From Amedibacterium intestinale (lineage in GTDB: Bacteria; Bacillota_I; Bacilli_A; Erysipelotrichales; Erysipelotrichaceae), in assembly GCF_010537335.1 (NCBI RefSeq), contig NZ_AP019711.1:930001-994000 (forward strand): a stretch of 64,000 nt of DNA, given 5' to 3'. The position numbers were made by a program, and so were the translations under genes. Below, piece by piece: positions 1 through 64,000 of this stretch; within the stretch, counting starts at the first letter, position 1, and every line of letters begins with the position of its first letter. The notes beneath the pieces were generated by a model. It saw only the letters and a program-made list of their open reading frames with translations. It did no database searches and was not told where the DNA came from.

Positions 1-325
1 ACATTGGACCTGAACAAATTGCCCCAATGATAAAGTCCTTAATACCAGAAAAACGTTCTAAAAAGGATTTTAACTTCTTATTTTGAATTGCCTGACGAGT
101 ATCACTGCATCCTGGCAAAATCAAACAGTCGTAATCTTCTACTTGAAATTCTTCACATGTCTTTTGCGGATAAACAAAAATTCCTTCTTCACTCATAACT
201 GCCTCTTTTTCTGTATACACTACCTCACTCATCGTGTCATAGTACCAGCGAAAAAGCCACATTAAATTACTAACCTCTTGTAAACTGAAATTTGGATATA
301 CCAGCAAAGCTATTCTTTTTTTCAC
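1..325 (-). CDS. DJ-1/PfpI family protein, C-terminus cut by window edge
   Basis: The first 108 residues of a DJ-1/PfpI (class I glutamine amidotransferase-like) protein are visible; the rest lies outside the window. The reading begins VKKRIALLVYPNFSLQE and reaches the nucleophile elbow GAICSGP, whose Cys is the conserved reactive cysteine of the family. I chose the GTG at 325 because an AAGGAGG ribosome site lies 8 bases upstream and the nearby ATG (332) runs in another frame to an early stop. Members act as stress-related hydrolases, glyoxalases or small-molecule sensors; the substrate cannot be read here. It lies downstream of sigF on the same strand but beyond a terminator, so it is probably a separate unit. 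Confidence 0.85.
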   Translation of the reverse strand, partial: MKKRIALLVYPNFSLQEVSNLMWLFRWYYDTMSEVVYTEKEAVMSEEGIFVYPQKTCEEFQVEDYDCLILPGCSDTRQAIQNKKLKSFLERFSGIKDFIIGAICSGPM

Positions 326-396
326 TATCCATCCCTCCTTTAACTTCCTTCTTTACCATCATTATACGCTTTTCATTTTATCTAAGAAATAGATGA

Positions 397-438
397 AGAC
401 GAAAAACGCCTTGCTAACCTTCAACAAGACGTTTTTTT
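397..438 (-). terminator. Terminator at the end of sigF
   Basis: On the minus strand the last sigF codons form one arm of a hairpin (AAACGtCTTG / CAAGgCGTTTTT) followed by a short T run. It would end the dacF-spoIIA transcript. Confidence 0.7.
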
Positions 439-1139
439 AATTTCTCTAACACCTTTTTCTCCATTCTTGATACCTGCACCTGTGATACATGCAGTTTCTC
501 TGCAATATATTCTTGTTTCATTCCTAAATCATAGCGATAATGCAGCAGTAGTTTTTCTCGTTCACTAAGCTGTGTGATTTCACTTTTTAAAGCCAGTTTC
601 ATAACAACATCTTCCTGCTTGTTTGTTGAGATACGATCTTCCAGTAGAATAGGAGAACCATCATTTTCATATATCGTTTCATCTAATGAATATAAATATT
701 GATTTGCTTCAAAGGCAAGTATTACTTCTTCTACATCTTTTTCCAATGCATCTGCAATCTCCTTATATGTTGGCTCTCTTAAAAGTTTTTGTACAAGCTG
801 TTCTTTAGCCTTCATCATTTGAAGATAGCCTTCTTTTAGAGAACGTGATATTCGCATGCTTCCATCATCTCGAAAGTATCGCTTAATTTCTCCCATGATA
901 ATCGGTACTGCATAAGTAGAAAACTGTACCTGATAAGAAGTATCAAAATTATTCAAAGCTTTCATAAGACCTACACAGCCAATTTGAAACAAATCATCCT
1001 GCATATTTCTTTGGTAAGAAAATCGTTTGATTATGGAATATACCAGCGGTGTGTTTTGTTTTACAAATAAACTTTTTGCTTCTTCATCCCCTGCTTTGCT
1101 TCGTTTGATTAATTCATCATTGGTTAGCTTCTGTTCCAT
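414..1139 (-). CDS. sigF: RNA polymerase sporulation sigma factor SigF
   Basis: 241-residue sigma-70 family protein, the usual length for the forespore sigma F (SpoIIAC). Region 2 carries the core-binding and -10 recognition stretch (DLFQIGCVGLMKA, then STYAVPIIMGEIKRYFRDD), and the C-terminal region 4 helix-turn-helix (KQEYIAEKLHVSQVQVSRME) reads the -35 box. Its start overlaps the end of spoIIAB by 23 bases, which implies translational coupling, as in Bacillus subtilis where anti-sigma factor and sigma factor are made in balance. Together with spoIIAA and spoIIAB it forms the forespore-specific switch, which marks this organism as a spore former. Confidence 0.97.
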   Translation of the reverse strand: MEQKLTNDELIKRSKAGDEEAKSLFVKQNTPLVYSIIKRFSYQRNMQDDLFQIGCVGLMKALNNFDTSYQVQFSTYAVPIIMGEIKRYFRDDGSMRISRSLKEGYLQMMKAKEQLVQKLLREPTYKEIADALEKDVEEVILAFEANQYLYSLDETIYENDGSPILLEDRISTNKQEDVVMKLALKSEITQLSEREKLLLHYRYDLGMKQEYIAEKLHVSQVQVSRMEKKVLEKLKKRLVEG

Positions 1140-1557
1140 GATGAAGATGTTTCACAATCGTTACCGTAGTTCCCTTTCCCTTTTCACTTATTACATGAAA
1201 ATCATCTGCAAATGTCTGCATGATGGTCATTCCCATACCACTTCTTTCTAAATGCTGCTTGCTTGTATATAAAGGCTGCATCGCAAGCTGTATGTCATCA
1301 ATTCCACATCCCTCATCTTCAATAATCATATGAATATCCGATTCATCATAGGCAATGGATACTCGAATTCTTCCATCTTCTCTTCCTTCATAACCATGTA
1401 TCATAGCATTTACAACAGCTTCTGCCAGCAATGTCTTGATTTCCATAATTTCATCCATGTGCAAATTCAATGGAAGTAAAAAAGCTACAGCACTTGTTCT
1501 AAGAAAGGCTTCGTTTTCCAAACGGCTGACAAATTCTACACTCATCTCATTGTTCAT
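1117..1557 (-). CDS. spoIIAB: Anti-sigma F factor and SpoIIAA kinase, SpoIIAB
   Basis: 146-residue GHKL-type ATPase/kinase. The N-box (LLAEAVVNAMIHGYEG) and the ATP-lid/G boxes (EDEGCGIDDI; ERSGMGMTIM) are intact. It holds sigma F inactive in the predivisional cell and phosphorylates SpoIIAA on a serine; dephosphorylated SpoIIAA frees sigma F in the forespore. The start overlaps the spoIIAA stop by four bases (ATGA type) and the 3' end overlaps sigF, so the three genes are tightly coupled. Length and motif order match the family, with no sign of decay. Confidence 0.97.
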   Translation of the reverse strand: MNNEMSVEFVSRLENEAFLRTSAVAFLLPLNLHMDEIMEIKTLLAEAVVNAMIHGYEGREDGRIRVSIAYDESDIHMIIEDEGCGIDDIQLAMQPLYTSKQHLERSGMGMTIMQTFADDFHVISEKGKGTTVTIVKHLHHGTEANQ

Positions 1558-1871
1558 AGTTTTACCTCATTTCTTTCATGCTGCATAATCTGAAAAATAC
1601 CTGACATCTGAAATACTCGACTGTTTTCTGCCGATAGATTGCATAAAATCAGTTTGCTGTTCATTTTTTGTAATTGTTTAAAGCGAGCCAGGACAAATCC
1701 TATCCCTGTACTATCTACAAAGGTAACTTCTTCAAAGTCCAATTTTACGATTTTTGGCTTATATTCTTCTATAAGATCAATACATATCTGTTTTAGATTA
1801 CAAACCGTAAGATTATCTAGATCCCCATAAAAATAAAAATATAGGGTTCCATCTTTATATTGATGTTTCAT
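1554..1871 (-). CDS. spoIIAA: Anti-anti-sigma F factor SpoIIAA
   Basis: 105-residue STAS-domain protein. The phosphoacceptor loop reads VDSTGIG, with Ser54 in the position of the serine phosphorylated by SpoIIAB. When unphosphorylated it displaces sigma F from SpoIIAB. A GGAGGG ribosome site precedes the ATG. It is the first gene of the spoIIA trio; upstream on the same strand sit a 49-codon membrane protein gene and dacF, an order (dacF ahead of spoIIA) also seen in Bacillus. Confidence 0.95.
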   Translation of the reverse strand: MKHQYKDGTLYFYFYGDLDNLTVCNLKQICIDLIEEYKPKIVKLDFEEVTFVDSTGIGFVLARFKQLQKMNSKLILCNLSAENSRVFQMSGIFQIMQHERNEVKL

Positions 1872-1959
1872 GCTTCATCCCTCCAGCGATATAGTAGCAC
1901 AAAAAAAAGATGCCATGTGGATATACGACAAAGCATCTCTTTCTTCGACATAATTTTTT

Positions 1960-2109
1960 TTATAAATCGTCCTCTTTGTATAAATCTTCCCCATATTCTT
2001 CTAAATAGTTAGCTTCCTCATCAGCTCTAGAAGAAACCTTGCAGGATGCAAATAAAAACAGTGTTAAAAATCCAACAAGAAATAACAAGCTTATCCAAAT
2101 AATGCCCAT
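1960..2109 (-). CDS. Small single-pass membrane protein between dacF and spoIIAA
   Basis: 49 residues, too short for most gene callers. It starts MGIIWISLLFL, has one hydrophobic segment (residues 1-24), a Cys-Lys at the end of that segment, and an acidic tail (EEANYLEEYGEDLYKEDD). I prefer the ATG at 2109 over an in-frame ATG at 2118 because AAAGGA is 8-9 bases upstream of 2109 but abuts 2118. The gene sits in the 300-base gap between dacF and spoIIAA on the same strand, so it should be co-transcribed with the sporulation genes. I do not recognise the family; a sporulation role is inference from position only. Confidence 0.6.
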   Translation of the reverse strand: MGIIWISLLFLVGFLTLFLFASCKVSSRADEEANYLEEYGEDLYKEDDL

Positions 2110-2176
2110 ACAAACCATTCCTTTCTTTCATAGTTATCGTGTCTGCATCCACCTATTTTTATACTTCCAGTTTTTA

Positions 2177-3349
2177 CTAGGCAAATATTTCATGAAATCC
2201 TCTCATAAAAATATCTATATAATCGAGTGCTTCTATATTTTTATCTGCATAAAGTTTTACATCCATTTGATAGCCATCATTCATTAGGATATGCATAATT
2301 CCTACTTCTTCTCCTTTTTTATAAGGTGCATTCTTTTTATTTAATACAATCTTTTTTTCTTTTACTTTCGTTGGTTTTCCTTTTTCATATACCGATATGA
2401 CATCTTCTTTTGTAACTAAATACATAGAATCTGGCTTTCCATTTTCAACCTTGATTTGTTGAATGCGACTTCCTTTTTTATACAGGACTTTTTGTTCATA
2501 TTGTAAAAAACCATAATCAAGCATTGTTTGTATTTCTGCATTTCTGACTTTACTATCTGGCTCTTTCATAACAACAGCAATTAAACGCAATCCATTTTTC
2601 TTTGCAGTTATCGTTATACATGATTTTGCTTCACTTGTATAACCTGATTTTAAGCCGTCAACACCGGGATAACTTTTCAATAGCTTATTTGTATTTACTA
2701 ACCAAAATGGCTTTTCACTATTTTCACGAATATAAGCATCATAAGTAGAAGTAATATCGAGTAACTGCTGTCCCCCTTCTTTAATTAATGCTTGTCCTAA
2801 AACAGCCATATCTTTTGCACAACTATAGTGTTTTGGATCATGCAGTCCTGTAACATTTGTAAACTGTGTATTCTTCATACCAAGTTCTTTTGCTTTCTTA
2901 TTCATCATTTCAACAAAATGCTCATTTGTACCTCCAATATGTTCACCCATTGCGCTCATTGCATCATTTGCAGAAGCAATGCATATGCTTTTTACCATAT
3001 CTTTTACACTTAGTGTTTCATTTTCTTCTAAATATACCTGACTTCCCCCCATGCCAGCAGCAAAACTACTTGTAACAACTTGATCATCCCATTTTAATTT
3101 CCCGCTGTTAATATCTTCAAAAATAAGTAATAATCCCATCATTTTTGTCATACTTGCCGGATATAATTTCTCATTTTCATTTTTCGCATATAAAACCTTG
3201 CCGCTTGTATATTCCATTAAGTAAGCAGATTGTGCATGCTTAGCCAAATCTGGTACCCCTTGTTTTGGATTCTCTTCTCCTTTTATTTCCATACTAAAAC
3301 CGATTAACAGCAAAAAAGACATACAAATCTTTATCATCTTCTGTATCAT
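2177..3349 (-). CDS. dacF: D-alanyl-D-alanine carboxypeptidase, DacF type
   Basis: 390-residue S11-family penicillin-binding protein. An N-terminal signal peptide is followed by the three active-site motifs: SMTK (Ser66, Lys69), SAN (126-128) and KSG (234-236, the KTG box with Ser). The C-terminal third is the beta-rich PBP5-like domain, ending in an amphipathic stretch (DYIDIFMRGFHEIF) suited to membrane attachment. It removes the terminal D-Ala from stem peptides and so limits cross-linking. Position ahead of spoIIAA supports the DacF assignment, the spore-peptidoglycan carboxypeptidase made in the forespore, rather than vegetative DacA. Confidence 0.9.
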   Translation of the reverse strand: MIQKMIKICMSFLLLIGFSMEIKGEENPKQGVPDLAKHAQSAYLMEYTSGKVLYAKNENEKLYPASMTKMMGLLLIFEDINSGKLKWDDQVVTSSFAAGMGGSQVYLEENETLSVKDMVKSICIASANDAMSAMGEHIGGTNEHFVEMMNKKAKELGMKNTQFTNVTGLHDPKHYSCAKDMAVLGQALIKEGGQQLLDITSTYDAYIRENSEKPFWLVNTNKLLKSYPGVDGLKSGYTSEAKSCITITAKKNGLRLIAVVMKEPDSKVRNAEIQTMLDYGFLQYEQKVLYKKGSRIQQIKVENGKPDSMYLVTKEDVISVYEKGKPTKVKEKKIVLNKKNAPYKKGEEVGIMHILMNDGYQMDVKLYADKNIEALDYIDIFMRGFHEIFA

Positions 3350-3492
3350 TCTTCTTTTCCTCTCTTCTTTATCGCTACATCGTATGCCAAATTAAAAAAA
3401 ATATACCGATTCTATGTTCATCCAGCAACTCTGTTAGAGGATACATAAAAAAGTATGATACAATATAAAAGGCCAAAGGAGGAATGCCTTAT

Positions 3493-5040
3493 ATGGACAA
3501 AAATCTAAAACAAGAATTACTTGAAGAAATTGAAGAGTTTCAAGTACAGACAAATCGTTTTTTACAAAAAGAATTAAGTGTGAAGGAGTTTAAAGGATAT
3601 AGTGGAGGATTTGGTAGCTATGCGCAGCGTGGAGCACAGAGTTTTATGCTTCGTCTTCGTATGAATCAGGGAGTCATCACAAAAGATCGATTAAAATTTA
3701 TTTGTGATGTTTGTGAAGAACATCAGGTATCAAAATCACATTTTACAACTTGTCAAACCATACAGCTGCATGATTTAACAGGAAGTGAAATTCCATCTAT
3801 TATGAAAGAAGCTTTAGACCATGATATTGTATGTCGTGGAGGAGGGGGAGATTTTCCTCGAAATGTAATGTGTTCTCCTTTAAGTGGTGTAGATCCAAAA
3901 GAAGCGTTTGATGTACGCCCTTATGCAGAAAAAACAGGAGAGTATTTATTAAGTATTATTAACAAATATACCCTTCCTAGAAAATTAAAAGTTGCTTTTT
4001 CAAATTCTGCAGAGAATGAAACACATGCTACATTCAGAGATTTAGGGTTTGTGGCGAATGAAGATCACACCTTTGATGTATATTGTGCCGGAGGACTTGG
4101 AAATAATCCTAAAATGGGTGTGAAAGTCGGAAATCATGTTCCTTGTAAAGATATCTTATATTATGTATCTACTATGGTTCTCATGTTTATGGAATTTGGA
4201 AATTATGAAAATCGTGCGAAAGCAAGAACTCGTTATATGCAGGAAACCTTAGGCAGTGAACAATTCGTTGAAGAGTTTAAAAAGAAAGTTGAACTTGCAA
4301 AACAGGGTCAAAGTCATGACTTGTATATAGAAGAGCCAGTTCTTACAAAAACAGGAGATGGTATTATAGAAGGAAAACGTATTTTTAAACAAAAACAAGA
4401 TGGTTTATACGCTGTCTTCTATCATCCAATTTGCGGTATGATCACACCTGCGAAATTAAAAGAACTTTATACAGTTATGAAAGATATGGAAGATGTAGAA
4501 ATACGTATCACACCTCAGCAAAGCTGTTATATCATCAACTTAACCGCAAGTGAGGCACAGAAAGTATTAGCAGTCACAGAAGATGGTGCACGCACTCAAT
4601 TTGAATGCAGTGTTTCCTGCATTGGAGCTTCTACCTGCCAGGTAGGTCTTCGTGATTCTAATGGCATGCTGAAAACATTAATTTATTATCTTCGTGATAA
4701 AAATTATGCAGATAACGTGCTTCCTAAAATCTTTGTTTCTGGGTGTACAAGTTCTTGTGGAACAAACCAGATTGGAGAAATTGGTTTGCAGGGAACGATA
4801 AAAGTGATTGATAAAAAACCTCTTCCTGCTTATCAGGTAAGTCTGTATGGAAATGATAAACAAAACAATGAACGTTTTGGTGATATCATTGGCGTACTTC
4901 TAGAAGATGATGTATGTTTGTTCTTTGATGAAATCGCATCAAAAGTAAGTGAAAAACAAATGACTTACACAACATGGAAAGACGAATGTAAAGAAGAATT
5001 TGATACAATCTTAAATACATATATAAAACCTTTACGTTAA
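3493..5040 (+). CDS. Ferredoxin-type sulfite/nitrite reductase
   Basis: 515-residue sirohaem/4Fe-4S reductase with two duplicated NIR_SIR halves. The cluster and sirohaem ligands are present as C-x5-C (CIGASTC) and C-x3-C (CTSSC). I use the ATG at 3493: AAAGGAGG is about 10 bases upstream, whereas the in-frame ATG at 3484 touches that site. The enzyme passes six electrons to sulfite or nitrite, giving sulfide or ammonia. No flavoprotein partner gene (cysJ type) or sirohaem synthesis gene lies nearby, so ferredoxin is the likely donor and the choice of sulfite or nitrite is open. It is divergent from dacF and stands alone. Confidence 0.88.
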   Translation: MDKNLKQELLEEIEEFQVQTNRFLQKELSVKEFKGYSGGFGSYAQRGAQSFMLRLRMNQGVITKDRLKFICDVCEEHQVSKSHFTTCQTIQLHDLTGSEIPSIMKEALDHDIVCRGGGGDFPRNVMCSPLSGVDPKEAFDVRPYAEKTGEYLLSIINKYTLPRKLKVAFSNSAENETHATFRDLGFVANEDHTFDVYCAGGLGNNPKMGVKVGNHVPCKDILYYVSTMVLMFMEFGNYENRAKARTRYMQETLGSEQFVEEFKKKVELAKQGQSHDLYIEEPVLTKTGDGIIEGKRIFKQKQDGLYAVFYHPICGMITPAKLKELYTVMKDMEDVEIRITPQQSCYIINLTASEAQKVLAVTEDGARTQFECSVSCIGASTCQVGLRDSNGMLKTLIYYLRDKNYADNVLPKIFVSGCTSSCGTNQIGEIGLQGTIKVIDKKPLPAYQVSLYGNDKQNNERFGDIIGVLLEDDVCLFFDEIASKVSEKQMTYTTWKDECKEEFDTILNTYIKPLR

Positions 5041-5139
5041 ATAAAAAGGAATATACAAAAATAGTTAGGATATAGGTGATTCTCCTAGTTTACTTGGTGT
5101 AATGAGTCAATTCGGCTTCAAAAAGCTGCAAAGCTTTTT

Positions 5140-6316
5140 GGGGCTATTTTTGTTATACTATTATTGAAAGGAAAAATGAGCACAAAAAAAGTTATAGTAC
5201 ATAGGCCCCTTTCTGGAATTTGTTTACTCTACAACTTCAACTATTAGCTCTATTGAACTGCTATGATACATATTTACTATAAAGAGTTTGGTTTAGATAA
5301 TCAAGAAGCTCCTTCTTCTCTACTTCTTACAATAATTTCAGCTGTCAAAATAAGTCATTGATTCGCGTTGTCAAATATCCGCTGTGCGGCAATCATGGAA
5401 TGATTTTTTATGGTACTCATCACTTGATCATAAAAAATTTTTACCCAATAGTATTCTTATAGTGGATCACTATCATGTAGCTCAAGAATTACATCGAAGA
5501 CTGGATTCAATTCGCTTAAGGATAATGAAGCCTTTACGATGTATAAACACCGGTAAAAGAATATATGAACAGGAAGAGAACTACTATATATTAAAGCACC
5601 ACAATATCTTTTTGTTCAAACATTTTGAACGGGCAAGGACAAACGAAGGAAAGCGGTTGTTTGATGCGAATCTGAAACGTTCCTATAATAAAAAATTAAA
5701 AAAATACATGAATCCTTATGATTATGCCATGAAACTGATATCTATTCATCCGGATTTAGAAAAGGCTTGGAAGTTAAAGGATGAAATTGCAGGTTTTTAT
5801 TGTTCGTGTACATTGAAAAATGCTCCTGAAGAAATAGAAAGAATCATACAAGACTTTTTACATAGTGAAATTGATGAACTTGTAAAATTCGGTTATACGA
5901 TGATAAACTGGAAAAATGAAATCGTCCATTCATTTATCGTAAGTAGAGCAGAATACAGTATATCGAAGAAGACAGGAAAAGCAGCTGTCGAATCTAAAAG
6001 AATCAACAATGCGAAAATAGAAAAGGCGAACAGTACCATAAAAACGATGATAAAATCGGGAAATGGTTATACCAACTGGGAACGTTTTAGAAATCGTGTG
6101 ATGTTGATCTTAGAAAAAGGCATCGAATTTGAAATTGACGAGAAGGATGGCCGAGTCAAAATGGTCGCAAAAAAAGAGCCTGAAAAGTGAGTCTACATTC
6201 CCAGACTCTTGCGAGCTTTCAACCATGTTGGGGTATATGCCGCCCCCTAACTTCTTAGAGATTCAATTCAGCAAACCCTATCTAATTTTGCAGAACCGAA
6301 AAAAGGCTGTACAGCC
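5140..6316 (+). mobile_element. Decayed ISL3-type insertion sequence
   Basis: A possible left end starts near 5140 (GGGGCTATTTTTG) and the right end is the roughly 135-base block ending near 6316, which recurs at 10786-10912. Only the C-terminal half of the transposase remains open (5384-6190); the region 5175-5383 has stop codons in all forward frames that would extend it, so the N-terminal half has been deleted or scrambled. I could not identify a target-site duplication. Confidence 0.7.
5384..6190 (+). pseudogene. ISL3-family transposase, N-terminal half lost
   Basis: About 268 codons of the C-terminal catalytic part of an ISL3 (DDE_Tnp_ISL3) transposase. Recognisable motifs are VDHYHVAQEL, which includes the second catalytic Asp region, and the C-terminal ANSTIKTMIKSGNGYTNWERF block that carries the final acidic region. 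Full-length family members have about 400-450 residues with an N-terminal zinc finger and helix-turn-helix, both missing. The first codons of the open stretch read across a scrambled junction, so the apparent ATG is not a real start. It cannot support its own transposition. Divergence from the intact ISL3 copy at 25371-27022 shows that the two are different elements. Confidence 0.8.
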
Positions 6317-6462
6317 AAAGTGACAATCCTAAAATCACTTAACTGTTACAACCTCTAAATCAAGATAAAATTATAAAGTATTTAAATTATATTTTACTAT
6401 CATAGGATATAATTTTGAAATCTTTTGGTTAACAGGCTGAAATAAAAGCATTAGTCTTGATC

Positions 6463-6932
6463 CTATTTGTTGATTTTTATATCATATGGGTCACCATCGT
6501 AGTAATTTGTCTCTAAGACATAGCCCTTACCAGATTTAGAAGGTGAAGTTTTAAATACAACATTTACATCTACTGTATCTGAATAAAATCCTGCTGCTGA
6601 TCCTTTAACAGGAACAACGTATGTTGCAGTATTACCAGAAAACTTAGCAGACTTTTGTTTAGGTATAATTGTACATCCTGGATCTCCAATAAGTGTACAA
6701 TTACAGTGACTTTCAGTAATATCTAAGGCAGATATTTTACTTGTTTTACCGCTAGAAGTACCATAAGTCATATTTGCATAGTAAATGTATACTTCATCAT
6801 GGCACTATAAAAAGCTCCATTAATAGTTTTACTCATTTGTTTTGTAGTAGTTGCTGCGGAAACGAATATAATTGTCATGCAAATTGAAGTAAAAAACGCC
6901 ATAATACGATATACCATTTTCTTCATTTTCAT
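6463..6932 (-). pseudogene. Frameshifted secreted protein of unknown function
   Basis: A reading from the ATG at 932-930 gives a signal peptide (MKMKKMVYRIMAFFTSICMTIIFVSA is hydrophobic after its basic start) and runs to a TGA at about 6770. The remaining 102 codons continue in another frame (YANMTYGTSSGKTSKISAL and on) to a stop at 6463. Joined, they would give an exported protein of about 155 residues with two cysteines (CNC) plus one more, ending KINK. One base gained or lost near 6770-6790 explains the break. I do not recognise the family. It is last in a minus-strand run of small secreted or membrane proteins divergent from the BlaI-like gene. Confidence 0.5.
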
Positions 6933-6958
6933 ATGAGTTTCCCAAAAAAATTATTTAT

Positions 6959-7111
6959 TTACATGGAATAGAGAATAAGAATTAAAATTATGAGTGCAAC
7001 AATTATTGCAATTACTAATCTACCTTTATTATGTGACTGTGCAAATTGTTTTGAAATAGAGTACTTCTTTCCACTCTCTTCAAATTTCTTTACTTTTTCT
7101 TTATTGTTCAT
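6959..7111 (-). CDS. 50-residue tail-anchored-like membrane protein
   Basis: A basic, lysine-rich N-terminal half (MNNKEKVKKFEESGKK) is followed by one C-terminal hydrophobic segment (VIAIIVALIILILILYSM, residues 33-50) that reaches the C-terminus. AAGGAAG lies 7-8 bases before the ATG, so translation looks real. The topology suggests a cytoplasmic domain held to the membrane by its tail, like many small immunity or toxin-type proteins, but no family is recognisable. It lies between the 77-residue gene and the frameshifted secreted gene on the same strand. Confidence 0.55.
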   Translation of the reverse strand: MNNKEKVKKFEESGKKYSISKQFAQSHNKGRLVIAIIVALIILILILYSM

Positions 7112-7347
7112 ATTTTCACTTCCTTAAAGATAAAAATATAATCAAATTACGAACCAAAACGACTACTTAAATAACTCCGATGAAAATCATTTACAAATAG
7201 GATATTAAATGCTAATAATCAACAACTAGAACCATAGCGAACCATCTCCTTTCATTAATGGAATAATCAAATAGAAAATCAATTGGATTCTAGCTAAATA
7301 AATTAATCGTTAAACATCAAACTACCTAACTAAGAATAAGTAAACTA

Positions 7348-7581
7348 CTAATATGGTGGTAGCCAAGTTAAAATTTCAGCTATTATAGGTATTTTTTTTC
7401 CGAACTTTTCACTTGATGCTTTTTGTTTACCAACCCATGCAATTTGATCTCTACTGTATCCTGCTTTTGTTAAATTTTCTATTTCCTCTTCCGTCAAATT
7501 CTCTTCTATGAGTTTCTCACGTTCTTCCTCTTCGAATAAGGGTTCTTCTTTGCCAGAGTTTTCTTTTTCTAATTTCTTCAT
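7348..7581 (-). CDS. Acidic 77-residue protein with hydrophobic C-terminus
   Basis: The N-terminal 40 residues are highly charged and Glu-rich (EEEEREKLIEENLTEEEIENLTKAG has a helical pattern); the C-terminal 15 are hydrophobic with aromatic and proline residues (IPIIAEILTWLPPY). No signal peptide or Cys is seen. It starts four bases after the stop of the 173-residue secreted protein, with GAGGT as ribosome site, so the two are translated together. The charged-leader and hydrophobic-tail shape is reminiscent of a precursor peptide, but no modification enzyme lies nearby; a cytoplasmic partner of the secreted protein is as likely. Family unknown. Confidence 0.6.
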   Translation of the reverse strand: MKKLEKENSGKEEPLFEEEEREKLIEENLTEEEIENLTKAGYSRDQIAWVGKQKASSEKFGKKIPIIAEILTWLPPY

Positions 7582-7585
7582 TTTT

Positions 7586-8107
7586 TTACCTCATTGAACA
7601 ATCATAACCATGTCCGTTTGGTCGTACAATACAAATTCTCCCATTAGAAGTTTTTATTGATTTCAGTTTTTGTTGTTCACTAACATAAGCATCGGTCATA
7701 TCACTGTACGTGTTCCATGCATGCTTAATTTGATTGATTACTTCAGTTTTTAGAATTTTATTTGAAGTATATGTTACTAATCCACCTGCAGCCATCCAGC
7801 CTATTATTCTTGGAATACCACTCACATAAAGCCAAAGTACAACCGCCCCTATAGCTCTATTTTCCACATATAATTTCCCATCAATTACTTCAACATGCTT
7901 TCCCGCGTAAAGCGTGTTTTTTAATTCTTCTTGAGAAAATACATGATCAGCTTTCTTAAGTTGTTCTTTTTGATTTTCACTATAACTTTCTGTTGTTTCT
8001 ACAATATATCCTTCTTGGCTATCTTTAGCATTAACAGAAACTATTGTATTTCCAGAAACTCCCACTAATAGACATAAAGAAATGATTAATGTAATTATTT
8101 TTTTCAT
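7586..8107 (-). CDS. Secreted protein with internal hydrophobic Gly-rich segment, unknown family
   Basis: 173 residues. A typical signal peptide (MKKIITLIISLCLLVGVSGNTIVSVNA) ends near residue 27. The mature part has a charged stretch, then a hydrophobic segment with spaced glycines (AIGAVVLWLYVSG and IIGWMAAGGLVTY, about residues 90-120), a helical region, and a tail with two cysteines (CIVRPNGHGYDC) that could form a disulfide. GAGGAGG precedes the start. It is the first gene of a minus-strand cluster divergent from the BlaI-like repressor, so it is the likely regulated target. Segment properties recall membrane-active exported peptides, but that is inference and no named family fits. Confidence 0.65.
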   Translation of the reverse strand: MKKIITLIISLCLLVGVSGNTIVSVNAKDSQEGYIVETTESYSENQKEQLKKADHVFSQEELKNTLYAGKHVEVIDGKLYVENRAIGAVVLWLYVSGIPRIIGWMAAGGLVTYTSNKILKTEVINQIKHAWNTYSDMTDAYVSEQQKLKSIKTSNGRICIVRPNGHGYDCSMR

Positions 8108-8225
8108 ATATATTCCTCCTCTTAATCTACATTAATGACTTTAGCGCTATCCTCAATTTGATTATACATCGATTATGTTTTTTTACAAGCGTTATTTTTA
8201 TATATTTTATTATTTTTAATATCCG

Positions 8226-8254
8226 TTGTAAAATTATGAAATCCATAATGTAAT
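8226..8254 (+). promoter_or_regulatory. Promoter of the BlaI-like operon with inverted repeat in the spacer
   Basis: TTGTAA (8226-8231), a 17-base spacer and TGTAAT (8249-8254). A perfect inverted repeat, ATTATG-5 bases-CATAAT (8233-8249), fills the spacer. A repressor bound here would block polymerase directly, as expected for autoregulation by a BlaI-type protein. Confidence 0.5.
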
Positions 8255-8275
8255 GTTTGTCGAGGAGGAAATAAA

Positions 8276-8647
8276 ATGTCATATGCTAAATTAACAAAAC
8301 GTGAAAGTGAAATTATGGAAATACTATGGGACAATAATAATGCTATGTCTGCAAATGATATTATGATTAGTTCTAACAATATTAGTTTAGCCACCATTCA
8401 GCAATCATTACAGAAGTTATTAAAAATGAATTATGTATATGTTTCAGGTATTGGAAAGAATAAAAAAGCAATTACTAGATTATATCGCCCTTCAATTAGC
8501 GAAGCTGACTATATCTCTTCATTTATCACTCAATCAACTTCCTTGAAAATTGCTTCAAACTTCATAGAACAAACAGAAGATGATGAAATACTAGAAGAAC
8601 TCAGTAAACTAATTGAAAAAAAGCGAAAAAGTAAATTAAAGGGATAA
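8276..8647 (+). CDS. BlaI/MecI family transcriptional repressor
   Basis: 123-residue winged-helix protein of the penicillinase-repressor family. The N-terminal part (KLTKRESEIMEILWDNN) and the recognition helix region (ATIQQSLQKLLKMNYV) match the family; the C-terminal helices would serve dimerisation and carry the site that the partner protease cleaves in BlaI and MecI. GAGGAGG precedes the ATG. Four bases separate it from the M56 protease gene, the standard BlaI-BlaR1 pairing. No beta-lactamase lies nearby, so it more likely controls the divergent small-protein cluster and its own operon. Confidence 0.88.
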   Translation: MSYAKLTKRESEIMEILWDNNNAMSANDIMISSNNISLATIQQSLQKLLKMNYVYVSGIGKNKKAITRLYRPSISEADYISSFITQSTSLKIASNFIEQTEDDEILEELSKLIEKKRKSKLKG

Positions 8648-8651
8648 GAGC

Positions 8652-9767
8652 ATGCGATTGTCTATATCTTCTATTGTAATTACCATTTGCATGTCTACTG
8701 TTTTAATTTTTTTCTTTAATTATATGATTTCAAACACCAACAAGTTTAAAATATTTAGAACAGATTTTTTATCTTTTTTAATCTTAATAATAATATTAAG
8801 GATTATATTTCCTTTTGAATTTCCGTTTACTATAACCATAGTGGCACAGAACTTAATGAACCCACTGTTCTCATTATTAAAAAAAGAGATTTTATTTGAT
8901 GTTAATCTCTCTCAGATACTGTTTCTTATTTGGTTGATAGGCATCTTATATTTATCTGTTAAACTGAGCCATATTCATAGATGTTCAGCACAAATAGTTA
9001 AAAGAATTAAATTAAAATCATCCATCCACAATGCAAGTGAATTTATTAACACAACAATAGGTAAGAAATATACAGTAATGGTTTCAGATTTAGTTAAATC
9101 CCCTATGATATTTGGATTTAATAACATTATCTTTCTTCCTGATATCGTTTTATCAGAAAAAGAAATTAAAAATGTTCTTTATCACGAAATACAGCACATC
9201 AAGAATCATGATACATTTATTAAACTCATCATTAATGCATTAGTTGTAGTTTATTGGTGGTTCCCCCCTATATATTCTTTTAGAAGGAATATTAACTCTT
9301 TTTTGGAAGTAAGAGTAGATGATCAGGTAACAAGCAAAATGTCATCTGAGGAAAGGCTCGATTACGCAGCAACCTTAATCAGCATTCAAAAAAAGATAAA
9401 AAGTAAAGATAACAATTTCTCTACTTCGGTTTTTTTCATTAATGATTCTGATAATATCCTTTCTTTTAGAATAAATTATCTATTAGACGGAGCATTTCTT
9501 AAAAGAACGAACCCAATTTTTTTATTAATACTTTGCATTATTCCATTTATTTCGAATGGAATCATACTAGAACCAGCTTATTACAACTCTCATTTATTAA
9601 AGGATACTGTTAATTCTCAATCGTTAAATGACAAAGGATATATTGTACAGCATAAAGATGGTACTTATACTCTAATATATAATGGAGAAAGTGCTTATTT
9701 GGGAAAATCAATTCCTAAAGAACTTAGCGACATATCAATCATTAAAGAAAGTGAGGCAAAACCATGA
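8652..9767 (+). CDS. M56 (BlaR1-like) membrane metalloprotease without PBP sensor domain
   Basis: 371-residue integral membrane protein with four to five hydrophobic segments and the gluzincin motif HEIQH in VLYHEIQHIKNHD, followed by a membrane stretch (NALVVVYWWFPPIY) and the downstream Glu-containing FLEVRVDDQV. BlaR1 and MecR1 are about 585 residues and end in a beta-lactam-binding domain; here a last membrane segment leads to only about 65 external residues (DKGYIVQHKDGTYTLIYNGE). The signal is therefore not a beta-lactam acylating a PBP domain. By family logic it would cleave the BlaI-like repressor encoded just upstream when its short external tail senses something. Confidence 0.88.
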   Translation: MRLSISSIVITICMSTVLIFFFNYMISNTNKFKIFRTDFLSFLILIIILRIIFPFEFPFTITIVAQNLMNPLFSLLKKEILFDVNLSQILFLIWLIGILYLSVKLSHIHRCSAQIVKRIKLKSSIHNASEFINTTIGKKYTVMVSDLVKSPMIFGFNNIIFLPDIVLSEKEIKNVLYHEIQHIKNHDTFIKLIINALVVVYWWFPPIYSFRRNINSFLEVRVDDQVTSKMSSEERLDYAATLISIQKKIKSKDNNFSTSVFFINDSDNILSFRINYLLDGAFLKRTNPIFLLILCIIPFISNGIILEPAYYNSHLLKDTVNSQSLNDKGYIVQHKDGTYTLIYNGESAYLGKSIPKELSDISIIKESEAKP

Positions 9768-9973
9768 AAAAAATTTTATTTGGTATTCTAGTTACGTTAA
9801 CCTTTATTTCAACAGGTACAATCCAAGCGAAAGCGATAGAAAATAACAATCAGATTTCTACTTATAAAGATGTAAAAGAGTGGAGATACAAGATTATGAA
9901 TGGACGTTTATATAAAAGATTATTTAACTTATCAAAAGAAAAATGGGAAACTGATTGGATTTTAGTACAATAA
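9764..9973 (+). CDS. Small secreted peptide, third gene of the BlaI/M56 operon
   Basis: 69 residues with a clear signal peptide (MKKILFGILVTLTFISTGTIQAKA) and a mature part of about 45 residues rich in Trp, Tyr and basic residues (WRYKIMNGRLYKRLF, then WETDWILV). Its start overlaps the M56 stop by four bases (ATGA), so it is translationally coupled to the sensor. The mature part has no cysteine. Position suggests it is either a ligand or modulator of the M56 protein or an exported effector; I do not recognise a named family. The mature sequence has a W-x-Y-K / L-Y-K-R-L pattern that may be a repeat-type surface motif. Confidence 0.7.
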   Translation: MKKILFGILVTLTFISTGTIQAKAIENNNQISTYKDVKEWRYKIMNGRLYKRLFNLSKEKWETDWILVQ

Positions 9974-10129
9974 ATTTAATGTCAAATAACACGCACCTTT
10001 GTCAAGCAATGTAACAAAAGGAATAATTATTTATATATTTTCTCTTCTTTATGTACTATAATTATCCTGTTCTTGGTTATTAACTTTGGACTAAATATAT
10101 TTTCTCTACAAGAGAAAATTTCCCCCACC

Positions 10130-10160
10130 AAAAAGAGCTATCCCTGATTGCTCTTTTTTT
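10130..10160 (+). terminator. Terminator after the BlaI/M56 operon
   Basis: AAAAGAGC, an 11-base loop, then GCTCTTTTTTT. The reverse strand also ends in a T run, so it could also stop transcription from the PemK-like remnant on the minus strand. Confidence 0.75.
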
Positions 10161-10189
10161 ATTGTGGCAATGTTGCAGGCAGCTGTATT

Positions 10190-10643
10190 TCCTGCCATGA
10201 CCTTTAACGTCTATTACTCTTGCAGGATTTATAAATTTCACATCATTTAAGAATGATACCGTATCGTTTTCATATTTCCAACTTTTTTAAATCATAAAAG
10301 GTGCAATTTACCATTAGGATTATCTTCTGACATTGCCTGCATATAATTTTTCTTGTTGCCAGTCATTGGAACTACAAAAATTTTATCATTACACATTAAA
10401 AGAACTAAAAACCAAAATGCTGATATCCTATTTCCGCTGATAAGCTTTTCCATAATCTATGTAACATATATCTCCTACTCGTACTATTACACCAGTAGAT
10501 GCATTGCTAGGCATATTTCTTATCTCTTGATAATTCTTTTCAGATATATATAGACTTGTTCATTATTTTTCATTTTCCAAGTCTACCCCCTGTAAATTTA
10601 AGTTAATAAATTCATAAAGCATCTCATCAAATTGTTTTTCCAT
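10190..10643 (-). pseudogene. PemK/MazF-type toxin-like gene with several frameshifts
   Basis: On the minus strand a good ribosome site (GGAGG) and ATG at 10643 start a frame that stops after 26 codons, but homologous-looking protein continues across frames: VIVRVGDICYIDYGKAYQ, then EIGYQHFG, then a block with NDKIFVVPMTGNKKNYMQ and DNPNGKLHL, then VSFLNDVKFINPARVIDVKG. The order matches proteins annotated as PemK/MazF family (from memory of the family). At least three frameshifts and one stop make it non-functional. No antitoxin gene is seen. The minus-strand cluster and this remnant fit an accessory island in decay. Confidence 0.6.
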
Positions 10644-10785
10644 AGTATACCTCCTAATTTCACACTTTTAACAGTTCATTCGTGAACGATTGTGTCAATC
10701 GCAGAGCGTTCATATTACCTTTGACATGCTATTAAACGAATGATAAGGTTTAATAAAAAATAGAAAAGTTAATTAAAATTAAAAA

Positions 10786-10912
10786 GCCTGAAAGTGAGTC
10801 TACACTCCCAAGCTCCTGTAAGCTTTCAACCATCTTGGGGTATATGCCACCCTATATCTTCTTGGAGATTCAATTTAGCAACCCCCATCTAATTTTATAG
10901 AACCAAAAAGGA
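10786..10912 (+). repeat. Solo copy of the ISL3-type IS right end
   Basis: This block is roughly 80% identical, in the same orientation, to the end of the decayed IS at 6178-6316; shared runs include TTGGGGTATATGCC and ATCTAATTTT. No transposase accompanies it. The two copies bracket the 4.5-kb small-protein island. Confidence 0.7.
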
Positions 10913-10949
10913 CTATCCGCTGTGTGTTATACACATAGAAGATAGTCTT

Positions 10950-11483
10950 TTATTTTCGAAAATCATAAATTTTTTGTTCACTGACAATCATGTCTAAAGG
11001 AAAGTCATGACTTTCTGTAATAAGCGTATCTACTTTCTGACATTCATAACCTACACCGATACGCAAAGCATGTGTATGCTTTAAGTAACGATCGTAGTAT
11101 CCTTTTCCATAACCTAATCGATTTCCTTTTATATCAAACGCAACAAGAGGTACAATGATAACATCAAAATCGACTGGTTGTACAATATGTTCACTTAATG
11201 GTTCTAATACACCAAAGCTGCCTTTCTTCCAGTTTGTTGCGATATTTGTTTCATAGAAAGCTATTGTTTCCTCATCCAATGTTTTTGGATAGGCAACAAC
11301 ATCTGCATAGCAAGCTAATGCATCTACGATAACTTCATTGCGAATACTTTTGTATAAGCCAACAGTTCCATGAAGGTAACGAGTCAGTTTTTTACAGATG
11401 TTTTCACTATAGATTTCTACCTTTGCAGTTGATAATTGATTTCGAAGATATAACTTTTCTTTTCGTATTTCTTTCTTATCCAT
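10950..11483 (-). CDS. fthC: 5-formyltetrahydrofolate cyclo-ligase
   Basis: 177-residue protein of the 5-FTHF cyclo-ligase family (YgfA/YqgN). It converts 5-formyl-THF to 5,10-methenyl-THF using ATP in one-carbon metabolism. The N-terminal RKEKLYLRNQLS and the conserved nucleotide and substrate loops VPLVAFDIKGNRLGYGKGYYDRYL are present. The ATG shares a base with the sufB stop (TAATG), so it is translationally coupled as the last gene of the suf operon. That link between iron-sulfur assembly and folate is a matter of context, not a known functional tie. Confidence 0.93.
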   Translation of the reverse strand: MDKKEIRKEKLYLRNQLSTAKVEIYSENICKKLTRYLHGTVGLYKSIRNEVIVDALACYADVVAYPKTLDEETIAFYETNIATNWKKGSFGVLEPLSEHIVQPVDFDVIIVPLVAFDIKGNRLGYGKGYYDRYLKHTHALRIGVGYECQKVDTLITESHDFPLDMIVSEQKIYDFRK

Positions 11484-12880
11484 TATCCTATCGAGTCACT
11501 CATGTCCAGTTTCAATAATTGGTTTAACTCTACTGCGTATTCCATTGGAAGTTCTCTTGTAAATGGTTCTAAAAATCCCATAACGATCATTTCTGTTGCC
11601 TGTGAACGGGATAAACCTCTGCTCATCAAATAAAACAGCTGTTCCTCTGAAATATTAGAAACGGTTGCTTCATGTTCAATCTGACTTGTCATATTTTTAC
11701 TTATATTTGTTGGAATTGTATCACTTCTAGATTGTTTGTCTAAAATCAATGTATCACATTCAACTTTGCTTTTTGAATACTCTGCATTTGGTCCATGATA
11801 CACAAGTCCTCGATAGTTCACTTCCCCACCAGTTCTAGACACTGATTTTGAAATGATGTTGCTGTAGGTATGCTCAGCAAGATGAATCATCTTTGCGCCA
11901 GCATCCTGTACCTGATTACGAGAAGCTACCGCAATAGAAATACATGTTCCTTTCGCATATGGCTCTGCCAAAATACATGCTGGATATTTCATATTAACAC
12001 CAGAACCTATATTTCCATCAATCCACTCCATACTCCCATTTTCAAATACTTTTGCACGTTTTGTAACAAGATTTACGATATTATCGCTCCAGTTTTGTAC
12101 CGTAGAATAACGACATCTTGCATTTTTATGTACAAAAATTTCTACAACTGCCGCATGCAGAGAATCTTTTGAATAAGTAGGTGCTGTACACCCTTCTACA
12201 TAATGTACATCTGCACCTTCATCTACAATGATCAAGGTTCTTTCAAATTGCCCGGAACGCTCTGTATTAATTCTAAAATAAGACTGCAAAGGTTTTTCCA
12301 GTTTTACTCCTTTTGGTACATAAATAAAACTTCCTCCACTCCATACACAGCTGTTTAATGCAGCAAATTTATTGTCACTGTATGGAACGATCGTACCAAA
12401 ATACTTTTTAACTAAATTCGGGCATTTTTTCAATGCACTGTCTGTATCCAAGAAAATAACACCTTTCTCTTCTACTTCTTCCAGCATATTGTGATATACA
12501 GCTTCACTGTCATATTGAGTTGTAACACCTGCTAAAAAATCTCTTTCTGCTTCTGGAATTCCCAGTTTATCAAAAGTTTCTTTAATTGTTTCCGGTACAT
12601 CATCCCAGCTTTTTTCGGTTTTATCACTTGGCTTTACATAATATGTATAATCATCAAAGTTAATATCATGTATATCTGGTCCCCAATTTTGGATTTCCAT
12701 TTTTTCAAACTGTTCAAACGCTTTTAAACGATATTCCAGCATCCACTGTGGTTCTTTTTTTATACGAGAAATTTCCATTACTGTTTCTCTTGTCAAACCT
12801 TTTTCTGTTTTATAAAGACTTGTATCTTCATCGTGAAAACCGTATTTATAATCTTCCTGATTTAAAAAATCTTTATCCAT
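11483..12880 (-). CDS. sufB: Fe-S cluster assembly scaffold SufB
   Basis: 465-residue SufB, the main scaffold of the SufBC2D complex. The C-terminal beta-helix region contains the family blocks [28 protein letters not shown] and [18 protein letters not shown] start at the ATG at 12880 ([15 protein letters not shown]), which has a GAGG ribosome site and overlaps the sufU stop as TAATG; longer readings would run into sufU. It builds nascent clusters with SufC ATPase and SufD, taking sulfur from SufS via SufU. It is the fifth gene of a sufC-D-S-U-B operon. Confidence 0.97.
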
Positions 12881-13323
12881 TATTTTTCCTCGCTTTCTAA
12901 AAGCAATTCTTCCATGGCCTTCCAGCCAATCGTAGCACATTTAATACGATTGGCCTGTTTTCCTACATTATGAAAAGCAACTGCTTCTTCCAGCAACTCT
13001 TCATCGTATTCTTTCTGATCAATCATCTGATAATAGTTTTCAATAATATGTTTTGCTTCCTGTGTTGTCTTACCTTTCAACAGTTCACTCATTATCGAAG
13101 TTGAAGCCGTTGAAATCGTACAGGCAACTCCATCAAAGCGAATATCTTCTACTATACCATCTTCGATTTTTGCCTGCACATAAATATCATCAATACAGGA
13201 CTCACTCGCCATGTGCTTTTTTTTGTAATCTTCCTTTTCTGTTAATTCATGATTTCTAGGATATTCATAATGATCCATAATAATCGAACGTAAAATCATT
13301 GGATCATCCATTAGTCTACTCAT
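12880..13323 (-). CDS. sufU: SufU zinc-dependent sulfurtransferase
   Basis: 147-residue IscU-like protein of the Gram-positive SufU type. The zinc ligands appear as Cys and Asp in SCIDD, Cys in GVACTIS and Cys in IKCATIGW, and the extra segment between the second and third Cys typical of SufU is present ([18 protein letters not shown]). It accepts persulfide sulfur from SufS and passes it on to SufBCD. It sits directly after sufS and its stop shares a base with the sufB start. Confidence 0.96.
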
Positions 13324-13335
13324 ATTGTTCGCCTC

Positions 13336-14568
13336 CTAAAAAAATACATTCAGACAATTTTCCATATTTGCTTTTGAACAAACATCTACAAATGTATCGA
13401 TTTCTTCCTTTGTAGTATAAAAATAGAAACTAGCACGAAGAGTTGCACTTGTCTGTAACTGTTTTACCAGCAGTTTCGCACAATGCTGCCCACTTCTTAC
13501 CGCTATTCCATTGGAATTAAAGAATGTTGCGGCATCCTGCGCAAATACGCCTTTTACATTAAATGTAATAATACCACTGTCATTATCTGCGTTATAAATT
13601 TCGATATTATCCAGTTTCTTCATTTTTTCAATCGCATACGTATGAAGTTCTTTTTCGTAGGCATGGATATTTTCCATACCAATACTTGTCAAATACTGAA
13701 TTGCCGCATGCAAACCAAAAATAGCTTCAATTGGCTGTGTACCACTTTCAAATTTATAAGGAGCATCTTTTAACTGGATATTTCCGCACATATCAAAGCG
13801 TGCATTGCTGTCGCCTCCAAGTCGTACAGGTATCATCTTATCTAAAAGTTCTTTTTTTCCATATAAAATTCCAATTCCTGTAGGCCCACACATCTTATGT
13901 GCAGAAAAAGAGAAGAAATCACAATCTAAATCTTTTACATCAATCGGCATATGTGGAACACTTTGCGCACCATCTACACTTACGATGGCTCCATAGGAAT
14001 GTGCAATTTTACAAATTTCCTTAATAGGAACTTCATATCCTAAAACATTGGTAATCTGTGCCAAAGCAATCACTTTTACTTTATCACTCATCATAGATGA
14101 AAAAGACTCCATATCAATTCTTCCTTTTTCATCTAAAGGAATATACTGTAATACAGCACCTGTTGTCTTTGCTACACGCATCCATGGCAGCACACAGGAT
14201 GCATGTTCTGCTTCACTTGTAAGAATAACATCATCTTTTTTTAAAAAAAGTTCTCCATAACCACTTGCCACAAGATTCAAAGAATCACTGGCTCCACTTG
14301 TATACACAATTTCATTTTCATCAGCATGAAGAAACTGTGCAACTGCTTTTCGTGTAGCACTGTATTCCTGATCTACAAAATAACTCAAATCATAATCCCC
14401 GCGATGTGCGTTTGCACTGTAGTTTTCATAATAGTTCACAACAGCATCGATCACACACTGAGGCTTTAAAGTTGTTGCTCCATTATCAAGATAAATCAAC
14501 GGATGTCCCTGCATGGTTTTGCCACGTAACATTGGGAAATCCTTACGGATCGTTTCTACATTAAGCAT
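13336..14568 (-). CDS. sufS: Cysteine desulfurase SufS
   Basis: 410-residue PLP-dependent class V aminotransferase, SufS/CsdA type. The PLP lysine is in FSAHKMCGPTG, and the catalytic Cys is in RSGQHCAK. It removes sulfur from cysteine, leaving alanine and an enzyme persulfide handed to SufU. I start at the ATG at 14568 (MLNVETIRKDFPML) with AGGTGG upstream; a TTG further upstream lies inside sufD. It overlaps sufD by eight bases. Confidence 0.96.
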   Translation of the reverse strand: MLNVETIRKDFPMLRGKTMQGHPLIYLDNGATTLKPQCVIDAVVNYYENYSANAHRGDYDLSYFVDQEYSATRKAVAQFLHADENEIVYTSGASDSLNLVASGYGELFLKKDDVILTSEAEHASCVLPWMRVAKTTGAVLQYIPLDEKGRIDMESFSSMMSDKVKVIALAQITNVLGYEVPIKEICKIAHSYGAIVSVDGAQSVPHMPIDVKDLDCDFFSFSAHKMCGPTGIGILYGKKELLDKMIPVRLGGDSNARFDMCGNIQLKDAPYKFESGTQPIEAIFGLHAAIQYLTSIGMENIHAYEKELHTYAIEKMKKLDNIEIYNADNDSGIITFNVKGVFAQDAATFFNSNGIAVRSGQHCAKLLVKQLQTSATLRASFYFYTTKEEIDTFVDVCSKANMENCLNVFF

Positions 14569-15343
14569 GCAACCCCACCTTTTTCTCAATTTCGTTTTTT
14601 AATTTTTCTTTTATTTCTTCATTGTCAAACAATTCACTAATTGGAAGAAGATATCCTAATGTAAGCAAACCTAAAGCCTGTGAGCGACTTAGGCCTCTTG
14701 TTTGTAAATAATACAGCTGGTTTTCATCTGGCTGTCCCAAGGTTGTCGCATGACTGGCTTTTACTTCATTTTCATCAATTAGAAGAACAGGAAGAACCTC
14801 ACTGTTATGTTTTTCACTCATTGTTAAAACACGTGTTGTCTGATGACTTGCACTGTCGTGTGCACCTTTTTCAATTTTCCCTGTTGCTTCCATACGATAC
14901 GAAGCTTTGTCTTTTACAACTGCATAATTTTCCATAAGTCCTGTTGTATAAGGGCATTCATGAATGCATTGTATCGTGAAATCTTTCTTTTTATCTGCAA
15001 TACATGCACTTTTAATCTGGGCAAAAGCCCCGCTTTCCAGTAAATAATACTTCGCTTTTACATTTGTGTTACCTTTATTTAATTCACAATAAGCAACAGT
15101 CAAAGAAGCATCTTTTTGTACTTCTGCCTGCTGTATAAGTTCCACATCTTCATCTCCATCATTTTTCATCATCAATGTTAAAGAAGCATCCTGCTCCAAT
15201 GCAATATTGGAAGAAATGACATTATTCTTTCCATTGTATGAAACATACAAAGAAGCGTGAGTCCCTTTTTCTACATAAATATCCAAAGTTTTATCTTCCA
15301 ATGTATATTCCATGAAACCATCATTTTTAATATTCAGCTTCAT
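14561..15343 (-). CDS. sufD: Fe-S cluster assembly protein SufD
   Basis: 260-residue SufB/SufD-family protein, shorter than SufB as expected. The C-terminal block (HATTLGQPDENQLYYLQTRG, then SRSQALGLLTLGYL) is the SufD/SufB signature. It pairs with SufB and SufC in the assembly complex and is needed for iron acquisition. The start at 15343 is chosen because AAGGAG overlaps the sufC stop just upstream; a longer reading would overlap sufC. Beta-strand-rich N-terminal region with low conservation is normal for SufD. Confidence 0.94.
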   Translation of the reverse strand: MKLNIKNDGFMEYTLEDKTLDIYVEKGTHASLYVSYNGKNNVISSNIALEQDASLTLMMKNDGDEDVELIQQAEVQKDASLTVAYCELNKGNTNVKAKYYLLESGAFAQIKSACIADKKKDFTIQCIHECPYTTGLMENYAVVKDKASYRMEATGKIEKGAHDSASHQTTRVLTMSEKHNSEVLPVLLIDENEVKASHATTLGQPDENQLYYLQTRGLSRSQALGLLTLGYLLPISELFDNEEIKEKLKNEIEKKVGLHA

Positions 15344-15345
15344 AG

Positions 15346-16164
15346 CTATACTCCTTTGTGGGAAGCACCACATTGTGATAAAAGTTCAACACGTTTCTTT
15401 TCTTCTTTTACAACATGTACCTGGTATTCTTTTTCAATCCAGTCATACCCTTGCGCATCGATCTTGTCAACCAGCTCACTTCCTCCACTCACAACAATTC
15501 TTCCATCAACCAAAACATGTGCATGGGTTGGTTTTAACAGCTGCATAAAACGTGCATAGTGAGATACAACAACAAGACCCATTGGCTTTTCTTCCTGCAT
15601 TTTCAAGATTGCATTTGCTACAATTTTTAAAGCATCAACATCAAGACCTGAATCAATTTCATCCAGCATCGCAATGGATGGTTTCAACATTTTCATCTGT
15701 ACGATTTCATTGCGTTTCTTTTCGCCGCCACTAAATCCTTCATTTAAGAAACGATGTGCCAGATCTTCCTTCATTTCCATTTCTTTGATTGTTTTTTCCA
15801 TTTCTTTAATAAAGGAAAACAAAGGAATTGGACGTTCTCTTCTAGCGTTAATAGCAGCACGTAAAAAATCAGAATTTGTTACGCCACTGATTTCACTTGG
15901 ATACTGCATTCCTAAAAAAAGACCAGCTTTGCTTCTTTCATCTACTTCCATAGCAAGCACATCTTTTCCATCTAATGTAATGCTTCCTTCACTTATATGG
16001 TATTTAGGGTTCCCCATGATGGCTGCCAGCAATGTACTTTTTCCATTCCCATTTGGTCCCATCAATGCATGGGTTTCTCCTTCATTTATTTCTAAAGTTA
16101 ATCCTTTTAATATCTGTTTACCTTCTACATCAACATGCAGATTATCTATTTTTAAACAACTCAT
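15346..16164 (-). CDS. sufC: SufC ABC-type ATPase for Fe-S assembly
   Basis: 272-residue soluble ABC ATPase. Walker A is GPNGNGKST, the signature region is GFSGGEKKRNE, Walker B is IAMLDEIDSGLD, and the switch His is VVVSHY. The C-terminal extension (residues 245-272, with HVVKEEKKR and a Cys) is slightly longer than in Bacillus SufC. It drives conformational changes in SufB and SufD. It is the first gene of the suf operon, with a sigma-A-like promoter just upstream; no IscR/SufR gene lies in the window. Confidence 0.96.
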   Translation of the reverse strand: MSCLKIDNLHVDVEGKQILKGLTLEINEGETHALMGPNGNGKSTLLAAIMGNPKYHISEGSITLDGKDVLAMEVDERSKAGLFLGMQYPSEISGVTNSDFLRAAINARRERPIPLFSFIKEMEKTIKEMEMKEDLAHRFLNEGFSGGEKKRNEIVQMKMLKPSIAMLDEIDSGLDVDALKIVANAILKMQEEKPMGLVVVSHYARFMQLLKPTHAHVLVDGRIVVSGGSELVDKIDAQGYDWIEKEYQVHVVKEEKKRVELLSQCGASHKGV

Positions 16165-16188
16165 GTAATCATCCTTTCAAACAGTATT

Positions 16189-16217
16189 ATAATACCAAAT
16201 TTCCCTTTAATTCACAA
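16189..16217 (-). promoter_or_regulatory. Promoter of the suf operon
   Basis: On the minus strand: TTGTGA, a 17-base spacer, then TATTAT, about 25 bases before the sufC ATG. Confidence 0.55.
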
Positions 16218-16317
16218 TTCAAACGATTGTAAATCTTTTAATCAGAATCAAATTTTCTATCTTCATTACCCATGTTTTCAAATTTTATGTGAAATTCAGT
16301 GAAACACTTATAAAAAA

Positions 16318-16346
16318 TTGCATTTATACCTTAAATTGATTATAAT
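16318..16346 (+). promoter_or_regulatory. Promoter of the parvulin gene pair
   Basis: TTGCAT, a 17-base spacer, then a perfect TATAAT, 28 bases ahead of the first foldase ATG. A good sigma-A promoter. Confidence 0.75.
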
Positions 16347-16373
16347 GAGACAGTATGAAACTAGGAGGACATT

Positions 16374-17381
16374 ATGATTGATATTATTAAAAAACAATGG
16401 TTTGTCATACTAATCGCTCTTATTTTCATAGGTTTTTCTGTTTTTTGTATTTATGATACAAACAAAGGAAAATTACCTGGAAAAAGCGTAGATGGCAAAG
16501 ATGTAGTCGTTTCTTTAGAAAAGGAAAACATTACAGCTGATGAACTGTATGATGAAATGTACAAAACATATGGTGATTCTGTACTAATGAATCAATTCAA
16601 TAATGCAGTGATTGATGAGGCTGTAAAAACAACAGATGAATTAAAAGAAACAGCAAAGCAAATTCGTACAAATGTTGAGACAAATGCACAAAACTATGCT
16701 TCAAGCTATCAAATGAGTTCTGAAGAATACATCACTACGATGCTTAATCAGCAAGGATATGAATACGAACAACTTGATGATTTCTGTCTGTTAGCGGCAA
16801 AAATGCAGAAAATGCAGAATGACTACATTGATAAGAATTTTGATTCTTTATTTGATGATTATTACAAAGAAAAACAACCTAGAACAGTTTCACACATCCT
16901 GATTAAAGTGGCTGATGTGAACAATCCTAGCGAAGAGGAACAAAAACAAATTGATGCGGTAAACAAAGAATTGAAAGAAGGAAAGTCTTTTGAGGAAGTC
17001 GCAAAAAAATACAGTGCTGATGGATCTGCAGAAAATGGTGGATCCTTAGGTTTGATGGATACAGACACACAGTATGTAGAAAGTTTCAAAAAAGCTGCAC
17101 TAGGTTTAAAATCAAACGAAACCAGCGAATGGGTTAAAGAATCCAATGAAAATTATAGTGGATGGCACTTGATCAAAGCTGGTAAAACAACAAAAGAAGA
17201 AATTAAAGAAGAAATTAAAAAGAATAAAGATCTTAAAGATCAACTTTACTACAACATTGCAAATTACCACACCGATATTACAAATAAAATGATCAAAGAA
17301 GCAATGGAAAACTTAGATATCAAATACAGCAGTGACGATATCAAAAAAATGATTGATGAATCTTTAAACAGTGAAAATTAG
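16374..17381 (+). CDS. Membrane-anchored parvulin-type peptidyl-prolyl isomerase, PrsA-like
   Basis: 335 residues: an N-terminal membrane segment (WFVILIALIFIGFSVF), a SurA/PrsA-like N-domain, and a parvulin domain at about residues 165-265 (SHILIKVADV, the GSLGLMD region and GWHLIKAGK). It would fold exported proteins on the outer face of the membrane. No convincing lipobox is present, so the hydrophobic segment probably acts as an anchor. AGGAGG precedes the ATG. The next gene, 11 bases downstream, encodes a second, lipobox-bearing member, so the pair is one operon. Confidence 0.85.
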   Translation: MIDIIKKQWFVILIALIFIGFSVFCIYDTNKGKLPGKSVDGKDVVVSLEKENITADELYDEMYKTYGDSVLMNQFNNAVIDEAVKTTDELKETAKQIRTNVETNAQNYASSYQMSSEEYITTMLNQQGYEYEQLDDFCLLAAKMQKMQNDYIDKNFDSLFDDYYKEKQPRTVSHILIKVADVNNPSEEEQKQIDAVNKELKEGKSFEEVAKKYSADGSAENGGSLGLMDTDTQYVESFKKAALGLKSNETSEWVKESNENYSGWHLIKAGKTTKEEIKEEIKKNKDLKDQLYYNIANYHTDITNKMIKEAMENLDIKYSSDDIKKMIDESLNSEN

Positions 17382-17392
17382 GAGGCATGGAA

Positions 17393-18280
17393 ATGAAAAA
17401 AATATATGGAATCTTATGTGCATGTGCCTTGTCTCTGACTCTGGCTGGTTGTAAAGATGCAACTGCTGGTGTATCTGACTCTAAGAAGGCATTAATTACT
17501 GTTGGCAATACAAACATTACAAAAGGTGATGTTTATAATGTTTTAAAAGGCAATAGCGGAGCTTCTACTGCATTAACTATGACTACAAATACCCTTTATG
17601 AATTAGAAGGTATAAAAGTAGATGATAACATGAAAAAACGTGCAGAAAAGGAATTTCAAGAATCTTTAAAATCTTCAGAACAAAAGGAAGAAGATTTTAT
17701 AAAAAATTTAAAATCTTATGGTATTGAAAGTAAAGAAGACTACTTTGAACAATATTACTATCCAGAATATAAACAAGAAGCTTTAAACGAAAAATACGTT
17801 AATGATAAAAAGAAATCTGTATTTAATACGTATAATCCTGTAAAAGGGCGTGTACTAGAAGCTTCTTCTAAGGAAAAAGCAGAAAATGCTTTAAAGGCAG
17901 TTCAAAACGGAGAAAATTTTGAAAGTACTGCCAAAAAATATGGTGATACAACAACCTATAGCGGGAAAGAAGAAGTTTATATAACAGAAAGTTCTTTACC
18001 GCAAACCGTTTTTTCTCAAATGACAAATGTTTCAAAAAATGGTGTTATTTCAAAAGTAATTGAAGATACATCTTCTGGTAAGTATTATGTTGTACAGGTA
18101 ACAGAAAAAGATACATCAAAATTTGAGGAAGATGCAATTAATACCATCTTAGAAACTTCAACTTCTCTTGACGATACTGCATTAACTTATTATCTAGAGA
18201 AACATAAGTTTACAATTTATGATATTGACGTATATAATGGTATTAAATCTACAAATGAATCTTATATCGTCCAAGACTAA
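17393..18280 (+). CDS. PrsA-like foldase lipoprotein with divergent parvulin domain
   Basis: 295 residues. A lipoprotein signal ends in LTLAGC (Cys20 of the chosen start). I use the ATG at 17393, since AGGAGG is 7 bases upstream of it and abuts the alternative ATG at 17387. The central region (KGRVLEASSKEKAENALKAV, then YYVVQVTEKD) keeps the outline of a parvulin domain but lacks several conserved positions such as the H in the SHI strand, so isomerase activity is doubtful and a chaperone role more likely. A strong terminator follows at once. Confidence 0.8.
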   Translation: MKKIYGILCACALSLTLAGCKDATAGVSDSKKALITVGNTNITKGDVYNVLKGNSGASTALTMTTNTLYELEGIKVDDNMKKRAEKEFQESLKSSEQKEEDFIKNLKSYGIESKEDYFEQYYYPEYKQEALNEKYVNDKKKSVFNTYNPVKGRVLEASSKEKAENALKAVQNGENFESTAKKYGDTTTYSGKEEVYITESSLPQTVFSQMTNVSKNGVISKVIEDTSSGKYYVVQVTEKDTSKFEEDAINTILETSTSLDDTALTYYLEKHKFTIYDIDVYNGIKSTNESYIVQD

Positions 18281-18303
18281 AGAACCTTCGGGTTCTTTTT
18301 TTT
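18281..18303 (+). terminator. Terminator after the foldase pair
   Basis: AGAACC-TTCG-GGTTCT followed by eight T residues: a UUCG tetraloop hairpin, very stable. Confidence 0.92.
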
Positions 18304-18324
18304 ATCTAAAAAAGCAAGCAGATT

Positions 18325-19188
18325 TTATTTTTCTGCCTGCTGCGCTGGTACATCTAAATAAGTTATTTCATATTGTTTTTTATATTTTTTATTTATATAG
18401 GATTCAAATGTTTTTTTATCTTCTAAAGCTGTATCTTTACTGTTTATAATTTTTTCACCATAAATATTTTCATCTCGTATTTCAAAAGAAGTATTAATTT
18501 CATTATATGTTATCATATAATAAATTTTATCTTTTTTTATTTGTTCACCCTCAGTAAAGCTAGCTTCAATAGAATAAACATCTAATATTTTATCTTTTTG
18601 TTCCTTATTTTTTGACTTCAAAAACACTCTGTATAAATATGTACTGTTATCAAGTTTGGGTTTTTCATCTCTATCAAAAACCGTAAAGTCTTCGTTCAAA
18701 ATTGACTTCATATTTTTATCTAGATAATTTTTACTTTTCTCATGAAGTGTTTTATAAAAAGGATCATCTAATTCAGGCAGTTCATCTAGTCTTTGTGGTA
18801 AATCTGTAACTACGATTTCACGCTTACTCTCAATTGGTTTAATATGATAACGTTTTGCCAAATCCTCATCATAAGAAGCCTGTACAGTGATAATATCTCC
18901 ATTTGAAAGGTTTTGATGGGGAGAAACATTATATGTAACAGAATCCATAAACTCCTGTATTCTTTGATTATAATTCAGCATTTCATTTCTTACCTTTACC
19001 TCACCACTACCTGATTCTCCACTATACTGTAAAAATGCATCCTTGGTAACATCAACTTCTACTGTGCGAAAAAAGAATATATAACAAGTCGCATATAATC
19101 CAGACAAAATTAATAACATACTGATTGCTGTTACAAATTTATTTTTTCTTGAATTCGCATTAGGCAAACGGAAATGTCCATTTTTCAT
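18325..19188 (-). CDS. Single-pass membrane protein of unknown function
   Basis: 287 residues. A basic N-terminus is followed by one membrane segment (AISMLLILSGLYATCYIFFF, about residues 22-41) and a large external domain with no cysteines in the mature part. It has beta-strand-like stretches (EVDVTKDAFLQYSGESGSGE; YEITYLDV) and a Lys/Glu-rich middle. No enzymatic motif is visible. The next gene on the strand is coaD, upstream by 40 bases; the position next to coaD and rsmD is only circumstantial. The family is not recognised. Confidence 0.75.
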   Translation of the reverse strand: MKNGHFRLPNANSRKNKFVTAISMLLILSGLYATCYIFFFRTVEVDVTKDAFLQYSGESGSGEVKVRNEMLNYNQRIQEFMDSVTYNVSPHQNLSNGDIITVQASYDEDLAKRYHIKPIESKREIVVTDLPQRLDELPELDDPFYKTLHEKSKNYLDKNMKSILNEDFTVFDRDEKPKLDNSTYLYRVFLKSKNKEQKDKILDVYSIEASFTEGEQIKKDKIYYMITYNEINTSFEIRDENIYGEKIINSKDTALEDKKTFESYINKKYKKQYEITYLDVPAQQAEK

Positions 19189-19228
19189 AATAACATCATC
19201 CTTTCTAAAAAGAAAATTTCGTTATAAG

Positions 19229-19702
19229 CTAAAATTTATTTTGTATATATGAATGAACAGCTTCTGGCACCAAACCATTAATATCCTTCCCATATTTCAA
19301 CAATTCTTTAATGACACTGCTGGAAACAAACCCATAGCGCTCATCTGTATATAGAAGTATCGTTTCAATACTTTGGTCTAAATGATGATTAACAGAAGCT
19401 ATGTCTTTTTCATACTCAAAATCTTTAATACTTCTTACTCCCCTTATAATTACATTTGCACCAAGTGTTTTGGCTGCTTCAACCGTAAGTGTATCTGCAC
19501 TCATAACAGAAACTTTTGATAAATGTGCACAGGCAGACTTAATCATATGAAGTCTTTCTTCCAAGTCAAACAATGCTCTTTTTTCAGAATTCTCCAATAT
19601 GATAACAATTACCTCATCAAATATTTTACAAGCTCTTTCTATTACGTTCATATGTCCCATTGTAAGAGGATCAAAACTGCCTGGAAAAATCGCCTTTGTC
19701 AT
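19229..19702 (-). CDS. coaD: Phosphopantetheine adenylyltransferase
   Basis: 157-residue CoaD, the penultimate step of coenzyme A synthesis (ATP plus 4-phosphopantetheine to dephospho-CoA). The nucleotidyl-transferase motif GSFDPLTMGHMN has the catalytic His at 17, and the C-terminal SSSVIKEL is the ISSS-like phosphate-binding motif. It starts three bases after the rsmD stop, the usual rsmD-coaD pairing in Bacillota. Confidence 0.97.
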   Translation of the reverse strand: MTKAIFPGSFDPLTMGHMNVIERACKIFDEVIVIILENSEKRALFDLEERLHMIKSACAHLSKVSVMSADTLTVEAAKTLGANVIIRGVRSIKDFEYEKDIASVNHHLDQSIETILLYTDERYGFVSSSVIKELLKYGKDINGLVPEAVHSYIQNKF

Positions 19703-19705
19703 ATT

Positions 19706-20260
19706 TTATCCCTTCTTTCTGTAATATGTAATTCTAGTAATACCATAAGTTACATCCTTTACTTTTTCTAAAGAACCAACAAGATCAGGAAACTCATCTT
19801 CTTTTAAACTTTCACAAACAACATCACCATATTCTTTTACCATATTGTTATCATCTAAAAACTCCAATATGCTTTTTATCTGTTGTTTCTTATAAGGAGG
19901 ATCAAGATAAACCAAATCAAAACAACGTTTTTCTTCACAGGCTTTCTGCAATGCCTTCTTGTAATCCATTTTCCAAATTGTACACTGTGATTGAACATCT
20001 AAACTTGCAGCATTTTTTTTAATTGTAGAAATAGCTTTTCCATTTTGATCACATAGCAATGATGTATTCATACCTCTAGAGATTGCTTCAAATGAAACAT
20101 TGCCACTGCCCCCAAACAAATCAAGCATATCTCCTCCATCAAAATATGGCCCAATCCTAGAAAAAATAGCTTCTTTTATTTTATCTGTAGTAGGACGTGT
20201 TGTATTCCCTTCTACCGCCTGAATCACTCTAGACCCAAACTTTCCAGCAACAATTCTCAT
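19706..20260 (-). CDS. rsmD: 16S rRNA (guanine966-N2)-methyltransferase RsmD
   Basis: 184-residue class I SAM methyltransferase. The N-terminal MRIVAGKFGSR and RPTTDKIKEAIFS are family signatures, DLFGGSGN binds SAM and DPPY (LVYLDPPYKKQ) is the catalytic motif. It methylates 16S rRNA in the assembled small subunit. It is transcribed ahead of coaD; AAAGGAG lies upstream. Confidence 0.95.
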   Translation of the reverse strand: MRIVAGKFGSRVIQAVEGNTTRPTTDKIKEAIFSRIGPYFDGGDMLDLFGGSGNVSFEAISRGMNTSLLCDQNGKAISTIKKNAASLDVQSQCTIWKMDYKKALQKACEEKRCFDLVYLDPPYKKQQIKSILEFLDDNNMVKEYGDVVCESLKEDEFPDLVGSLEKVKDVTYGITRITYYRKKG

Positions 20261-20285
20261 ATTTTTTCTCTCCTTTATGTATAAA

Positions 20286-20338
20286 ACAAAAAACAGGGGG
20301 AATTATAAGAATGCAGCCAATGATGCGGCTGCACCCCC
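20286..20338 (-). terminator. Terminator between ftsW and rsmD
   Basis: On the minus strand a nested hairpin: GGGGG pairs with CCCCC around an inner GCAGCC/GGCTGC stem, followed by TGTTTTTT. It closes the ftsW transcript. Confidence 0.75.
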
Positions 20339-20374
20339 AATCTTTGTTTCTCCTCTTCCCTTTCTTAAAGAGTC

Positions 20375-21610
20375 TCAGTTTTGAGGCTCTTTTTTATATT
20401 TAATTTTTTTCTGTATCGTACCCTGTCTTCGAATACGGGCGATAATTGCCTGTGATATTCCTATAGCAGACATGATTGACATCATGGAACTTCCACCACT
20501 GGAAATAAACAGCAATGGCACACCTGTTAATGGTATCAAACCTCCTACACCACCAACATTTAACACAAAATGAGCAAAGATATACATAGCTGTTCCAATA
20601 AGAATAACCTTATACCCTTCACTTTTTGTACGAAATGCATAATAAAATAAACGTTTGATAATGATTGCATATCCTGCAACAATGATTCCTAAACCAAAAA
20701 CCCCTAGTTCCTCAATTACAATTGATAAAATATAATCATTATCCGATTGTGTCAGGTATCCATATTTTTGAATAGACTCCCCAAATCCAACCCCCTGTAA
20801 ACCTCCTCGTGCGATTCCATACAATCCATTGATTGGCTGATAACCGCCCACATATGGGTCTAAAAAAGGGTTAATGGCATTTTCAAAACGCGTAGTGATA
20901 TGAGCAAAATATGGAAATTTTTCACCAAACCATCGAACAACTTCCATTCCCGGCTCACTCATTAAAAATAAAAGCAAGCCAATTCCTGTACAAATCAGTA
21001 TAAGCAAAATCTTTTGCGGTTTTCGAAGATTTTTATGACTCGGTATCAAAAAGCAAACCCCTACCATGGATAACATAACTGCTAATGTTCCTATATCTTT
21101 TTGAATGAAAATCATTAAAATAAAGCTTAGTAAAAAGATGATTGGAATACGCATGACAGTTGTCCATTTATAATTGCGCCTTGCATAAATTTCAACATAA
21201 ACTGCTAATACGACAACCATAAAAGTTTTAACAAACTCTGATGGCTGCAAAGTTACCTGCGTAAAACCAAGTGGTATTCGAATCCATGCCTTAGAACCAT
21301 ATACATCAGGAAAAAACTGCGTAGCTATCATCGCTGCCATTAAGCCAACAAAAATTGGTACAAGCCATTTTTGGGCTTTTTGCATGGTAAAATTATTCGC
21401 CAGCAAAACCATTAGTGTATAAGAAACAACCAGAAACACTGCCTGTTTAACAAAGGCAATAATAATGGAAAGGACACTACTTGCATTTCCTACTGTTGTA
21501 GAAACAATCATTAAAGTTCCAAACAATAATAATACCAATACCGTAAAGTGAATCGCAAAATCATACTTTTTTGGCATTTTTGCTGTGATTACTATATTTT
21601 TAATACGCAA
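20375..21610 (-). CDS. ftsW: SEDS family peptidoglycan glycosyltransferase, FtsW-like
   Basis: 411 residues with about ten membrane segments. Family motifs: RIPLGFTQVTLQPSEFVK, the R-x-NPF-x-DPY-x3-Q loop, the GGLQGVGFGESIQKYGYL loop, and the EELG and GVPLLFISSGGSS blocks. FtsW polymerises septal glycan with a class B PBP, RodA does so for elongation; the SSGGSS and DPY loops favour FtsW, but RodA cannot be ruled out. The start is a TTG at 21610 with AAAGGAG eight bases upstream; the nearest ATG there is out of frame. Confidence 0.85.
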   Translation of the reverse strand: MRIKNIVITAKMPKKYDFAIHFTVLVLLLFGTLMIVSTTVGNASSVLSIIIAFVKQAVFLVVSYTLMVLLANNFTMQKAQKWLVPIFVGLMAAMIATQFFPDVYGSKAWIRIPLGFTQVTLQPSEFVKTFMVVVLAVYVEIYARRNYKWTTVMRIPIIFLLSFILMIFIQKDIGTLAVMLSMVGVCFLIPSHKNLRKPQKILLILICTGIGLLLFLMSEPGMEVVRWFGEKFPYFAHITTRFENAINPFLDPYVGGYQPINGLYGIARGGLQGVGFGESIQKYGYLTQSDNDYILSIVIEELGVFGLGIIVAGYAIIIKRLFYYAFRTKSEGYKVILIGTAMYIFAHFVLNVGGVGGLIPLTGVPLLFISSGGSSMMSIMSAIGISQAIIARIRRQGTIQKKIKYKKEPQN

Positions 21611-21913
21611 ATGGCATTCTCCTTTCCTCTTTCATGTTCTTTTATAATATCATAAACCAGATTATTTTTTAATATGAATTCGCTAATCTTTATAATTAAG
21701 TATCTATTTAAACCAGCACATATACCGATTCCTTCTTTCTCCTATATGCAAACATATAGATAAAATTAATCTTTCTTCTTTTGATAGTGCAGTTCACATA
21801 AAAATATTTTCTTACAAAATACACACGTTTTTTAATTATTTTATTAAAAGACTTCCATTCTTTCATAAAAACGTATAAAATATATAGATGGAAATGTAAA
21901 GGAGTTAAATATA
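21611..21913. other. Intergenic region between ftsW and def
   Basis: Divergent promoter region of about 300 AT-rich bases. I see no ORF or structured RNA; promoter-like TATAAA sequences lie just ahead of def. Confidence 0.6.
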
Positions 21914-22471
21914 ATGAAGATTAATTATGATACTATCATTAAGGATATTAACCCTGTAGTAAGACAAAAAAGTGAACCGGTCAAACTTCCTTTATCTGAT
22001 GAAGATCGTATACTTTTAATGGATATGTTAACCTATGTCAAGGATTCTCAAGATGAAGAAAAAGCAGAAGCGGAAAATCTTCGTCCAGCTGTAGGAATTG
22101 CGGCCATTCAGTTGGGAGTCCCTAAAAAAATGCTTGCGGTAGTTGTACCTGATGAAGATGGAAATGACATGGAATATGCCTTGGCAAATCCTAGAATTAT
22201 ATCAGAATCTGTACAGCGGGCATACCTTAAAACTGGGGAAGGGTGCTTATCTGTGGAAGGGGCTCATGAAGGATTCGTTCCAAGAGCTGCTCGAATCACT
22301 GTTAAAGGATATGATTTATTGCAGGACAAAGAAATTACAATTCGTGCAAAAGACTATTTAGCAATCGTTCTTCAACATGAAATTGATCATTTTTCCGGAA
22401 CATTGTTTTATGATCATATCAATAAAGCAAACCCTTGGAAAGATATTGAAGATGCTATTGTCATCGAATAA
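21914..22471 (+). CDS. def: Peptide deformylase
   Basis: 185-residue zinc or iron metallopeptidase that removes the N-formyl group from new proteins. The three motifs are intact: GIAAIQLGVP (motif 1, GxGxAAxQ-type with I for the usual G/L), EGCLSVEG (metal-binding Cys) and QHEIDHFSG (HExxH). AAAGGAG precedes the ATG. Size and an extended N-terminal helix fit the longer type-2 deformylases of Gram-positive bacteria. A terminator follows. Confidence 0.96.
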   Translation: MKINYDTIIKDINPVVRQKSEPVKLPLSDEDRILLMDMLTYVKDSQDEEKAEAENLRPAVGIAAIQLGVPKKMLAVVVPDEDGNDMEYALANPRIISESVQRAYLKTGEGCLSVEGAHEGFVPRAARITVKGYDLLQDKEITIRAKDYLAIVLQHEIDHFSGTLFYDHINKANPWKDIEDAIVIE

Positions 22472-22476
22472 AAATC

Positions 22477-22499
22477 TGCTCTTAACAGAGCATTTTTTA
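22477..22499 (+). terminator. Terminator after def
   Basis: TGCTCT-TAAC-AGAGCA followed by six T residues. Confidence 0.88.
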
Positions 22500-22593
22500 T
22501 GCCTGTGGAAAATAAAGTGTATAAAAGTTTATTTTTTATAAAGTATGCTATAATAGTAAAAGGTACAGGTGCTAATTGAAGAAAGGAGTTTTT

Positions 22594-24420
22594 ATGAACA
22601 CAAATCATAACAAAAAAATGCACGCACCGAGAACACATCAGGAATATAATAAAGACAGTTATAATAAAATGAATATCGAACGTGGAGATACTCTTGTATA
22701 TGCAATGGGAGGACTAGGCGAAGTCGGTAAGAATATGTACTGCTTTGAACATGAAAACGAGATTTTAATCGTTGATGCAGGTGTTCGTTTTCCTGAAGAT
22801 AATCTGCTCGGTGTAGATTATGTCATTCCAGATTATAATCATCTGGTTAAAAATAGTAAAAAAAGAAAAGTACTGGTCATTACACATGGACATGAAGATC
22901 ATATTGGAGGTATTCCCTTCCTGTTAAAAACAATAGATATTGAGGCAATTTATGCACCTGCATTTGCAATTGCTTTAATTAACAAAAAGCTGGAAGAAAG
23001 AAGAATGCGTGGCGTTAAGCTTATTGAAATTAACGATCGCAGTTCTGTCAAAATGAAATATTTCACGATAGGCTTCTTTAATACTACACATTCCATTCCT
23101 GATTCATTAGGAATCTTGATCAATACTCCAAATGGACGTGTCGTTCATACAGGTGATTTTAAGTTTGATTTGACCCCGGTTGGCGGAAATGCTGACTATC
23201 AGGTTATGGCTTATATGGGACAAATTGGTGTTGACTTATTAATGAGTGATTCTACAAACTCTGGTGTTGAAGATTTCTCTATCTCTGAAAAGAAAGTAGC
23301 TTCAGAGATTTTAGATATCATGAGAAAAACCAGAGGCAGACTTATCGTTGCAACTTTTGCCAGCAACGTATATCGAGTTTCACAAATTCTTGATGCAGCT
23401 GTTGCCTGTGGAAGAAAAATTATTATATTTGGTAGAAGCATGGAAAATGTTGTTACCATTGGAAGAAAATTAGGAAAAATTAAAGTCGGAGAGCAGCACT
23501 TTTTAAGTCCTGAGGAATTACCACACACACCTGCACATAAAATCTGTATTGTGTGCACTGGTAGTCAGGGGGAGCCTTTAGCTGCATTATCCCGTATTGC
23601 GAATGGAACTCATCGTTATATCAAACTGATTCCTGGAGATACTGTTGTTTTCTCTAGTTCCCCTATTCCTGGCAATGGTGCCAGTGTAAATCAAGTTGTT
23701 AACAAATTGTTTAAAGCAGGGGCAAATGTTTTAACAAAATCTATTTTAAGTAATCTGCATACAACAGGGCATGCATCTCAAGAAGAACAGAAGTTGATGT
23801 TACAGCTAATCAAGCCAAAGTATTTTATGCCTATACATGGAGAATACAAAATGTTAAAACAGCATAAAGAAACTGCGATTGAAACAGGAATTCCAAGTGA
23901 AAATATCTTTACCTGTGCAAATGGCGATGTACTTATTTTAAGAAAACACAAAGTATATCCTAGCAGTTTCCGCATTCAGGCAGATGATATTTATGTTGAT
24001 GGAAACGATATTAGCGGAGTTTCCACTGCTGTATTAAAAGATCGTACAATCTTAGCTGATAATGGTCTTGTTTCTGTTATTATCGCTATTGATTCCAGAG
24101 AGAATAAAGTCTTATGCAAACCTGTCATCGTTTCTCGTGGATTTGTCTTTATCAAAGATAGCCAGGGGTTATTAAAAGAAGCAGAGATGATTGTTTACAA
24201 TGCTTTAAATGAAAAAATGAAACAAAAAACAACCTTCTCTGAACTTAAAAATTGTGTAAGAAGTACTTTAGAACCTTACTTATACAATAAAACCCATCGA
24301 AATCCAATCGTTATTCCTGTCATTATTAATTCAAAGGCAGCTATGCAGGCGATGGCCGCAAGAGCAAATCGCTCTACATCAAATCGAAAAAGATCCGTAT
24401 CGAAACAGGTACATGAATAG
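22594..24420 (+). CDS. rnj: Ribonuclease J
   Basis: 608-residue metallo-beta-lactamase/beta-CASP RNase. The zinc motif HGHEDHIGG, the MBL Asp/His motifs (HTGDFKFD), the beta-CASP motifs (SDSTNSGVED, TGSQGEP) and the HTTGHAS loop are all present, with an RNase J C-terminal domain. It degrades and matures RNA from the 5' end. The ATG at 22594 follows AAAGGAG; the N-terminal 35 residues before the catalytic core are basic and His-rich. A sigma-A-like TATAAT lies near 22550. Only one RNase J is present in the window, so J1 or J2 cannot be assigned. Confidence 0.95.
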   Translation: MNTNHNKKMHAPRTHQEYNKDSYNKMNIERGDTLVYAMGGLGEVGKNMYCFEHENEILIVDAGVRFPEDNLLGVDYVIPDYNHLVKNSKKRKVLVITHGHEDHIGGIPFLLKTIDIEAIYAPAFAIALINKKLEERRMRGVKLIEINDRSSVKMKYFTIGFFNTTHSIPDSLGILINTPNGRVVHTGDFKFDLTPVGGNADYQVMAYMGQIGVDLLMSDSTNSGVEDFSISEKKVASEILDIMRKTRGRLIVATFASNVYRVSQILDAAVACGRKIIIFGRSMENVVTIGRKLGKIKVGEQHFLSPEELPHTPAHKICIVCTGSQGEPLAALSRIANGTHRYIKLIPGDTVVFSSSPIPGNGASVNQVVNKLFKAGANVLTKSILSNLHTTGHASQEEQKLMLQLIKPKYFMPIHGEYKMLKQHKETAIETGIPSENIFTCANGDVLILRKHKVYPSSFRIQADDIYVDGNDISGVSTAVLKDRTILADNGLVSVIIAIDSRENKVLCKPVIVSRGFVFIKDSQGLLKEAEMIVYNALNEKMKQKTTFSELKNCVRSTLEPYLYNKTHRNPIVIPVIINSKAAMQAMAARANRSTSNRKRSVSKQVHE

Positions 24421-24443
24421 CCGAAGGTACTCCTTCGGTTTTT
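24421..24443 (+). terminator. Terminator after rnj
   Basis: CCGAAGG-TACT-CCTTCGG followed by TTTTT. Confidence 0.92.
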
Positions 24444-24496
24444 GTTCTTTTATAAGTAAATTTATGATAAAATAGATGCATATTGAGGTGATTTGA

Positions 24497-25363
24497 ATGC
24501 TGCATAAAATACTTAAGACCATTCTTTGTATACTTGTTCTTATATTGATAGGACTTTCTATATTTTTCTATGGAATCTACTTTGCGATTGATCATACAAA
24601 AATAAACTTTGAAACACTTTCCAGCGAAAAGATTCCTGTTTCTCTTGATGGAAAGAGAATTGTTTATTTCAGCGATATCAAATATAAAGAATTCATGAAT
24701 AAAGAACGCTTAGAGAAAATCATGAAAGATCTAGAACAGACACATCCAGATATTCTTATTTTTGGTGGTGATGTTTTCTCTAATCTTGCTGATACACCCT
24801 TTGATTCTAAAGATGTCGAAGAAGTAAAAAGCATATTAAAAAACCTGGATGCTCCATTAGGAAAGTTTGCTGTGTTAGGAGATGAAGATTGCATATCTTC
24901 CGATATAAAAAAGAAAATTAGCCAGATGTTATATGATTGTGATTTTGAAGTATTAGATAATCAAAATCTTAAAATACGAAATGGAGAAAAAGAATCTATT
25001 TCTTTAATTGGTATAGAACCGCTTATTAATGGAAATCCAAACATGGATTCTGCATTTAAAAACATCAGTGAAGATGAATACAATATTCTCATTACCCACT
25101 GTCCTGATTTAATAACTTCTAATGAAATTAATTTAAATTATTTAGATACAATTATTTCTGGTCATTCTTTAGGTGGGCAAATCAGAATTCCACTGCTTGG
25201 TCCTCTTACCAAAATAGAAGGAGCACAAGATTATGACCATGGAAAATATACGATAAATAATTCTACTTTATATGTCAGCAATGGCATTGGTACAACAGGT
25301 ATGGATATACGTATATTTTCTCCTGTGGAAGTTCTTGTATTTACATTAGAACATAAAGCATAA
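24497..25363 (+). CDS. Membrane-anchored calcineurin-like phosphoesterase, metal ligands partly lost
   Basis: 288 residues: one N-terminal membrane segment (ILCILVLILIGLSIFFYGIYF), then a metallophosphoesterase fold like the YkuE group. Several ligands differ from consensus: the first motif reads SDIKY in place of SDxHx, GNHD is GDED, and the last GHTHGGQ is GHSLGGQ. The GGDVF Asp and THCPD His remain. Family knowledge says these His and Asn residues bind the dinuclear metal, so catalysis is doubtful although the frame is intact. GAGGTG precedes the ATG. It lies next to an IS insertion at its 3' end but is not broken by it. Confidence 0.8.
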   Translation: MLHKILKTILCILVLILIGLSIFFYGIYFAIDHTKINFETLSSEKIPVSLDGKRIVYFSDIKYKEFMNKERLEKIMKDLEQTHPDILIFGGDVFSNLADTPFDSKDVEEVKSILKNLDAPLGKFAVLGDEDCISSDIKKKISQMLYDCDFEVLDNQNLKIRNGEKESISLIGIEPLINGNPNMDSAFKNISEDEYNILITHCPDLITSNEINLNYLDTIISGHSLGGQIRIPLLGPLTKIEGAQDYDHGKYTINNSTLYVSNGIGTTGMDIRIFSPVEVLVFTLEHKA

Positions 25364-25370
25364 TAAAAAA
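25363..25370. repeat. Left target-site duplication of the ISL3 element
   Basis: ATAAAAAA directly before the left end; the same octamer follows the right end at 27023-27030. Eight-base duplications are typical of ISL3 family insertion. Confidence 0.8.
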
Positions 25371-27022
25371 GGTAATTTAAACTAGTGTGTGGTTTTTGAA
25401 AAATCCGCTTTAAACTAATGTGTGGTTTATGAAGTGAAAAACAGATGATTTTATGGATGAAATTGATTCCTAAGTATCATCTGTTTTTTGTGTGCCGAGA
25501 AAAGTTTTTAAGTTTAATTATTTTGTTTTTTATCTGTTGTATATTTATCTGATTTTAATTGATCATTTATGGAATAGAATACTTTTCTATTCAGTGATAA
25601 TAAACAGCGCTTTCTGAATCTTGTGAAGTTTCTTACTCCGTTGGAAACTGCCAGGTATGTACGGATTTGTCCATTGATATTTTCGGAAAGTGCATTGCTT
25701 AATTTTCTGTCATCAAGAGGTCTTTTGAATGAGTTTAATATTTCTGTTCTCCAGGTTTGAAGAATAGATACAAATTCATTGTATTCAGGCAATTGGGCTT
25801 CTCTAAATGCTTCGTATATGGAATCGAACCAGGATTCGCAATCCTTTTCTGTTGCATTTTCATTAAAGTATAGATACATCTCTTTTAATCTGTATCCAAG
25901 AGTCAGGTTTTCACTAACGTCTAGTATCATATCTAAAAGATTACGTTTGTTTAATTTCTTTTTGAAACGTTTATTGTATACAGGCTCATTATCCAAATAA
26001 ACATCCCTTTCGATAAGATCTTTCCATGTCTTAAGAAGATAATAGCTGTTAGAATTGTATTCTGCCTGATACATGATATTAAGACGGATACGTTTAAAAC
26101 AGTCCATGAGATGTTTCACAACATGGAAAGGATCTACAGCTATAATAGCGTTCTTTAAATAAGTATTGGCTATATCTTTGTAAGGCTCCCACATATCGAT
26201 AGTGACGTAATGAACGCAGTTTCTTTCTTCTGCTGGAATCCTGTCGAAGTATCGTCTTAATTCAGATTTGGAACGTGAGGGAAGGATTTCAAATAGAGAT
26301 CTGTTTTTATTATCTACCATGACGCATAAATAAGCAGAATCAGCTCTTTTGGCCATTTTAGAATGTATCTCATCAATACCGATAGATTCAGGAAGACGAA
26401 TTTTTGGGATGTTGACAAAACTGTCAAAATAGCGCTGTACCTGAGTAACAGATATATGGTTTAATTCGGCTACCATGGAATAAGTATAGTTTAGGTTTGA
26501 TAAAGATTTCATGATGTTGTTCATAGAAAGAAATGAATTTTTAAAATTGGAAAAAGTAAAAGGATTCTTTCCAGAGAATGTGCGCAAACATTCATTGCAT
26601 TGATATCTATTGTTTTTGAAAACGATGATACATTTACGATCGGTAAGCTTTGGATGATTGATTACTTTAGGTTTTGAAAAGCCGTGTAAATGAGTGATGC
26701 CATGACAATATGGACATCTAAGTTTTTCAGACACTAAAGAGATGTGAAATTCGGTTAAATCTTTTGAAGAAATTACTTCAATCTTTTTGATCATCTTTTT
26801 GTCAATATTGAATAAATCTGTGATAAAATCGTACATAGGTTTATTACCTCCTTCGTGTGTATTTTCTCGGCAAAGAAATGATAACACGAAGGTTTTTCAT
26901 ATATAAAAAGTGGGGTATCCACACAAATGTTAAAGATACCCACACATAATGTTAAATAGGTTTTAAAATAGCAACACCAAAGTTTAAAGGTATGGCACAC
27001 CCACACACGAATTTAAAGCGCC
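25371..27022 (-). mobile_element. Intact ISL3-family insertion sequence (1,652 bp)
   Basis: The ends are inverted repeats beginning GG: GGTAATTTAAACTAGTGTGTGG on the left against GGCGCTTTAAATTCGTGTGTGG on the right. Both are flanked by ATAAAAAA. Inside, the motif TTTAA-x-TGTGTGG recurs: at 25376 and 25409 on the left, and inverted near 27001, 26972, 26940 and 26919 on the right. It carries one intact transposase. It landed in the terminator shared by the phosphoesterase gene and pheT. The clean duplication and open frame point to a recent insertion. Confidence 0.9.
25514..26836 (-). CDS. ISL3-family transposase
   Basis: 440 residues, full length for the family. The N-terminal zinc finger has CPYC and CNEC pairs about 40 residues apart; a helix-turn-helix follows (YSMVAELNHISVTQVQRYF); the DDE core has GIDEIH, IDMWEPY and VDPFHVVKHL, and the last acidic residue in SENINGQIRTYLAVSNG. 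The ATG at 26836 has AAGGAGG 9 bases upstream; a longer reading is not needed. The protein binds the repeated TGTGTGG-type ends and moves the element. It differs clearly from the truncated ISL3 transposase at 5384-6190. Confidence 0.93.
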   Translation of the reverse strand: MYDFITDLFNIDKKMIKKIEVISSKDLTEFHISLVSEKLRCPYCHGITHLHGFSKPKVINHPKLTDRKCIIVFKNNRYQCNECLRTFSGKNPFTFSNFKNSFLSMNNIMKSLSNLNYTYSMVAELNHISVTQVQRYFDSFVNIPKIRLPESIGIDEIHSKMAKRADSAYLCVMVDNKNRSLFEILPSRSKSELRRYFDRIPAEERNCVHYVTIDMWEPYKDIANTYLKNAIIAVDPFHVVKHLMDCFKRIRLNIMYQAEYNSNSYYLLKTWKDLIERDVYLDNEPVYNKRFKKKLNKRNLLDMILDVSENLTLGYRLKEMYLYFNENATEKDCESWFDSIYEAFREAQLPEYNEFVSILQTWRTEILNSFKRPLDDRKLSNALSENINGQIRTYLAVSNGVRNFTRFRKRCLLSLNRKVFYSINDQLKSDKYTTDKKQNN

Positions 27023-27030
27023 ATAAAAAA
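27023..27030. repeat. Right target-site duplication of the ISL3 element
   Basis: ATAAAAAA, matching 25363-25370; it now forms part of the pheT terminator's T tract. Confidence 0.8.
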
Positions 27031-27048
27031 AGCCAAATGGCTTTTTTT
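27025..27048 (-). terminator. Terminator of pheST
   Basis: AAAAAGCC-atttGGCTTTTTTT on the minus strand. Before the IS arrived, it would also have ended the convergent phosphoesterase transcript. Confidence 0.85.
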
Positions 27049-27049
27049 A

Positions 27050-29452
27050 TTATGCTCTTAACTGTGCATTTACATCTTTTTGCAATGCTTCTAAAACAGT
27101 ATTGAAAATTGTATTAATTTCCTCATCTTTTAATGTTCGCTCATAAGATTGGAATGTCATTGTTAAAGCGATAGATTTATATCCCTTCTCTACATGTTCT
27201 CCTGTATAAACATCAAATACTTCTACATTTTGAATAATGTTTTCTTTATTTAGTTTTCCATTTTTCTTAATGCAGTTAACGATATCCCCTACTTTGCAAA
27301 CATCTTCTACTAACAACGCTAAATCACGTGTAACAGATGGATATTTGCTGACTTCTGTAAATTTAACTTTGCTTGCCTTATTACTTAATAAAACTTCCAA
27401 ATTGATTTCTAAAGCCACTGTTTCCTGAATACCATACTGTTTTGCCATGGATGGATGAATCTGTCCTATAATTCCTAATAATTCTTTTCCTAAATATACT
27501 TCTGCACTGCGATATGGATGGAAATTCAATGTATCACTTGTATTTTCTTTAAATACAACTCTATTTTCACCAAATCCAATAGAATCCAATAGACTTTCTA
27601 TTAAACCTTTCATTGTATAGAAGTCAACATCTACACTAAAGTTTTGCCAGCGATTTTTCTGCAAACTTCCACTTGCCGCAATACACAAACGTTCTTCTAC
27701 ATGTCCAACACCGTATACGTTGCTGACTTCGAAAAGAGCGATATCGCGAATAGAACGTGCCTGATTATATGCAATAGATTCTAATAAGCTTGGAAGAATA
27801 CTTCTTCTTACATAACGTCTATCTTCACTCATTGGAGAAGCAAGTTCTACTGCTTCTTTTTTTGGAAGAACAGCATGTTCATTTTCTTCTTTACTTACCA
27901 AAGAATATGTGATGGCTTCATTATATCCTAGTGCACTTAATGTCGTACGAAGTTTTCTTCTTAACTGCTGACGTTTGTCTAATGCCCCTAAAGTTGCGCT
28001 CATAAATGGCAATGTGCTAGGTAAGCGATCATATCCTAAAATACGAATGATTTCTTCCGCAATATCTGCTTCAATAGCCAAATCAGTGCGATAACTTGGA
28101 ATTACAACATGAATATCTTCTCCATTTTCACTTGGTGATAAATGTAGATCAGACAATACTTTTACTACTTCTTCTTTTTCAAAAGCAGTACCCAGCAAGT
28201 GATTGATACGATCCAAATTCACATCAAATGCAACTGGTGTATAGTGATTAGAACCATATTGTTTCGTTTCTTCTAAATCTTTTGCATCGGCATACTCAAT
28301 TAACAGCTGTACTGCACGATCCATTGCCTTAAAAGTTGCCATTGGCTCGATACCTTTTTGGTAACGTACACTTGCATCTGTATTTAGATTTAAACGACGT
28401 GCACTGTTACGAATGGATACATGATTGAAAATTGCTGCTTCGATAATGATTCCCGTTGTTTCATCTGTAATCTTAGAATCATCTCCACCCATAATTCCTG
28501 CAATACCAATTGGTTTTCCTTCACTAGTAATGACAATATCATCATCTTCCAGATGATACGTTTCTCCATCTAATGCTGTATATTCTTCATGAATATGATC
28601 TTTTACAGTAATTTCCTGTGAAGGAATTGCCTTGATATCATAGAAATGAAGAGGCTGCCCTGTTTCTAACATAACAATATTACTAATATCAACCACATTG
28701 TTGATTGACTTGATTCCTGCTGCCATCAATAATTCCTGCATCCATTTTGGAGATGGTTTTATCGTTACAGAGTTGATGACTTTTCCTAGGAACAATGGAC
28801 ATTTTTCTGTTTCACTATGAACTCTTAATTTTGTGCTTCCTCCAACATTAGAAGATCCTTCCTGATATGGAAGTGTAACTTCTTTTCCTAGAATTGCACC
28901 TGTTTCAAGTGCCATAGACCATGCTGCCATGCAATCATTACGATTGGGAGTAAGACCTACATCTAAAATTGCATCATCTAAACCAAGATATCCCAGTGGA
29001 TCTTCATTTCCTAGCGGTGCCTCTGCATCCAGCACTTCAATTCCATTTTTACTTTCTTCACTCAATGTATGCCCATCTACACCAAGTTCCAACAAGGAAC
29101 AAATCATACCATTGCTTTCTACACCACGAATCACACTAGCTTTGATTTCTCCACCTGGAAGCTTTGCCCCAACTTTTGCGACTATTACTTTTTGTCCTGC
29201 CGCAACATTGGGTGCACCACATACGATTTGATTTACACAATTACCAAGATTTACCTTGCATACATGCAAATGATCACTGTCTGGGTGATCTTCACAGCTT
29301 AAAACTTCCCCAATTACCAGATTACTTCCCTGTGACATATAGGATAAACCTTCTACTTCTAATCCAGCAGATGTCACACGATCTGCTAATTCTTCCATTG
29401 TAATATCACTTAAGTCCATATATTGACTTAGCCATTTTTTACTGATAATCAT
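27050..29452 (-). CDS. pheT: Phenylalanyl-tRNA synthetase beta subunit
   Basis: 800 residues, usual for the bacterial beta chain. An N-terminal EMAP/tRNA-binding domain (VIGEVLSCEDHPDSDHLHVCKV), a B3/B4 editing region (ALDGETYHLEDDD; GIAGIMGGDDS), the B5 domain, and the C-terminal anticodon-binding FDX-ACB domain (VTRDLALLVEDV; SIALTMTFQSYERTL) are in order. It edits Tyr-tRNA(Phe) and positions the tRNA. It follows pheS after 11 bases and is ended by a hairpin that now touches the IS. Confidence 0.98.
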   Translation of the reverse strand: MIISKKWLSQYMDLSDITMEELADRVTSAGLEVEGLSYMSQGSNLVIGEVLSCEDHPDSDHLHVCKVNLGNCVNQIVCGAPNVAAGQKVIVAKVGAKLPGGEIKASVIRGVESNGMICSLLELGVDGHTLSEESKNGIEVLDAEAPLGNEDPLGYLGLDDAILDVGLTPNRNDCMAAWSMALETGAILGKEVTLPYQEGSSNVGGSTKLRVHSETEKCPLFLGKVINSVTIKPSPKWMQELLMAAGIKSINNVVDISNIVMLETGQPLHFYDIKAIPSQEITVKDHIHEEYTALDGETYHLEDDDIVITSEGKPIGIAGIMGGDDSKITDETTGIIIEAAIFNHVSIRNSARRLNLNTDASVRYQKGIEPMATFKAMDRAVQLLIEYADAKDLEETKQYGSNHYTPVAFDVNLDRINHLLGTAFEKEEVVKVLSDLHLSPSENGEDIHVVIPSYRTDLAIEADIAEEIIRILGYDRLPSTLPFMSATLGALDKRQQLRRKLRTTLSALGYNEAITYSLVSKEENEHAVLPKKEAVELASPMSEDRRYVRRSILPSLLESIAYNQARSIRDIALFEVSNVYGVGHVEERLCIAASGSLQKNRWQNFSVDVDFYTMKGLIESLLDSIGFGENRVVFKENTSDTLNFHPYRSAEVYLGKELLGIIGQIHPSMAKQYGIQETVALEINLEVLLSNKASKVKFTEVSKYPSVTRDLALLVEDVCKVGDIVNCIKKNGKLNKENIIQNVEVFDVYTGEHVEKGYKSIALTMTFQSYERTLKDEEINTIFNTVLEALQKDVNAQLRA

Positions 29453-29463
29453 ACTCTTACCTC

Positions 29464-30504
29464 CTATTCAAAACGGTTGAATGTCTTCAAGAAACGAAGA
29501 TCATTTGTATAGAAATTACGAATATCAGTAATTCCGTACTTCAACATTGCAACACGTTCAACTCCAATACCAAATGCAAATCCACTGTATTTTTTAGAAT
29601 CAATACCAGCCATTTCCAATACATTTGGATGTACCATTCCAGCACCTAAAATTTCAATCCATCCAGTTCCCTTACATACCGGACATCCTTTCCCGCCGCA
29701 CACATGACAGCTAACATCCACTTCTACGCTAGGTTCTGTAAACTGGAAGTAACTTGGGCGGAATCGAATCGTTCTGCTTTCTCCAAACATTTTCTGTGCC
29801 AAAAACAACAAAGTTCCTTTTAAATCAGACAATTTAATATTTTCTCCAACAACAAGTCCTTCGCATTGAATAAACTGATGAGAATGTGTCGCATCATCAT
29901 CGTCACGACGATACACTTTTCCCGGACAAATAACCTTAATAGGCAATTTATCTTCTTTTGCATATTTTTCCAGCTGACGTGTCTGGATTGCGGTTGTATG
30001 TGTACGAAGCAATTCTTCTGCATTGATATAGAAAGTATCCTGCATATCACGAGCTGGATGATCTTTAGGAATATTGGCACGTTCAAAATTGTAAAGATCC
30101 ATTTCTACTTCAGGACCTTCCGCAACTGTATATCCAAGCCCAATAAACAAATCTTCCATTTCCTGCTGTACCAGCATCAATGGATGAAGATTTCCAAAAT
30201 TAGGTTTTTGTCCATCTAAAGTAATATCGATTTTTTCAGAAGCAATTTTCTCTTCCATTTCTTTTACTTCTAAAACAGCTTTTCGCTCTTCAATTTTTCC
30301 CGCTAAAAGACTTTTAATTTCATTTACCTGCTGACCAAAGGCAGGACGTTCTTCTTTTGGAAGATCTTTCATAGATTTCATTACTTCCTGTATTGGTCCT
30401 TTTTTTCCTAGATACAAAACACGAAGATTTTGCAGCTGTGCAAGATCTTCACAGGCTTCAATCTGCTTTAGCCCTTCTTCTTTAATACTTGCTAATTTCT
30501 CCAT
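29464..30504 (-). CDS. pheS: Phenylalanyl-tRNA synthetase alpha subunit
   Basis: 346 residues, class II aminoacyl-tRNA synthetase core. It has an N-terminal coiled-coil tRNA-binding region, motif 2 near [21 protein letters not shown], the Cys-rich loop ([12 protein letters not shown]) found in many Bacillota PheS, and motif 3 in [14 protein letters not shown]. The ATG at 30504 has AAAGGA eight bases upstream; an in-frame ATG at 30525 lies too near the terminator hairpin. It forms an alpha2-beta2 enzyme with PheT. Expression is controlled by the T-box leader immediately upstream. Confidence 0.97.
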
Positions 30505-30526
30505 ACGTTTCATCCTTTCTATCATA

Positions 30527-30750
30527 AAAAAAGCCGCCAGACACAGGAACCCTTAATAGGGCGGTACCATCCTGTTTCATCTTGCGACACACTTACTTAC
30601 CATTTGCATACTATAACCGTCATGCAACAACGGGGGCTCATTACACCCACTCCAAGGTGAATTCACAGACTCTAGTATGAAGAAGACTTTCAGCTGTTAT
30701 CTTCTCTCTCTTGCATATAGGGCATCTGCTACTTGTCCTTATCAACGTAT
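30527..30750 (-). ncRNA. T-box leader of pheST
   Basis: Read on the minus strand, the leader contains the conserved T-box core AGGATGGTACCGCCC (around 30560-30575), which pairs with the free CCA end of uncharged tRNA. A terminator follows: a GCCGCC/GGCGGC-type stem and seven T residues ending near 30530. About 110 bases upstream, in the expected stem I region, lies CTTCTTCAT, which offers a UUC Phe specifier. Uncharged tRNA(Phe) would stabilise the antiterminator and turn on pheST. The specifier codon needs folding to confirm. Confidence 0.92.
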
Positions 30751-30758
30751 TCTTAATC

Positions 30759-30787
30759 ATTATAGCGAATCTTGTTTTAAAATACAA
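30759..30787 (-). promoter_or_regulatory. Promoter of the pheST T-box transcript
   Basis: TTGTAT, a 17-base spacer, then TATAAT on the minus strand. It places the transcript start near 30751, just before stem I of the T-box. Confidence 0.8.
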
Positions 30788-30859
30788 GATGCAATTTTTT
30801 ATGATATTTTCCTATACCAGATTTTCCTGCATCCATATTCTGAAAATAGGAGGATTTTT

Positions 30860-31102
30860 ATGAAAAACTTATATGAAATTCCCTTTTATCAATGTGTATA
30901 TGTAAAAGAAATTCATCACCATACCGCAATGAAAAGACGACTAATGGATTTAGGTTTTACCATCGGAAGTGAAATTATGCCTCTTATGGAAAGTATAAGC
31001 AAAAATATGAGAGCTTTTAAGGTGAAAGGCTGTGTGATTGCTTTAAGAAAACAGGATGCTATGTGCATTATGGTAGAAGAAAAGAGGGATGGAAGTGTTT
31101 GA
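30860..31102 (+). CDS. feoA: FeoA-like ferrous iron transport regulator
   Basis: 80-residue SH3-like FeoA. Signature regions are KEIHHHTAMKRRLMDLGFTIGSEI and FKVKGCVIALRKQDAMCIMV. It supports FeoB activity at the cytoplasmic face of the membrane. I start at 30860, where AGGAGG lies upstream; earlier ATGs in the same frame run through the pheS leader region and have no ribosome site. Its last codons overlap the start of feoB. Confidence 0.93.
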   Translation: MKNLYEIPFYQCVYVKEIHHHTAMKRRLMDLGFTIGSEIMPLMESISKNMRAFKVKGCVIALRKQDAMCIMVEEKRDGSV

Positions 31103-33206
31103 AAAACTATTAAAAATAAACGATGAAATCAATCAGTTGTATGAAAAAGAACAGCATTGCTATCGTGTAGCACTTTTAGGAAATCCCAATGTTGGAAAAA
31201 GTACCCTATTTAATCATTTATGTAAAATGCACCAGCATACAGGAAACTGGCCTGGAAAAACGGTTGCTCTTGCCAAAGGAAAATACTATTGTAAAAATCG
31301 CTGTTATGAGCTTGTAGATTTGCCAGGCACTTATTCTTTATTCGCACATTCTGCCGAAGAGGAAGTCGCTAGAAACTACGTTTGCTTTCATGCATGTGAT
31401 GCTTGTGTTGTCGTTTGTGATGCTACCTGTTTAGAAAGAAATTTAAATCTTGTTTTACAGGCACTGGAAATCACAAACAAAGTCGTTGTCGTCTTGAATA
31501 TGATGGATGAGGCAAAGAAAAAAAAGATAAAAATTGATATTGAAAGCCTAAAAAAACAATTAAATATATCTATTGTTTCTATGTGCGCTAGAAACAAAGA
31601 AGATTATGAAGATTTAAAACAAGCCATTTATCGAGAAGTACATCGGTCTTTTAAAGAACAAAGTTTCCCTTTTTCCTATGAAGAAGAACTGGAAGAAAGT
31701 TTAAAGCGTTTATCGAAAAACATTGTGGCACCTCGCCATAACAGAAGATTTTTAGCTTTAAAATTATTAGATCCTTCTGTAGACTCTGCACCTTTTTATG
31801 CAGAGATTGAAAATAAAGAAGAAATAAAACCACTCATAGTTCATGAAATACAACATCTAAAACAGCTGCATATATATCAAAATTTTGAAGATCATATTCT
31901 AACTGCATTAAATACACATCTCATGCAGTTATGCACAGCATGTATACAGACAGACACCTCTATGCAAAAGAAAGATCTTCGTATTGATAAATTTGTCTGT
32001 GGAAAAAAAAGTGGAATTTTCTTGATGTTAATCATATTGTTTGGTATTTTCTGGATTACGTTATCACTTGCAAATATTCCAAGCGCTTATTTAAGTGAAT
32101 TCTTTGTAAACTTGGAAATGCAGGGACATCTTTTGTTTTCTAAATGGAATGTTCATCCCTTTTTAAGTGGACTTCTTTTAGATGGAATTTTAAAAACATG
32201 TGGATGGGTAATTTCCGTTATGCTTCCTCCTATGGCTATCTTTTTTCCCTTATTCAGCCTATTAGAAGATATTGGCTATCTTCCTAGAATTGCGTTTAAC
32301 TTAGATGGTTATTTTCAAAGATCTCACACCTGTGGAAAACAGGCACTTACAATGGCAATGGGATTTGGATGCAATGCGGTAGGTGTTGCTACTTCTCGTA
32401 TCATAGATAGTCCAAGAGAAAGACTAATTGCCATTTTCACAAATGTATTCATGCCATGCAATGGAAGATTTCCAGCTTTGCTAAGCATTCTTGCAATGTT
32501 CTTTACACAAACTATCTTACCTCCATTAAATACCTTCCTATCTGCTTTTCTCCTTACCATTTTCATCCTTTTCAGTATATTCTTAACCTTTCTTGTATCT
32601 TACCTGTTATCGAAAACAATATTAAAAGGAATTCCTTCCAGTTTTACCTTAGAACTTCCACCTTATCGAAAACCGGAAATATCAAAAGTAATCGTACGTT
32701 CTATATTTGATCGAACAATCTTTGTATTAGGAAGAGCAGTAAAATCCGCAATCCCAGCCGGGGCTATTATCTGGCTTCTTGCCAATATTGAATTTCAGGA
32801 TATGACCTTGCTTGCCCACATATCTTCCTTTCTTAATCCAATTGGAATCTTTATGGGATTGGATGGTGTAATCCTTCTTGCGTTTCTACTTGGTTTTCCT
32901 GCCAATGAAATTGTAATTCCTATTATCATTATGTCCTATATGGCAAATGGAACAATGCTTGATATCCAAAATCTAACCTTTATAAAAGAATTATTTATTA
33001 ACAATGGATGGACGATTACAACTGCCCTATGTACTATTGTGTTTATAATTTTTCATTTTCCTTGTGCAACAACGCTTCAAACAATCTATAAAGAAACACT
33101 TAGCTGGAAGTGGACATGTTTTGCTTTTATACTTCCAACACTTATTGGTATCTTTCTTTGTACTACTATCCATGGTATCTCTATACTTCTTTCCATAATG
33201 ATTTAA
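31089..33206 (+). CDS. feoB: Ferrous iron transporter FeoB
   Basis: 705-residue G-protein-coupled Fe(II) transporter. GTPase motifs: GNPNVGKSTLFNHL (G1), the switch region HTGNWPGKT (G2), DLPGTYSL (G3) and NMMDE (G4). A GDI-like helical spacer and about eight membrane segments follow, with the gate motifs (the GFGCNAVG and FMPCNGRFP regions). The start may be ATG 31089 or GTG 31095; the latter has better spacing from AGAGGG. It is coupled to feoA. No feoC or Fur gene is seen. Confidence 0.96.
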   Translation: MEVFEKLLKINDEINQLYEKEQHCYRVALLGNPNVGKSTLFNHLCKMHQHTGNWPGKTVALAKGKYYCKNRCYELVDLPGTYSLFAHSAEEEVARNYVCFHACDACVVVCDATCLERNLNLVLQALEITNKVVVVLNMMDEAKKKKIKIDIESLKKQLNISIVSMCARNKEDYEDLKQAIYREVHRSFKEQSFPFSYEEELEESLKRLSKNIVAPRHNRRFLALKLLDPSVDSAPFYAEIENKEEIKPLIVHEIQHLKQLHIYQNFEDHILTALNTHLMQLCTACIQTDTSMQKKDLRIDKFVCGKKSGIFLMLIILFGIFWITLSLANIPSAYLSEFFVNLEMQGHLLFSKWNVHPFLSGLLLDGILKTCGWVISVMLPPMAIFFPLFSLLEDIGYLPRIAFNLDGYFQRSHTCGKQALTMAMGFGCNAVGVATSRIIDSPRERLIAIFTNVFMPCNGRFPALLSILAMFFTQTILPPLNTFLSAFLLTIFILFSIFLTFLVSYLLSKTILKGIPSSFTLELPPYRKPEISKVIVRSIFDRTIFVLGRAVKSAIPAGAIIWLLANIEFQDMTLLAHISSFLNPIGIFMGLDGVILLAFLLGFPANEIVIPIIIMSYMANGTMLDIQNLTFIKELFINNGWTITTALCTIVFIIFHFPCATTLQTIYKETLSWKWTCFAFILPTLIGIFLCTTIHGISILLSIMI

Positions 33207-33230
33207 AAAACACATCCTAACGGACGTGTT
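33206..33230 (-). terminator. Terminator of the aldo/keto reductase locus
   Basis: AACACgTCC-gtta-GGAtGTGTT then TTTTTT on the minus strand, immediately after the stop; one mismatch in the stem. Confidence 0.65.
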
Positions 33231-34347
33231 TATAACCTATTCATTTCTTCTTTGACTTCTTCTAAATTTTTTCGAATGGAAATTGCCTGTGGACATAATG
33301 TTTCACACTTACCGCACTTTTTACAATTTGATGCTTTTTCTTCTTCTTTTAAAGAATCATATTGTTTTCTTGTAAGGTCTTCATTTCCATACTTTGCATA
33401 CTCATTCCAAATTTTAAAGTTTCTTGGAATATCAACTCCAAAAGGACAAGGCATACAATATGCACAGCCTGTACACCCATTTCTTGTTCTATCAAGAATC
33501 TGTTTTGCGGTACTTTCCATCAATTCTCTTTCGGTTTCATTTAGTGGTTGAAAATTTGCAAACGTCTTTATATTATCTTCTACCTGTTCCATTGTAGACA
33601 TACCACTTAAAATAACCTTAACATTGGCATGACTTCCTACCCAGCGAAGTGCCCAGGAAGAAATACTTTTATCTGGAGCATAGGCTTTTAAGGGCTGTGC
33701 AATATCTTCCGGAAGTTTTGCTAAAGAACCCCCTTTTACAGGTTCCATTATCACCATTGGGATTTTTAAAGATGCAGCCAGTTCATAACCCTGATCACCA
33801 GCCTGTATCCTTCTATCCACATAGTTATATTGAATCTGGCAAAAATCCCAATCTCTATATTTTATGATTTCTTCAAAAACATCATATGCATCATGAAAGG
33901 AAAAACCAAAATTGCGGATTTTCCCTTCTTTTTTTAACTGCTCACAATACTCTATAACCCCTAATCGTTTCGCTTTCTCCCATTTTTCTTTATCTAAAGC
34001 ATGAAGCAGATAAAAATCCACATAGTCAACATCCAAACGCTGCAATTGATTTCAAACATCTTTTTTACATCTTCTAATGTTTCTATCTTCCATAAAGGCA
34101 GTTTTGTTGCCAAAGAAAAGCTGGAACGATCATATTTCTTTAATACCCTTCCTACAAAAGGCTCACTATCCCCATTATGATAAGGAAATGCGGTATCAAT
34201 ATAAGTAACCCCCTGCTGTATTGCCCTATCTATCATATTCTCTGCTTCTTCTTCGTTAATATTTCCATCATCATTCAATGGAAAACGCATACAGCCAAAG
34301 CCTAAAAGTGATGGCTGATACCCATTTTTCATCTTTCTATACTCCAT
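33230..34347 (-). pseudogene. Aldo/keto reductase with 4Fe-4S dicluster tail, single-base frameshift
   Basis: The N-terminal part (ATG at 34347 with GGAGGG upstream; LLGFGCMRFPL; YIDTAFPYHNGDSE with the catalytic Asp/Tyr) runs from 34347 to about 34048. There the frame breaks: EINLQRLDVDYVDFY needs one base that is missing in AATCAATTGCAGC. The rest (to 33230) is intact and includes the NADPH-binding barrel and two cysteine clusters (CTGCAYCMPC and CKKCGKCETLCP) for 4Fe-4S centres. Joined it would be about 372 residues. A true mutation or a sequencing error are both possible. Confidence 0.85.
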
Positions 34348-34459
34348 GTTATCCCTCCTCTTTTTCTTAATTATATACTTTATCAAGTATAAAAAAAAGC
34401 GAATTTTTAACACAAGTCTAGAAGTATCTGTTATACTGAAAACAAGGAGGAAACATACT

Positions 34460-35140
34460 ATGAAATATGAAATTAAAGGAGGGCAATTGCCTGTTGTTGT
34501 ATGTCATTTAGATAATCATGAAAAAATGTTTACAGAATCTGGTGGAATGAGCTGGATGGATGAAAATTTCATCATGGATTCGAATACAAGAGGCGGTTTT
34601 TTAAAAGGATTAGGACGTGCAATGGCTGGAGAATCCATTTTCCTAACTACCTATCAAAGTACAAAAGATAATGCAGAAATAGCCTTTGGTTCCAGCTTTC
34701 CAGGGAAAATTTTACCTATCGAACTTCAGGAAGGGCAAAATTTTATCATTCAGAAAAATGCTTTTCTTGCTGCGGAAGATACGATTCAGTTAGAACCTTA
34801 TTTCCATAAACGTTTAGGAAGTGGATTTTTTGGAGGAGAGGGATTTATCTTACAAAAAGTAAGTGGACATGGAACTGTCTTCTTGGAAATTGATGGAGAT
34901 GTTATAGAAAAAACACTTGAGCCAGGTGAAACTTTACGCGTTGATCAGGGATACATTGCATTATTTGAAACCAGTGTACAGTTTGATATCACAACCGTAA
35001 AAGGAATTAAAAACAAATTTTTATCAGGAGAAGGATTTTTCCTGGCAACCTTAAGTGGGCCTGGAAAAGTTTATCTTCAAACCATGCCATTTAATGTATT
35101 GGCAGATCGCATTATCAAAGTTATTCCAAGCAGTAACTAA
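34460..35140 (+). CDS. AIM24 family protein
   Basis: 226 residues, TIGR00266/AIM24-type. The pattern of Gly-rich blocks ([49 protein letters not shown]) is the family signature, a double-stranded beta-helix-like fold of unknown biochemical role. The ATG at 34460 has CAAGGAGG upstream; longer readings have no ribosome site. It is divergent from the broken aldo/keto reductase gene and closed by its own terminator. Beyond family membership nothing in the sequence gives a function. Confidence 0.9.
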
Positions 35141-35166
35141 CAGGTGTAAAAGCACCTGTTTTTTTA
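35141..35166 (+). terminator. Terminator after the AIM24 gene
   Basis: CAGGTG-taaaag-CACCTG followed by seven T residues. Confidence 0.9.
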
Positions 35167-35175
35167 CCTGAATAC

Positions 35176-35237
35176 GTAAAGTCAACTTTACTTCTTGGAT
35201 ATTTATGCTATACTGTAAGTGTAAAGGAGGCTTTACA
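35176..35237 (+). promoter_or_regulatory. Promoter with two matching operators ahead of the XRE operon
   Basis: Operator 1, GTAAAGTCAACTTTAC (35176-35191), overlaps the -35 TTTACT (35187-35192); the -10 TATACT is at 35209-35214. Operator 2, TGTAAAG-gagg-CTTTACA (35220-35237), covers the Shine-Dalgarno sequence. Both share GTAAAG/CTTTAC half-sites, so the XRE protein encoded next is the likely binder. Confidence 0.7.
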
Positions 35238-35241
35238 TCCT

Positions 35242-35451
35242 ATGAACAATCGAATGAAAGAATTTCGTTCTCAATTCAACATCACACAGGAAGAGCTGGC
35301 TAACAAATGTTATGTAAGCCGACAGACAATCATTTCCTTAGAGAAAGGAAAATATGACCCTTCCATTCACCTTGCCCATAGAATCTCAAAGATTTTTCAT
35401 ACAACAATTGAGGAAGTGTTTCTATTTGATGAAGAGGAGGAATCATTATGA
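35242..35451 (+). CDS. XRE-family regulator, 69 residues
   Basis: A stand-alone helix-turn-helix domain: [38 protein letters not shown] has the SinR/Xre pattern with the recognition helix in [12 protein letters not shown]. The C-terminal part is short and acidic, ending with DEEEESL. This class (YozG-like, about 68 residues) often sits ahead of small membrane proteins. It overlaps the next gene by four bases (ATGA). Twin operators at its promoter suggest autoregulation. Confidence 0.92.
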
Positions 35452-35867
35452 AAGCAAATGAACACGAATACGTAAAAAGACAGTTAAAAGAAACATATTT
35501 CTTTCTTGCTCTCAGCATTTGTCTTATGCTTTCCGCTCTTTTATGGTTTCAGCATACAAGTCTTTTTATGGCTGGAGCAGGAGGTTTTATCGCACTGCTT
35601 CCTCGCTTTAAAAAACTTAAACAGGCATCAAAAAATACAACACTTGCACGCGAATTAAAAATTGAAGCGAACGATGAAAGAAATCAAAGCATTGATAAAC
35701 GAGCCTCTCAATTTGCTTTTGCCGCCGGCATCATTCTAATTACCATCATCTGTTTTATCATGGATCTTATGGGAAGAAAAGATATTAGCTTTATCTTATC
35801 TTTTATCTTATTGATTCAGCTTCTTATTTATATCCTATTGCACTTTTATTATCATAAAAAGAACTGA
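35448..35867 (+). CDS. Four-helix membrane protein, paralogue of the next gene
   Basis: 139 residues with four hydrophobic segments in two hairpins ([22 protein letters not shown]; then [20 protein letters not shown] and [15 protein letters not shown]). A conserved charged loop in the middle, [14 protein letters not shown], resembles the ERxxxI-x-K-A motif of DUF2178/DUF3796-type membrane proteins. Its start overlaps the XRE gene. Function unknown; regulation with an XRE repressor is the common setting. Confidence 0.8.
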
Positions 35868-35903
35868 TCATTTAAAGTTATAATAAATAAGGAGGCATCA
35901 TTT

Positions 35904-36320
35904 ATGCAAACAGAAAAAGAAGAAAAAAAATATAAGTTCTTACTATACCTAGAGTTTTTCCTATCCTTACTTCTTATCATCCTGAGTTTTTTCTACCAGC
36001 CTCATTCTTTTCTTCTTCCAATTGGTGTAACTTTATTGTTTTTGGTTGGACTTCGATTTATCCATTTTAAAAGGCATCTAAAAAATAATAATGATATGTA
36101 TCGATTTTTTGCAGAACAAAAAGATGAACGCATGGAATTTATTCATCAAAAAGCTGCTTACACTGCATTAAGAATATCTCTTTGCTGCATTATATTTGCA
36201 GGATTTATTACCTTTGTTTTAGACAAGGAAATTATAAGCATTACATTATTTAGTGTTGGAATTTTTGAATATATAATTATCATGATAACAGAAGCATATT
36301 ACGATAAAAGTCTTAAATAA
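35904..36320 (+). CDS. Four-helix membrane protein, paralogue of the preceding gene
   Basis: 138 residues, same plan as the gene upstream: two hydrophobic segments, a charged middle with KDERMEFIHQKAAY, and two further segments (CIIFAGFITFVL and VGIFEYIIIMITEAYY). The DER-x3-I/H-x-KA loop is shared with its neighbour, so the two arose by duplication and may work as a heteromer. AAGGAGG lies upstream, 36 bases after the previous stop. Confidence 0.8.
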   Translation: MQTEKEEKKYKFLLYLEFFLSLLLIILSFFYQPHSFLLPIGVTLLFLVGLRFIHFKRHLKNNNDMYRFFAEQKDERMEFIHQKAAYTALRISLCCIIFAGFITFVLDKEIISITLFSVGIFEYIIIMITEAYYDKSLK

Positions 36321-36351
36321 TCCTGAAGAATACATTTATTTAAAAAAAGTC

Positions 36352-36380
36352 TTGCATTATTGTATGTTATAGTGTAATAT
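36352..36380 (+). promoter_or_regulatory. Promoter of the tRNA-Gly pair
   Basis: TTGCAT, a 17-base spacer, TAATAT, about 20 bases before the first tRNA. Confidence 0.65.
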
Positions 36381-36399
36381 AACTACTGCAAACGGTTAT

Positions 36400-36473
36400 G
36401 CGGGTGTAGTTCAATGGTAGAACTTCAGCCTTCCAAGCTGACTACGTGAGTTCGATTCTCATCACCCGCTCCA
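36400..36473 (+). tRNA. tRNA-Gly (UCC)
   Basis: 74 bases including an encoded CCA. Acceptor GCGGGTG pairs with CACCCGC; the anticodon loop CTTCCAA gives anticodon UCC; the T loop TTCGATT is standard. First of a tandem pair. Confidence 0.97.
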
Positions 36474-36496
36474 TTAATCGTTTATGCAGTAAATTT

Positions 36497-36570
36497 GCGG
36501 GTGTAGTTCAATGGTAGAACTTCAGCCTTCCAAGCTGACTACGTGAGTTCGATTCTCATCACCCGCTCCA
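36497..36570 (+). tRNA. tRNA-Gly (UCC), second identical copy
   Basis: Base-for-base identical to the copy at 36400-36473, including CCA; separated by 23 bases and followed by a terminator. Confidence 0.97.
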
Positions 36571-36583
36571 TATGAATTGTTTG

Positions 36584-36606
36584 CAGACAGATGTCTGTTT
36601 TTTTTA
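36584..36606 (+). terminator. Terminator of the tRNA operon
   Basis: CAGACA-ga-TGTCTG followed by eight T residues. Confidence 0.85.
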
Positions 36607-36784
36607 TATTTTAAATCCCTGTGTTTCCTATTCGTTATCCATTCTAATTTCGAAGTGAACACTATTACCCATAACACAAAAAAATTCTAAACAAAAATTA
36701 AAAAACAGAGATTTAAGTTGTACACTCATATTCAAATCTCTGTTTATTTTAGGCACTTATTCACTTTTTCATACTTTTTTCATT

Positions 36785-37112
36785 TTATTAATAAGAGTAT
36801 CATCTCTATTTACTTTCTCATTATCAAAAATAATCTATTTTACACCCTTTACCTTGATTGTCCCTGACTTTAGATTTTGATACTATCTATTTCATTTAAA
36901 TCCATCGTATGAACATCACTTACCTCAAAAGCCAAATCCGTTAATTTCATGGCACAATCTTCCAAAACTAAGTTTTTAAAATAGCATAATGGCTACGTGC
37001 CTATGATTCTGCAACGTACCCATTTTTAATTTTCAGAATACCCGCCTAAGTATTCTCCTTGGCTACATTTCTGAAGATCAAGGTTTCTGCATTTCCATGC
37101 AAATTCTACTGA
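36785..37112 (-). pseudogene. Remnant of a DUF3737 gene
   Basis: The minus strand is clearly related to the intact gene at 58439-59281. Matching protein pieces are EFAWKCRN, then after an internal deletion QGEYLG-YS-N, VRCRIIGT, NLVLEDC, TDLAF, NEIDSIK and IIFDN near the end. Several stops and frameshifts interrupt it, and about 180 bases of the middle are gone. The first matching codon lies at the 3' end of the flavodoxin-like gene, so an older operon placed a DUF3737 gene there. Long identical DNA stretches with 58439-59281 suggest a fairly recent duplication. Confidence 0.8.
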
Positions 37113-37636
37113 ATAGATATTAGTTTTCTTCCTGCTTCTTTTAATTTTGTTAACAATAATTCTGACTTATTTTCTTCATCATGAGCCGCAAACATGCCAC
37201 AATCTTCAAGATGCAAATACTGCAGAAAGGAATTCTGGTATTCGAAAATCGCACCACTGTAAACCAGATCACTATCAGAAGACAAAAGCAATGCTGCTTT
37301 TCTAAGTTTTTTTGGTTTATCTAATGCATAAATACGATTAATGGCACATTGGAGCTGCCCTGTAAAGCTATGGTAGTAAATTGATGAAGCTAATACAATC
37401 ATCTCCGCTTCTTCCAGCAAAGGATATACTTCCTGCATATCATCCTGCTGAATGCACTTTCCATTCCCTTTGGTATGGCAATATTCACAGGCAAGACAGC
37501 CTCTAATGTTCTTTCTACATACATCTACGATTTGAATACTATGTCCTGCCTCCTTTGCACCCTCTGCATAAGCTTTGATCATGGCGACGGTATTTCCATC
37601 AGGACGAGGGCTTCCATTGAGTATCAAAATTTTCAT
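37106..37636 (-). CDS. Flavodoxin-like NAD(P)H-dependent FMN reductase family protein
   Basis: 176 residues, flavodoxin-like fold. The phosphate loop for FMN is GSPRPDGNT at the N-terminus, and SSIYYHSFTGQLQCAINR is the second FMN-binding region. A cysteine cluster RGCLACEYCHTKGNGKC, typical of the iron-sulfur flavoprotein/multimeric flavodoxin group, follows strand 2. The ATG at 37636 has AAGGAA upstream; an earlier in-frame ATG overlaps the preceding gene. It is the second gene of a pair of paralogues under the MerR-type promoter at 38223-38253. Confidence 0.85.
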   Translation of the reverse strand: MKILILNGSPRPDGNTVAMIKAYAEGAKEAGHSIQIVDVCRKNIRGCLACEYCHTKGNGKCIQQDDMQEVYPLLEEAEMIVLASSIYYHSFTGQLQCAINRIYALDKPKKLRKAALLLSSDSDLVYSGAIFEYQNSFLQYLHLEDCGMFAAHDEENKSELLLTKLKEAGRKLISIQ

Positions 37637-37638
37637 AC

Positions 37639-38175
37639 TTAGATTCCTTTTCCTGTCTGATAGGCTTTTTCTAAAGCACAATGTCCACTTATATCCCCCA
37701 TATCATTGACTCCACCGGCAAATACTGTACCAGCAAGTTTTGCCTTTTCAAAACAGTCGATCCATCCCATTAAGCCACTAGTTGCTTTTTCAGGCACAGA
37801 AATTTCATCTTCTGCAGCCGTTGTCAATAAATAAACTTCTCGAAATGCATAATCTGATGTATATAAAGGATTTGCACGATCCAGCAAAGTCTTTAATTGC
37901 CCACTCATTTCATAGTAATAAATTGGGGTTGCAAATACTAAAACATCTGCATTTTTCATTTTTTCTACAATTGCAGCAGCATCATCCTTTATCACACACT
38001 TTTGTGTTTTCTGACAAGCCAAACATCCCTTGCAAAATGAAATTGCCTTCTCTTTTAAAGTTACTTTTTCAACGATATGATGCGCTGCTTTAATACCTTC
38101 TATAAAAGCATCTGCCAATCTTTCAGAATTGCTCATATCTCTTAAACTTGTACTGATAACTAAAACATTTTTCAT
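37639..38175 (-). CDS. Flavodoxin-like NAD(P)H-dependent oxidoreductase
   Basis: 178 residues, paralogue of its neighbour. The FMN loop STSLRDMSNS, the cysteine pair GCLACQKTQKC, and ATPIYYYEMSGQLKTLLDR are the family landmarks. Such proteins reduce quinones, azo compounds or iron complexes, usually in stress responses. It starts three bases before the next gene and its promoter has a 19-base spacer with an operator between -35 and -10, so it is probably induced by a MerR-family activator. Confidence 0.87.
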   Translation of the reverse strand: MKNVLVISTSLRDMSNSERLADAFIEGIKAAHHIVEKVTLKEKAISFCKGCLACQKTQKCVIKDDAAAIVEKMKNADVLVFATPIYYYEMSGQLKTLLDRANPLYTSDYAFREVYLLTTAAEDEISVPEKATSGLMGWIDCFEKAKLAGTVFAGGVNDMGDISGHCALEKAYQTGKGI

Positions 38176-38222
38176 ATATACCTCTCTTTCACAAGATAAT
38201 CATCTTGTACTACCTATTTATT

Positions 38223-38253
38223 AGAATAGTACCTAAACCTTGGTTTAGGTTAA
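38223..38253 (-). promoter_or_regulatory. MerR-type promoter of the flavodoxin pair
   Basis: On the minus strand: -35 TTAACC, a 19-base spacer, -10 TATTCT. An inverted repeat ACCTAAACC-tt-GGTTTAGGT (38231-38250, plus strand) fills the spacer. The long spacer with a central palindrome is the hallmark of MerR-activated promoters. The cognate regulator is not adjacent. Confidence 0.75.
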
Positions 38254-38436
38254 GAACTTTATGAGTTTCTCGTTACCTTGTACAGAGTTTAAAATAATTA
38301 AACTACACTCTTTTTATAAGCATATCAAAAAGAACCGCCAAAACGACGATTCCATTCATTTCTTTATATATTTCATAAAACAGGAACTACTTTTTTATTT
38401 CATGATTTTTTTCTGTTATTAAAAATCATTTGAAAA

Positions 38437-38688
38437 TTACTGTACACAAACTACCCCATCTTCTTTGACAGTAATTTCCATTCCATCTTTTACATAAGTC
38501 AAAAACTCATCTTCCAGACAATCAATAACAGGCATCGATATATCTTCCAGCCAGACAGCTACCAAAGAATCAATCGTATTAGAAAATAAAAGACAAGATG
38601 GCTGACGATTCATGGAGCAGGCACAGTATAAAACAAGCTCTCCTGTGTGGATAATTGTTTGTGGCAGACACAACGCTTTTCCTGCCAT
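38437..38688 (-). CDS. Aconitase-X swivel (DUF126)-like fragment, N-terminus missing
   Basis: 83 residues resembling the C-terminal part of the AcnX small-subunit/swivel family (about 130 residues): AGKALCLPQTIIHTGELVLY, the Ile-rich SLVAVWLEDISMPVI, and DGMEITVKEDGVV. The first half of the swivel domain and the large subunit are missing, and an in-frame TAA lies a few codons upstream. It may be a remnant or a misread small protein. It overlaps no other gene and follows the amide hydrolase after 45 bases. Confidence 0.45.
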   Translation of the reverse strand: MAGKALCLPQTIIHTGELVLYCACSMNRQPSCLLFSNTIDSLVAVWLEDISMPVIDCLEDEFLTYVKDGMEITVKEDGVVCVQ

Positions 38689-38733
38689 AGCTTTGCCATA
38701 TAGATCTTATTTCCATAGTTCCCTTCTGTTTTT

Positions 38734-39945
38734 TTATTCAAGTGAAAACGTATAAACGGCATCAGGATCACTGTAATTTTCGTTACCTACCCATGTTACT
38801 GTTTTATCCGTTAAATTATAAACTACACTGTGTACTGTAAGAGAATTTTTATCATCATTGTTCCAGCTGCGTCTTCCTACAATACTTAAAATATTCATAG
38901 CTTCATTTTCATCAGCTACAATTCCATTTCTTTTTTCCAATTCTTCATAAATGCGATCGTATCGATCGGCACCTTTCTTTTCTTTTATATTTGATGCTTC
39001 ATAATACCCAGGCTGAAGAACAAAGTTTGTAACTACCTGATAATCACTGTTTGCTTCTTTCTTTCCAATATATTCATCCTGATCATTATAAATGACTTTC
39101 AGTGTTCTTTGTGAACCATCATTGTCGCTGGCATCATTTTTCCCTGTCCACTCCAAAATAGCACTTTTCCCTGTACTATCCGCCACCATATAGTGGTAAG
39201 AAGTAGATGCTGAATCATGAAGATCGTAAGAAGATGCAATTTCAACAGCTTCCTCCACGCTATCCGCATAATCCAAAATCAAACGTAACAATGTCGTTGA
39301 GGTAAAGTCTGGTTTATCCGTATTTTGATCGGTAGCGATTGTTTTATCTCCTCCCTGATATGTCATATAGATCCCACAGCTAACACCTGCATCATTAATA
39401 CCATCCAAAGGAGCATAAGTAGAAGCTAAACTAATTACCTTATCCATTAAACCATTCATATTCTGATCAACATCAATCCCTAAAAACTGAAGATCCACTG
39501 TAGAAATTGATGCATGTCTTCCTTTATTTTTTTCGGTAAACACCAGCATCGTATTTGTTTTAGAAAAATCGTAATTACGTGCAAACAGCATATCCCCATC
39601 TTTTGTTTTCGCGCTAAAAGAAGAACAGCCTATTTCAGGTGCACTCATATGAATCGGAATGATTCCCTTCGTTAAATGATCTGTTACGAATTGAATCAAT
39701 TCACCATCATTGGAAACTCCACCTTGTTCTACAAAATCATCAAGATAAAAATCCCCCTTAACATTCATTCGATAAATTGCACCATCAGAATGCTCATCAT
39801 TGCGATCACGAAGCATTTCAATACTGGATAGTGTACTGATTTCATTATGCCAAAGACCATAAATACATCCTGCAATCAAAATCACCATAATTAATACAAC
39901 TATCCCAGTTATTTTTAAAATTTTTTTAATTCGTATTTGTTTCAT
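38734..39945 (-). CDS. Linear amide C-N hydrolase (choloylglycine hydrolase family), lipoprotein-like
   Basis: 403 residues. The N-terminus carries a long hydrophobic segment ending in LIAGC (Cys27), a usable lipobox. The Ntn domain follows an unusually long pro-region: IGCSSFSAKTKDGDMLFARNYDF has the nucleophile Cys107 and the conserved Arg of the bile salt hydrolase/penicillin V acylase family. Known enzymes expose this Cys at the N-terminus by cleavage, so a pro-segment of about 105 residues would have to be removed. The substrate (bile salts or acyl-amides) cannot be read. Its promoter has twin operators at 39963-40017. Confidence 0.85.
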   Translation of the reverse strand: MKQIRIKKILKITGIVVLIMVILIAGCIYGLWHNEISTLSSIEMLRDRNDEHSDGAIYRMNVKGDFYLDDFVEQGGVSNDGELIQFVTDHLTKGIIPIHMSAPEIGCSSFSAKTKDGDMLFARNYDFSKTNTMLVFTEKNKGRHASISTVDLQFLGIDVDQNMNGLMDKVISLASTYAPLDGINDAGVSCGIYMTYQGGDKTIATDQNTDKPDFTSTTLLRLILDYADSVEEAVEIASSYDLHDSASTSYHYMVADSTGKSAILEWTGKNDASDNDGSQRTLKVIYNDQDEYIGKKEANSDYQVVTNFVLQPGYYEASNIKEKKGADRYDRIYEELEKRNGIVADENEAMNILSIVGRRSWNNDDKNSLTVHSVVYNLTDKTVTWVGNENYSDPDAVYTFSLE

Positions 39946-39962
39946 AATTACCTCCACTCAAA

Positions 39963-40017
39963 ATGTTGACAAGTCAACATCGCAATTATACAGTTATGAT
40001 GTTGAGTTGTCAACATC
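39963..40017 (-). promoter_or_regulatory. Consensus promoter with two operators ahead of the amide hydrolase
   Basis: On the minus strand TTGACA (40013-40008), a 17-base spacer and TATAAT (39990-39985). Two related palindromes flank it: TGTTGAC-aa-GTCAACA (core of 39963-39980) at the transcript start and GATGTTGA-gttg-TCAACATC (39998-40017) over the -35. Their centres are 36 bases apart. Confidence 0.85.
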
Positions 40018-40502
40018 TTTATACCATTCTTACTATATTTTATTATGCGAAAACTCAATCAATTTCAATAAAGAAACCCCTTAAACAGAACCACACATTT
40101 TCTATTTTTATTTATATACTCAAAAATTATATAGAATTAAAAACATATATTTTTTAAGGTATAAAAAAGCAGAGATTTTGATATCTCTACCACCTATGTT
40201 TTTTATATAATTTAGGACGTTTACATATTTTTATTTCCACTACCTAAAAGTGAGTTAAAAAGCAAAATTACTATATTTAGTAACATGAAAAGTGGCATCA
40301 GTACATGAAATGGATAATCCAAAATATAGTTCATCCCAATAAATTTCACACTAACCTATCGTTACTTTTTTCATCCATATTATAAACCGTATCCTATCTT
40401 TCTCATCACACAGAAATTAATATCTCGCACTCTGTTTTTTTTAAGATTACCCTATACATACTTTCGTTCAATGCATATTCTATGAATAGAAGGAGGTATA
40501 GT
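40018..40502. other. Intergenic region without recognisable genes
   Basis: About 480 AT-rich bases between the operator region and the peptidoglycan-binding gene. Stops interrupt every frame and no tRNA or riboswitch is visible. Confidence 0.6.
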
Positions 40503-41183
40503 ATGACAAAAATTATAGTTGATAATGTTTATGAAAATACGCTTGAAACGTATTATCGCAGTGAAGATGATACCATGCCTTATGTGTATGGAAATACCAT
40601 GCGTGTTAAAGAATTTCGTGGTTCTTCTCGCTCTTCTGTATTATGGACTACAAACGCTGCCATGGAAGCATGGAATGCCACAAGAAGAACCTATGGTTCC
40701 CCTATTCCTTTCCGTTATGCATTTAAACGCATTTGGGAAGGAGGACATGGAAGACAGTCACAACACTATGCAGGTGTATCTTTTGATGTAGGACAAAGTT
40801 TAAGTCAATCACAAAGAAATCGTATTTGGAATGTTGCGTATGATCTAGGTGTATGGTCTTATGTGGAACCACAATATATGACACCAACATGGGTCCACTT
40901 TGACAAACGCTATGGTCCTCCGGCATGCAGTGCTGGTTACCCTGTTGTAAGAAGTGGAAGTAAAGGAATCTATGTGCTTGTATTACAAGATGCGTTAAAT
41001 GCTTTAGGGTTTAGTACTCGTACATTAGATGGCATCTTTGGTGCTAATACGCGTTCTGCATTAACTTCTTTCCAAAGAAACAATGGATTGGTGGCTGATG
41101 GGGTATGTGGTTGTCAAACATGGACAAGACTTGTAAATGAAGCTGTTGGTATCGGAAGAACTCCATCGGTTATAGATCCTTAA
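40503..41183 (+). CDS. M15-like peptidase with C-terminal peptidoglycan-binding domain
   Basis: 226 residues. The N-terminal half carries H-x-x-G-x3-D (HYAGVSFDVG) and PTWVHFDKRYG, the zinc ligands of M15/VanY-type D-Ala-D-Ala peptidases. The C-terminal 65 residues (GSKGIYVLVLQDALNALGF, LDGIFGANTRSALTSFQ) form a PG_binding_1 domain. There is no signal peptide, so it may act as a lysin released with the cell wall, in the forespore, or by a phage-like route. The ATG at 40503 has GAAGGAGG upstream; a terminator follows. Confidence 0.85.
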   Translation: MTKIIVDNVYENTLETYYRSEDDTMPYVYGNTMRVKEFRGSSRSSVLWTTNAAMEAWNATRRTYGSPIPFRYAFKRIWEGGHGRQSQHYAGVSFDVGQSLSQSQRNRIWNVAYDLGVWSYVEPQYMTPTWVHFDKRYGPPACSAGYPVVRSGSKGIYVLVLQDALNALGFSTRTLDGIFGANTRSALTSFQRNNGLVADGVCGCQTWTRLVNEAVGIGRTPSVIDP

Positions 41184-41241
41184 CTAACACCTTAAACAGA
41201 CATGTTAGGTTTGAAAGTTTAACAAAGTAAAAATTGCGAAA

Positions 41242-41277
41242 AACCATCACGATAGAATATCCATGATGGTTTTTTAT
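41242..41277 (+). terminator. Terminator after the M15-like gene
   Basis: AACCATCA, a 14-base loop, TGATGGTT then TTTTT; the reverse strand also reads into it from the histidine kinase. Confidence 0.8.
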
Positions 41278-41346
41278 ACTATTTTAAACTTAAACATATC
41301 GTCCATAGAAACATGCACGCAGTATACGTATTCAATTTTTACAAAA

Positions 41347-42558
41347 TTAGAAGTATTTAATTGTAAATCTAGTACCCTTATGAACCTTAGATTCAACTGA
41401 AATAGTTCCATTATTTTGTTCAATGATTTTCTTGGCAAGAGATAAACCAATACCAACGCTATCTTTAGAAGAATGTTTTCCTTTATAAAATCTTTCAAAG
41501 ATATGTTTTAATTCTTCTTTAGAAATACCAGTTCCATGATCTTCAATCACAATATAAGAATAAATTTTTTCATTTCCATAAGAAATCTCAATAACAGAAT
41601 CATCAAAAGAATGTTCTACACAGTTTTTCACTATATTCGTAATCGCTTCTACCTGCCATTTAAAATCACATTGAATCGTATCTCTTTCATCCCCATTCAC
41701 AAGAACTTTAATATTTTTTAAATCACATAAAGCAGCTACATTTTTTAAAGATGTACAAATGATGTCTTTAACTTTCACTTGTTCTGTCATAAAATGTATG
41801 ACATTTGCATCAAACTTAGATAACTTTAATAACGACTGAATTAAGAAATTCATATTCATTATTTCTCTTTTTATATCCTGTATAAATTCTTTTTTGATCG
41901 TTTCATCCATATCCGAATCATCTATGATTGCATCCAGCATGATCATCATTGATGTTAACGGTGTTTTTAACTGATGCGAAATATCAGACAAAGAATTTTT
42001 TAAATTTATTTTATCTAACAACGAGTTTTCTGAAGATTCTTTCAACATAATTGTCGTTTTATACACCTCATTTTTTAAAATAGAGAGTTCATCTTCTTCA
42101 TTTTCTTCCATATCAATTTCATAATTATGCTTATTGATCTCTTCTATGTATCTTGTGATATCATGAATTCTTTTATCTTTATTTTTTTCATACGTTAAAA
42201 AATAACAAAGCAAAATTCCAAACATGGTGATATTTAAAAAAACTGTGATACCTAAAAATAATTTAAAGCTTTCTTCATTTTTTAAAACCAGGGAGTCTTT
42301 ATTCGGATCAATCCCAAATTTCAATAAACCTTCATAATTCCCTGCTTCTGTATTATTTAATATTTCGATGACTTCTAAATCCGTTACTTCTGGATATTTT
42401 TCTTGCAGTATAGAAATAATCTGGCTCATTTTCTGATTATTGTTTTGCGTGTAAATACGATACTGGTAAACGCAAAACAAGGCAGAAGCACATGTAAATA
42501 ATAAAATTAACAGCGTGGTTATCTTTAACCATGTTTTTTTATAATGTTTTAACTTCAT
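41347..42558 (-). CDS. Sensor histidine kinase
   Basis: 403 residues: two N-terminal membrane segments (TTLLILLFTCASALFCVY and ITVFLNITMFGILLCYFLT) enclosing an external domain of about 60 residues, then HAMP-like linker, the H-box SHQLKTPLTSMM, N-box and ATP-binding boxes (ITNIVKNCVEHSF, EDHGTGI, KDSVGIGLSLAKKII). It overlaps its response regulator gene by 20 bases. The downstream genes on the same strand order (ABC ATPase, permease, regulator, kinase) fit an antimicrobial peptide-sensing set such as BceRS-AB. Confidence 0.92.
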   Translation of the reverse strand: MKLKHYKKTWLKITTLLILLFTCASALFCVYQYRIYTQNNNQKMSQIISILQEKYPEVTDLEVIEILNNTEAGNYEGLLKFGIDPNKDSLVLKNEESFKLFLGITVFLNITMFGILLCYFLTYEKNKDKRIHDITRYIEEINKHNYEIDMEENEEDELSILKNEVYKTTIMLKESSENSLLDKINLKNSLSDISHQLKTPLTSMMIMLDAIIDDSDMDETIKKEFIQDIKREIMNMNFLIQSLLKLSKFDANVIHFMTEQVKVKDIICTSLKNVAALCDLKNIKVLVNGDERDTIQCDFKWQVEAITNIVKNCVEHSFDDSVIEISYGNEKIYSYIVIEDHGTGISKEELKHIFERFYKGKHSSKDSVGIGLSLAKKIIEQNNGTISVESKVHKGTRFTIKYF

Positions 42559-43210
42559 CGATTCTATATCCTATTCCCTTTATTGTAATAATGATATCAA
42601 GACCTAATTTTTGTCTTATTCTTTTCATATACACCGTAACCGTATTATCATTTACATCATTACCTGTCCATTCCCATATTTTTTCAAGTATATAATTTCT
42701 TGTCACTACTTTATTCAAATTAGAAAATAAAAGTGCTAAAATTTTCAATTCTAAACTTGTTAAAGGGATTGGCTTACCACTTTTATAAACTTCCATCTTG
42801 TCCAAATCAAATGAAATATCACATACCTGTACAATGAAATTCTTCTTTTTTCTTAATAAGATTTTATTCACTCTGGCAATCAATTCTTTTGTAGAAAATG
42901 GTTTTGTAATATAATCTTCTGCACCTAATTCTAAGCCTAATACCACATCATCTTCACTATCTTTTGCGGTAAGAAAAATTGTCGGTATTTCTAATTCACT
43001 GATTACGCTTTGGTATAAGTCAAAACCATTTCCATCTGGAAGTGAAATATCAAGAATGATTAAATCAACTTTATTATTTCTTAAAAAAGACGTTGCATTT
43101 ATAACATCATGTTTTACAATACAATGATAATCATTTTTAAAAAGAGAATACTCTAATCCTTTTGAAATTGCCTTATTATCTTCTACTAATAAAATATCCA
43201 ATATATTCAC
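42539..43210 (-). CDS. OmpR-family response regulator
   Basis: 223 residues. The receiver has the acidic pocket (LVEDNK), phosphoacceptor Asp in LIILDISLPDGNG, Thr in IFLTAKD and the Lys in DYITKPFS. The C-terminal winged helix (LTSLELKILALLF; GNDVNDNTVTVYMKRIRQKLG) binds DNA. It is phosphorylated by the adjacent kinase and probably drives the ABC genes upstream. A TATAAT-like box lies about 15 bases before its start. Confidence 0.93.
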   Translation of the reverse strand: MNILDILLVEDNKAISKGLEYSLFKNDYHCIVKHDVINATSFLRNNKVDLIILDISLPDGNGFDLYQSVISELEIPTIFLTAKDSEDDVVLGLELGAEDYITKPFSTKELIARVNKILLRKKKNFIVQVCDISFDLDKMEVYKSGKPIPLTSLELKILALLFSNLNKVVTRNYILEKIWEWTGNDVNDNTVTVYMKRIRQKLGLDIIITIKGIGYRIDEVKTL

Positions 43211-43260
43211 ATCCTTGTTCCTACATTATATCATCAGAAAGGGACTTTTTTCGTCCCTTT

Positions 43261-45801
43261 TTAAATATTATATTTTCGTATAGTTTCCATAATATTTTGC
43301 TTATTAATCTTATTCATAGAGTATTTCATGATGATATACACTAGAACATATACAAATATTATGGATAAAAGAATTGATAAAACAGGAAGTTCAAATGCAT
43401 TATCAAATTTTATAGAAAAAGCTTTATGAATTGCAAAAGAACCCAGTACCCCTAACAAAATCCCAAAGAATAATGATTTTGAACAATAGAATAAAGTTTC
43501 CAAATTTATCATTCTGTTAAATTCCTTTTTCGTCATACCAATGCTTTTCATCATTGCGAATTCTTTTTGACGTAATTCCAAATTTGAAGTAATTGTATTA
43601 AAAATATTCGTTACCCCAATCAAAGTAATAACACCTATAAAACCATATAAGAAAACACAGGCAACAAAACCTAATATTTTTTCATTTTTCATAGTTTCTT
43701 CTAAATTTACAATTATAAAGCTATCATTTATTTCTTTAATTTCCTCTACTGTTTTTTGTGTGTTTTTTGATTGTAATACGATTTGCGAATATATTGTGTT
43801 TATAGATGGAAACTGCTGTCTTTCTAAAATTACATACGTAGTATAAGTAGACTCAAGACCTTTTGGTGGAATCATAGTAGCATGTGCTATTTCTATCTGC
43901 ATAGGCTTTCCTAAATATGTTCCTTTTATCTTATCTCCTTTTTGATAATCAAATCCTCTGCATTCTGCAGAATCATCACACATCTGTCTATCCCAAAGAA
44001 TCGCTTTCTTCTTTATATCTTCATATTTTAGATTCAATTGATCTGCATATCTTACAAAAGAAGTATGATCCAGCAATGCAATCGTGAAAGGGTAAGAATT
44101 TGTTTTTTTACCATTTTCATCTGTTGTTTCCGACATATATGGTTTCATAAATTCCTTCATTTTATGATCATCCGATACTTCTAAAACATCTTCTGCCAAA
44201 AATAACAATGAATAGCTTTCTATATCTTCCAATTGCAGGATATTATCAATAAAGTCCTGGTTACTATCACTAGCCTCTACAGAAATATTATAACCATACG
44301 CGTATTTCTTAGCACTTATTTTTAAAGTTTCAGATATAAAGCCTGACATAGAAATAAAAGTGAAAATACTAATGGTTAAGGAAATAATCGTTGTTCTATA
44401 TTTCTTTTTACTTCTTTTTAAATTTTTATATGCCAGAACCCCACCTGTTTTAAATACTGTTTTAATAATCTTCGGTGTCTTTAATTTCTTTGCATTTATT
44501 TTTATTTCTGTGTTTCCTCTTAACTGTTCCATTGGACTTACTTTCGCTACTTTTCTAGCTGATGAAATAGCAGAAAAATAAATGGTAACAATTCCTAATA
44601 AAATAGAAATTATAATAGATAGATAGGAAACTGAAAACGATATTCCACTTGAAAAGATATATCCCTCTAAAAGCTGATTCACGATGTTTAGTAAAACATA
44701 AACTGCACTTATGCCACCTATAACGCCAATAGGTATTCCAATAAGTCCTAATAATACCCCTTCAAACAATACACTTCTTTTAATTTGTTTTTTGGTTGCA
44801 CCTATACTTGCCAGCATTCCATACATTTGAATCTTTTCAGTAGTAGAAATTACAAAGGAGTTTCGAATGCAGAATACACTTGTTGTAATGATAATCGCTA
44901 TTATAATGCTAATAACAGCATAAAACATTGTAATCGTTGAATCTGAAAATGCAAAAATTTCCCATCTTAACAGCTCATAATTAACTTCATATTCAAAAGG
45001 CGTTTTACCTATATATTCATATTCTTTGTCTAAATCAAATCCTAATATTTGACTTATAGATTCTTTATAATTTATAGGATCATTTAATGAAATACAAGCA
45101 ACGTGCTGATTCGTTTGTATTCCATTTGTAACAAAAGAATATCCCGCATCATTCTTATATGCAAGGGGTCTTAATGCCTGATCATTATTGGACATAATTC
45201 CTACAATGGTAAACTCTTTTTTCATGTCTGTTTTAATTGTTTCTTCAAAAATCTTGCGCACCCCATTAGCATCATACATCCATTCTAATGGTTCATATTC
45301 ATATCCAGATGGAATAACTTCATTTCCAGCATAACGATTTCCAATAGATAACGTAATCTTATCTCCTATTTTATAGATAGAAGCAACATCTTCACTTACA
45401 ACGATTTCTGTATCATCTTTAGGATATGTTCCCTTAAGCAATGTAAGTCCCATATTCTTAAAAGACTGTTTATCTAAAGAATATATATGTGCATAAGGTT
45501 TATCTTTACGAAATACTGTATCTAGTTTTGCATATCCTGCATCATTGATAACATTTACGTCTTTGATATCTCTGTTTTGTTTAAATATCTTTATATTTTC
45601 ATCTGTAGCATTTTTAATTTTTAAATGTGTATAACCCGTATCTGCAATGGTAGCATCTATTAACGTTTGTCGAAAACTTACTGCTAATGTTGCGACTGCA
45701 CATAGCAAGGATACAGCCAATACAATTCCAACAATAGTACCAATCGTTCTTTTTTTATTTAACTTTATATTCTTATAAGATATCTTGTTTAGAGTTTTCA
45801 T
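43261..45801 (-). CDS. FtsX-type ABC transporter permease (BceB/MacB-like)
   Basis: 846 residues with two FtsX domains. An N-terminal membrane segment (TIGTIVGIVLAVSLLCAVATL), a large external domain of about 230 residues, a cluster of three membrane segments (residues 285-420), a second external domain, and a last cluster ending SMNKINKQNIMETIRKYNI. Motifs KIQMYGMLASIGATKKQI and EFAMMKSIGMTKKEF mark the coupling helices of the FtsX fold. It partners with the ATPase encoded upstream and is followed by the two-component genes, which suggests peptide-antibiotic detoxification. Confidence 0.9.
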   Translation of the reverse strand: MKTLNKISYKNIKLNKKRTIGTIVGIVLAVSLLCAVATLAVSFRQTLIDATIADTGYTHLKIKNATDENIKIFKQNRDIKDVNVINDAGYAKLDTVFRKDKPYAHIYSLDKQSFKNMGLTLLKGTYPKDDTEIVVSEDVASIYKIGDKITLSIGNRYAGNEVIPSGYEYEPLEWMYDANGVRKIFEETIKTDMKKEFTIVGIMSNNDQALRPLAYKNDAGYSFVTNGIQTNQHVACISLNDPINYKESISQILGFDLDKEYEYIGKTPFEYEVNYELLRWEIFAFSDSTITMFYAVISIIIAIIITTSVFCIRNSFVISTTEKIQMYGMLASIGATKKQIKRSVLFEGVLLGLIGIPIGVIGGISAVYVLLNIVNQLLEGYIFSSGISFSVSYLSIIISILLGIVTIYFSAISSARKVAKVSPMEQLRGNTEIKINAKKLKTPKIIKTVFKTGGVLAYKNLKRSKKKYRTTIISLTISIFTFISMSGFISETLKISAKKYAYGYNISVEASDSNQDFIDNILQLEDIESYSLLFLAEDVLEVSDDHKMKEFMKPYMSETTDENGKKTNSYPFTIALLDHTSFVRYADQLNLKYEDIKKKAILWDRQMCDDSAECRGFDYQKGDKIKGTYLGKPMQIEIAHATMIPPKGLESTYTTYVILERQQFPSINTIYSQIVLQSKNTQKTVEEIKEINDSFIIVNLEETMKNEKILGFVACVFLYGFIGVITLIGVTNIFNTITSNLELRQKEFAMMKSIGMTKKEFNRMINLETLFYCSKSLFFGILLGVLGSFAIHKAFSIKFDNAFELPVLSILLSIIFVYVLVYIIMKYSMNKINKQNIMETIRKYNI

Positions 45802-45804
45802 GCA

Positions 45805-46476
45805 CTATAACTCCTTCACAATTCTTCCATCTTCAATTTGAATAATTCGATCGGCACATTTAGCAATCTCCATATCATGTGTAATCATAATAATCGTTTG
45901 CTTATAATCTTTATTTGATTTTTTTAATAACATTAAGATTTCATCACTAGATTTTGAATCAAGATTTCCTGTAGGCTCATCTGCCAATATAACAGATGGA
46001 TGTGTAACCAATGCACGACCAATGGATGCTCTTTGTTGCTGACCTCCAGACAATTCATTTGGTAAATGTGTTTTTCTGTTTTCTAAGCCTAAATGTTTGA
46101 TGAGTTCATTTAGCTCTTTTTCATCAACTTTTCTACCATCTAAATCTAGAGGAAGCGTCATATTTTCTACTACATTTAAAATTGGTATTAAATTATAAAA
46201 CTGATAAATTAAACCAACTTGCCTTCTTCTAAATATAGCAAGTTTGTCGTCATTAAAACTATAAATGTCTTTCCCTGAAATAAAGACTTTACCACTTGTT
46301 GGCTTATCGACTCCTCCAAGTAAATGTAACAGTGTCGATTTTCCTGAACCTGAAGCGCCTACCACAGCTACAAACTCCCCTTTTTCAACAGAAAAAGAAA
46401 CATTGTCTAAAGCCACTACTTTAGTGCTGTCTTTTCCATATACTTTTGATAAATTTTCCACTTTTAAAATTTCCAT
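45805..46476 (-). CDS. ABC transporter ATP-binding protein (LolD/MacB type)
   Basis: 223 residues with all ABC motifs: Walker A GASGSGKST, Q-loop in GLIYQFYNL, signature LSGGQQQR, Walker B VILADEPTGNLD and the His switch ITHD. It ends three bases before the permease start. This subgroup powers mechanotransmission through FtsX-type permeases rather than classical import. Confidence 0.95.
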   Translation of the reverse strand: MEILKVENLSKVYGKDSTKVVALDNVSFSVEKGEFVAVVGASGSGKSTLLHLLGGVDKPTSGKVFISGKDIYSFNDDKLAIFRRRQVGLIYQFYNLIPILNVVENMTLPLDLDGRKVDEKELNELIKHLGLENRKTHLPNELSGGQQQRASIGRALVTHPSVILADEPTGNLDSKSSDEILMLLKKSNKDYKQTIIMITHDMEIAKCADRIIQIEDGRIVKEL

Positions 46477-46736
46477 AAAAACTTCCTTTCTTTGATTTTC
46501 GGATAGATTATAACAACTTTATGTGACAGCTAAGTGACTATTCATATTATTTATGTTTTACATAGTAAATTATACAGCAAACACTATTACATTCCTGCCC
46601 CTTTTATTTTTTCAAGCAATTTCAACAAAAATATCTTCTTTTCTACTTTTTTTATGATTTTTTCTATGTTTTTTTGTATTTTTACCTGTTTGTTTCGTAT
46701 AAGTTAGTGAACAGGGTAATGTATACCTTGTATATC
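46477..46736. other. AT-rich intergenic region upstream of the Rpn gene
   Basis: No coding frame, tRNA or riboswitch is visible. The T-rich stretch includes several runs of TTTTT. The region joins the nested inverted repeat at 46737-46810. Confidence 0.5.
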
Positions 46737-46810
46737 ACGATATCGGTATAGACAAACAATATTCATATTTTTATAATGAAGATGAATATGTATCATCTTT
46801 CCGATATCGT
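46737..46810 (+). repeat. Nested inverted repeat ahead of the Rpn gene
   Basis: Outer arms ACGATATCGG (46737-46746) and CCGATATCGT (46801-46810); inner arms ATATTCAT (46759-46766) and ATGAATAT (46782-46789). The arms are perfectly matched and nearly symmetric. Confidence 0.75.
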
Positions 46811-46831
46811 AAAAAAGAAAGGAAATAGGTG

Positions 46832-47863
46832 ATGCGTATGTCAAATCTGGATATTTTATCCAGAGATTTCTGGAAGGACAACAGGCGTTTTGCGGATTTA
46901 TTCAACACGGTCTTATACGATGGAAAACAGGTCATTCTTCCTGAAAAACTGATGGAGGCAGACAGCAATCTGTCAGGAAACATTCAGACAAAAAAGAAGG
47001 AAGATGTCTTTGTTGAAAGAAGGGCAGATCTAATTAGAAAGTTTGCAGGGGACAGTGAATATGCTATCTTCCTGCTGGAAAATCAAAGCCATATCCATTA
47101 TGGGATGCCTTTGCGGGTAATGATGTATGATGCCTTAGGGTATCGTGAAGAATGTGCAAAGAAGAAAAGAGAAAACAAAAAGAATGCAGTTTATGCAAAC
47201 AGGGATGAATTCCTGTCAGGAATGCGAAAAGAAGAAAGAATCCATCCTGTATTTACCTTGGTAGTATATTATGGGGAAAAGCCATGGGATGGACCAAGAA
47301 GACTGAAAGATATGATGGTGGATATGCCAAAATGGATGGAGAAAAGCTTCAGCGACTATTCAATGAATCTGCTGGAAATACGGTCAAGTGAACATGCATT
47401 TCGAAACGAGGATGTAAGCAGGCTTGTTTATATGATCCAGCACATCTACAGAAAACAGATAGAAGAGATGAAAAAAGAATGTGCAGATGTGTATGTAAAA
47501 AAAGATGTCATAAAGCTGGCAGGAGTTATAACAGAAAATGAAGAAATCATAAAGTATGCGGAAGAACATAAAGAAGAGGAGGTACTTAATATGTGTGAAG
47601 CAACGAAACAGTGGGAAGAAAAAATAAGAAATGATATTATCAACATGATGGGAGTAAGAAAAGAAGGAGAAGAAAATCTTGCACCTGAAGAAGCAATTGA
47701 AAGATTAAAACTAAAAGAAAAAACAGAAGGTGAAACAAAAGGAAAGGCTGAAGGTATTCTTGAAGGAAGAGAAAATGAAAAAATAGAAATAGCAGAGAAA
47801 ATGAAGGAAAAAGGATATTCTACAAAAGAAATAGAAGAACTAACAGGAATCCTTCTACATTAG
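46832..47863 (+). CDS. Rpn family recombination-promoting nuclease/putative transposase
   Basis: About 343 residues, PD-(D/E)XK nuclease of the Rpn (transposase_31-like) family. The N-terminal FWKDNRRFADLFNTVLYDG, the catalytic region E-x-D to YAIFLLENQSHIHYGMPLR, and YYGEKPWDGPRRLKDM are characteristic; the tail has the usual Lys/Glu-rich KGKAEGILEGRENEK segment. The start (ATG 46832 or 46838) is uncertain; GAAAGGAAA lies just upstream. In E. coli the family nicks DNA and stimulates recombination; genes are often near IS elements, as here. Confidence 0.9.
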   Translation: MRMSNLDILSRDFWKDNRRFADLFNTVLYDGKQVILPEKLMEADSNLSGNIQTKKKEDVFVERRADLIRKFAGDSEYAIFLLENQSHIHYGMPLRVMMYDALGYREECAKKKRENKKNAVYANRDEFLSGMRKEERIHPVFTLVVYYGEKPWDGPRRLKDMMVDMPKWMEKSFSDYSMNLLEIRSSEHAFRNEDVSRLVYMIQHIYRKQIEEMKKECADVYVKKDVIKLAGVITENEEIIKYAEEHKEEEVLNMCEATKQWEEKIRNDIINMMGVRKEGEENLAPEEAIERLKLKEKTEGETKGKAEGILEGRENEKIEIAEKMKEKGYSTKEIEELTGILLH

Positions 47864-47927
47864 AATTACATCGAAATAGCCTTGTAGAGACTATCTAGCT
47901 CCTTTTTTTGAAAGTGTAAAATAAAGT

Positions 47928-48165
47928 GTGTAAGTTATTGGTAATATCACTTATGCACTTTATTTTTACTTTATTGAGCAATACACTAAACGAAAGGATT
48001 ATGAGCACAGAAATTATGGCAACATAATAAAGCAAGCATGGCAATCGCCAAAGCAATCATTGATGAATATCAACCTCGTAACGAAGAAGATATACAAGAT
48101 GCCTTTAAAGATATTTTTGAACCTGTGTTTGAAGCAATGCTTCAGCCTGCATTGTATCAATGTAA
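47928..48165 (+). pseudogene. Remnant of an IS256-family element
   Basis: An end-like sequence (GTGTAAGTTATTGG, near 47938) is followed, from an ATG at 48016, by NIIKQA in one frame and AIAKAIIDEYQPRNEEDIQDAF in another, then IFEPVFEAMLQ: the N-terminus of a Mutator (IS256) transposase, broken by a frameshift and truncated after about 50 codons. It differs from the intact IS256 element at 48463-49875. Confidence 0.6.
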
Positions 48166-48167
48166 AT

Positions 48168-48388
48168 TCAATCTAATGAATTCACTGAAGAAACAGCAAA
48201 GGACTTGCTCTTTTCAATTTTCTTTATATCTTTAATATAAATAAGCGTCTTGCTAAATCCATAATAGAAATTAAAACCTTCATCATACAGTTCAACATAC
48301 TTTCTAAATAAAACAGAAATCCAAATAATATAAACCACATAGTAGATAGCCCAAATCACAAGAAAACATCAGCTATAAAGTTTTTCAT
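48168..48388 (-). pseudogene. Truncated bPH-type membrane protein
   Basis: Minus strand: two frames together give MKNFIADVFL, then WAIYYVVYIIWISVLF (membrane segment) and KYVELYDEGFNFYYGFSKTLIYIKDIKKIEKSKS. The latter matches the start of a bacterial PH-like domain (bPH_6/DUF1200 outline). A frameshift near 48358 and the loss of the C-terminal part where the IS256 remnant begins mean it is not functional. Confidence 0.45.
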
Positions 48389-48462
48389 TATTAAGAAATA
48401 AGACAAGAGGAATAACGTTATACACCCTAAACAAAAGCAGAAACGGGAATATAAAAAAAGAT

Positions 48463-49875
48463 GTGTAAATAGTTGAAAACAGGTAAGAATGTGAAAGTAA
48501 AACAAACTTACAAGGAGGAAATCAACATGAACACATCTTTTATTTCGACAAAACAAATCAGGGATCTGGTTAATGAGCAAAAGTTTACATCTACTCAAGA
48601 TATTATGAACTGTATGAAAGGAATGTTTGCAGATGTTTTGGAACAAACTCTGCAGGCTGAAATGGATCAGCATTTGGGTTATAATCATGCGGAAAGAAGA
48701 AATGATGAAGGAGAAAAAAACTATCGTAATGGCTCTGTTAAAAGGACGATGAAGACGCAGTTAGGCGAAGTGGAAATCAACGTTCCAAGAGATCGCAACG
48801 GTGAATTTGAACCTCAGATTATCAGTAAATATCAACGCAATACAGACGGCATAGAAGATCGTATTTTATCTCTTTATGCTGCTGGTATGTCAACCCGTGA
48901 TATCAAGGAACAAATCAAAGGTCTCTATGATGTAGAAATTTCAGAGGGCCTGGTAAGCAAGATAAGTGAACGTATTCTTCCTGAAGTGACGCAATGGCAG
49001 AACCGACCTTTAGAGGCATATTATCCTTTTGTTTTTATGGATGCCATTCATTATAAGATACGTGAAGATCACCAGATAGTAACAAAAGCAGCTTATGTCA
49101 TTTTAGGAATCAACAATGAAGGAATCAAGGAAGTACTGGGATTGTGGGTAGGTGCAAGTGAATCCGCTAAATACTGGATGGGAGTATTAAATGAGCTGAA
49201 GAGCAGAGGGGTACAGAATGTTTCTCTATTCTGTGTAGATGGACTTGCAGGGTTTAGAGAAGCAATCACAGCTGTATATCCAAAAGCAAGAATACAGCGC
49301 TGTATCATCCACCAGATTCGCAACAGTACTCGCTTTGTAAGCTATAAGCACATCAAGGAATTCATGAAAGATCTGAAGATGGTATATCAGGCAAATACGG
49401 AAGAACAAGCAATCGGTCAGTTAGGAATTTTCAAAGAAAAATGGGGCAAATACTATCCAATGGCTGTACATAGCTGGGAAGATAACTGGGACATACTAAG
49501 CACGTATTTTGATTATCCGGTGGAAATCAGAAAAATCATATACACAACAAATGCAATTGAAGGATTAAATCGACAATTTAGAAAAGTAACAAAAACGAAG
49601 AATGTATTTCCAAATGATGATAGCTTGAGAAAAATGCTGTATCTGGCAATACAAAATCTGAGCAGCAGATGGACCCAAAGATGTCGTAACTGGGACATAA
49701 TACAGAATCAGCTAATGATAATGGATGGAATACAAGCATAGGATTGTAATAATTAAATTATAAAAAGTCAGTATAAAATCCAAATAATTGGGTATACTGA
49801 CTAATAGATAAAAACAAAGATGCATAGACAATATTCGACTTTCACAAATCGAACTATGTCAAAAATTACTTACAC
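48463..49875 (+). mobile_element. IS256-family insertion sequence
   Basis: 1,413 bp. The ends are imperfect inverted repeats: GTGTAAATAGTTGAAAACA on the left against GTGTAAGTAATTTTTGACA on the right, with TGTGAAAGT repeated further inside both. One intact transposase is inside. I could not see a matching 8-9 base target duplication, so the flanks may have been rearranged. Confidence 0.85.
48527..49741 (+). CDS. IS256 (Mutator) family transposase
   Basis: 404 residues, full length. The DDE core is visible: VFMDAIHYKIRED, LFCVDGLAGF, the C-x2-H in QRCIIHQIRN, and the acidic residue in TTNAIEGLNRQFRK. The N-terminal helix bundle (QTLQAEMDQHLGY) is typical. The ATG at 48527 has CAAGGAGG upstream; an earlier start at 48473 lacks one. 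The copy seems able to move. Confidence 0.95.
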   Translation: MNTSFISTKQIRDLVNEQKFTSTQDIMNCMKGMFADVLEQTLQAEMDQHLGYNHAERRNDEGEKNYRNGSVKRTMKTQLGEVEINVPRDRNGEFEPQIISKYQRNTDGIEDRILSLYAAGMSTRDIKEQIKGLYDVEISEGLVSKISERILPEVTQWQNRPLEAYYPFVFMDAIHYKIREDHQIVTKAAYVILGINNEGIKEVLGLWVGASESAKYWMGVLNELKSRGVQNVSLFCVDGLAGFREAITAVYPKARIQRCIIHQIRNSTRFVSYKHIKEFMKDLKMVYQANTEEQAIGQLGIFKEKWGKYYPMAVHSWEDNWDILSTYFDYPVEIRKIIYTTNAIEGLNRQFRKVTKTKNVFPNDDSLRKMLYLAIQNLSSRWTQRCRNWDIIQNQLMIMDGIQA

Positions 49876-50090
49876 ATGATATTTCACATTCTCGCAGAAA
49901 CCACCAAGCATTCTTCCCTTGAAATCTTTCCATCTTCTCATCTTCTATGTTTTATTATGTAACAAAACAAACAATATTTATAAATATATTTTATCAAGAA
50001 TCTACATATTTTATCATTAACATCTTTTCTTCTTTCAACATTTCTTTAATCATACTATTCTTTCTTATCATGATCATATTTTAGAAAAGC
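49876..50090. other. Non-coding sequence downstream of the IS256 element
   Basis: About 215 AT-rich bases with many short stops; I see no gene, repeat or RNA. Confidence 0.5.
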
Positions 50091-50624
50091 TTATGTTCTT
50101 CTTTCATATATCAAATCTACGATACCATTATAATTTTTCGTAGCTTTTAATGTCAGTTTTTGGTTAATATCTATGTTTTCAAAAAGACGAATACCTTTTC
50201 CTAATAATATTGGAATTACCGATATATAATATTGATCGATCTTATCTGCATTCATTAGCTGCTGTGCTATGTTTGCCCCACCGCATATCCAGATTCCTTT
50301 TCCTTCTTCCTGCAACAAATCATCTACAAGTTTTACAGGACTTTTCGAAACAAACTTGATGTTATCATGAGATTCTTTTTGCTTTGATGTAATAATGTAA
50401 CTGTTCAAATCTGCATACATCCATTCATTCGGTGAGATTTCGCTGATTAGTTGATGATATGTTGTCCACCCCATGATAACACTATCTATATTCTTTATAA
50501 ATTCATAATAGGAAATCATATCATCTTTATTCGATGATTCTCCTTGCAGCCAATCTACTCCACCTTGCTGATCTGCAATATATCCATCTAAACTCATTGC
50601 GATAAATAATGTAACTTTTCTCAT
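50091..50624 (-). CDS. RibD C-terminal/dihydrofolate reductase-like protein
   Basis: 177 residues, DHFR-like (RibD_C) fold. The N-terminus MRKVTLFIAMSLDGYIAD, then MGWTTYHQL and the NADPH loop IWICGGANIAQQLMNADKID, and PILLGKGIRLF are characteristic. Members reduce unknown pterin- or flavin-like substrates; they are not essential DHFRs. It stands alone between the IS256 element and the amidase remnant. Confidence 0.88.
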   Translation of the reverse strand: MRKVTLFIAMSLDGYIADQQGGVDWLQGESSNKDDMISYYEFIKNIDSVIMGWTTYHQLISEISPNEWMYADLNSYIITSKQKESHDNIKFVSKSPVKLVDDLLQEEGKGIWICGGANIAQQLMNADKIDQYYISVIPILLGKGIRLFENIDINQKLTLKATKNYNGIVDLIYERRT

Positions 50625-50718
50625 AACCTACCTCTGTTTCTTATTAACCCACTCTAGCAAAACTTGTACTTAAGTATATCATTAATCGTTTAAAGAGAAA
50701 AGTGATTAACCTTTCTTT

Positions 50719-51496
50719 TCAACTCTTGTTATTCTTGTCTTCAAGATGTTGTAAAAGACCAAAACCTATCGCTTCACTAACTTCTTTTTGTCCTTTCCGA
50801 CTATTTAGATATGTAAAATCATTAGGATCACTAATAAAACCAGCATCAATAAGCATAGATGGAACAGGGTTGTTATCAATAACATATAATTGCCCACTTT
50901 CTCTTGTATTTTTTATCCCCCTGTTTTTTGTATAATTTAACGATGTTAAACTACTTTCAATTTTCTTTACCAAAGCAGCGATATCCTTGTTTCTATTATC
51001 CGTATATATTTCAAATCCAGAGGCTCCATCATTATACTTACTGGAATTCATATGAATTGATATAAAGTAATCGGCATCTGCACGTTCAGCTACTTTAATT
51101 CTTCTTTTCAAATCCTTTACTTGACTTGTAAATGTAATATTATCATCTTCTCTGGTATATACTACATGAATTTCTCGCTTTGTTAAGTAGTCCCCCCCCA
51201 ATCATTTTTGTTATAGATAAATTCATATGTTTTTCATACACCTGATTTTCACTGCGACTTCCAGCATACATTGCCCCATCTCCAGCATCTAAAACAACTG
51301 TATCCTCATACACAGATACCTCTTCTTTCAAGTTCTTTGTCCTTCTGTGTAGTAAACAATGCTTGATCATTCACCTTGATACTGCAACCTTTGTTTTTCT
51401 ATATACATCTGTTGTAAACACAATACATAGGACAACAAGCACCCCTATGACAATGCGAAACTTTATAGAGATACGTCTTGTTTTAATACATTTCAC
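50719..51496 (-). pseudogene. N-acetylmuramoyl-L-alanine amidase, multiply frameshifted
   Basis: A GTG start with AAGGGTGA upstream opens a frame with a membrane segment (FRIVIGVLVVLCIVF) that stops at a TGA. Reading then needs frame changes near 51385 and 51320, and another at a G8 run (51192-51199), to give the amidase_3 domain: VVLDAGDGAMYAGSRSEN, EIHVVYTREDD, YFISIHMNSS and MLIDAGFISD. The zinc His of HGG is Asp and the conserved Glu of ExGF is Asp, so catalytic residues are also lost. The gene would have cleaved peptidoglycan amide bonds. Confidence 0.85.
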
Positions 51497-51591
51497 ATTT
51501 ATCACCCTTTTCTATTGTTCAATTCCCATCACTTCGTAACTGAAAGCATCCATCGTAACCTCTGTTTTATCATTTAACGCTTCCACTTATG

Positions 51592-51640
51592 TAAAAAATG
51601 AGAATGCAGATAGTGATTTATCTACATTCCCATTTTAATT
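51592..51640 (-). terminator. Terminator of the lysR gene
   Basis: On the minus strand a long imperfect stem of about 18 pairs (AATGGGAATGTAGATAAAT pairing with ATCTGCATTCTCATTT) followed by TTTTTT. Confidence 0.6.
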
Positions 51641-51677
51641 ATTATTTTTTAATCTAATACTCTTTTTCTATCCTTCA

Positions 51678-52559
51678 TTATACTTTAAAAGCATGTTTCA
51701 ACATCTCTATAAATTTTGCAGTTGCAGTAGAAAAGTTTTGATGTTTTTTCCAAACCAAAACACTTCCTGTTTCTAAGACAGGTGAAAAAGGACGAAAACA
51801 TACATTACGATTATTTGCTGTAATAAGACTTTCTAAAGTAATTCCATATCCTAACCCTTCTTCAATCATCGTTATGGCATTATGAAACAAATTAATTGTT
51901 GCTACTTCATCAAGCTTATCATACGTATCCCCAAACCAGTTTTCAATTTCTTCTTTTACAAGTTTTCGACTAGAACCAATAATTTTTTTCCCAATTAAAT
52001 CTTCTTGTGTAATCACTTCTTTGCTTGCTAATGGATCATGGATTGGCATGACAATTCCCCATCTGTCTTTTTCCTTCATACGAATAAATTCAAAGTTACT
52101 GATTTCAACAGGTACACTTAACAAGGCTATGTCAATCAATCCATTGTTAATCCTTTCTTTGATATCATCTGCAGTACCGCTAAAAACATTAAACTTAACT
52201 CCTGGGTATTTTTGAGAAAAATCTTTCATCACAGATGCCAGCAGACGAAAAGCTTCCATTTCTCCACTTCCAATAAATATCTCTCCTGAAATATTTTCTG
52301 TATCTTCCATTATTTCTTTTTCGGTTTTATTAGCTAGATCCAAAAGTTCTTCCGCTCTTCTTCTTAACAGCATTCCTTCACTTGTCAATTCAATGCGATG
52401 GGTTCCTCTAACCAGCAGTTGTTTACCGAGTTCTTTTTCCATCTGCATCAGCTGTCTTGACAAAGTGGGCTGTGTAATATGCAGGGCTTCTGCAGCTTTT
52501 GTAATATTTTGTTCTCTTGCAACCGTTAGAAAATATTGCAATACACGAAGTTCAAACAT
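51678..52559 (-). CDS. LysR-family transcriptional regulator
   Basis: 293 residues. The winged helix-turn-helix is standard (MFELRVLQYFLTVAREQNITKAAEALHITQPTLSRQ), and the effector-binding domain follows (SGEIFIGSGEMEAFRLL and on). The ATG at 52559 has AGAGGTG upstream. It lies downstream of the 6-phospho-beta-glucosidase on the same strand; a divergent target is not visible, so its regulon is unknown. Confidence 0.93.
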   Translation of the reverse strand: MFELRVLQYFLTVAREQNITKAAEALHITQPTLSRQLMQMEKELGKQLLVRGTHRIELTSEGMLLRRRAEELLDLANKTEKEIMEDTENISGEIFIGSGEMEAFRLLASVMKDFSQKYPGVKFNVFSGTADDIKERINNGLIDIALLSVPVEISNFEFIRMKEKDRWGIVMPIHDPLASKEVITQEDLIGKKIIGSSRKLVKEEIENWFGDTYDKLDEVATINLFHNAITMIEEGLGYGITLESLITANNRNVCFRPFSPVLETGSVLVWKKHQNFSTATAKFIEMLKHAFKV

Positions 52560-52690
52560 AGAATTCACCTCTTTTATTGTATTCTCTTTATATAATAAAA
52601 GAAGAAAAGGAAAATGTCTAATACCTATAAACCATTTCTTATCATGCCTTTAAAGTATAAGGCAGTAACCACTAGATTACTGCCCTGTTT

Positions 52691-54106
<1,416 letters not shown>

Positions 54107-54110
54107 TTAT

Positions 54111-55967
54111 TTATGCTTTCAGCTTCAACAACTGTTCTCCATTTTTAATATCGCCTTCATGAAGAGCAGTAATCTTCTGATAGGATGCAGTATTTGTTAC
54201 AACCACCATGACTTGCGTTGCGTATCCAGCATCTTTTATTTTCTCAGGTTCAAATGTCACCAGTTTTTGACCTGCTTTTATCTGTTCTCCCTGTTTTACA
54301 AAGGATTCAAAATATTGCCCATTTAATTCCACCGTATTAATTCCAATATGTATAAGTACTTCTGCCCCGTTTGGTGAAACCAAACCAATCGCATGTTTGG
54401 TAGGGAATAATGTTACGATGGTTCCATCAAATGGAGCTACAGCTACTCCATCACTTGGTTCAATAACAACGCCATCCCCCAATGCTTTGGATGCGAACAC
54501 TTCATCATCTGCCTCACTCAAATGTAACACTTTACCAGCTACTGGTGCCATGATGATTTTTTCATCAGCTGTTGTTATTTCTTTCTCTTCAGCAGTATCG
54601 CTGTCTTTCTTTTCAAAACGTAAACTTAATACAAAAGTGATAATTGCGGTTGCGATGATACTAATGGCGATAGCAATGATAATATTGATAAAACAAGTCA
54701 TAGAGTTATCACCAATGTAAAGCAATACAGCCGGCAAGCCAGAAGATCCAGTCGCAAAACGGTGTGTCTGTGTTAACCCTGCATATAAACCACCAAGTCC
54801 TCCACCAATCATGGCAGAAATCAATGGATATTTCTTTGGCAGATTCACCCCATATAAAATTGGCTCTGTAATTCCCATATAAGCGGTGATAGAACCAGAT
54901 GCTGCAGTTTGACGAGTATTTTTATCTCTTGTTCGCAGCGCAACAACAAGACCTGCGGTAGCCTGTGCCATGTTGGAACAAACACAGCCTGGACCAAAGA
55001 TGCTGTCATAGCCAAGATTTGACATCTGCATAACACCAAGAGGTGCAACCCCATTGTGAAGTCCAAACATAACCATAATTGGCAAGAATCCCCCAATTAA
55101 TACAGCTGGTGCCCAGCTGGCATTTGTACTTAAAAATTCAAAGAAGGTTGCCAGATAACCACCCAGTACACTTCCAATAGGACCTAATACAGAGAATGCC
55201 AATGTACCCATGATCAGGAAGGTACACATTGGTACAAATACTAAATTCACTGATTTTGGTATCCAGCGATTTAAGAATTTTTCTACATAAGCCTGAACAA
55301 AAACAATTAATATAATAGGAATTACACTAGAAGTATAAGTAGCTAATGTAAAAGGGATAACTCCAAAGAAATGGACAGGTTCTCCTGCAGTGACTAACGC
55401 TGTCCAGTTAGGATGCATCATCATTGCTGCAACACCAGCCGCTAAGATTGGATTGCATTTTAATTTTTGAGCTTCTGTGAAAGCTAATAACATTGGCAAA
55501 AAGAAGAAGACCCCATCCGCAAACAAATTTAATAAATAATATGTTTGAGAATCTGTTGTGATGATCTTGAATACAACAAGCAAGGCTAAAACTGCTTTTA
55601 CCATACCAGCACCAGATAAGGCTGGAATGATTGGCTGGAACGTACCTGCAACAAAATCAATAACAGTAGTTACGATTCCTTTCTTCTCACTTTCCTGCTG
55701 TGTTTTATTTGATTTGATATCAACAAATTTTTCAATTTCTTCAAATACTTCTGCAACATGTGTTCCAATAACAACCTGAAAAACACCTGCATTGATTAAA
55801 ACTTTTGTGACACCATTTAAATCTTCTAAGCCTTTTTGATCCGCCTTGGATTCATCAACTAATTTAAAACGTAAACGTGTTTGACAATGATAAACATCAC
55901 TGATGTTTGCTTTTCCACCGACTCTATCAACGATTTGCTGAGCAAATCCCTCATATTTTTTACTCAT
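54111..55967 (-). CDS. bglP: Beta-glucoside PTS enzyme IIBCA
   Basis: 618 residues combining EIIB (phospho-Cys in SDVYHCQTRLRF), EIIC with about ten membrane segments, and a C-terminal EIIA (phospho-His in VLIHIGINTVEL; GVAVAPFDGTI). It imports and phosphorylates beta-glucosides such as arbutin, salicin or cellobiose. The ATG at 55967 has GGAGG upstream; the longer reading to 56036 has no ribosome site. Co-transcribed with bglA. No BglG-type antiterminator or RAT hairpin is seen, so control probably lies with the RpiR protein and CcpA. Confidence 0.94.
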   Translation of the reverse strand: MSKKYEGFAQQIVDRVGGKANISDVYHCQTRLRFKLVDESKADQKGLEDLNGVTKVLINAGVFQVVIGTHVAEVFEEIEKFVDIKSNKTQQESEKKGIVTTVIDFVAGTFQPIIPALSGAGMVKAVLALLVVFKIITTDSQTYYLLNLFADGVFFFLPMLLAFTEAQKLKCNPILAAGVAAMMMHPNWTALVTAGEPVHFFGVIPFTLATYTSSVIPIILIVFVQAYVEKFLNRWIPKSVNLVFVPMCTFLIMGTLAFSVLGPIGSVLGGYLATFFEFLSTNASWAPAVLIGGFLPIMVMFGLHNGVAPLGVMQMSNLGYDSIFGPGCVCSNMAQATAGLVVALRTRDKNTRQTAASGSITAYMGITEPILYGVNLPKKYPLISAMIGGGLGGLYAGLTQTHRFATGSSGLPAVLLYIGDNSMTCFINIIIAIAISIIATAIITFVLSLRFEKKDSDTAEEKEITTADEKIIMAPVAGKVLHLSEADDEVFASKALGDGVVIEPSDGVAVAPFDGTIVTLFPTKHAIGLVSPNGAEVLIHIGINTVELNGQYFESFVKQGEQIKAGQKLVTFEPEKIKDAGYATQVMVVVTNTASYQKITALHEGDIKNGEQLLKLKA

Positions 55968-56013
55968 GATTTCTCCTCCATTTTTATCAAAATATCCAGA
56001 AACAAAGCAAACT

Positions 56014-56094
56014 ACAAATTTGTGTGACCGGTACAAATTTACTTTTATTTCTTGTTACGCCCATAATTTAACATGTAACAAAAAGCGCTTTCAA
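56014..56094 (-). promoter_or_regulatory. Promoter, cre site and operator-like repeats ahead of the PTS operon
   Basis: On the minus strand a cre-like TGAAAGCGCTTTTT (56093-56080) overlaps the -35 TTGAAA; an 18-base spacer leads to TAAATT (56070-56065). Downstream of the start site lie two copies of the palindromic ACAAATTT-type motif (56014-56023 and 56033-56040), candidate RpiR operators. Confidence 0.65.
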
Positions 56095-56180
56095 GCGTTT
56101 TTAGAATTACGAAAATAAGTTTTACATTCCCATTTATTATTCCTGTTATTCATGAAATTTAATGAAACTTTTCTTGTTTA

Positions 56181-56222
56181 AAAAGGCTTATTCTCTAACA
56201 TCTATTAGAAAATAAGCCTTTA
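56181..56222 (-). terminator. Terminator of the rpiR gene
   Basis: AAAGGCTTATTTTCT pairs with AGAGAATAAGCCTTT around a loop, then TTAAAC; positioned at the stop codon. Confidence 0.8.
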
Positions 56223-57119
56223 TTATTCATCTTTCATACTTTTTAATACTGCCCATCGACTTGACTCCAAAATCTTTGAATTTTGCAGTTTATATAAATT
56301 ATTATCTTGATAATGTTTCGCAAAATAACAGGAAAACAACACATTAAAAATATATTGCAGGGATTCTTCGGTCGCAAAGTTTGATATTTTTGTATAAAGT
56401 CTTTCTTTTGATGACATCGTTAAGACACAATCTAACTCTTTTCTCATATAGTTATCTCCACCGCTGGTAATTCCTATTACACTTACCTTGTTTTCTAGTA
56501 ACGTTGGAATATAACACATTGGCTCTGCGTGTTCATTATTACCTGAATAGGATATCATTATGGCACAGTCATCTTCCGTTAAAGTATTGGAAATAATTCC
56601 CATTTCTCCCAGTTTTGCGATATCTACCTGTTTTTTGATCGTAATCATTTTTCTTCGAAACAATTCCCCAATAAAAATATTAGGACTTAATCCAAAGATA
56701 ATGATATGTTTTGCTTTTATTAGATAATGTACAGCCTTTTCCAGCATTTCAACATCTAACAAATCTGCACTATCCTGGATACTTTCTATCTGTACTTTTT
56801 TTATACTGTCAATAATTTCATTTACAGAGCTTTTCGCATCAAAAGGATAATTAACATCTGCATCTGCTTTATGCTGTTCAAGATACTTCATTTCAGAAAT
56901 AAATGCCTTCATAAATTCTTTCCAGCCATCAAACCCCAATGTTTTCGCAAAGCGAACAACCGTTGCCTTTGATGTATAACTATACTCTGCAATTTGATTG
57001 ATCGTATACTTATGTAAATTTGACTGTTCATGTAACACAAATTCTCCAACCGCATAACGTGCATCATGGTACTCCATCATAAGCTCTTCTATTTTCTGTA
57101 ACAAAAACAAAACACTCAC
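56223..57119 (-). CDS. RpiR/MurR-family regulator
   Basis: 298 residues. N-terminal helix-turn-helix of the RpiR type (YTINQIAEYSYTSKATVVRFAKTLGFDGWKEF) and a C-terminal SIS sugar-phosphate isomerase domain (HIIIFGLSPNIFIGELFRRK; DDCAIMISYSGN). It should sense a sugar phosphate and control the PTS operon downstream. The start is GTG 57119 or TTG 57110; GAGGTG is 6 bases before the TTG, so the shorter form may be real. Confidence 0.9.
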   Translation of the reverse strand: MSVLFLLQKIEELMMEYHDARYAVGEFVLHEQSNLHKYTINQIAEYSYTSKATVVRFAKTLGFDGWKEFMKAFISEMKYLEQHKADADVNYPFDAKSSVNEIIDSIKKVQIESIQDSADLLDVEMLEKAVHYLIKAKHIIIFGLSPNIFIGELFRRKMITIKKQVDIAKLGEMGIISNTLTEDDCAIMISYSGNNEHAEPMCYIPTLLENKVSVIGITSGGDNYMRKELDCVLTMSSKERLYTKISNFATEESLQYIFNVLFSCYFAKHYQDNNLYKLQNSKILESSRWAVLKSMKDE

Positions 57120-57185
57120 CTCACTCTACACATAGTATACAGGAAAAAGCTAGAAACTCTAGCCTTTCTTTTATCTATCATTGTT

Positions 57186-57539
57186 TTAGTTATTCTTATC
57201 TTTCTCAATACAATACTTTAAATAATCCATTCTGGCGATTTGACGTTCTTTAAAATGAATATCATTCAATACCTCGCCCCTTTTTTTATTTAACATATCT
57301 AAACGCTCACGCTCTGTATCTTCATCCGATAATAATAGGCGCATATAAGTTTCTACTTCATTTACATCAAATCCCATATCATGCAAAGACATAATTGTGC
57401 TTAATCGCTCTAAATCCGTATCATCATACTGCCATGCGCCCATAACTTTTTTCACTGCACCGCAAAGTCCCCAGCTTTCATATTCATTTAAAATAGATAT
57501 AGGAATCTGGTAACGTTTGCTTGCTTCTTCTTTTGTCAT
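57186..57539 (-). CDS. MerR-type regulator
   Basis: 117 residues: a MerR-like helix-turn-helix (MTKEEASKRYQIPISILNEYESWGL, then YDDTDLERLSTIMSLHDMGFDVNEVE) and a C-terminal helix for dimerisation (EVLNDIHFKERQIARMDYLKY). It follows the aldo/keto reductase by 33 bases. No cysteine metal or redox motif is present, so the effector is unknown. Confidence 0.85.
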   Translation of the reverse strand: MTKEEASKRYQIPISILNEYESWGLCGAVKKVMGAWQYDDTDLERLSTIMSLHDMGFDVNEVETYMRLLLSDEDTERERLDMLNKKRGEVLNDIHFKERQIARMDYLKYCIEKDKNN

Positions 57540-57572
57540 TTTATCACCTTTTTACTTTCTATACATATAAGA

Positions 57573-58424
57573 TTACTGTTCAAATGTTATACCATGCAAT
57601 CGATAAACTTCAGCTAAATCTGTAATATTTAAAATAAGTGGTATTTCTTTATCCATTGTTTGAATTGTCTGTAAATCCTCTTGCGTTAAAGAAAAATCAT
57701 GGATAGCATAATTCTGTTTTATTCTATCCTCATGTACAGATTTAGGAATAGCAATGATATGATTTTGATATAGCCATCGAAGAATTACCTGTGCATTGCT
57801 TTTATTGTATTTTTTACCAATTGTACACAATGTTTCATTATGAAAAATATCAAGATTTCCTTGTGCAAATGGTGCCCATGCCATGATTTGTATATCATAC
57901 TTATCACAAATGTTTTGTAACTTCTTTTGCTGATAAAAAGGATGGAATTCAATTTGATTTACCATTGGTTTTATTTCATGACTTAAAAGCAAATCAACAA
58001 GACGATCTTCCAGAAAGTTACATACTCCTATGGCCTTTATTTTTCCTTGTCGATATAATTCTTCCATTGCTCTCCAGCTTCCATGATAATCTCCATAAGG
58101 CATATGAATCAGGTATAGATCGATATAATCCGTTTTCAAGTTCTCTAATGTTTTTTCAAACGATTTCATCGTCTTTTTATACCCACTATCTTGAATCCAA
58201 ACTTTAGAAGCAATACATATCTCATTTCGTGCTATCCCACTATTTGCGATTGCATTTCCAACTGCTTTTTCATTTCCATAACATGCTGCAGTATCTATAA
58301 ATCGATAACCTGCTTTAAGTGCATTACCTACGCTTTCTTCACATTGTTTTAAATCTGTAATTTGAAAAACGCCAAAACCCTGTAAGGGCAATTTATATCC
58401 ATTATTCAACGTTACTGTTTCCAT
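57573..58424 (-). CDS. Aldo/keto reductase
   Basis: 283 residues, AKR family (AKR5-like). Landmarks: GFRFIDTAACYGNEKAVGNAI (written GYRFIDTAA here, with catalytic Asp and Tyr), the catalytic Lys in ASKVW, HMPYGDY-containing His region, GVCNF and the NADPH-binding IAIPKSVHEDRI. It starts just after the DUF3737 gene and is followed by the MerR-type gene. Confidence 0.93.
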   Translation of the reverse strand: METVTLNNGYKLPLQGFGVFQITDLKQCEESVGNALKAGYRFIDTAACYGNEKAVGNAIANSGIARNEICIASKVWIQDSGYKKTMKSFEKTLENLKTDYIDLYLIHMPYGDYHGSWRAMEELYRQGKIKAIGVCNFLEDRLVDLLLSHEIKPMVNQIEFHPFYQQKKLQNICDKYDIQIMAWAPFAQGNLDIFHNETLCTIGKKYNKSNAQVILRWLYQNHIIAIPKSVHEDRIKQNYAIHDFSLTQEDLQTIQTMDKEIPLILNITDLAEVYRLHGITFEQ

Positions 58425-58438
58425 ATTCTCACATCTTT

Positions 58439-59281
58439 CTATACATCTGTTTTAATAACTGTATCACGTTCACAAACTTGTTTATTATCAAAAATAATCT
58501 GTTTTATACCCTTTGCCTTGATTGTCCCTGACTTTGGATTTTTGATACTATCAATTTCATTTAAAACCGTTGCATGAACACCACTCAACTCAAAAGCTAA
58601 ATCCGTTTGTTCCATGGTACAATCTTCCAAAACTAAATTTTCACAATAGCATAATGGCTGCGTACCTATGATTCTGCAACGTACCAATTTTAAGTTTTTA
58701 GAATACCAGCCTAAGTATTCTCCTTGAATCACAGAATCATAAACCGTAACATTTTCACTATGCCAAAAAGCATCTTTGGTATCTAAGACCGAATTTCTTA
58801 TTTCCATATTCTTTACATACTGAAAAGAGTATTTACCTTTCATATGCAAAGAGTGAATCTTCACATCTTCACATTCAAAAAAAGGATACTGTGAATCCAG
58901 CGTACATTCTTGAATATTTACATTTCTGCATTTCCAAGCAAACTCCAAAGAATATATTTTACTATGCTTAACAGAAACTAAGTCACATTCTCTTAAAGCC
59001 TTGATTCCTTTCATTTCACAATGATCAATTTCAATACCTTTATCATACCAAAGTGCCGCTCTGCAGGAAGCACTCATTTTACTATTAAATATTTTCGTAT
59101 AATCTGCATGCCAAAGAGGATAACGTAAATTAAAATAACAATTTTTAATAATATTATTAGAAGTTTCCTTTAATGCAGATTCTCCATCCTGTACACCATC
59201 AAAATCACAATCTAAAATTTCACTTTCACTTATTCCATACAAAGCACGCTCTTCATCAAATTTTTGTTTATAATACTGCAT
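58439..59281 (-). CDS. DUF3737 right-handed beta-helix protein
   Basis: 280 residues made of short repeats (for example NCYFNLRYPLWHAD, IEIDHCEMKGIKALRECD, VHIQECTLDSQYPFFEC-type turns) that form a beta helix; this is DUF3737 by pattern. GGAGGAAGG lies before the ATG. It is the intact relative of the remnant at 36785-37112. Function unknown; it is first in an operon with the aldo/keto reductase and MerR gene. Confidence 0.88.
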   Translation of the reverse strand: MQYYKQKFDEERALYGISESEILDCDFDGVQDGESALKETSNNIIKNCYFNLRYPLWHADYTKIFNSKMSASCRAALWYDKGIEIDHCEMKGIKALRECDLVSVKHSKIYSLEFAWKCRNVNIQECTLDSQYPFFECEDVKIHSLHMKGKYSFQYVKNMEIRNSVLDTKDAFWHSENVTVYDSVIQGEYLGWYSKNLKLVRCRIIGTQPLCYCENLVLEDCTMEQTDLAFELSGVHATVLNEIDSIKNPKSGTIKAKGIKQIIFDNKQVCERDTVIKTDV

Positions 59282-59489
59282 GTCCTTCCTCCTTACCTAG
59301 ACTTATTTTAAATTACATACTAGTGAAAGTAAAATACTTAAAAAACACGTACCTCTATGCTTAAAAAGCATAATTAATTTATACGCAACAAAATGTAGCG
59401 TGCATTCTCATCATCAAATTGTTAAAATAATATTCAAAAAAAGCAACATAAAAACTAGATTTTCATATTGCCCTTTACTATATAAACTT

Positions 59490-60842
59490 TTACTTCCATA
59501 CAATCTTTATAGAAGCTATATTATTTTTTATTTCCTGATATTGCTCTTGATGAAGCGATTGCACATAGATTCTTAAATACCTCATCCACTCGCTATCTTC
59601 TTCTATTCCATATTCTAATAAATCATCAAGATCTGTATAACTACTATCCATAATTATGCATTTTAATAAGATAGAAAAAGAGAGTAAGTCTAACGAACGA
59701 AAATATTGTAAATATTCATCTTCAAAAAATACTGCATTTTCTAATAAATCAATCATATCATATATCTGTAATTGATTCCGTTGTAATAATTCTATTTTAT
59801 CCTTTACAGTTATATTTGCTTGTAATTGTTCTATCATTTCTGAAAAATTAATATCCGAATATTTCTTCATAAAAAATGTATGCAGCTGTTCATCCTGTTT
59901 CTTTTTATAAACCAAAATATCTACATCAAGAAAAGTAAAATCCATAAAGTTTTTCACCCATATATCCTGAAACATCATAAAATATTCCTTTGTTTCTTTA
60001 TCTGTAAAAGATAAAATAGCTTCCATAGCTGTATGTACAATCGTTTCTACGGACTTTGTATTTTTCAATTTTTCTTTAAGATACTTCACCTGTGTTTCGC
60101 TTAATAAAAGTGAAAGTCTTTGATGAAGTATATAGGAAGCAATCGCCTGATTCATACATATTTCGCTTAAATTAATAAATACTTCTGAAACAGAAATATT
60201 TCTTATGGATTTAAAAAGTTGACAAAATTCTGCATACTCTTTTTGAAACAACATACAAAAGGATATTTCCATGTCTACTCTTTTTAAATAATAAAAGACC
60301 AAATCACTTCCTTTTAAATCATACATTTGATGAAGCACAGGTAATCCATCTAAAAGCGGATAGCTAAGATCTTCTTTTATTCTGCTATAATACAATTCAA
60401 AATTGTATGAATTCCATGCACTTAAAATAGAAGGTATTTCCTTTTTTATAAGATACTTCATAAAATCATTAGGAAAGTAAACTGCCTGCATTTTTATCTT
60501 CTCAAACAAATCCTTTATCTCCACTATCTCATTTTGTATTACTTTAACACCAGTATATAAAACATCTTTTAAAGCTGTTGTCTGTAAAAGGTATTCTTTA
60601 TTTTTATAGGATGCATATCCATGTACGAAAATATAATCTATCGCTTCTATGATCCATGTATAATTTCCAAAACTAATTGATGTACTGTTTCCATGATTAA
60701 AATTTAAAACTCTCTTTTGTATAATCAAATCTAATTCATGTGAAAGTTGCCATAATCTTTGCTTTGTAAGATAACCTTGTGCATAAAGATTTTTCAAAGT
60801 AATTTCTAATGTTTCATCCTTTTTACTAATAAGATCGTTCAT
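59490..60842 (-). CDS. DUF6179-like protein
   Basis: 450 residues, mostly helical, no membrane segment or enzymatic motif. The block LNFNHGNSTSISFGNYTWIIEAIDYIFVHG, and the KDVLYTGVKVIQNEI stretch, resemble DUF6179 proteins as I recall them (S/T-rich turn followed by long helices). The ATG at 60842 shares bases with the upstream stop, so the two genes are coupled. Function unknown; in other Bacillota this protein is paired with a DUF6323-type partner, as here. Confidence 0.6.
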   Translation of the reverse strand: MNDLISKKDETLEITLKNLYAQGYLTKQRLWQLSHELDLIIQKRVLNFNHGNSTSISFGNYTWIIEAIDYIFVHGYASYKNKEYLLQTTALKDVLYTGVKVIQNEIVEIKDLFEKIKMQAVYFPNDFMKYLIKKEIPSILSAWNSYNFELYYSRIKEDLSYPLLDGLPVLHQMYDLKGSDLVFYYLKRVDMEISFCMLFQKEYAEFCQLFKSIRNISVSEVFINLSEICMNQAIASYILHQRLSLLLSETQVKYLKEKLKNTKSVETIVHTAMEAILSFTDKETKEYFMMFQDIWVKNFMDFTFLDVDILVYKKKQDEQLHTFFMKKYSDINFSEMIEQLQANITVKDKIELLQRNQLQIYDMIDLLENAVFFEDEYLQYFRSLDLLSFSILLKCIIMDSSYTDLDDLLEYGIEEDSEWMRYLRIYVQSLHQEQYQEIKNNIASIKIVWK

Positions 60843-61237
60843 TTTTCCCACTCATTTCTTTTCTTTTTCCAATCTTCTTCTACACGAGTGAACAAGCTTT
60901 CTATTCCCATTCCAGACAGCATTGTATATTGGTTTATAATAGATGCAAGCAGCTGTTGGTCACGAACCTTATTGGTAAGTTTTTTTCGCATCCGATAGTA
61001 AATAGATATTACCTTTTTTAAAATATCTAAATAGTTTCCTTCATGAAGATAACCTGTAGATAATAGTGTATAAGCAATCGTTTCAATTTTCTTTTTATCT
61101 GTTTCCACCCACTCCAGTTTTCTGCATAACTTTGCTTGATAGTCTTGTAAAACATTAAAATCTTCATTTGTTATTGTTATATTTTGTACTGTTATTTCTT
61201 GTGAATTCTGTTCCATAACACGTATCTGCTGCTTCAT
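60839..61237 (-). CDS. DUF6323-like partner protein
   Basis: 132 residues, helical. The stretch IETIAYTLLSTGYLHEGNYLDILKKVISIYYRMRKK followed by GMGIESLF has the outline of DUF6323 proteins (recalled, not searched). It precedes and overlaps the DUF6179-like gene. No signal peptide or motif suggests an activity; a complex with the larger protein is the likely arrangement. Confidence 0.55.
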   Translation of the reverse strand: MKQQIRVMEQNSQEITVQNITITNEDFNVLQDYQAKLCRKLEWVETDKKKIETIAYTLLSTGYLHEGNYLDILKKVISIYYRMRKKLTNKVRDQQLLASIINQYTMLSGMGIESLFTRVEEDWKKKRNEWEK

Positions 61238-61377
61238 TTTTTCACCTCAAGGCGTATTGTAAATAAGGAAATCAGAAAATACAAGACTGGAAAAAATCAG
61301 TAAAATATGGTATTATATAAACAGAAATTAAGATATTATTTAACACATGTTGCTTATTTCATGTGTTTTTTTATTCA

Positions 61378-61415
61378 CATAAAAAACTGTATAAAAGCCA
61401 AAGCCTCTATACAGT
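61378..61415 (-). terminator. Terminator of the desulfidase-family gene
   Basis: On the minus strand ACTGTATA pairs with TTATACAGT around a short inner stem, followed by TTTTTTATG. Confidence 0.7.
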
Positions 61416-61420
61416 ATGTA

Positions 61421-62692
61421 TTAGATATCCATCATCATTTTAATAATCTCATCATCGGTTGTTTTCATTCCATCTCTGGCAATATGACCAACACCTTCTA
61501 TTGTTTTTTCAATGTTGGAATTAACAATTCCTTCTCCACAGTAAAATTCTTTGTTTTCTTTTGCCATCATACAACCCATGATTCCCGCATCTACTGCAGA
61601 TGCAATTTTAGCAGCACAGCTTGGCTTTGCTCCATCACATAAAATTCCACTTGTAATAGCAAGTGTATTTACAATCGTGTGACATACTCTGGAATAATCC
61701 CCACCTAAAAGGTAAGATATTCCTGCTCCTGCTCCAGCCCCTGCACTAACCGCTCCACAATAAGCAGATAAGCGGCCAATAAATTTCTTTTGATACAAGG
61801 TAGATAAATTTGATAAAACCAATGCACGAAGCAATTTTTCATGTGAGCAGTTATATTCCTTTGCATAAACAATGACTGGTAAAGAAGCACTCATTCCCTG
61901 ATTGCCACTTCCTGAGCAAATCACAACTGGCAGTTCACACCCACTCATTCTGGCATCACTTCCTGCCGCTGCCATTGCTCTGGCACGTACCTGTACACTA
62001 TCTCCATACGTCTTTATCAACACATTCGCAATATCTGCACCATAGCCTTTTTTCAATCCTTCTTGTGCAATTGCCATATTACAAGAAATCTGCCGTTCTA
62101 AAACTTCCCTAACATCTTCAATATCCACACTTTCCGCAAACTCATAGATAGATTTCATTTGTAAAAGCTGATAACGTTCGTCATCGCTGCCATACGTTTC
62201 TTCCTTCTTAAAAATGATTTCTCCATCTTTTTCAATGTAGACAACGTTCACATGTTCATTTTGTATTTTTACCTTTGCCTCATGCTCTGCATTACGCAAA
62301 ACAATCATAATCTGCAAAGCACAGTTCCCCTTCTCATGAAATACACGAATATCCTTTGTTTCTAAAAAAACATCTAGCTCTTTTAACTGTTCCTCATTTA
62401 CATGAGATATAACTTCTAAAAGAAGATCGCTGTTTCCTGCTACAACACCTATTGCAGCTGCAGCTTTTAATCCTTTTTTTCCATTCGTATTAGGAACGGT
62501 TACACTTTTTACATTTTTAATAATATTCCCACTGGCATGAATCTCTACTTCTTCAACATCTCCAATCAGATGTTTTCTTGCCAATGCAGATGCATATGCA
62601 ATCGCAATCGGTTCTGTACATCCCATTGCTAAAACCAATTCCTTCTTTAAAATTTCTACATATGCCTGATAAATAGGATCTTCTTTTCTCAC
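61421..62692 (-). CDS. L-cysteine desulfidase/UPF0597 family protein
   Basis: 423 residues. The hallmark is LAMGCTEPIAIAYASALA, whose Cys binds a 4Fe-4S or active-site cluster in the CyuA/YhaM family, with further Gly-rich loops (SGSGNQGMSASLPVI; GAVSAGAGAGAGISYLLGG). The family cleaves cysteine to pyruvate, ammonia and sulfide or acts on related substrates. The start is GTG 62692 with GGAGG seven bases upstream; the ATG at 62707 overlaps that site. Confidence 0.85.
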   Translation of the reverse strand: MRKEDPIYQAYVEILKKELVLAMGCTEPIAIAYASALARKHLIGDVEEVEIHASGNIIKNVKSVTVPNTNGKKGLKAAAAIGVVAGNSDLLLEVISHVNEEQLKELDVFLETKDIRVFHEKGNCALQIMIVLRNAEHEAKVKIQNEHVNVVYIEKDGEIIFKKEETYGSDDERYQLLQMKSIYEFAESVDIEDVREVLERQISCNMAIAQEGLKKGYGADIANVLIKTYGDSVQVRARAMAAAGSDARMSGCELPVVICSGSGNQGMSASLPVIVYAKEYNCSHEKLLRALVLSNLSTLYQKKFIGRLSAYCGAVSAGAGAGAGISYLLGGDYSRVCHTIVNTLAITSGILCDGAKPSCAAKIASAVDAGIMGCMMAKENKEFYCGEGIVNSNIEKTIEGVGHIARDGMKTTDDEIIKMMMDI

Positions 62693-62764
62693 ACTATTTC
62701 CTCCCATACTTCCTGTTTTTTAAGTATATCATATTCTTATACACACAATCTAGCGTTTCAAATA

Positions 62765-62793
62765 CAAAAAAAGCCTTTTACAAGACTTCTTTT
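62765..62793 (-). terminator. Terminator of the yitT gene
   Basis: AAGtCTT-gtaaa-AGgCTT-type weak stem followed by TTTTTTT on the minus strand. Confidence 0.5.
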
Positions 62794-63656
62794 TATTCTA
62801 TAGGTTTCTGATAAAAACGCCCTTCCAAATACTCTGTTTTAGTAACATTCACAAAGGAGGTTGGATCAATTTCACGAATGCGGTTGATAAGTGCTTTAGC
62901 TCCAGAATTTTCAATTACTGTGTAAAGCATCGTAACATCTTTTCCATAATATGTACCTTGTCCTTCAAAACGAGTAACACCATGATGTGTTGTATTTTGA
63001 ATTTCTTCAATCACGATATCCGGATGTCCTGTAATGATCAATAACGTCAATTTTTTATATCGTGTATGAACTGTATTTACGATTTGTGTTGAACAAAACT
63101 GGAAAATAATAGAGTATAGTGCTTTATCCCATCCAAATAAATAGCCTGCTACAACAAGCATAATTGCATTCATTGCCAGTACATAATTCCATGCGGGCTG
63201 ATTTGTTTTCTGTGAAATGCCCATAGCGATAAAATCAGTTCCGCCACTGCTTGCATTTCCTTTTAAAGCAATTCCTAAGGCACTTCCCTGTAAAATTCCT
63301 CCAAAAACAGTAATCAGCAAGATATCTTCCGTAATATTCATTACTGGAAGGATATCTACAAATATACCTGTTAACACAATCATGATACAAGAATAAATAG
63401 TAAACTTCTTCCCTACGATTTTAAAACCAATATAAGCAGGTATCGCATTTAATAAAATATTCACCAAAGAATAAGAAACTTCTATTCCTGCATAAGTAGA
63501 AAAGCAGCGTTGAATCAATACGGTTAATCCTGTAAAACCACCTGGAAATAATCCTCCAGCATCAATAAAAGTATTAATATTTACAGCACATAAAAACGAT
63601 GCAATTATCACACAAAGCAAAGTAATAAAATCTTTTTTACTTACTTCCATTTTCAT
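62793..63656 (-). CDS. YitT family membrane protein
   Basis: 288 residues: six hydrophobic segments (DUF161) starting ITLLCVIIASFLCAVNINTFI, with the GGLFPGGFTGLTVLI and GSALGIALKGNASSGGTDFI loops, and a C-terminal DUF2179 cytoplasmic domain (LTLLIITGHPDIVIEEIQN; RFEGQGTYYGKDV). Function is not established for the family. The ATG at 63656 has AAAGGGG nine bases upstream; the first 64 codons of the longer reading have no ribosome site. Confidence 0.88.
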   Translation of the reverse strand: MKMEVSKKDFITLLCVIIASFLCAVNINTFIDAGGLFPGGFTGLTVLIQRCFSTYAGIEVSYSLVNILLNAIPAYIGFKIVGKKFTIYSCIMIVLTGIFVDILPVMNITEDILLITVFGGILQGSALGIALKGNASSGGTDFIAMGISQKTNQPAWNYVLAMNAIMLVVAGYLFGWDKALYSIIFQFCSTQIVNTVHTRYKKLTLLIITGHPDIVIEEIQNTTHHGVTRFEGQGTYYGKDVTMLYTVIENSGAKALINRIREIDPTSFVNVTKTEYLEGRFYQKPIE

Positions 63657-63764
63657 GGATGTCATCCCCTTTAAAATTAACATGCATATTATACTATGTT
63701 TTCTACAGTATGCAAGGAAATTTTTTTTGTCTTTGTCATACACTAAAAAAGAAAGGGTGAGAAA

Positions 63765-64000
63765 ATGAAAGAAATACTCGCAGGTATTGAAAATGATATA
63801 TTTATGAAAGATGCATCTTTTATCATATATCAAAATGAAGAGTACCAAATCGTCATTGATGGAGAGATATACAATGAAGATGAATTATTTGCCGAATTAA
63901 AAGATATTTATCCAATGCATAACACAACAGAAGAACTTGTGTTTTATGCATGGAAACATTGGGGCATGCAGTTTAGCAACCATTTAGAAGGAGCCTATAC
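63765..64000 (+). CDS. Asparagine synthase-like protein, start of the gene
   Basis: Seventy-eight codons up to the window end. The stretch YQIVIDGEIYNEDELFAELK, the NTTEELVFYAWKHWG region and HLEGAY match the glutaminase half of asparagine synthase-like proteins. The start MKEILAGIEND lacks the Cys2-Gly-Ile that the glutaminase needs, so it may use ammonia or act differently. AAAGGGTGAG precedes the ATG. The downstream synthetase domain is outside the window. Confidence 0.65.
   Translation, partial: MKEILAGIENDIFMKDASFIIYQNEEYQIVIDGEIYNEDELFAELKDIYPMHNTTEELVFYAWKHWGMQFSNHLEGAY

Follow-up and report, generated by a model that had tools for sequence, protein, structure and literature searches.

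The gene at 38734..39945 on the minus strand of the window, which is the whole 64,000-nucleotide stretch of the Amedibacterium intestinale genome that was analysed, very probably encodes an Ntn amidase proenzyme of the C45 type. On a reading that we hold at somewhat better than even chances, this proenzyme would cleave N-acyl amides at the cell surface as part of a MarR regulon that responds to fatty-acyl compounds. Comparison of genomes shows by computation that the operator, the MarR protein and the C45 gene are conserved together. The proposal that the substrate is a lipid amide, which we put at roughly even odds, draws on guilt by association with the genes that appear to share this control.

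The open reading frame of this gene was listed as 38734-39957 on the minus strand with a GTG start, and a better start is the ATG at 39945, which has a ribosome-binding site, GGAGG (39951..39955, minus strand), upstream and yields a product of 403 amino acids. The preliminary description, which covered the stop codon through the distal palindrome (38734-40017), had proposed a strong, near-consensus promoter, and one is present on the minus strand: a −35 element TTGACA (40008..40013), within the distal palindrome, is separated by a 17-bp spacer from a −10 element TATAAT (39985..39990). A short open reading frame that lies immediately 3' of the gene (38437-38688) has no Pfam family above cut-off, and we take it to resemble the swivel part of a protein of the aconitase-X type; the gene for a peptidoglycan-binding-domain protein (40503-41183) is divergent from the amidase gene.

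Assignment of the product to the C45 proenzymes begins with its match to the profile NCBIfam NF040521 (94.3 bits, against a curated cut-off of 85), and the Pfam families AAT (45.4 bits) and CBAH (43.4 bits) are each above their own cut-offs. Six residues, C107, R123, D126, N184, N307 and R328, are invariant in 34/34 proteins of an alignment (A1) from which L037 was omitted as a near relative of L035, and from which L010, L016 and L062 had been dropped before counting when their starts were not found. Judged by this family alignment, Cys107 is the catalytic cysteine, and family analogy suggests the catalytic roles of the other residues. Most of the six appear to correspond to the catalytic residues listed for bile-salt hydrolases in the part of the source consulted (PMC8228234). 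The bile-salt-hydrolase set of Cys, Arg, Asp, Asn and Arg is matched by C107, R123, D126, N307 and R328. One asparagine of that family, Asn82, lies in a region that is an insertion in the profile alignment, and N184 is therefore not equated with it.

Structure prediction places these residues behind a pro-region. The AlphaFold2 model (pLDDT 89, pTM 0.88) contains a helix at residues 4-40, a small alpha/beta pro-region and an Ntn core; the alpha-subunit-like pro-region (residues 43-106; 39628..39819, minus strand) is followed by the predicted catalytic beta-subunit, which would begin with Cys107 after cleavage before this residue (38737..39627, minus strand) and carries the six invariant residues. 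In VIA-align comparisons, three precursor structures aligned through the pro-region: that of isopenicillin-N acyltransferase (2x1c, Z 24.9) from residue 57, uncleaved acid ceramidase (5u81, Z 21.2, 264 residues aligned, rmsd 4.4) from residue 49 and the NAAA precursor (6dxw, Z 21.1, 263 residues aligned, rmsd 4.2) from residue 53. The bile-salt hydrolases and penicillin V acylases had Z scores of about 20-24 and aligned only from residues 104-107, and this difference, with the NF040521 score, places the protein among the C45-type proenzymes. Bile-salt hydrolases had the best E-values in Foldseek, and the relatives found by sequence search of the PDB were bile-salt hydrolases and penicillin V acylases only, so the earlier proposal of an Ntn amide hydrolase with kinship to the bile-salt hydrolases agrees with these matches and with the CBAH score. 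The same description had called the long pro-region unusual for such an enzyme, a view that does not hold, since in C45 proenzymes such a region precedes the nucleophilic cysteine. In bile-salt hydrolases the cysteine, Cys2, directly follows the initiator methionine or a signal peptide; here Cys107 lies behind an anchor and a pro-region.

The modelled fold does not tell a bile amidase from one that acts on lipids or other amides, and the best structural match by Z is the precursor of an acyltransferase. It is therefore worth considering that the protein is a C45 acyltransferase, or an amino-acid or peptide amidase, which makes or trims a component of the envelope, and that its co-regulation with lipid genes reflects only the sensing of membrane state. 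The name of NF040521 indicates that C45 includes acyltransferases, but the fold does not distinguish a hydrolase from a transferase and biosynthetic genes were not seen beside the amidase gene; this explanation is regarded as improbable.

With respect to its location, the protein is predicted to be tethered to the membrane and to face outward, in keeping with its earlier description as a surface enzyme. Residues 4-40 (39826..39936, minus strand) form an unbroken hydrophobic helix in the AlphaFold2 model, and a hydrophobic stretch is aligned with it in close relatives, so the N-terminal end resembles a signal anchor. The lipobox that had been noted is present as LIAGC at residues 23-27 (IAGC, residues 24-27, at 39865..39876 on the minus strand), but its Cys27 is shared by only 2/34 aligned proteins, namely this protein itself and a distant relative, and the modelled helix passes over it without a break. 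Close relatives have the hydrophobic N-terminal stretch without this cysteine. The lipoprotein reading was accordingly set aside: the motif is there and the cysteine is not conserved in orthologues. Lipobox-like patterns of their own occur in several distant relatives (L017, L050, L054-L058) and in two close ones (L031, L042), with two further distant ones recognised by eye (L015, L059). Tethering outside the membrane thus seems to be a common feature of these proteins, and a lipid anchor does not.

The promoter of the amidase gene carries two palindromes that are real and beyond chance. The distal one, GATGTTGAGTTGTCAACATC (39998..40017, no strand assigned), has the form GATGTTGA-N4-TCAACATC and contains the −35 element; the proximal one, AATGTTGACAAGTCAACATC (39962..39981, no strand assigned), covers the expected transcription start, and their starts are 36 bp apart, as the preliminary description had reported. 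When the window was searched for ATGTTGASTTGTCAACAT with up to 3 mismatches, all four strand-wise matches fell at these two palindromes, more than in any shuffled sequence (mean 0.24, largest 2, with 0/100 shuffles reaching four). A search of all 2.49 Mb of the genome for GATGTTGANNNNTCAACATC, allowing up to 2 mismatches, found three places, the two described here and a perfect copy at C1:1096927-1096946, and a control pattern gave one match per strand.

This third copy identifies a candidate for the regulator, as the preliminary description had hoped a palindrome search would do. It lies directly before a gene for a 150-amino-acid MarR protein, which spans C1:1096986-1097435, is 127 kb from the amidase gene and has both PF12802 and PF01047 above cut-off; among 15 matches to PF01047 in the genome, it is the only one at a copy of the operator. 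Next after marR come an iron-type ADH gene and an ALDH gene with a frameshift. Therefore, the operators are assigned to a MarR-type repressor, a link that we consider highly probable, with binding predicted from the sharing of the operator. The TetR-like repressor suggested earlier from the operator spacing was rejected in favour of a MarR type: the third operator fronts a marR gene, and a marR gene adjoins 10/12 of the twin operators that lie away from C45 genes. The accompanying statement that no repressor gene is nearby stands for the immediate surroundings, where no regulator was recognised among the neighbouring open reading frames except a two-component pair (41347-43210) without an operator, but elsewhere in this genome the same operator does stand before a gene for a repressor.

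Other features of this second locus can be recorded. The ALDH gene (L071 8641-10019; G000:C1:1098640-1100018) consists of two open pieces in different frames, so that the ALDH of this genome is either broken or misread; it is whole in related genomes, and the best PDB relatives of an intact copy from L024 include class-3 and fatty aldehyde dehydrogenases. An SDR gene divergent from marR (L071 6051-6812) has a bile acid 3-alpha-hydroxysteroid dehydrogenase as its best PDB match (E 5e-61). It was considered and rejected as a member of the regulon: by eye its promoter is apart from the operator, and no SDR gene was found beside the C45 genes of relatives apart from a single 34% match at L021, about 2 kb from the C45 gene.

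Comparison of 42 related loci in other species, 28 close (L021-L048) and 14 distant (L049-L062), shows how often these genes occur together. A MarR gene, an ADH-ALDH pair or both lie beside the C45 gene in 12/28 close loci, in the orders MarR-ADH-ALDH-C45 (L024, L026, L029, L032), ADH-ALDH-C45 (L025, L027, L030) and MarR-C45-ADH-ALDH (L048), or as MarR with C45 (L021, L022 and L040, and divergently in L028). Nine of these 12 loci carry operator sites with no more than one mismatch (16 sites; 20 shuffles gave a mean of 0.15 and at most 2), and the remaining three (L021, L022, L032) have the variant AGTTGA...TCAACT. No such site was found in the 16 close loci without MarR or ADH-ALDH genes, and the two distant loci with sites (2/14) have them within the C45 gene. 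Where two sites occur, their starts are 36-38 bp apart, or 42 bp in L040. The palindromes, on whose conservation the preliminary description had made its proposal depend, are thus kept at C45 and other loci of further genomes. In the DNA examined, which includes some short contigs, 16/28 close C45 loci had neither a MarR gene nor an operator, and therefore many C45 genes are regulated otherwise. At three of the close loci (L034, L035, L037) the C45 promoter has a different palindrome, GTTCAC-N3-GTGAAC, and none of ten proteins encoded by genes adjoining C45 in these and some other lineages belongs to a regulator family in Pfam.

The split layout of the window's genome is also repeated in another genus of the same family, where two genomes (G057, G089) have a C45 gene with twin operators and, elsewhere, MarR and ALDH genes with operators. 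In a third genome from this other genus (G151), the C45 gene is 70% identical and its twin sites, again 36 bp apart, are weaker. Across the family, the C45 protein was matched in 15/95 genomes, most of these matches being distant, and a search of G052, from the same genus as the window, gave no match.

The clustering of amidase, ADH and ALDH genes in 8/28 close loci could also be explained if the MarR protein sensed a toxic compound with both an acylated amide and an aldehyde, such as an N-acyl peptide aldehyde, which the amidase would deacylate and the dehydrogenases would rid of its aldehyde. This detoxification regulon is quite improbable: the amidase is predicted to lie outside the cell but the dehydrogenases inside it, and the degV, acyl-ligase and yhhN genes under the operator point to ordinary lipids.

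These last genes were found by searching for the twin operator in wider sets of genomes. It is present in 8/294 genomes of the order and in 9/392 of a sample of the phylum, two genomes (G000 and G057) being counted in both sets, and a reversed-pattern control gave none. The 15 places recovered comprise three C45 genes and 12 other sites, in 12 other Bacilli genomes: eight precede marR-degV (L103, L104, L105, L107, L115-L118), and one each is associated with degV alone (L106), marR with an AMP-binding acyl ligase gene (L120), yhhN-marR (L121) and an ABC transporter (L119). Because L115-L118 come from one genus, they are not independent; the DegV identity rests on Pfam for 8/9 proteins and on blast only for L117. 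The C45 gene is absent from the five genomes of the order that have twin operators at other genes. Near C45 genes the sole DegV gene is at L031 (3069-3911), about 1 kb away.

Phylogenetic analysis suggests that the regulators at these sites form a family. In a MarR tree of 24 rows, from which two own-genome rows (L079, L088) had been dropped for length, the 12 C45-linked proteins grouped together (94/94). When ten more were added (34 rows) they did not form one clade, and two outgroup rows on very long branches, own_L086m and own_L089p, which probably are not MarR proteins, fell inside or beside the group; once these two are taken out, the 22 MarR proteins form a single group (94/94) that is recovered in 95% of bootstrap trees. 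The MarR proteins of the degV and C45 clusters may nevertheless bind different ligands.

The composition of this gene set bears on the possibility that the enzyme is a surface bile-salt hydrolase, or a broad bile and penicillin amidase, whose induction by bile acids would run through MarR, and that the dehydrogenases act on aldehydes either derived from bile acids or unrelated to them. The CBAH score, the bile-salt hydrolases that head the sequence and Foldseek matches, the resemblance of the SDR to an enzyme of bile acids and the origin of the relatives, which by their record titles come largely from gut assemblies, are all consistent with this possibility, but the C45-type pro-region lies outside the alignments with bile-salt hydrolases, the MarR family mostly fronts degV, acyl ligase and yhhN genes, and proximity of the SDR gene to the C45 gene is not conserved. 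A bile-directed enzyme is thus considered unlikely. An N-acyl-lipid amidase is favoured because of the C45 class, the MarR clusters and the degV, acyl-ligase and yhhN genes under the operator, and on these gene associations acyl amides appear to suit the regulon more than bile salts do.

In the mechanism that we infer for an N-acyl-lipid amidase, including its topology, self-cleavage, substrate, inducer and control by repression rather than activation, the proenzyme would be inserted in the membrane by its N-terminal helix, face outward and cleave itself before Cys107, after which the anchored alpha part would keep the catalytic beta part at the surface of the cell. The enzyme would then release free fatty acids from N-acyl amides, candidates for which are N-acylethanolamines, other fatty-acid amides and ceramide-like lipids. 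A MarR-type repressor bound to both operators, at the −35 element and the start site, would block transcription until a fatty-acyl ligand released it, and the same repressor would govern its own gene and those for the iron-type ADH and the class-3-like ALDH. Since the amidase and the marR-adh-aldh genes would share one repressor, the regulon would allow acyl chains to be salvaged from amides, alcohols and aldehydes. The recovered chains may be activated by the fatty-acid kinase system of the cell; the genome has a FakA-like gene, and none of its six DegV genes is at one of its three operators. YhhN proteins, which we take to be lysoplasmalogenases, would make fatty aldehydes. By guilt by association, the gathering of acyl chains, whether from amides, alcohols, aldehydes or free acids, is the simplest thread common to these genes.

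Several known systems have features in common with this one. In the parts of the sources consulted, DegV proteins bind fatty acids, FakB proteins are members of the DegV family and fakB4 of S. pyogenes is under the MarR protein FabT (PMC10138225); the FabT systems of streptococci and enterococci likewise combine a MarR family member, palindromic operators, an autoregulatory layout and, in one species, control of a DegV/FakB gene (PMC10138225, PMC13046290, PMC9083066). Unlike FabT, which has a neighbourhood of fatty-acid synthesis genes, the MarR protein described here is encoded beside acyl-handling genes and scores 22.4 bits against the 200-bit NCBIfam cut-off for FabT. The enzyme is like Penicillium isopenicillin-N acyltransferase and other C45 proteins (NF040521) in having a pro-region before the catalytic cysteine and a fold matched through it (2x1c), but differs from the C45 reference enzymes in its N-terminal membrane anchor and twin MarR operators. 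It is like human NAAA and acid ceramidase in that their precursor folds are matched from residues 49-53, with the catalytic cysteine behind an alpha part, but is bacterial, membrane-anchored and only 18% identical over the aligned part. With the bile-salt hydrolases and penicillin V acylases of the choloylglycine hydrolase family it shares the catalytic domain (residues 107-403), but unlike theirs this domain follows an anchored pro-region about 100 residues long, and the gene is linked to others of lipid rather than steroid type. A literature search, a weak one that covered few subscription papers and preprints, found no description of a MarR-C45 unit or of such a bacterial NAAA.

Taken as a whole, and only tentatively, these observations suggest that an undescribed MarR family, whose twin operators have the form GATGTTGA-N4-TCAACATC, serves gut Firmicutes as a sensor of acyl chains and controls a salvage regulon (a DegV/FakB-type protein, acyl ligase, YhhN, ADH and ALDH), to which some lineages may have added a surface amidase that destroys N-acylethanolamines or ceramide-type lipids of the host, so that these bacteria would both feed on and alter host lipid signals. 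If this is true, a regulator, an operator and a gene set for the recovery of acyl chains by gut bacteria would have been named, and a gene that a domain search files under bile-salt hydrolases would become a candidate bacterial counterpart of NAAA and acid ceramidase. It would then be possible to test directly which gut bacteria, and which of their enzymes, hydrolyse the N-acyl lipid signals of the host.
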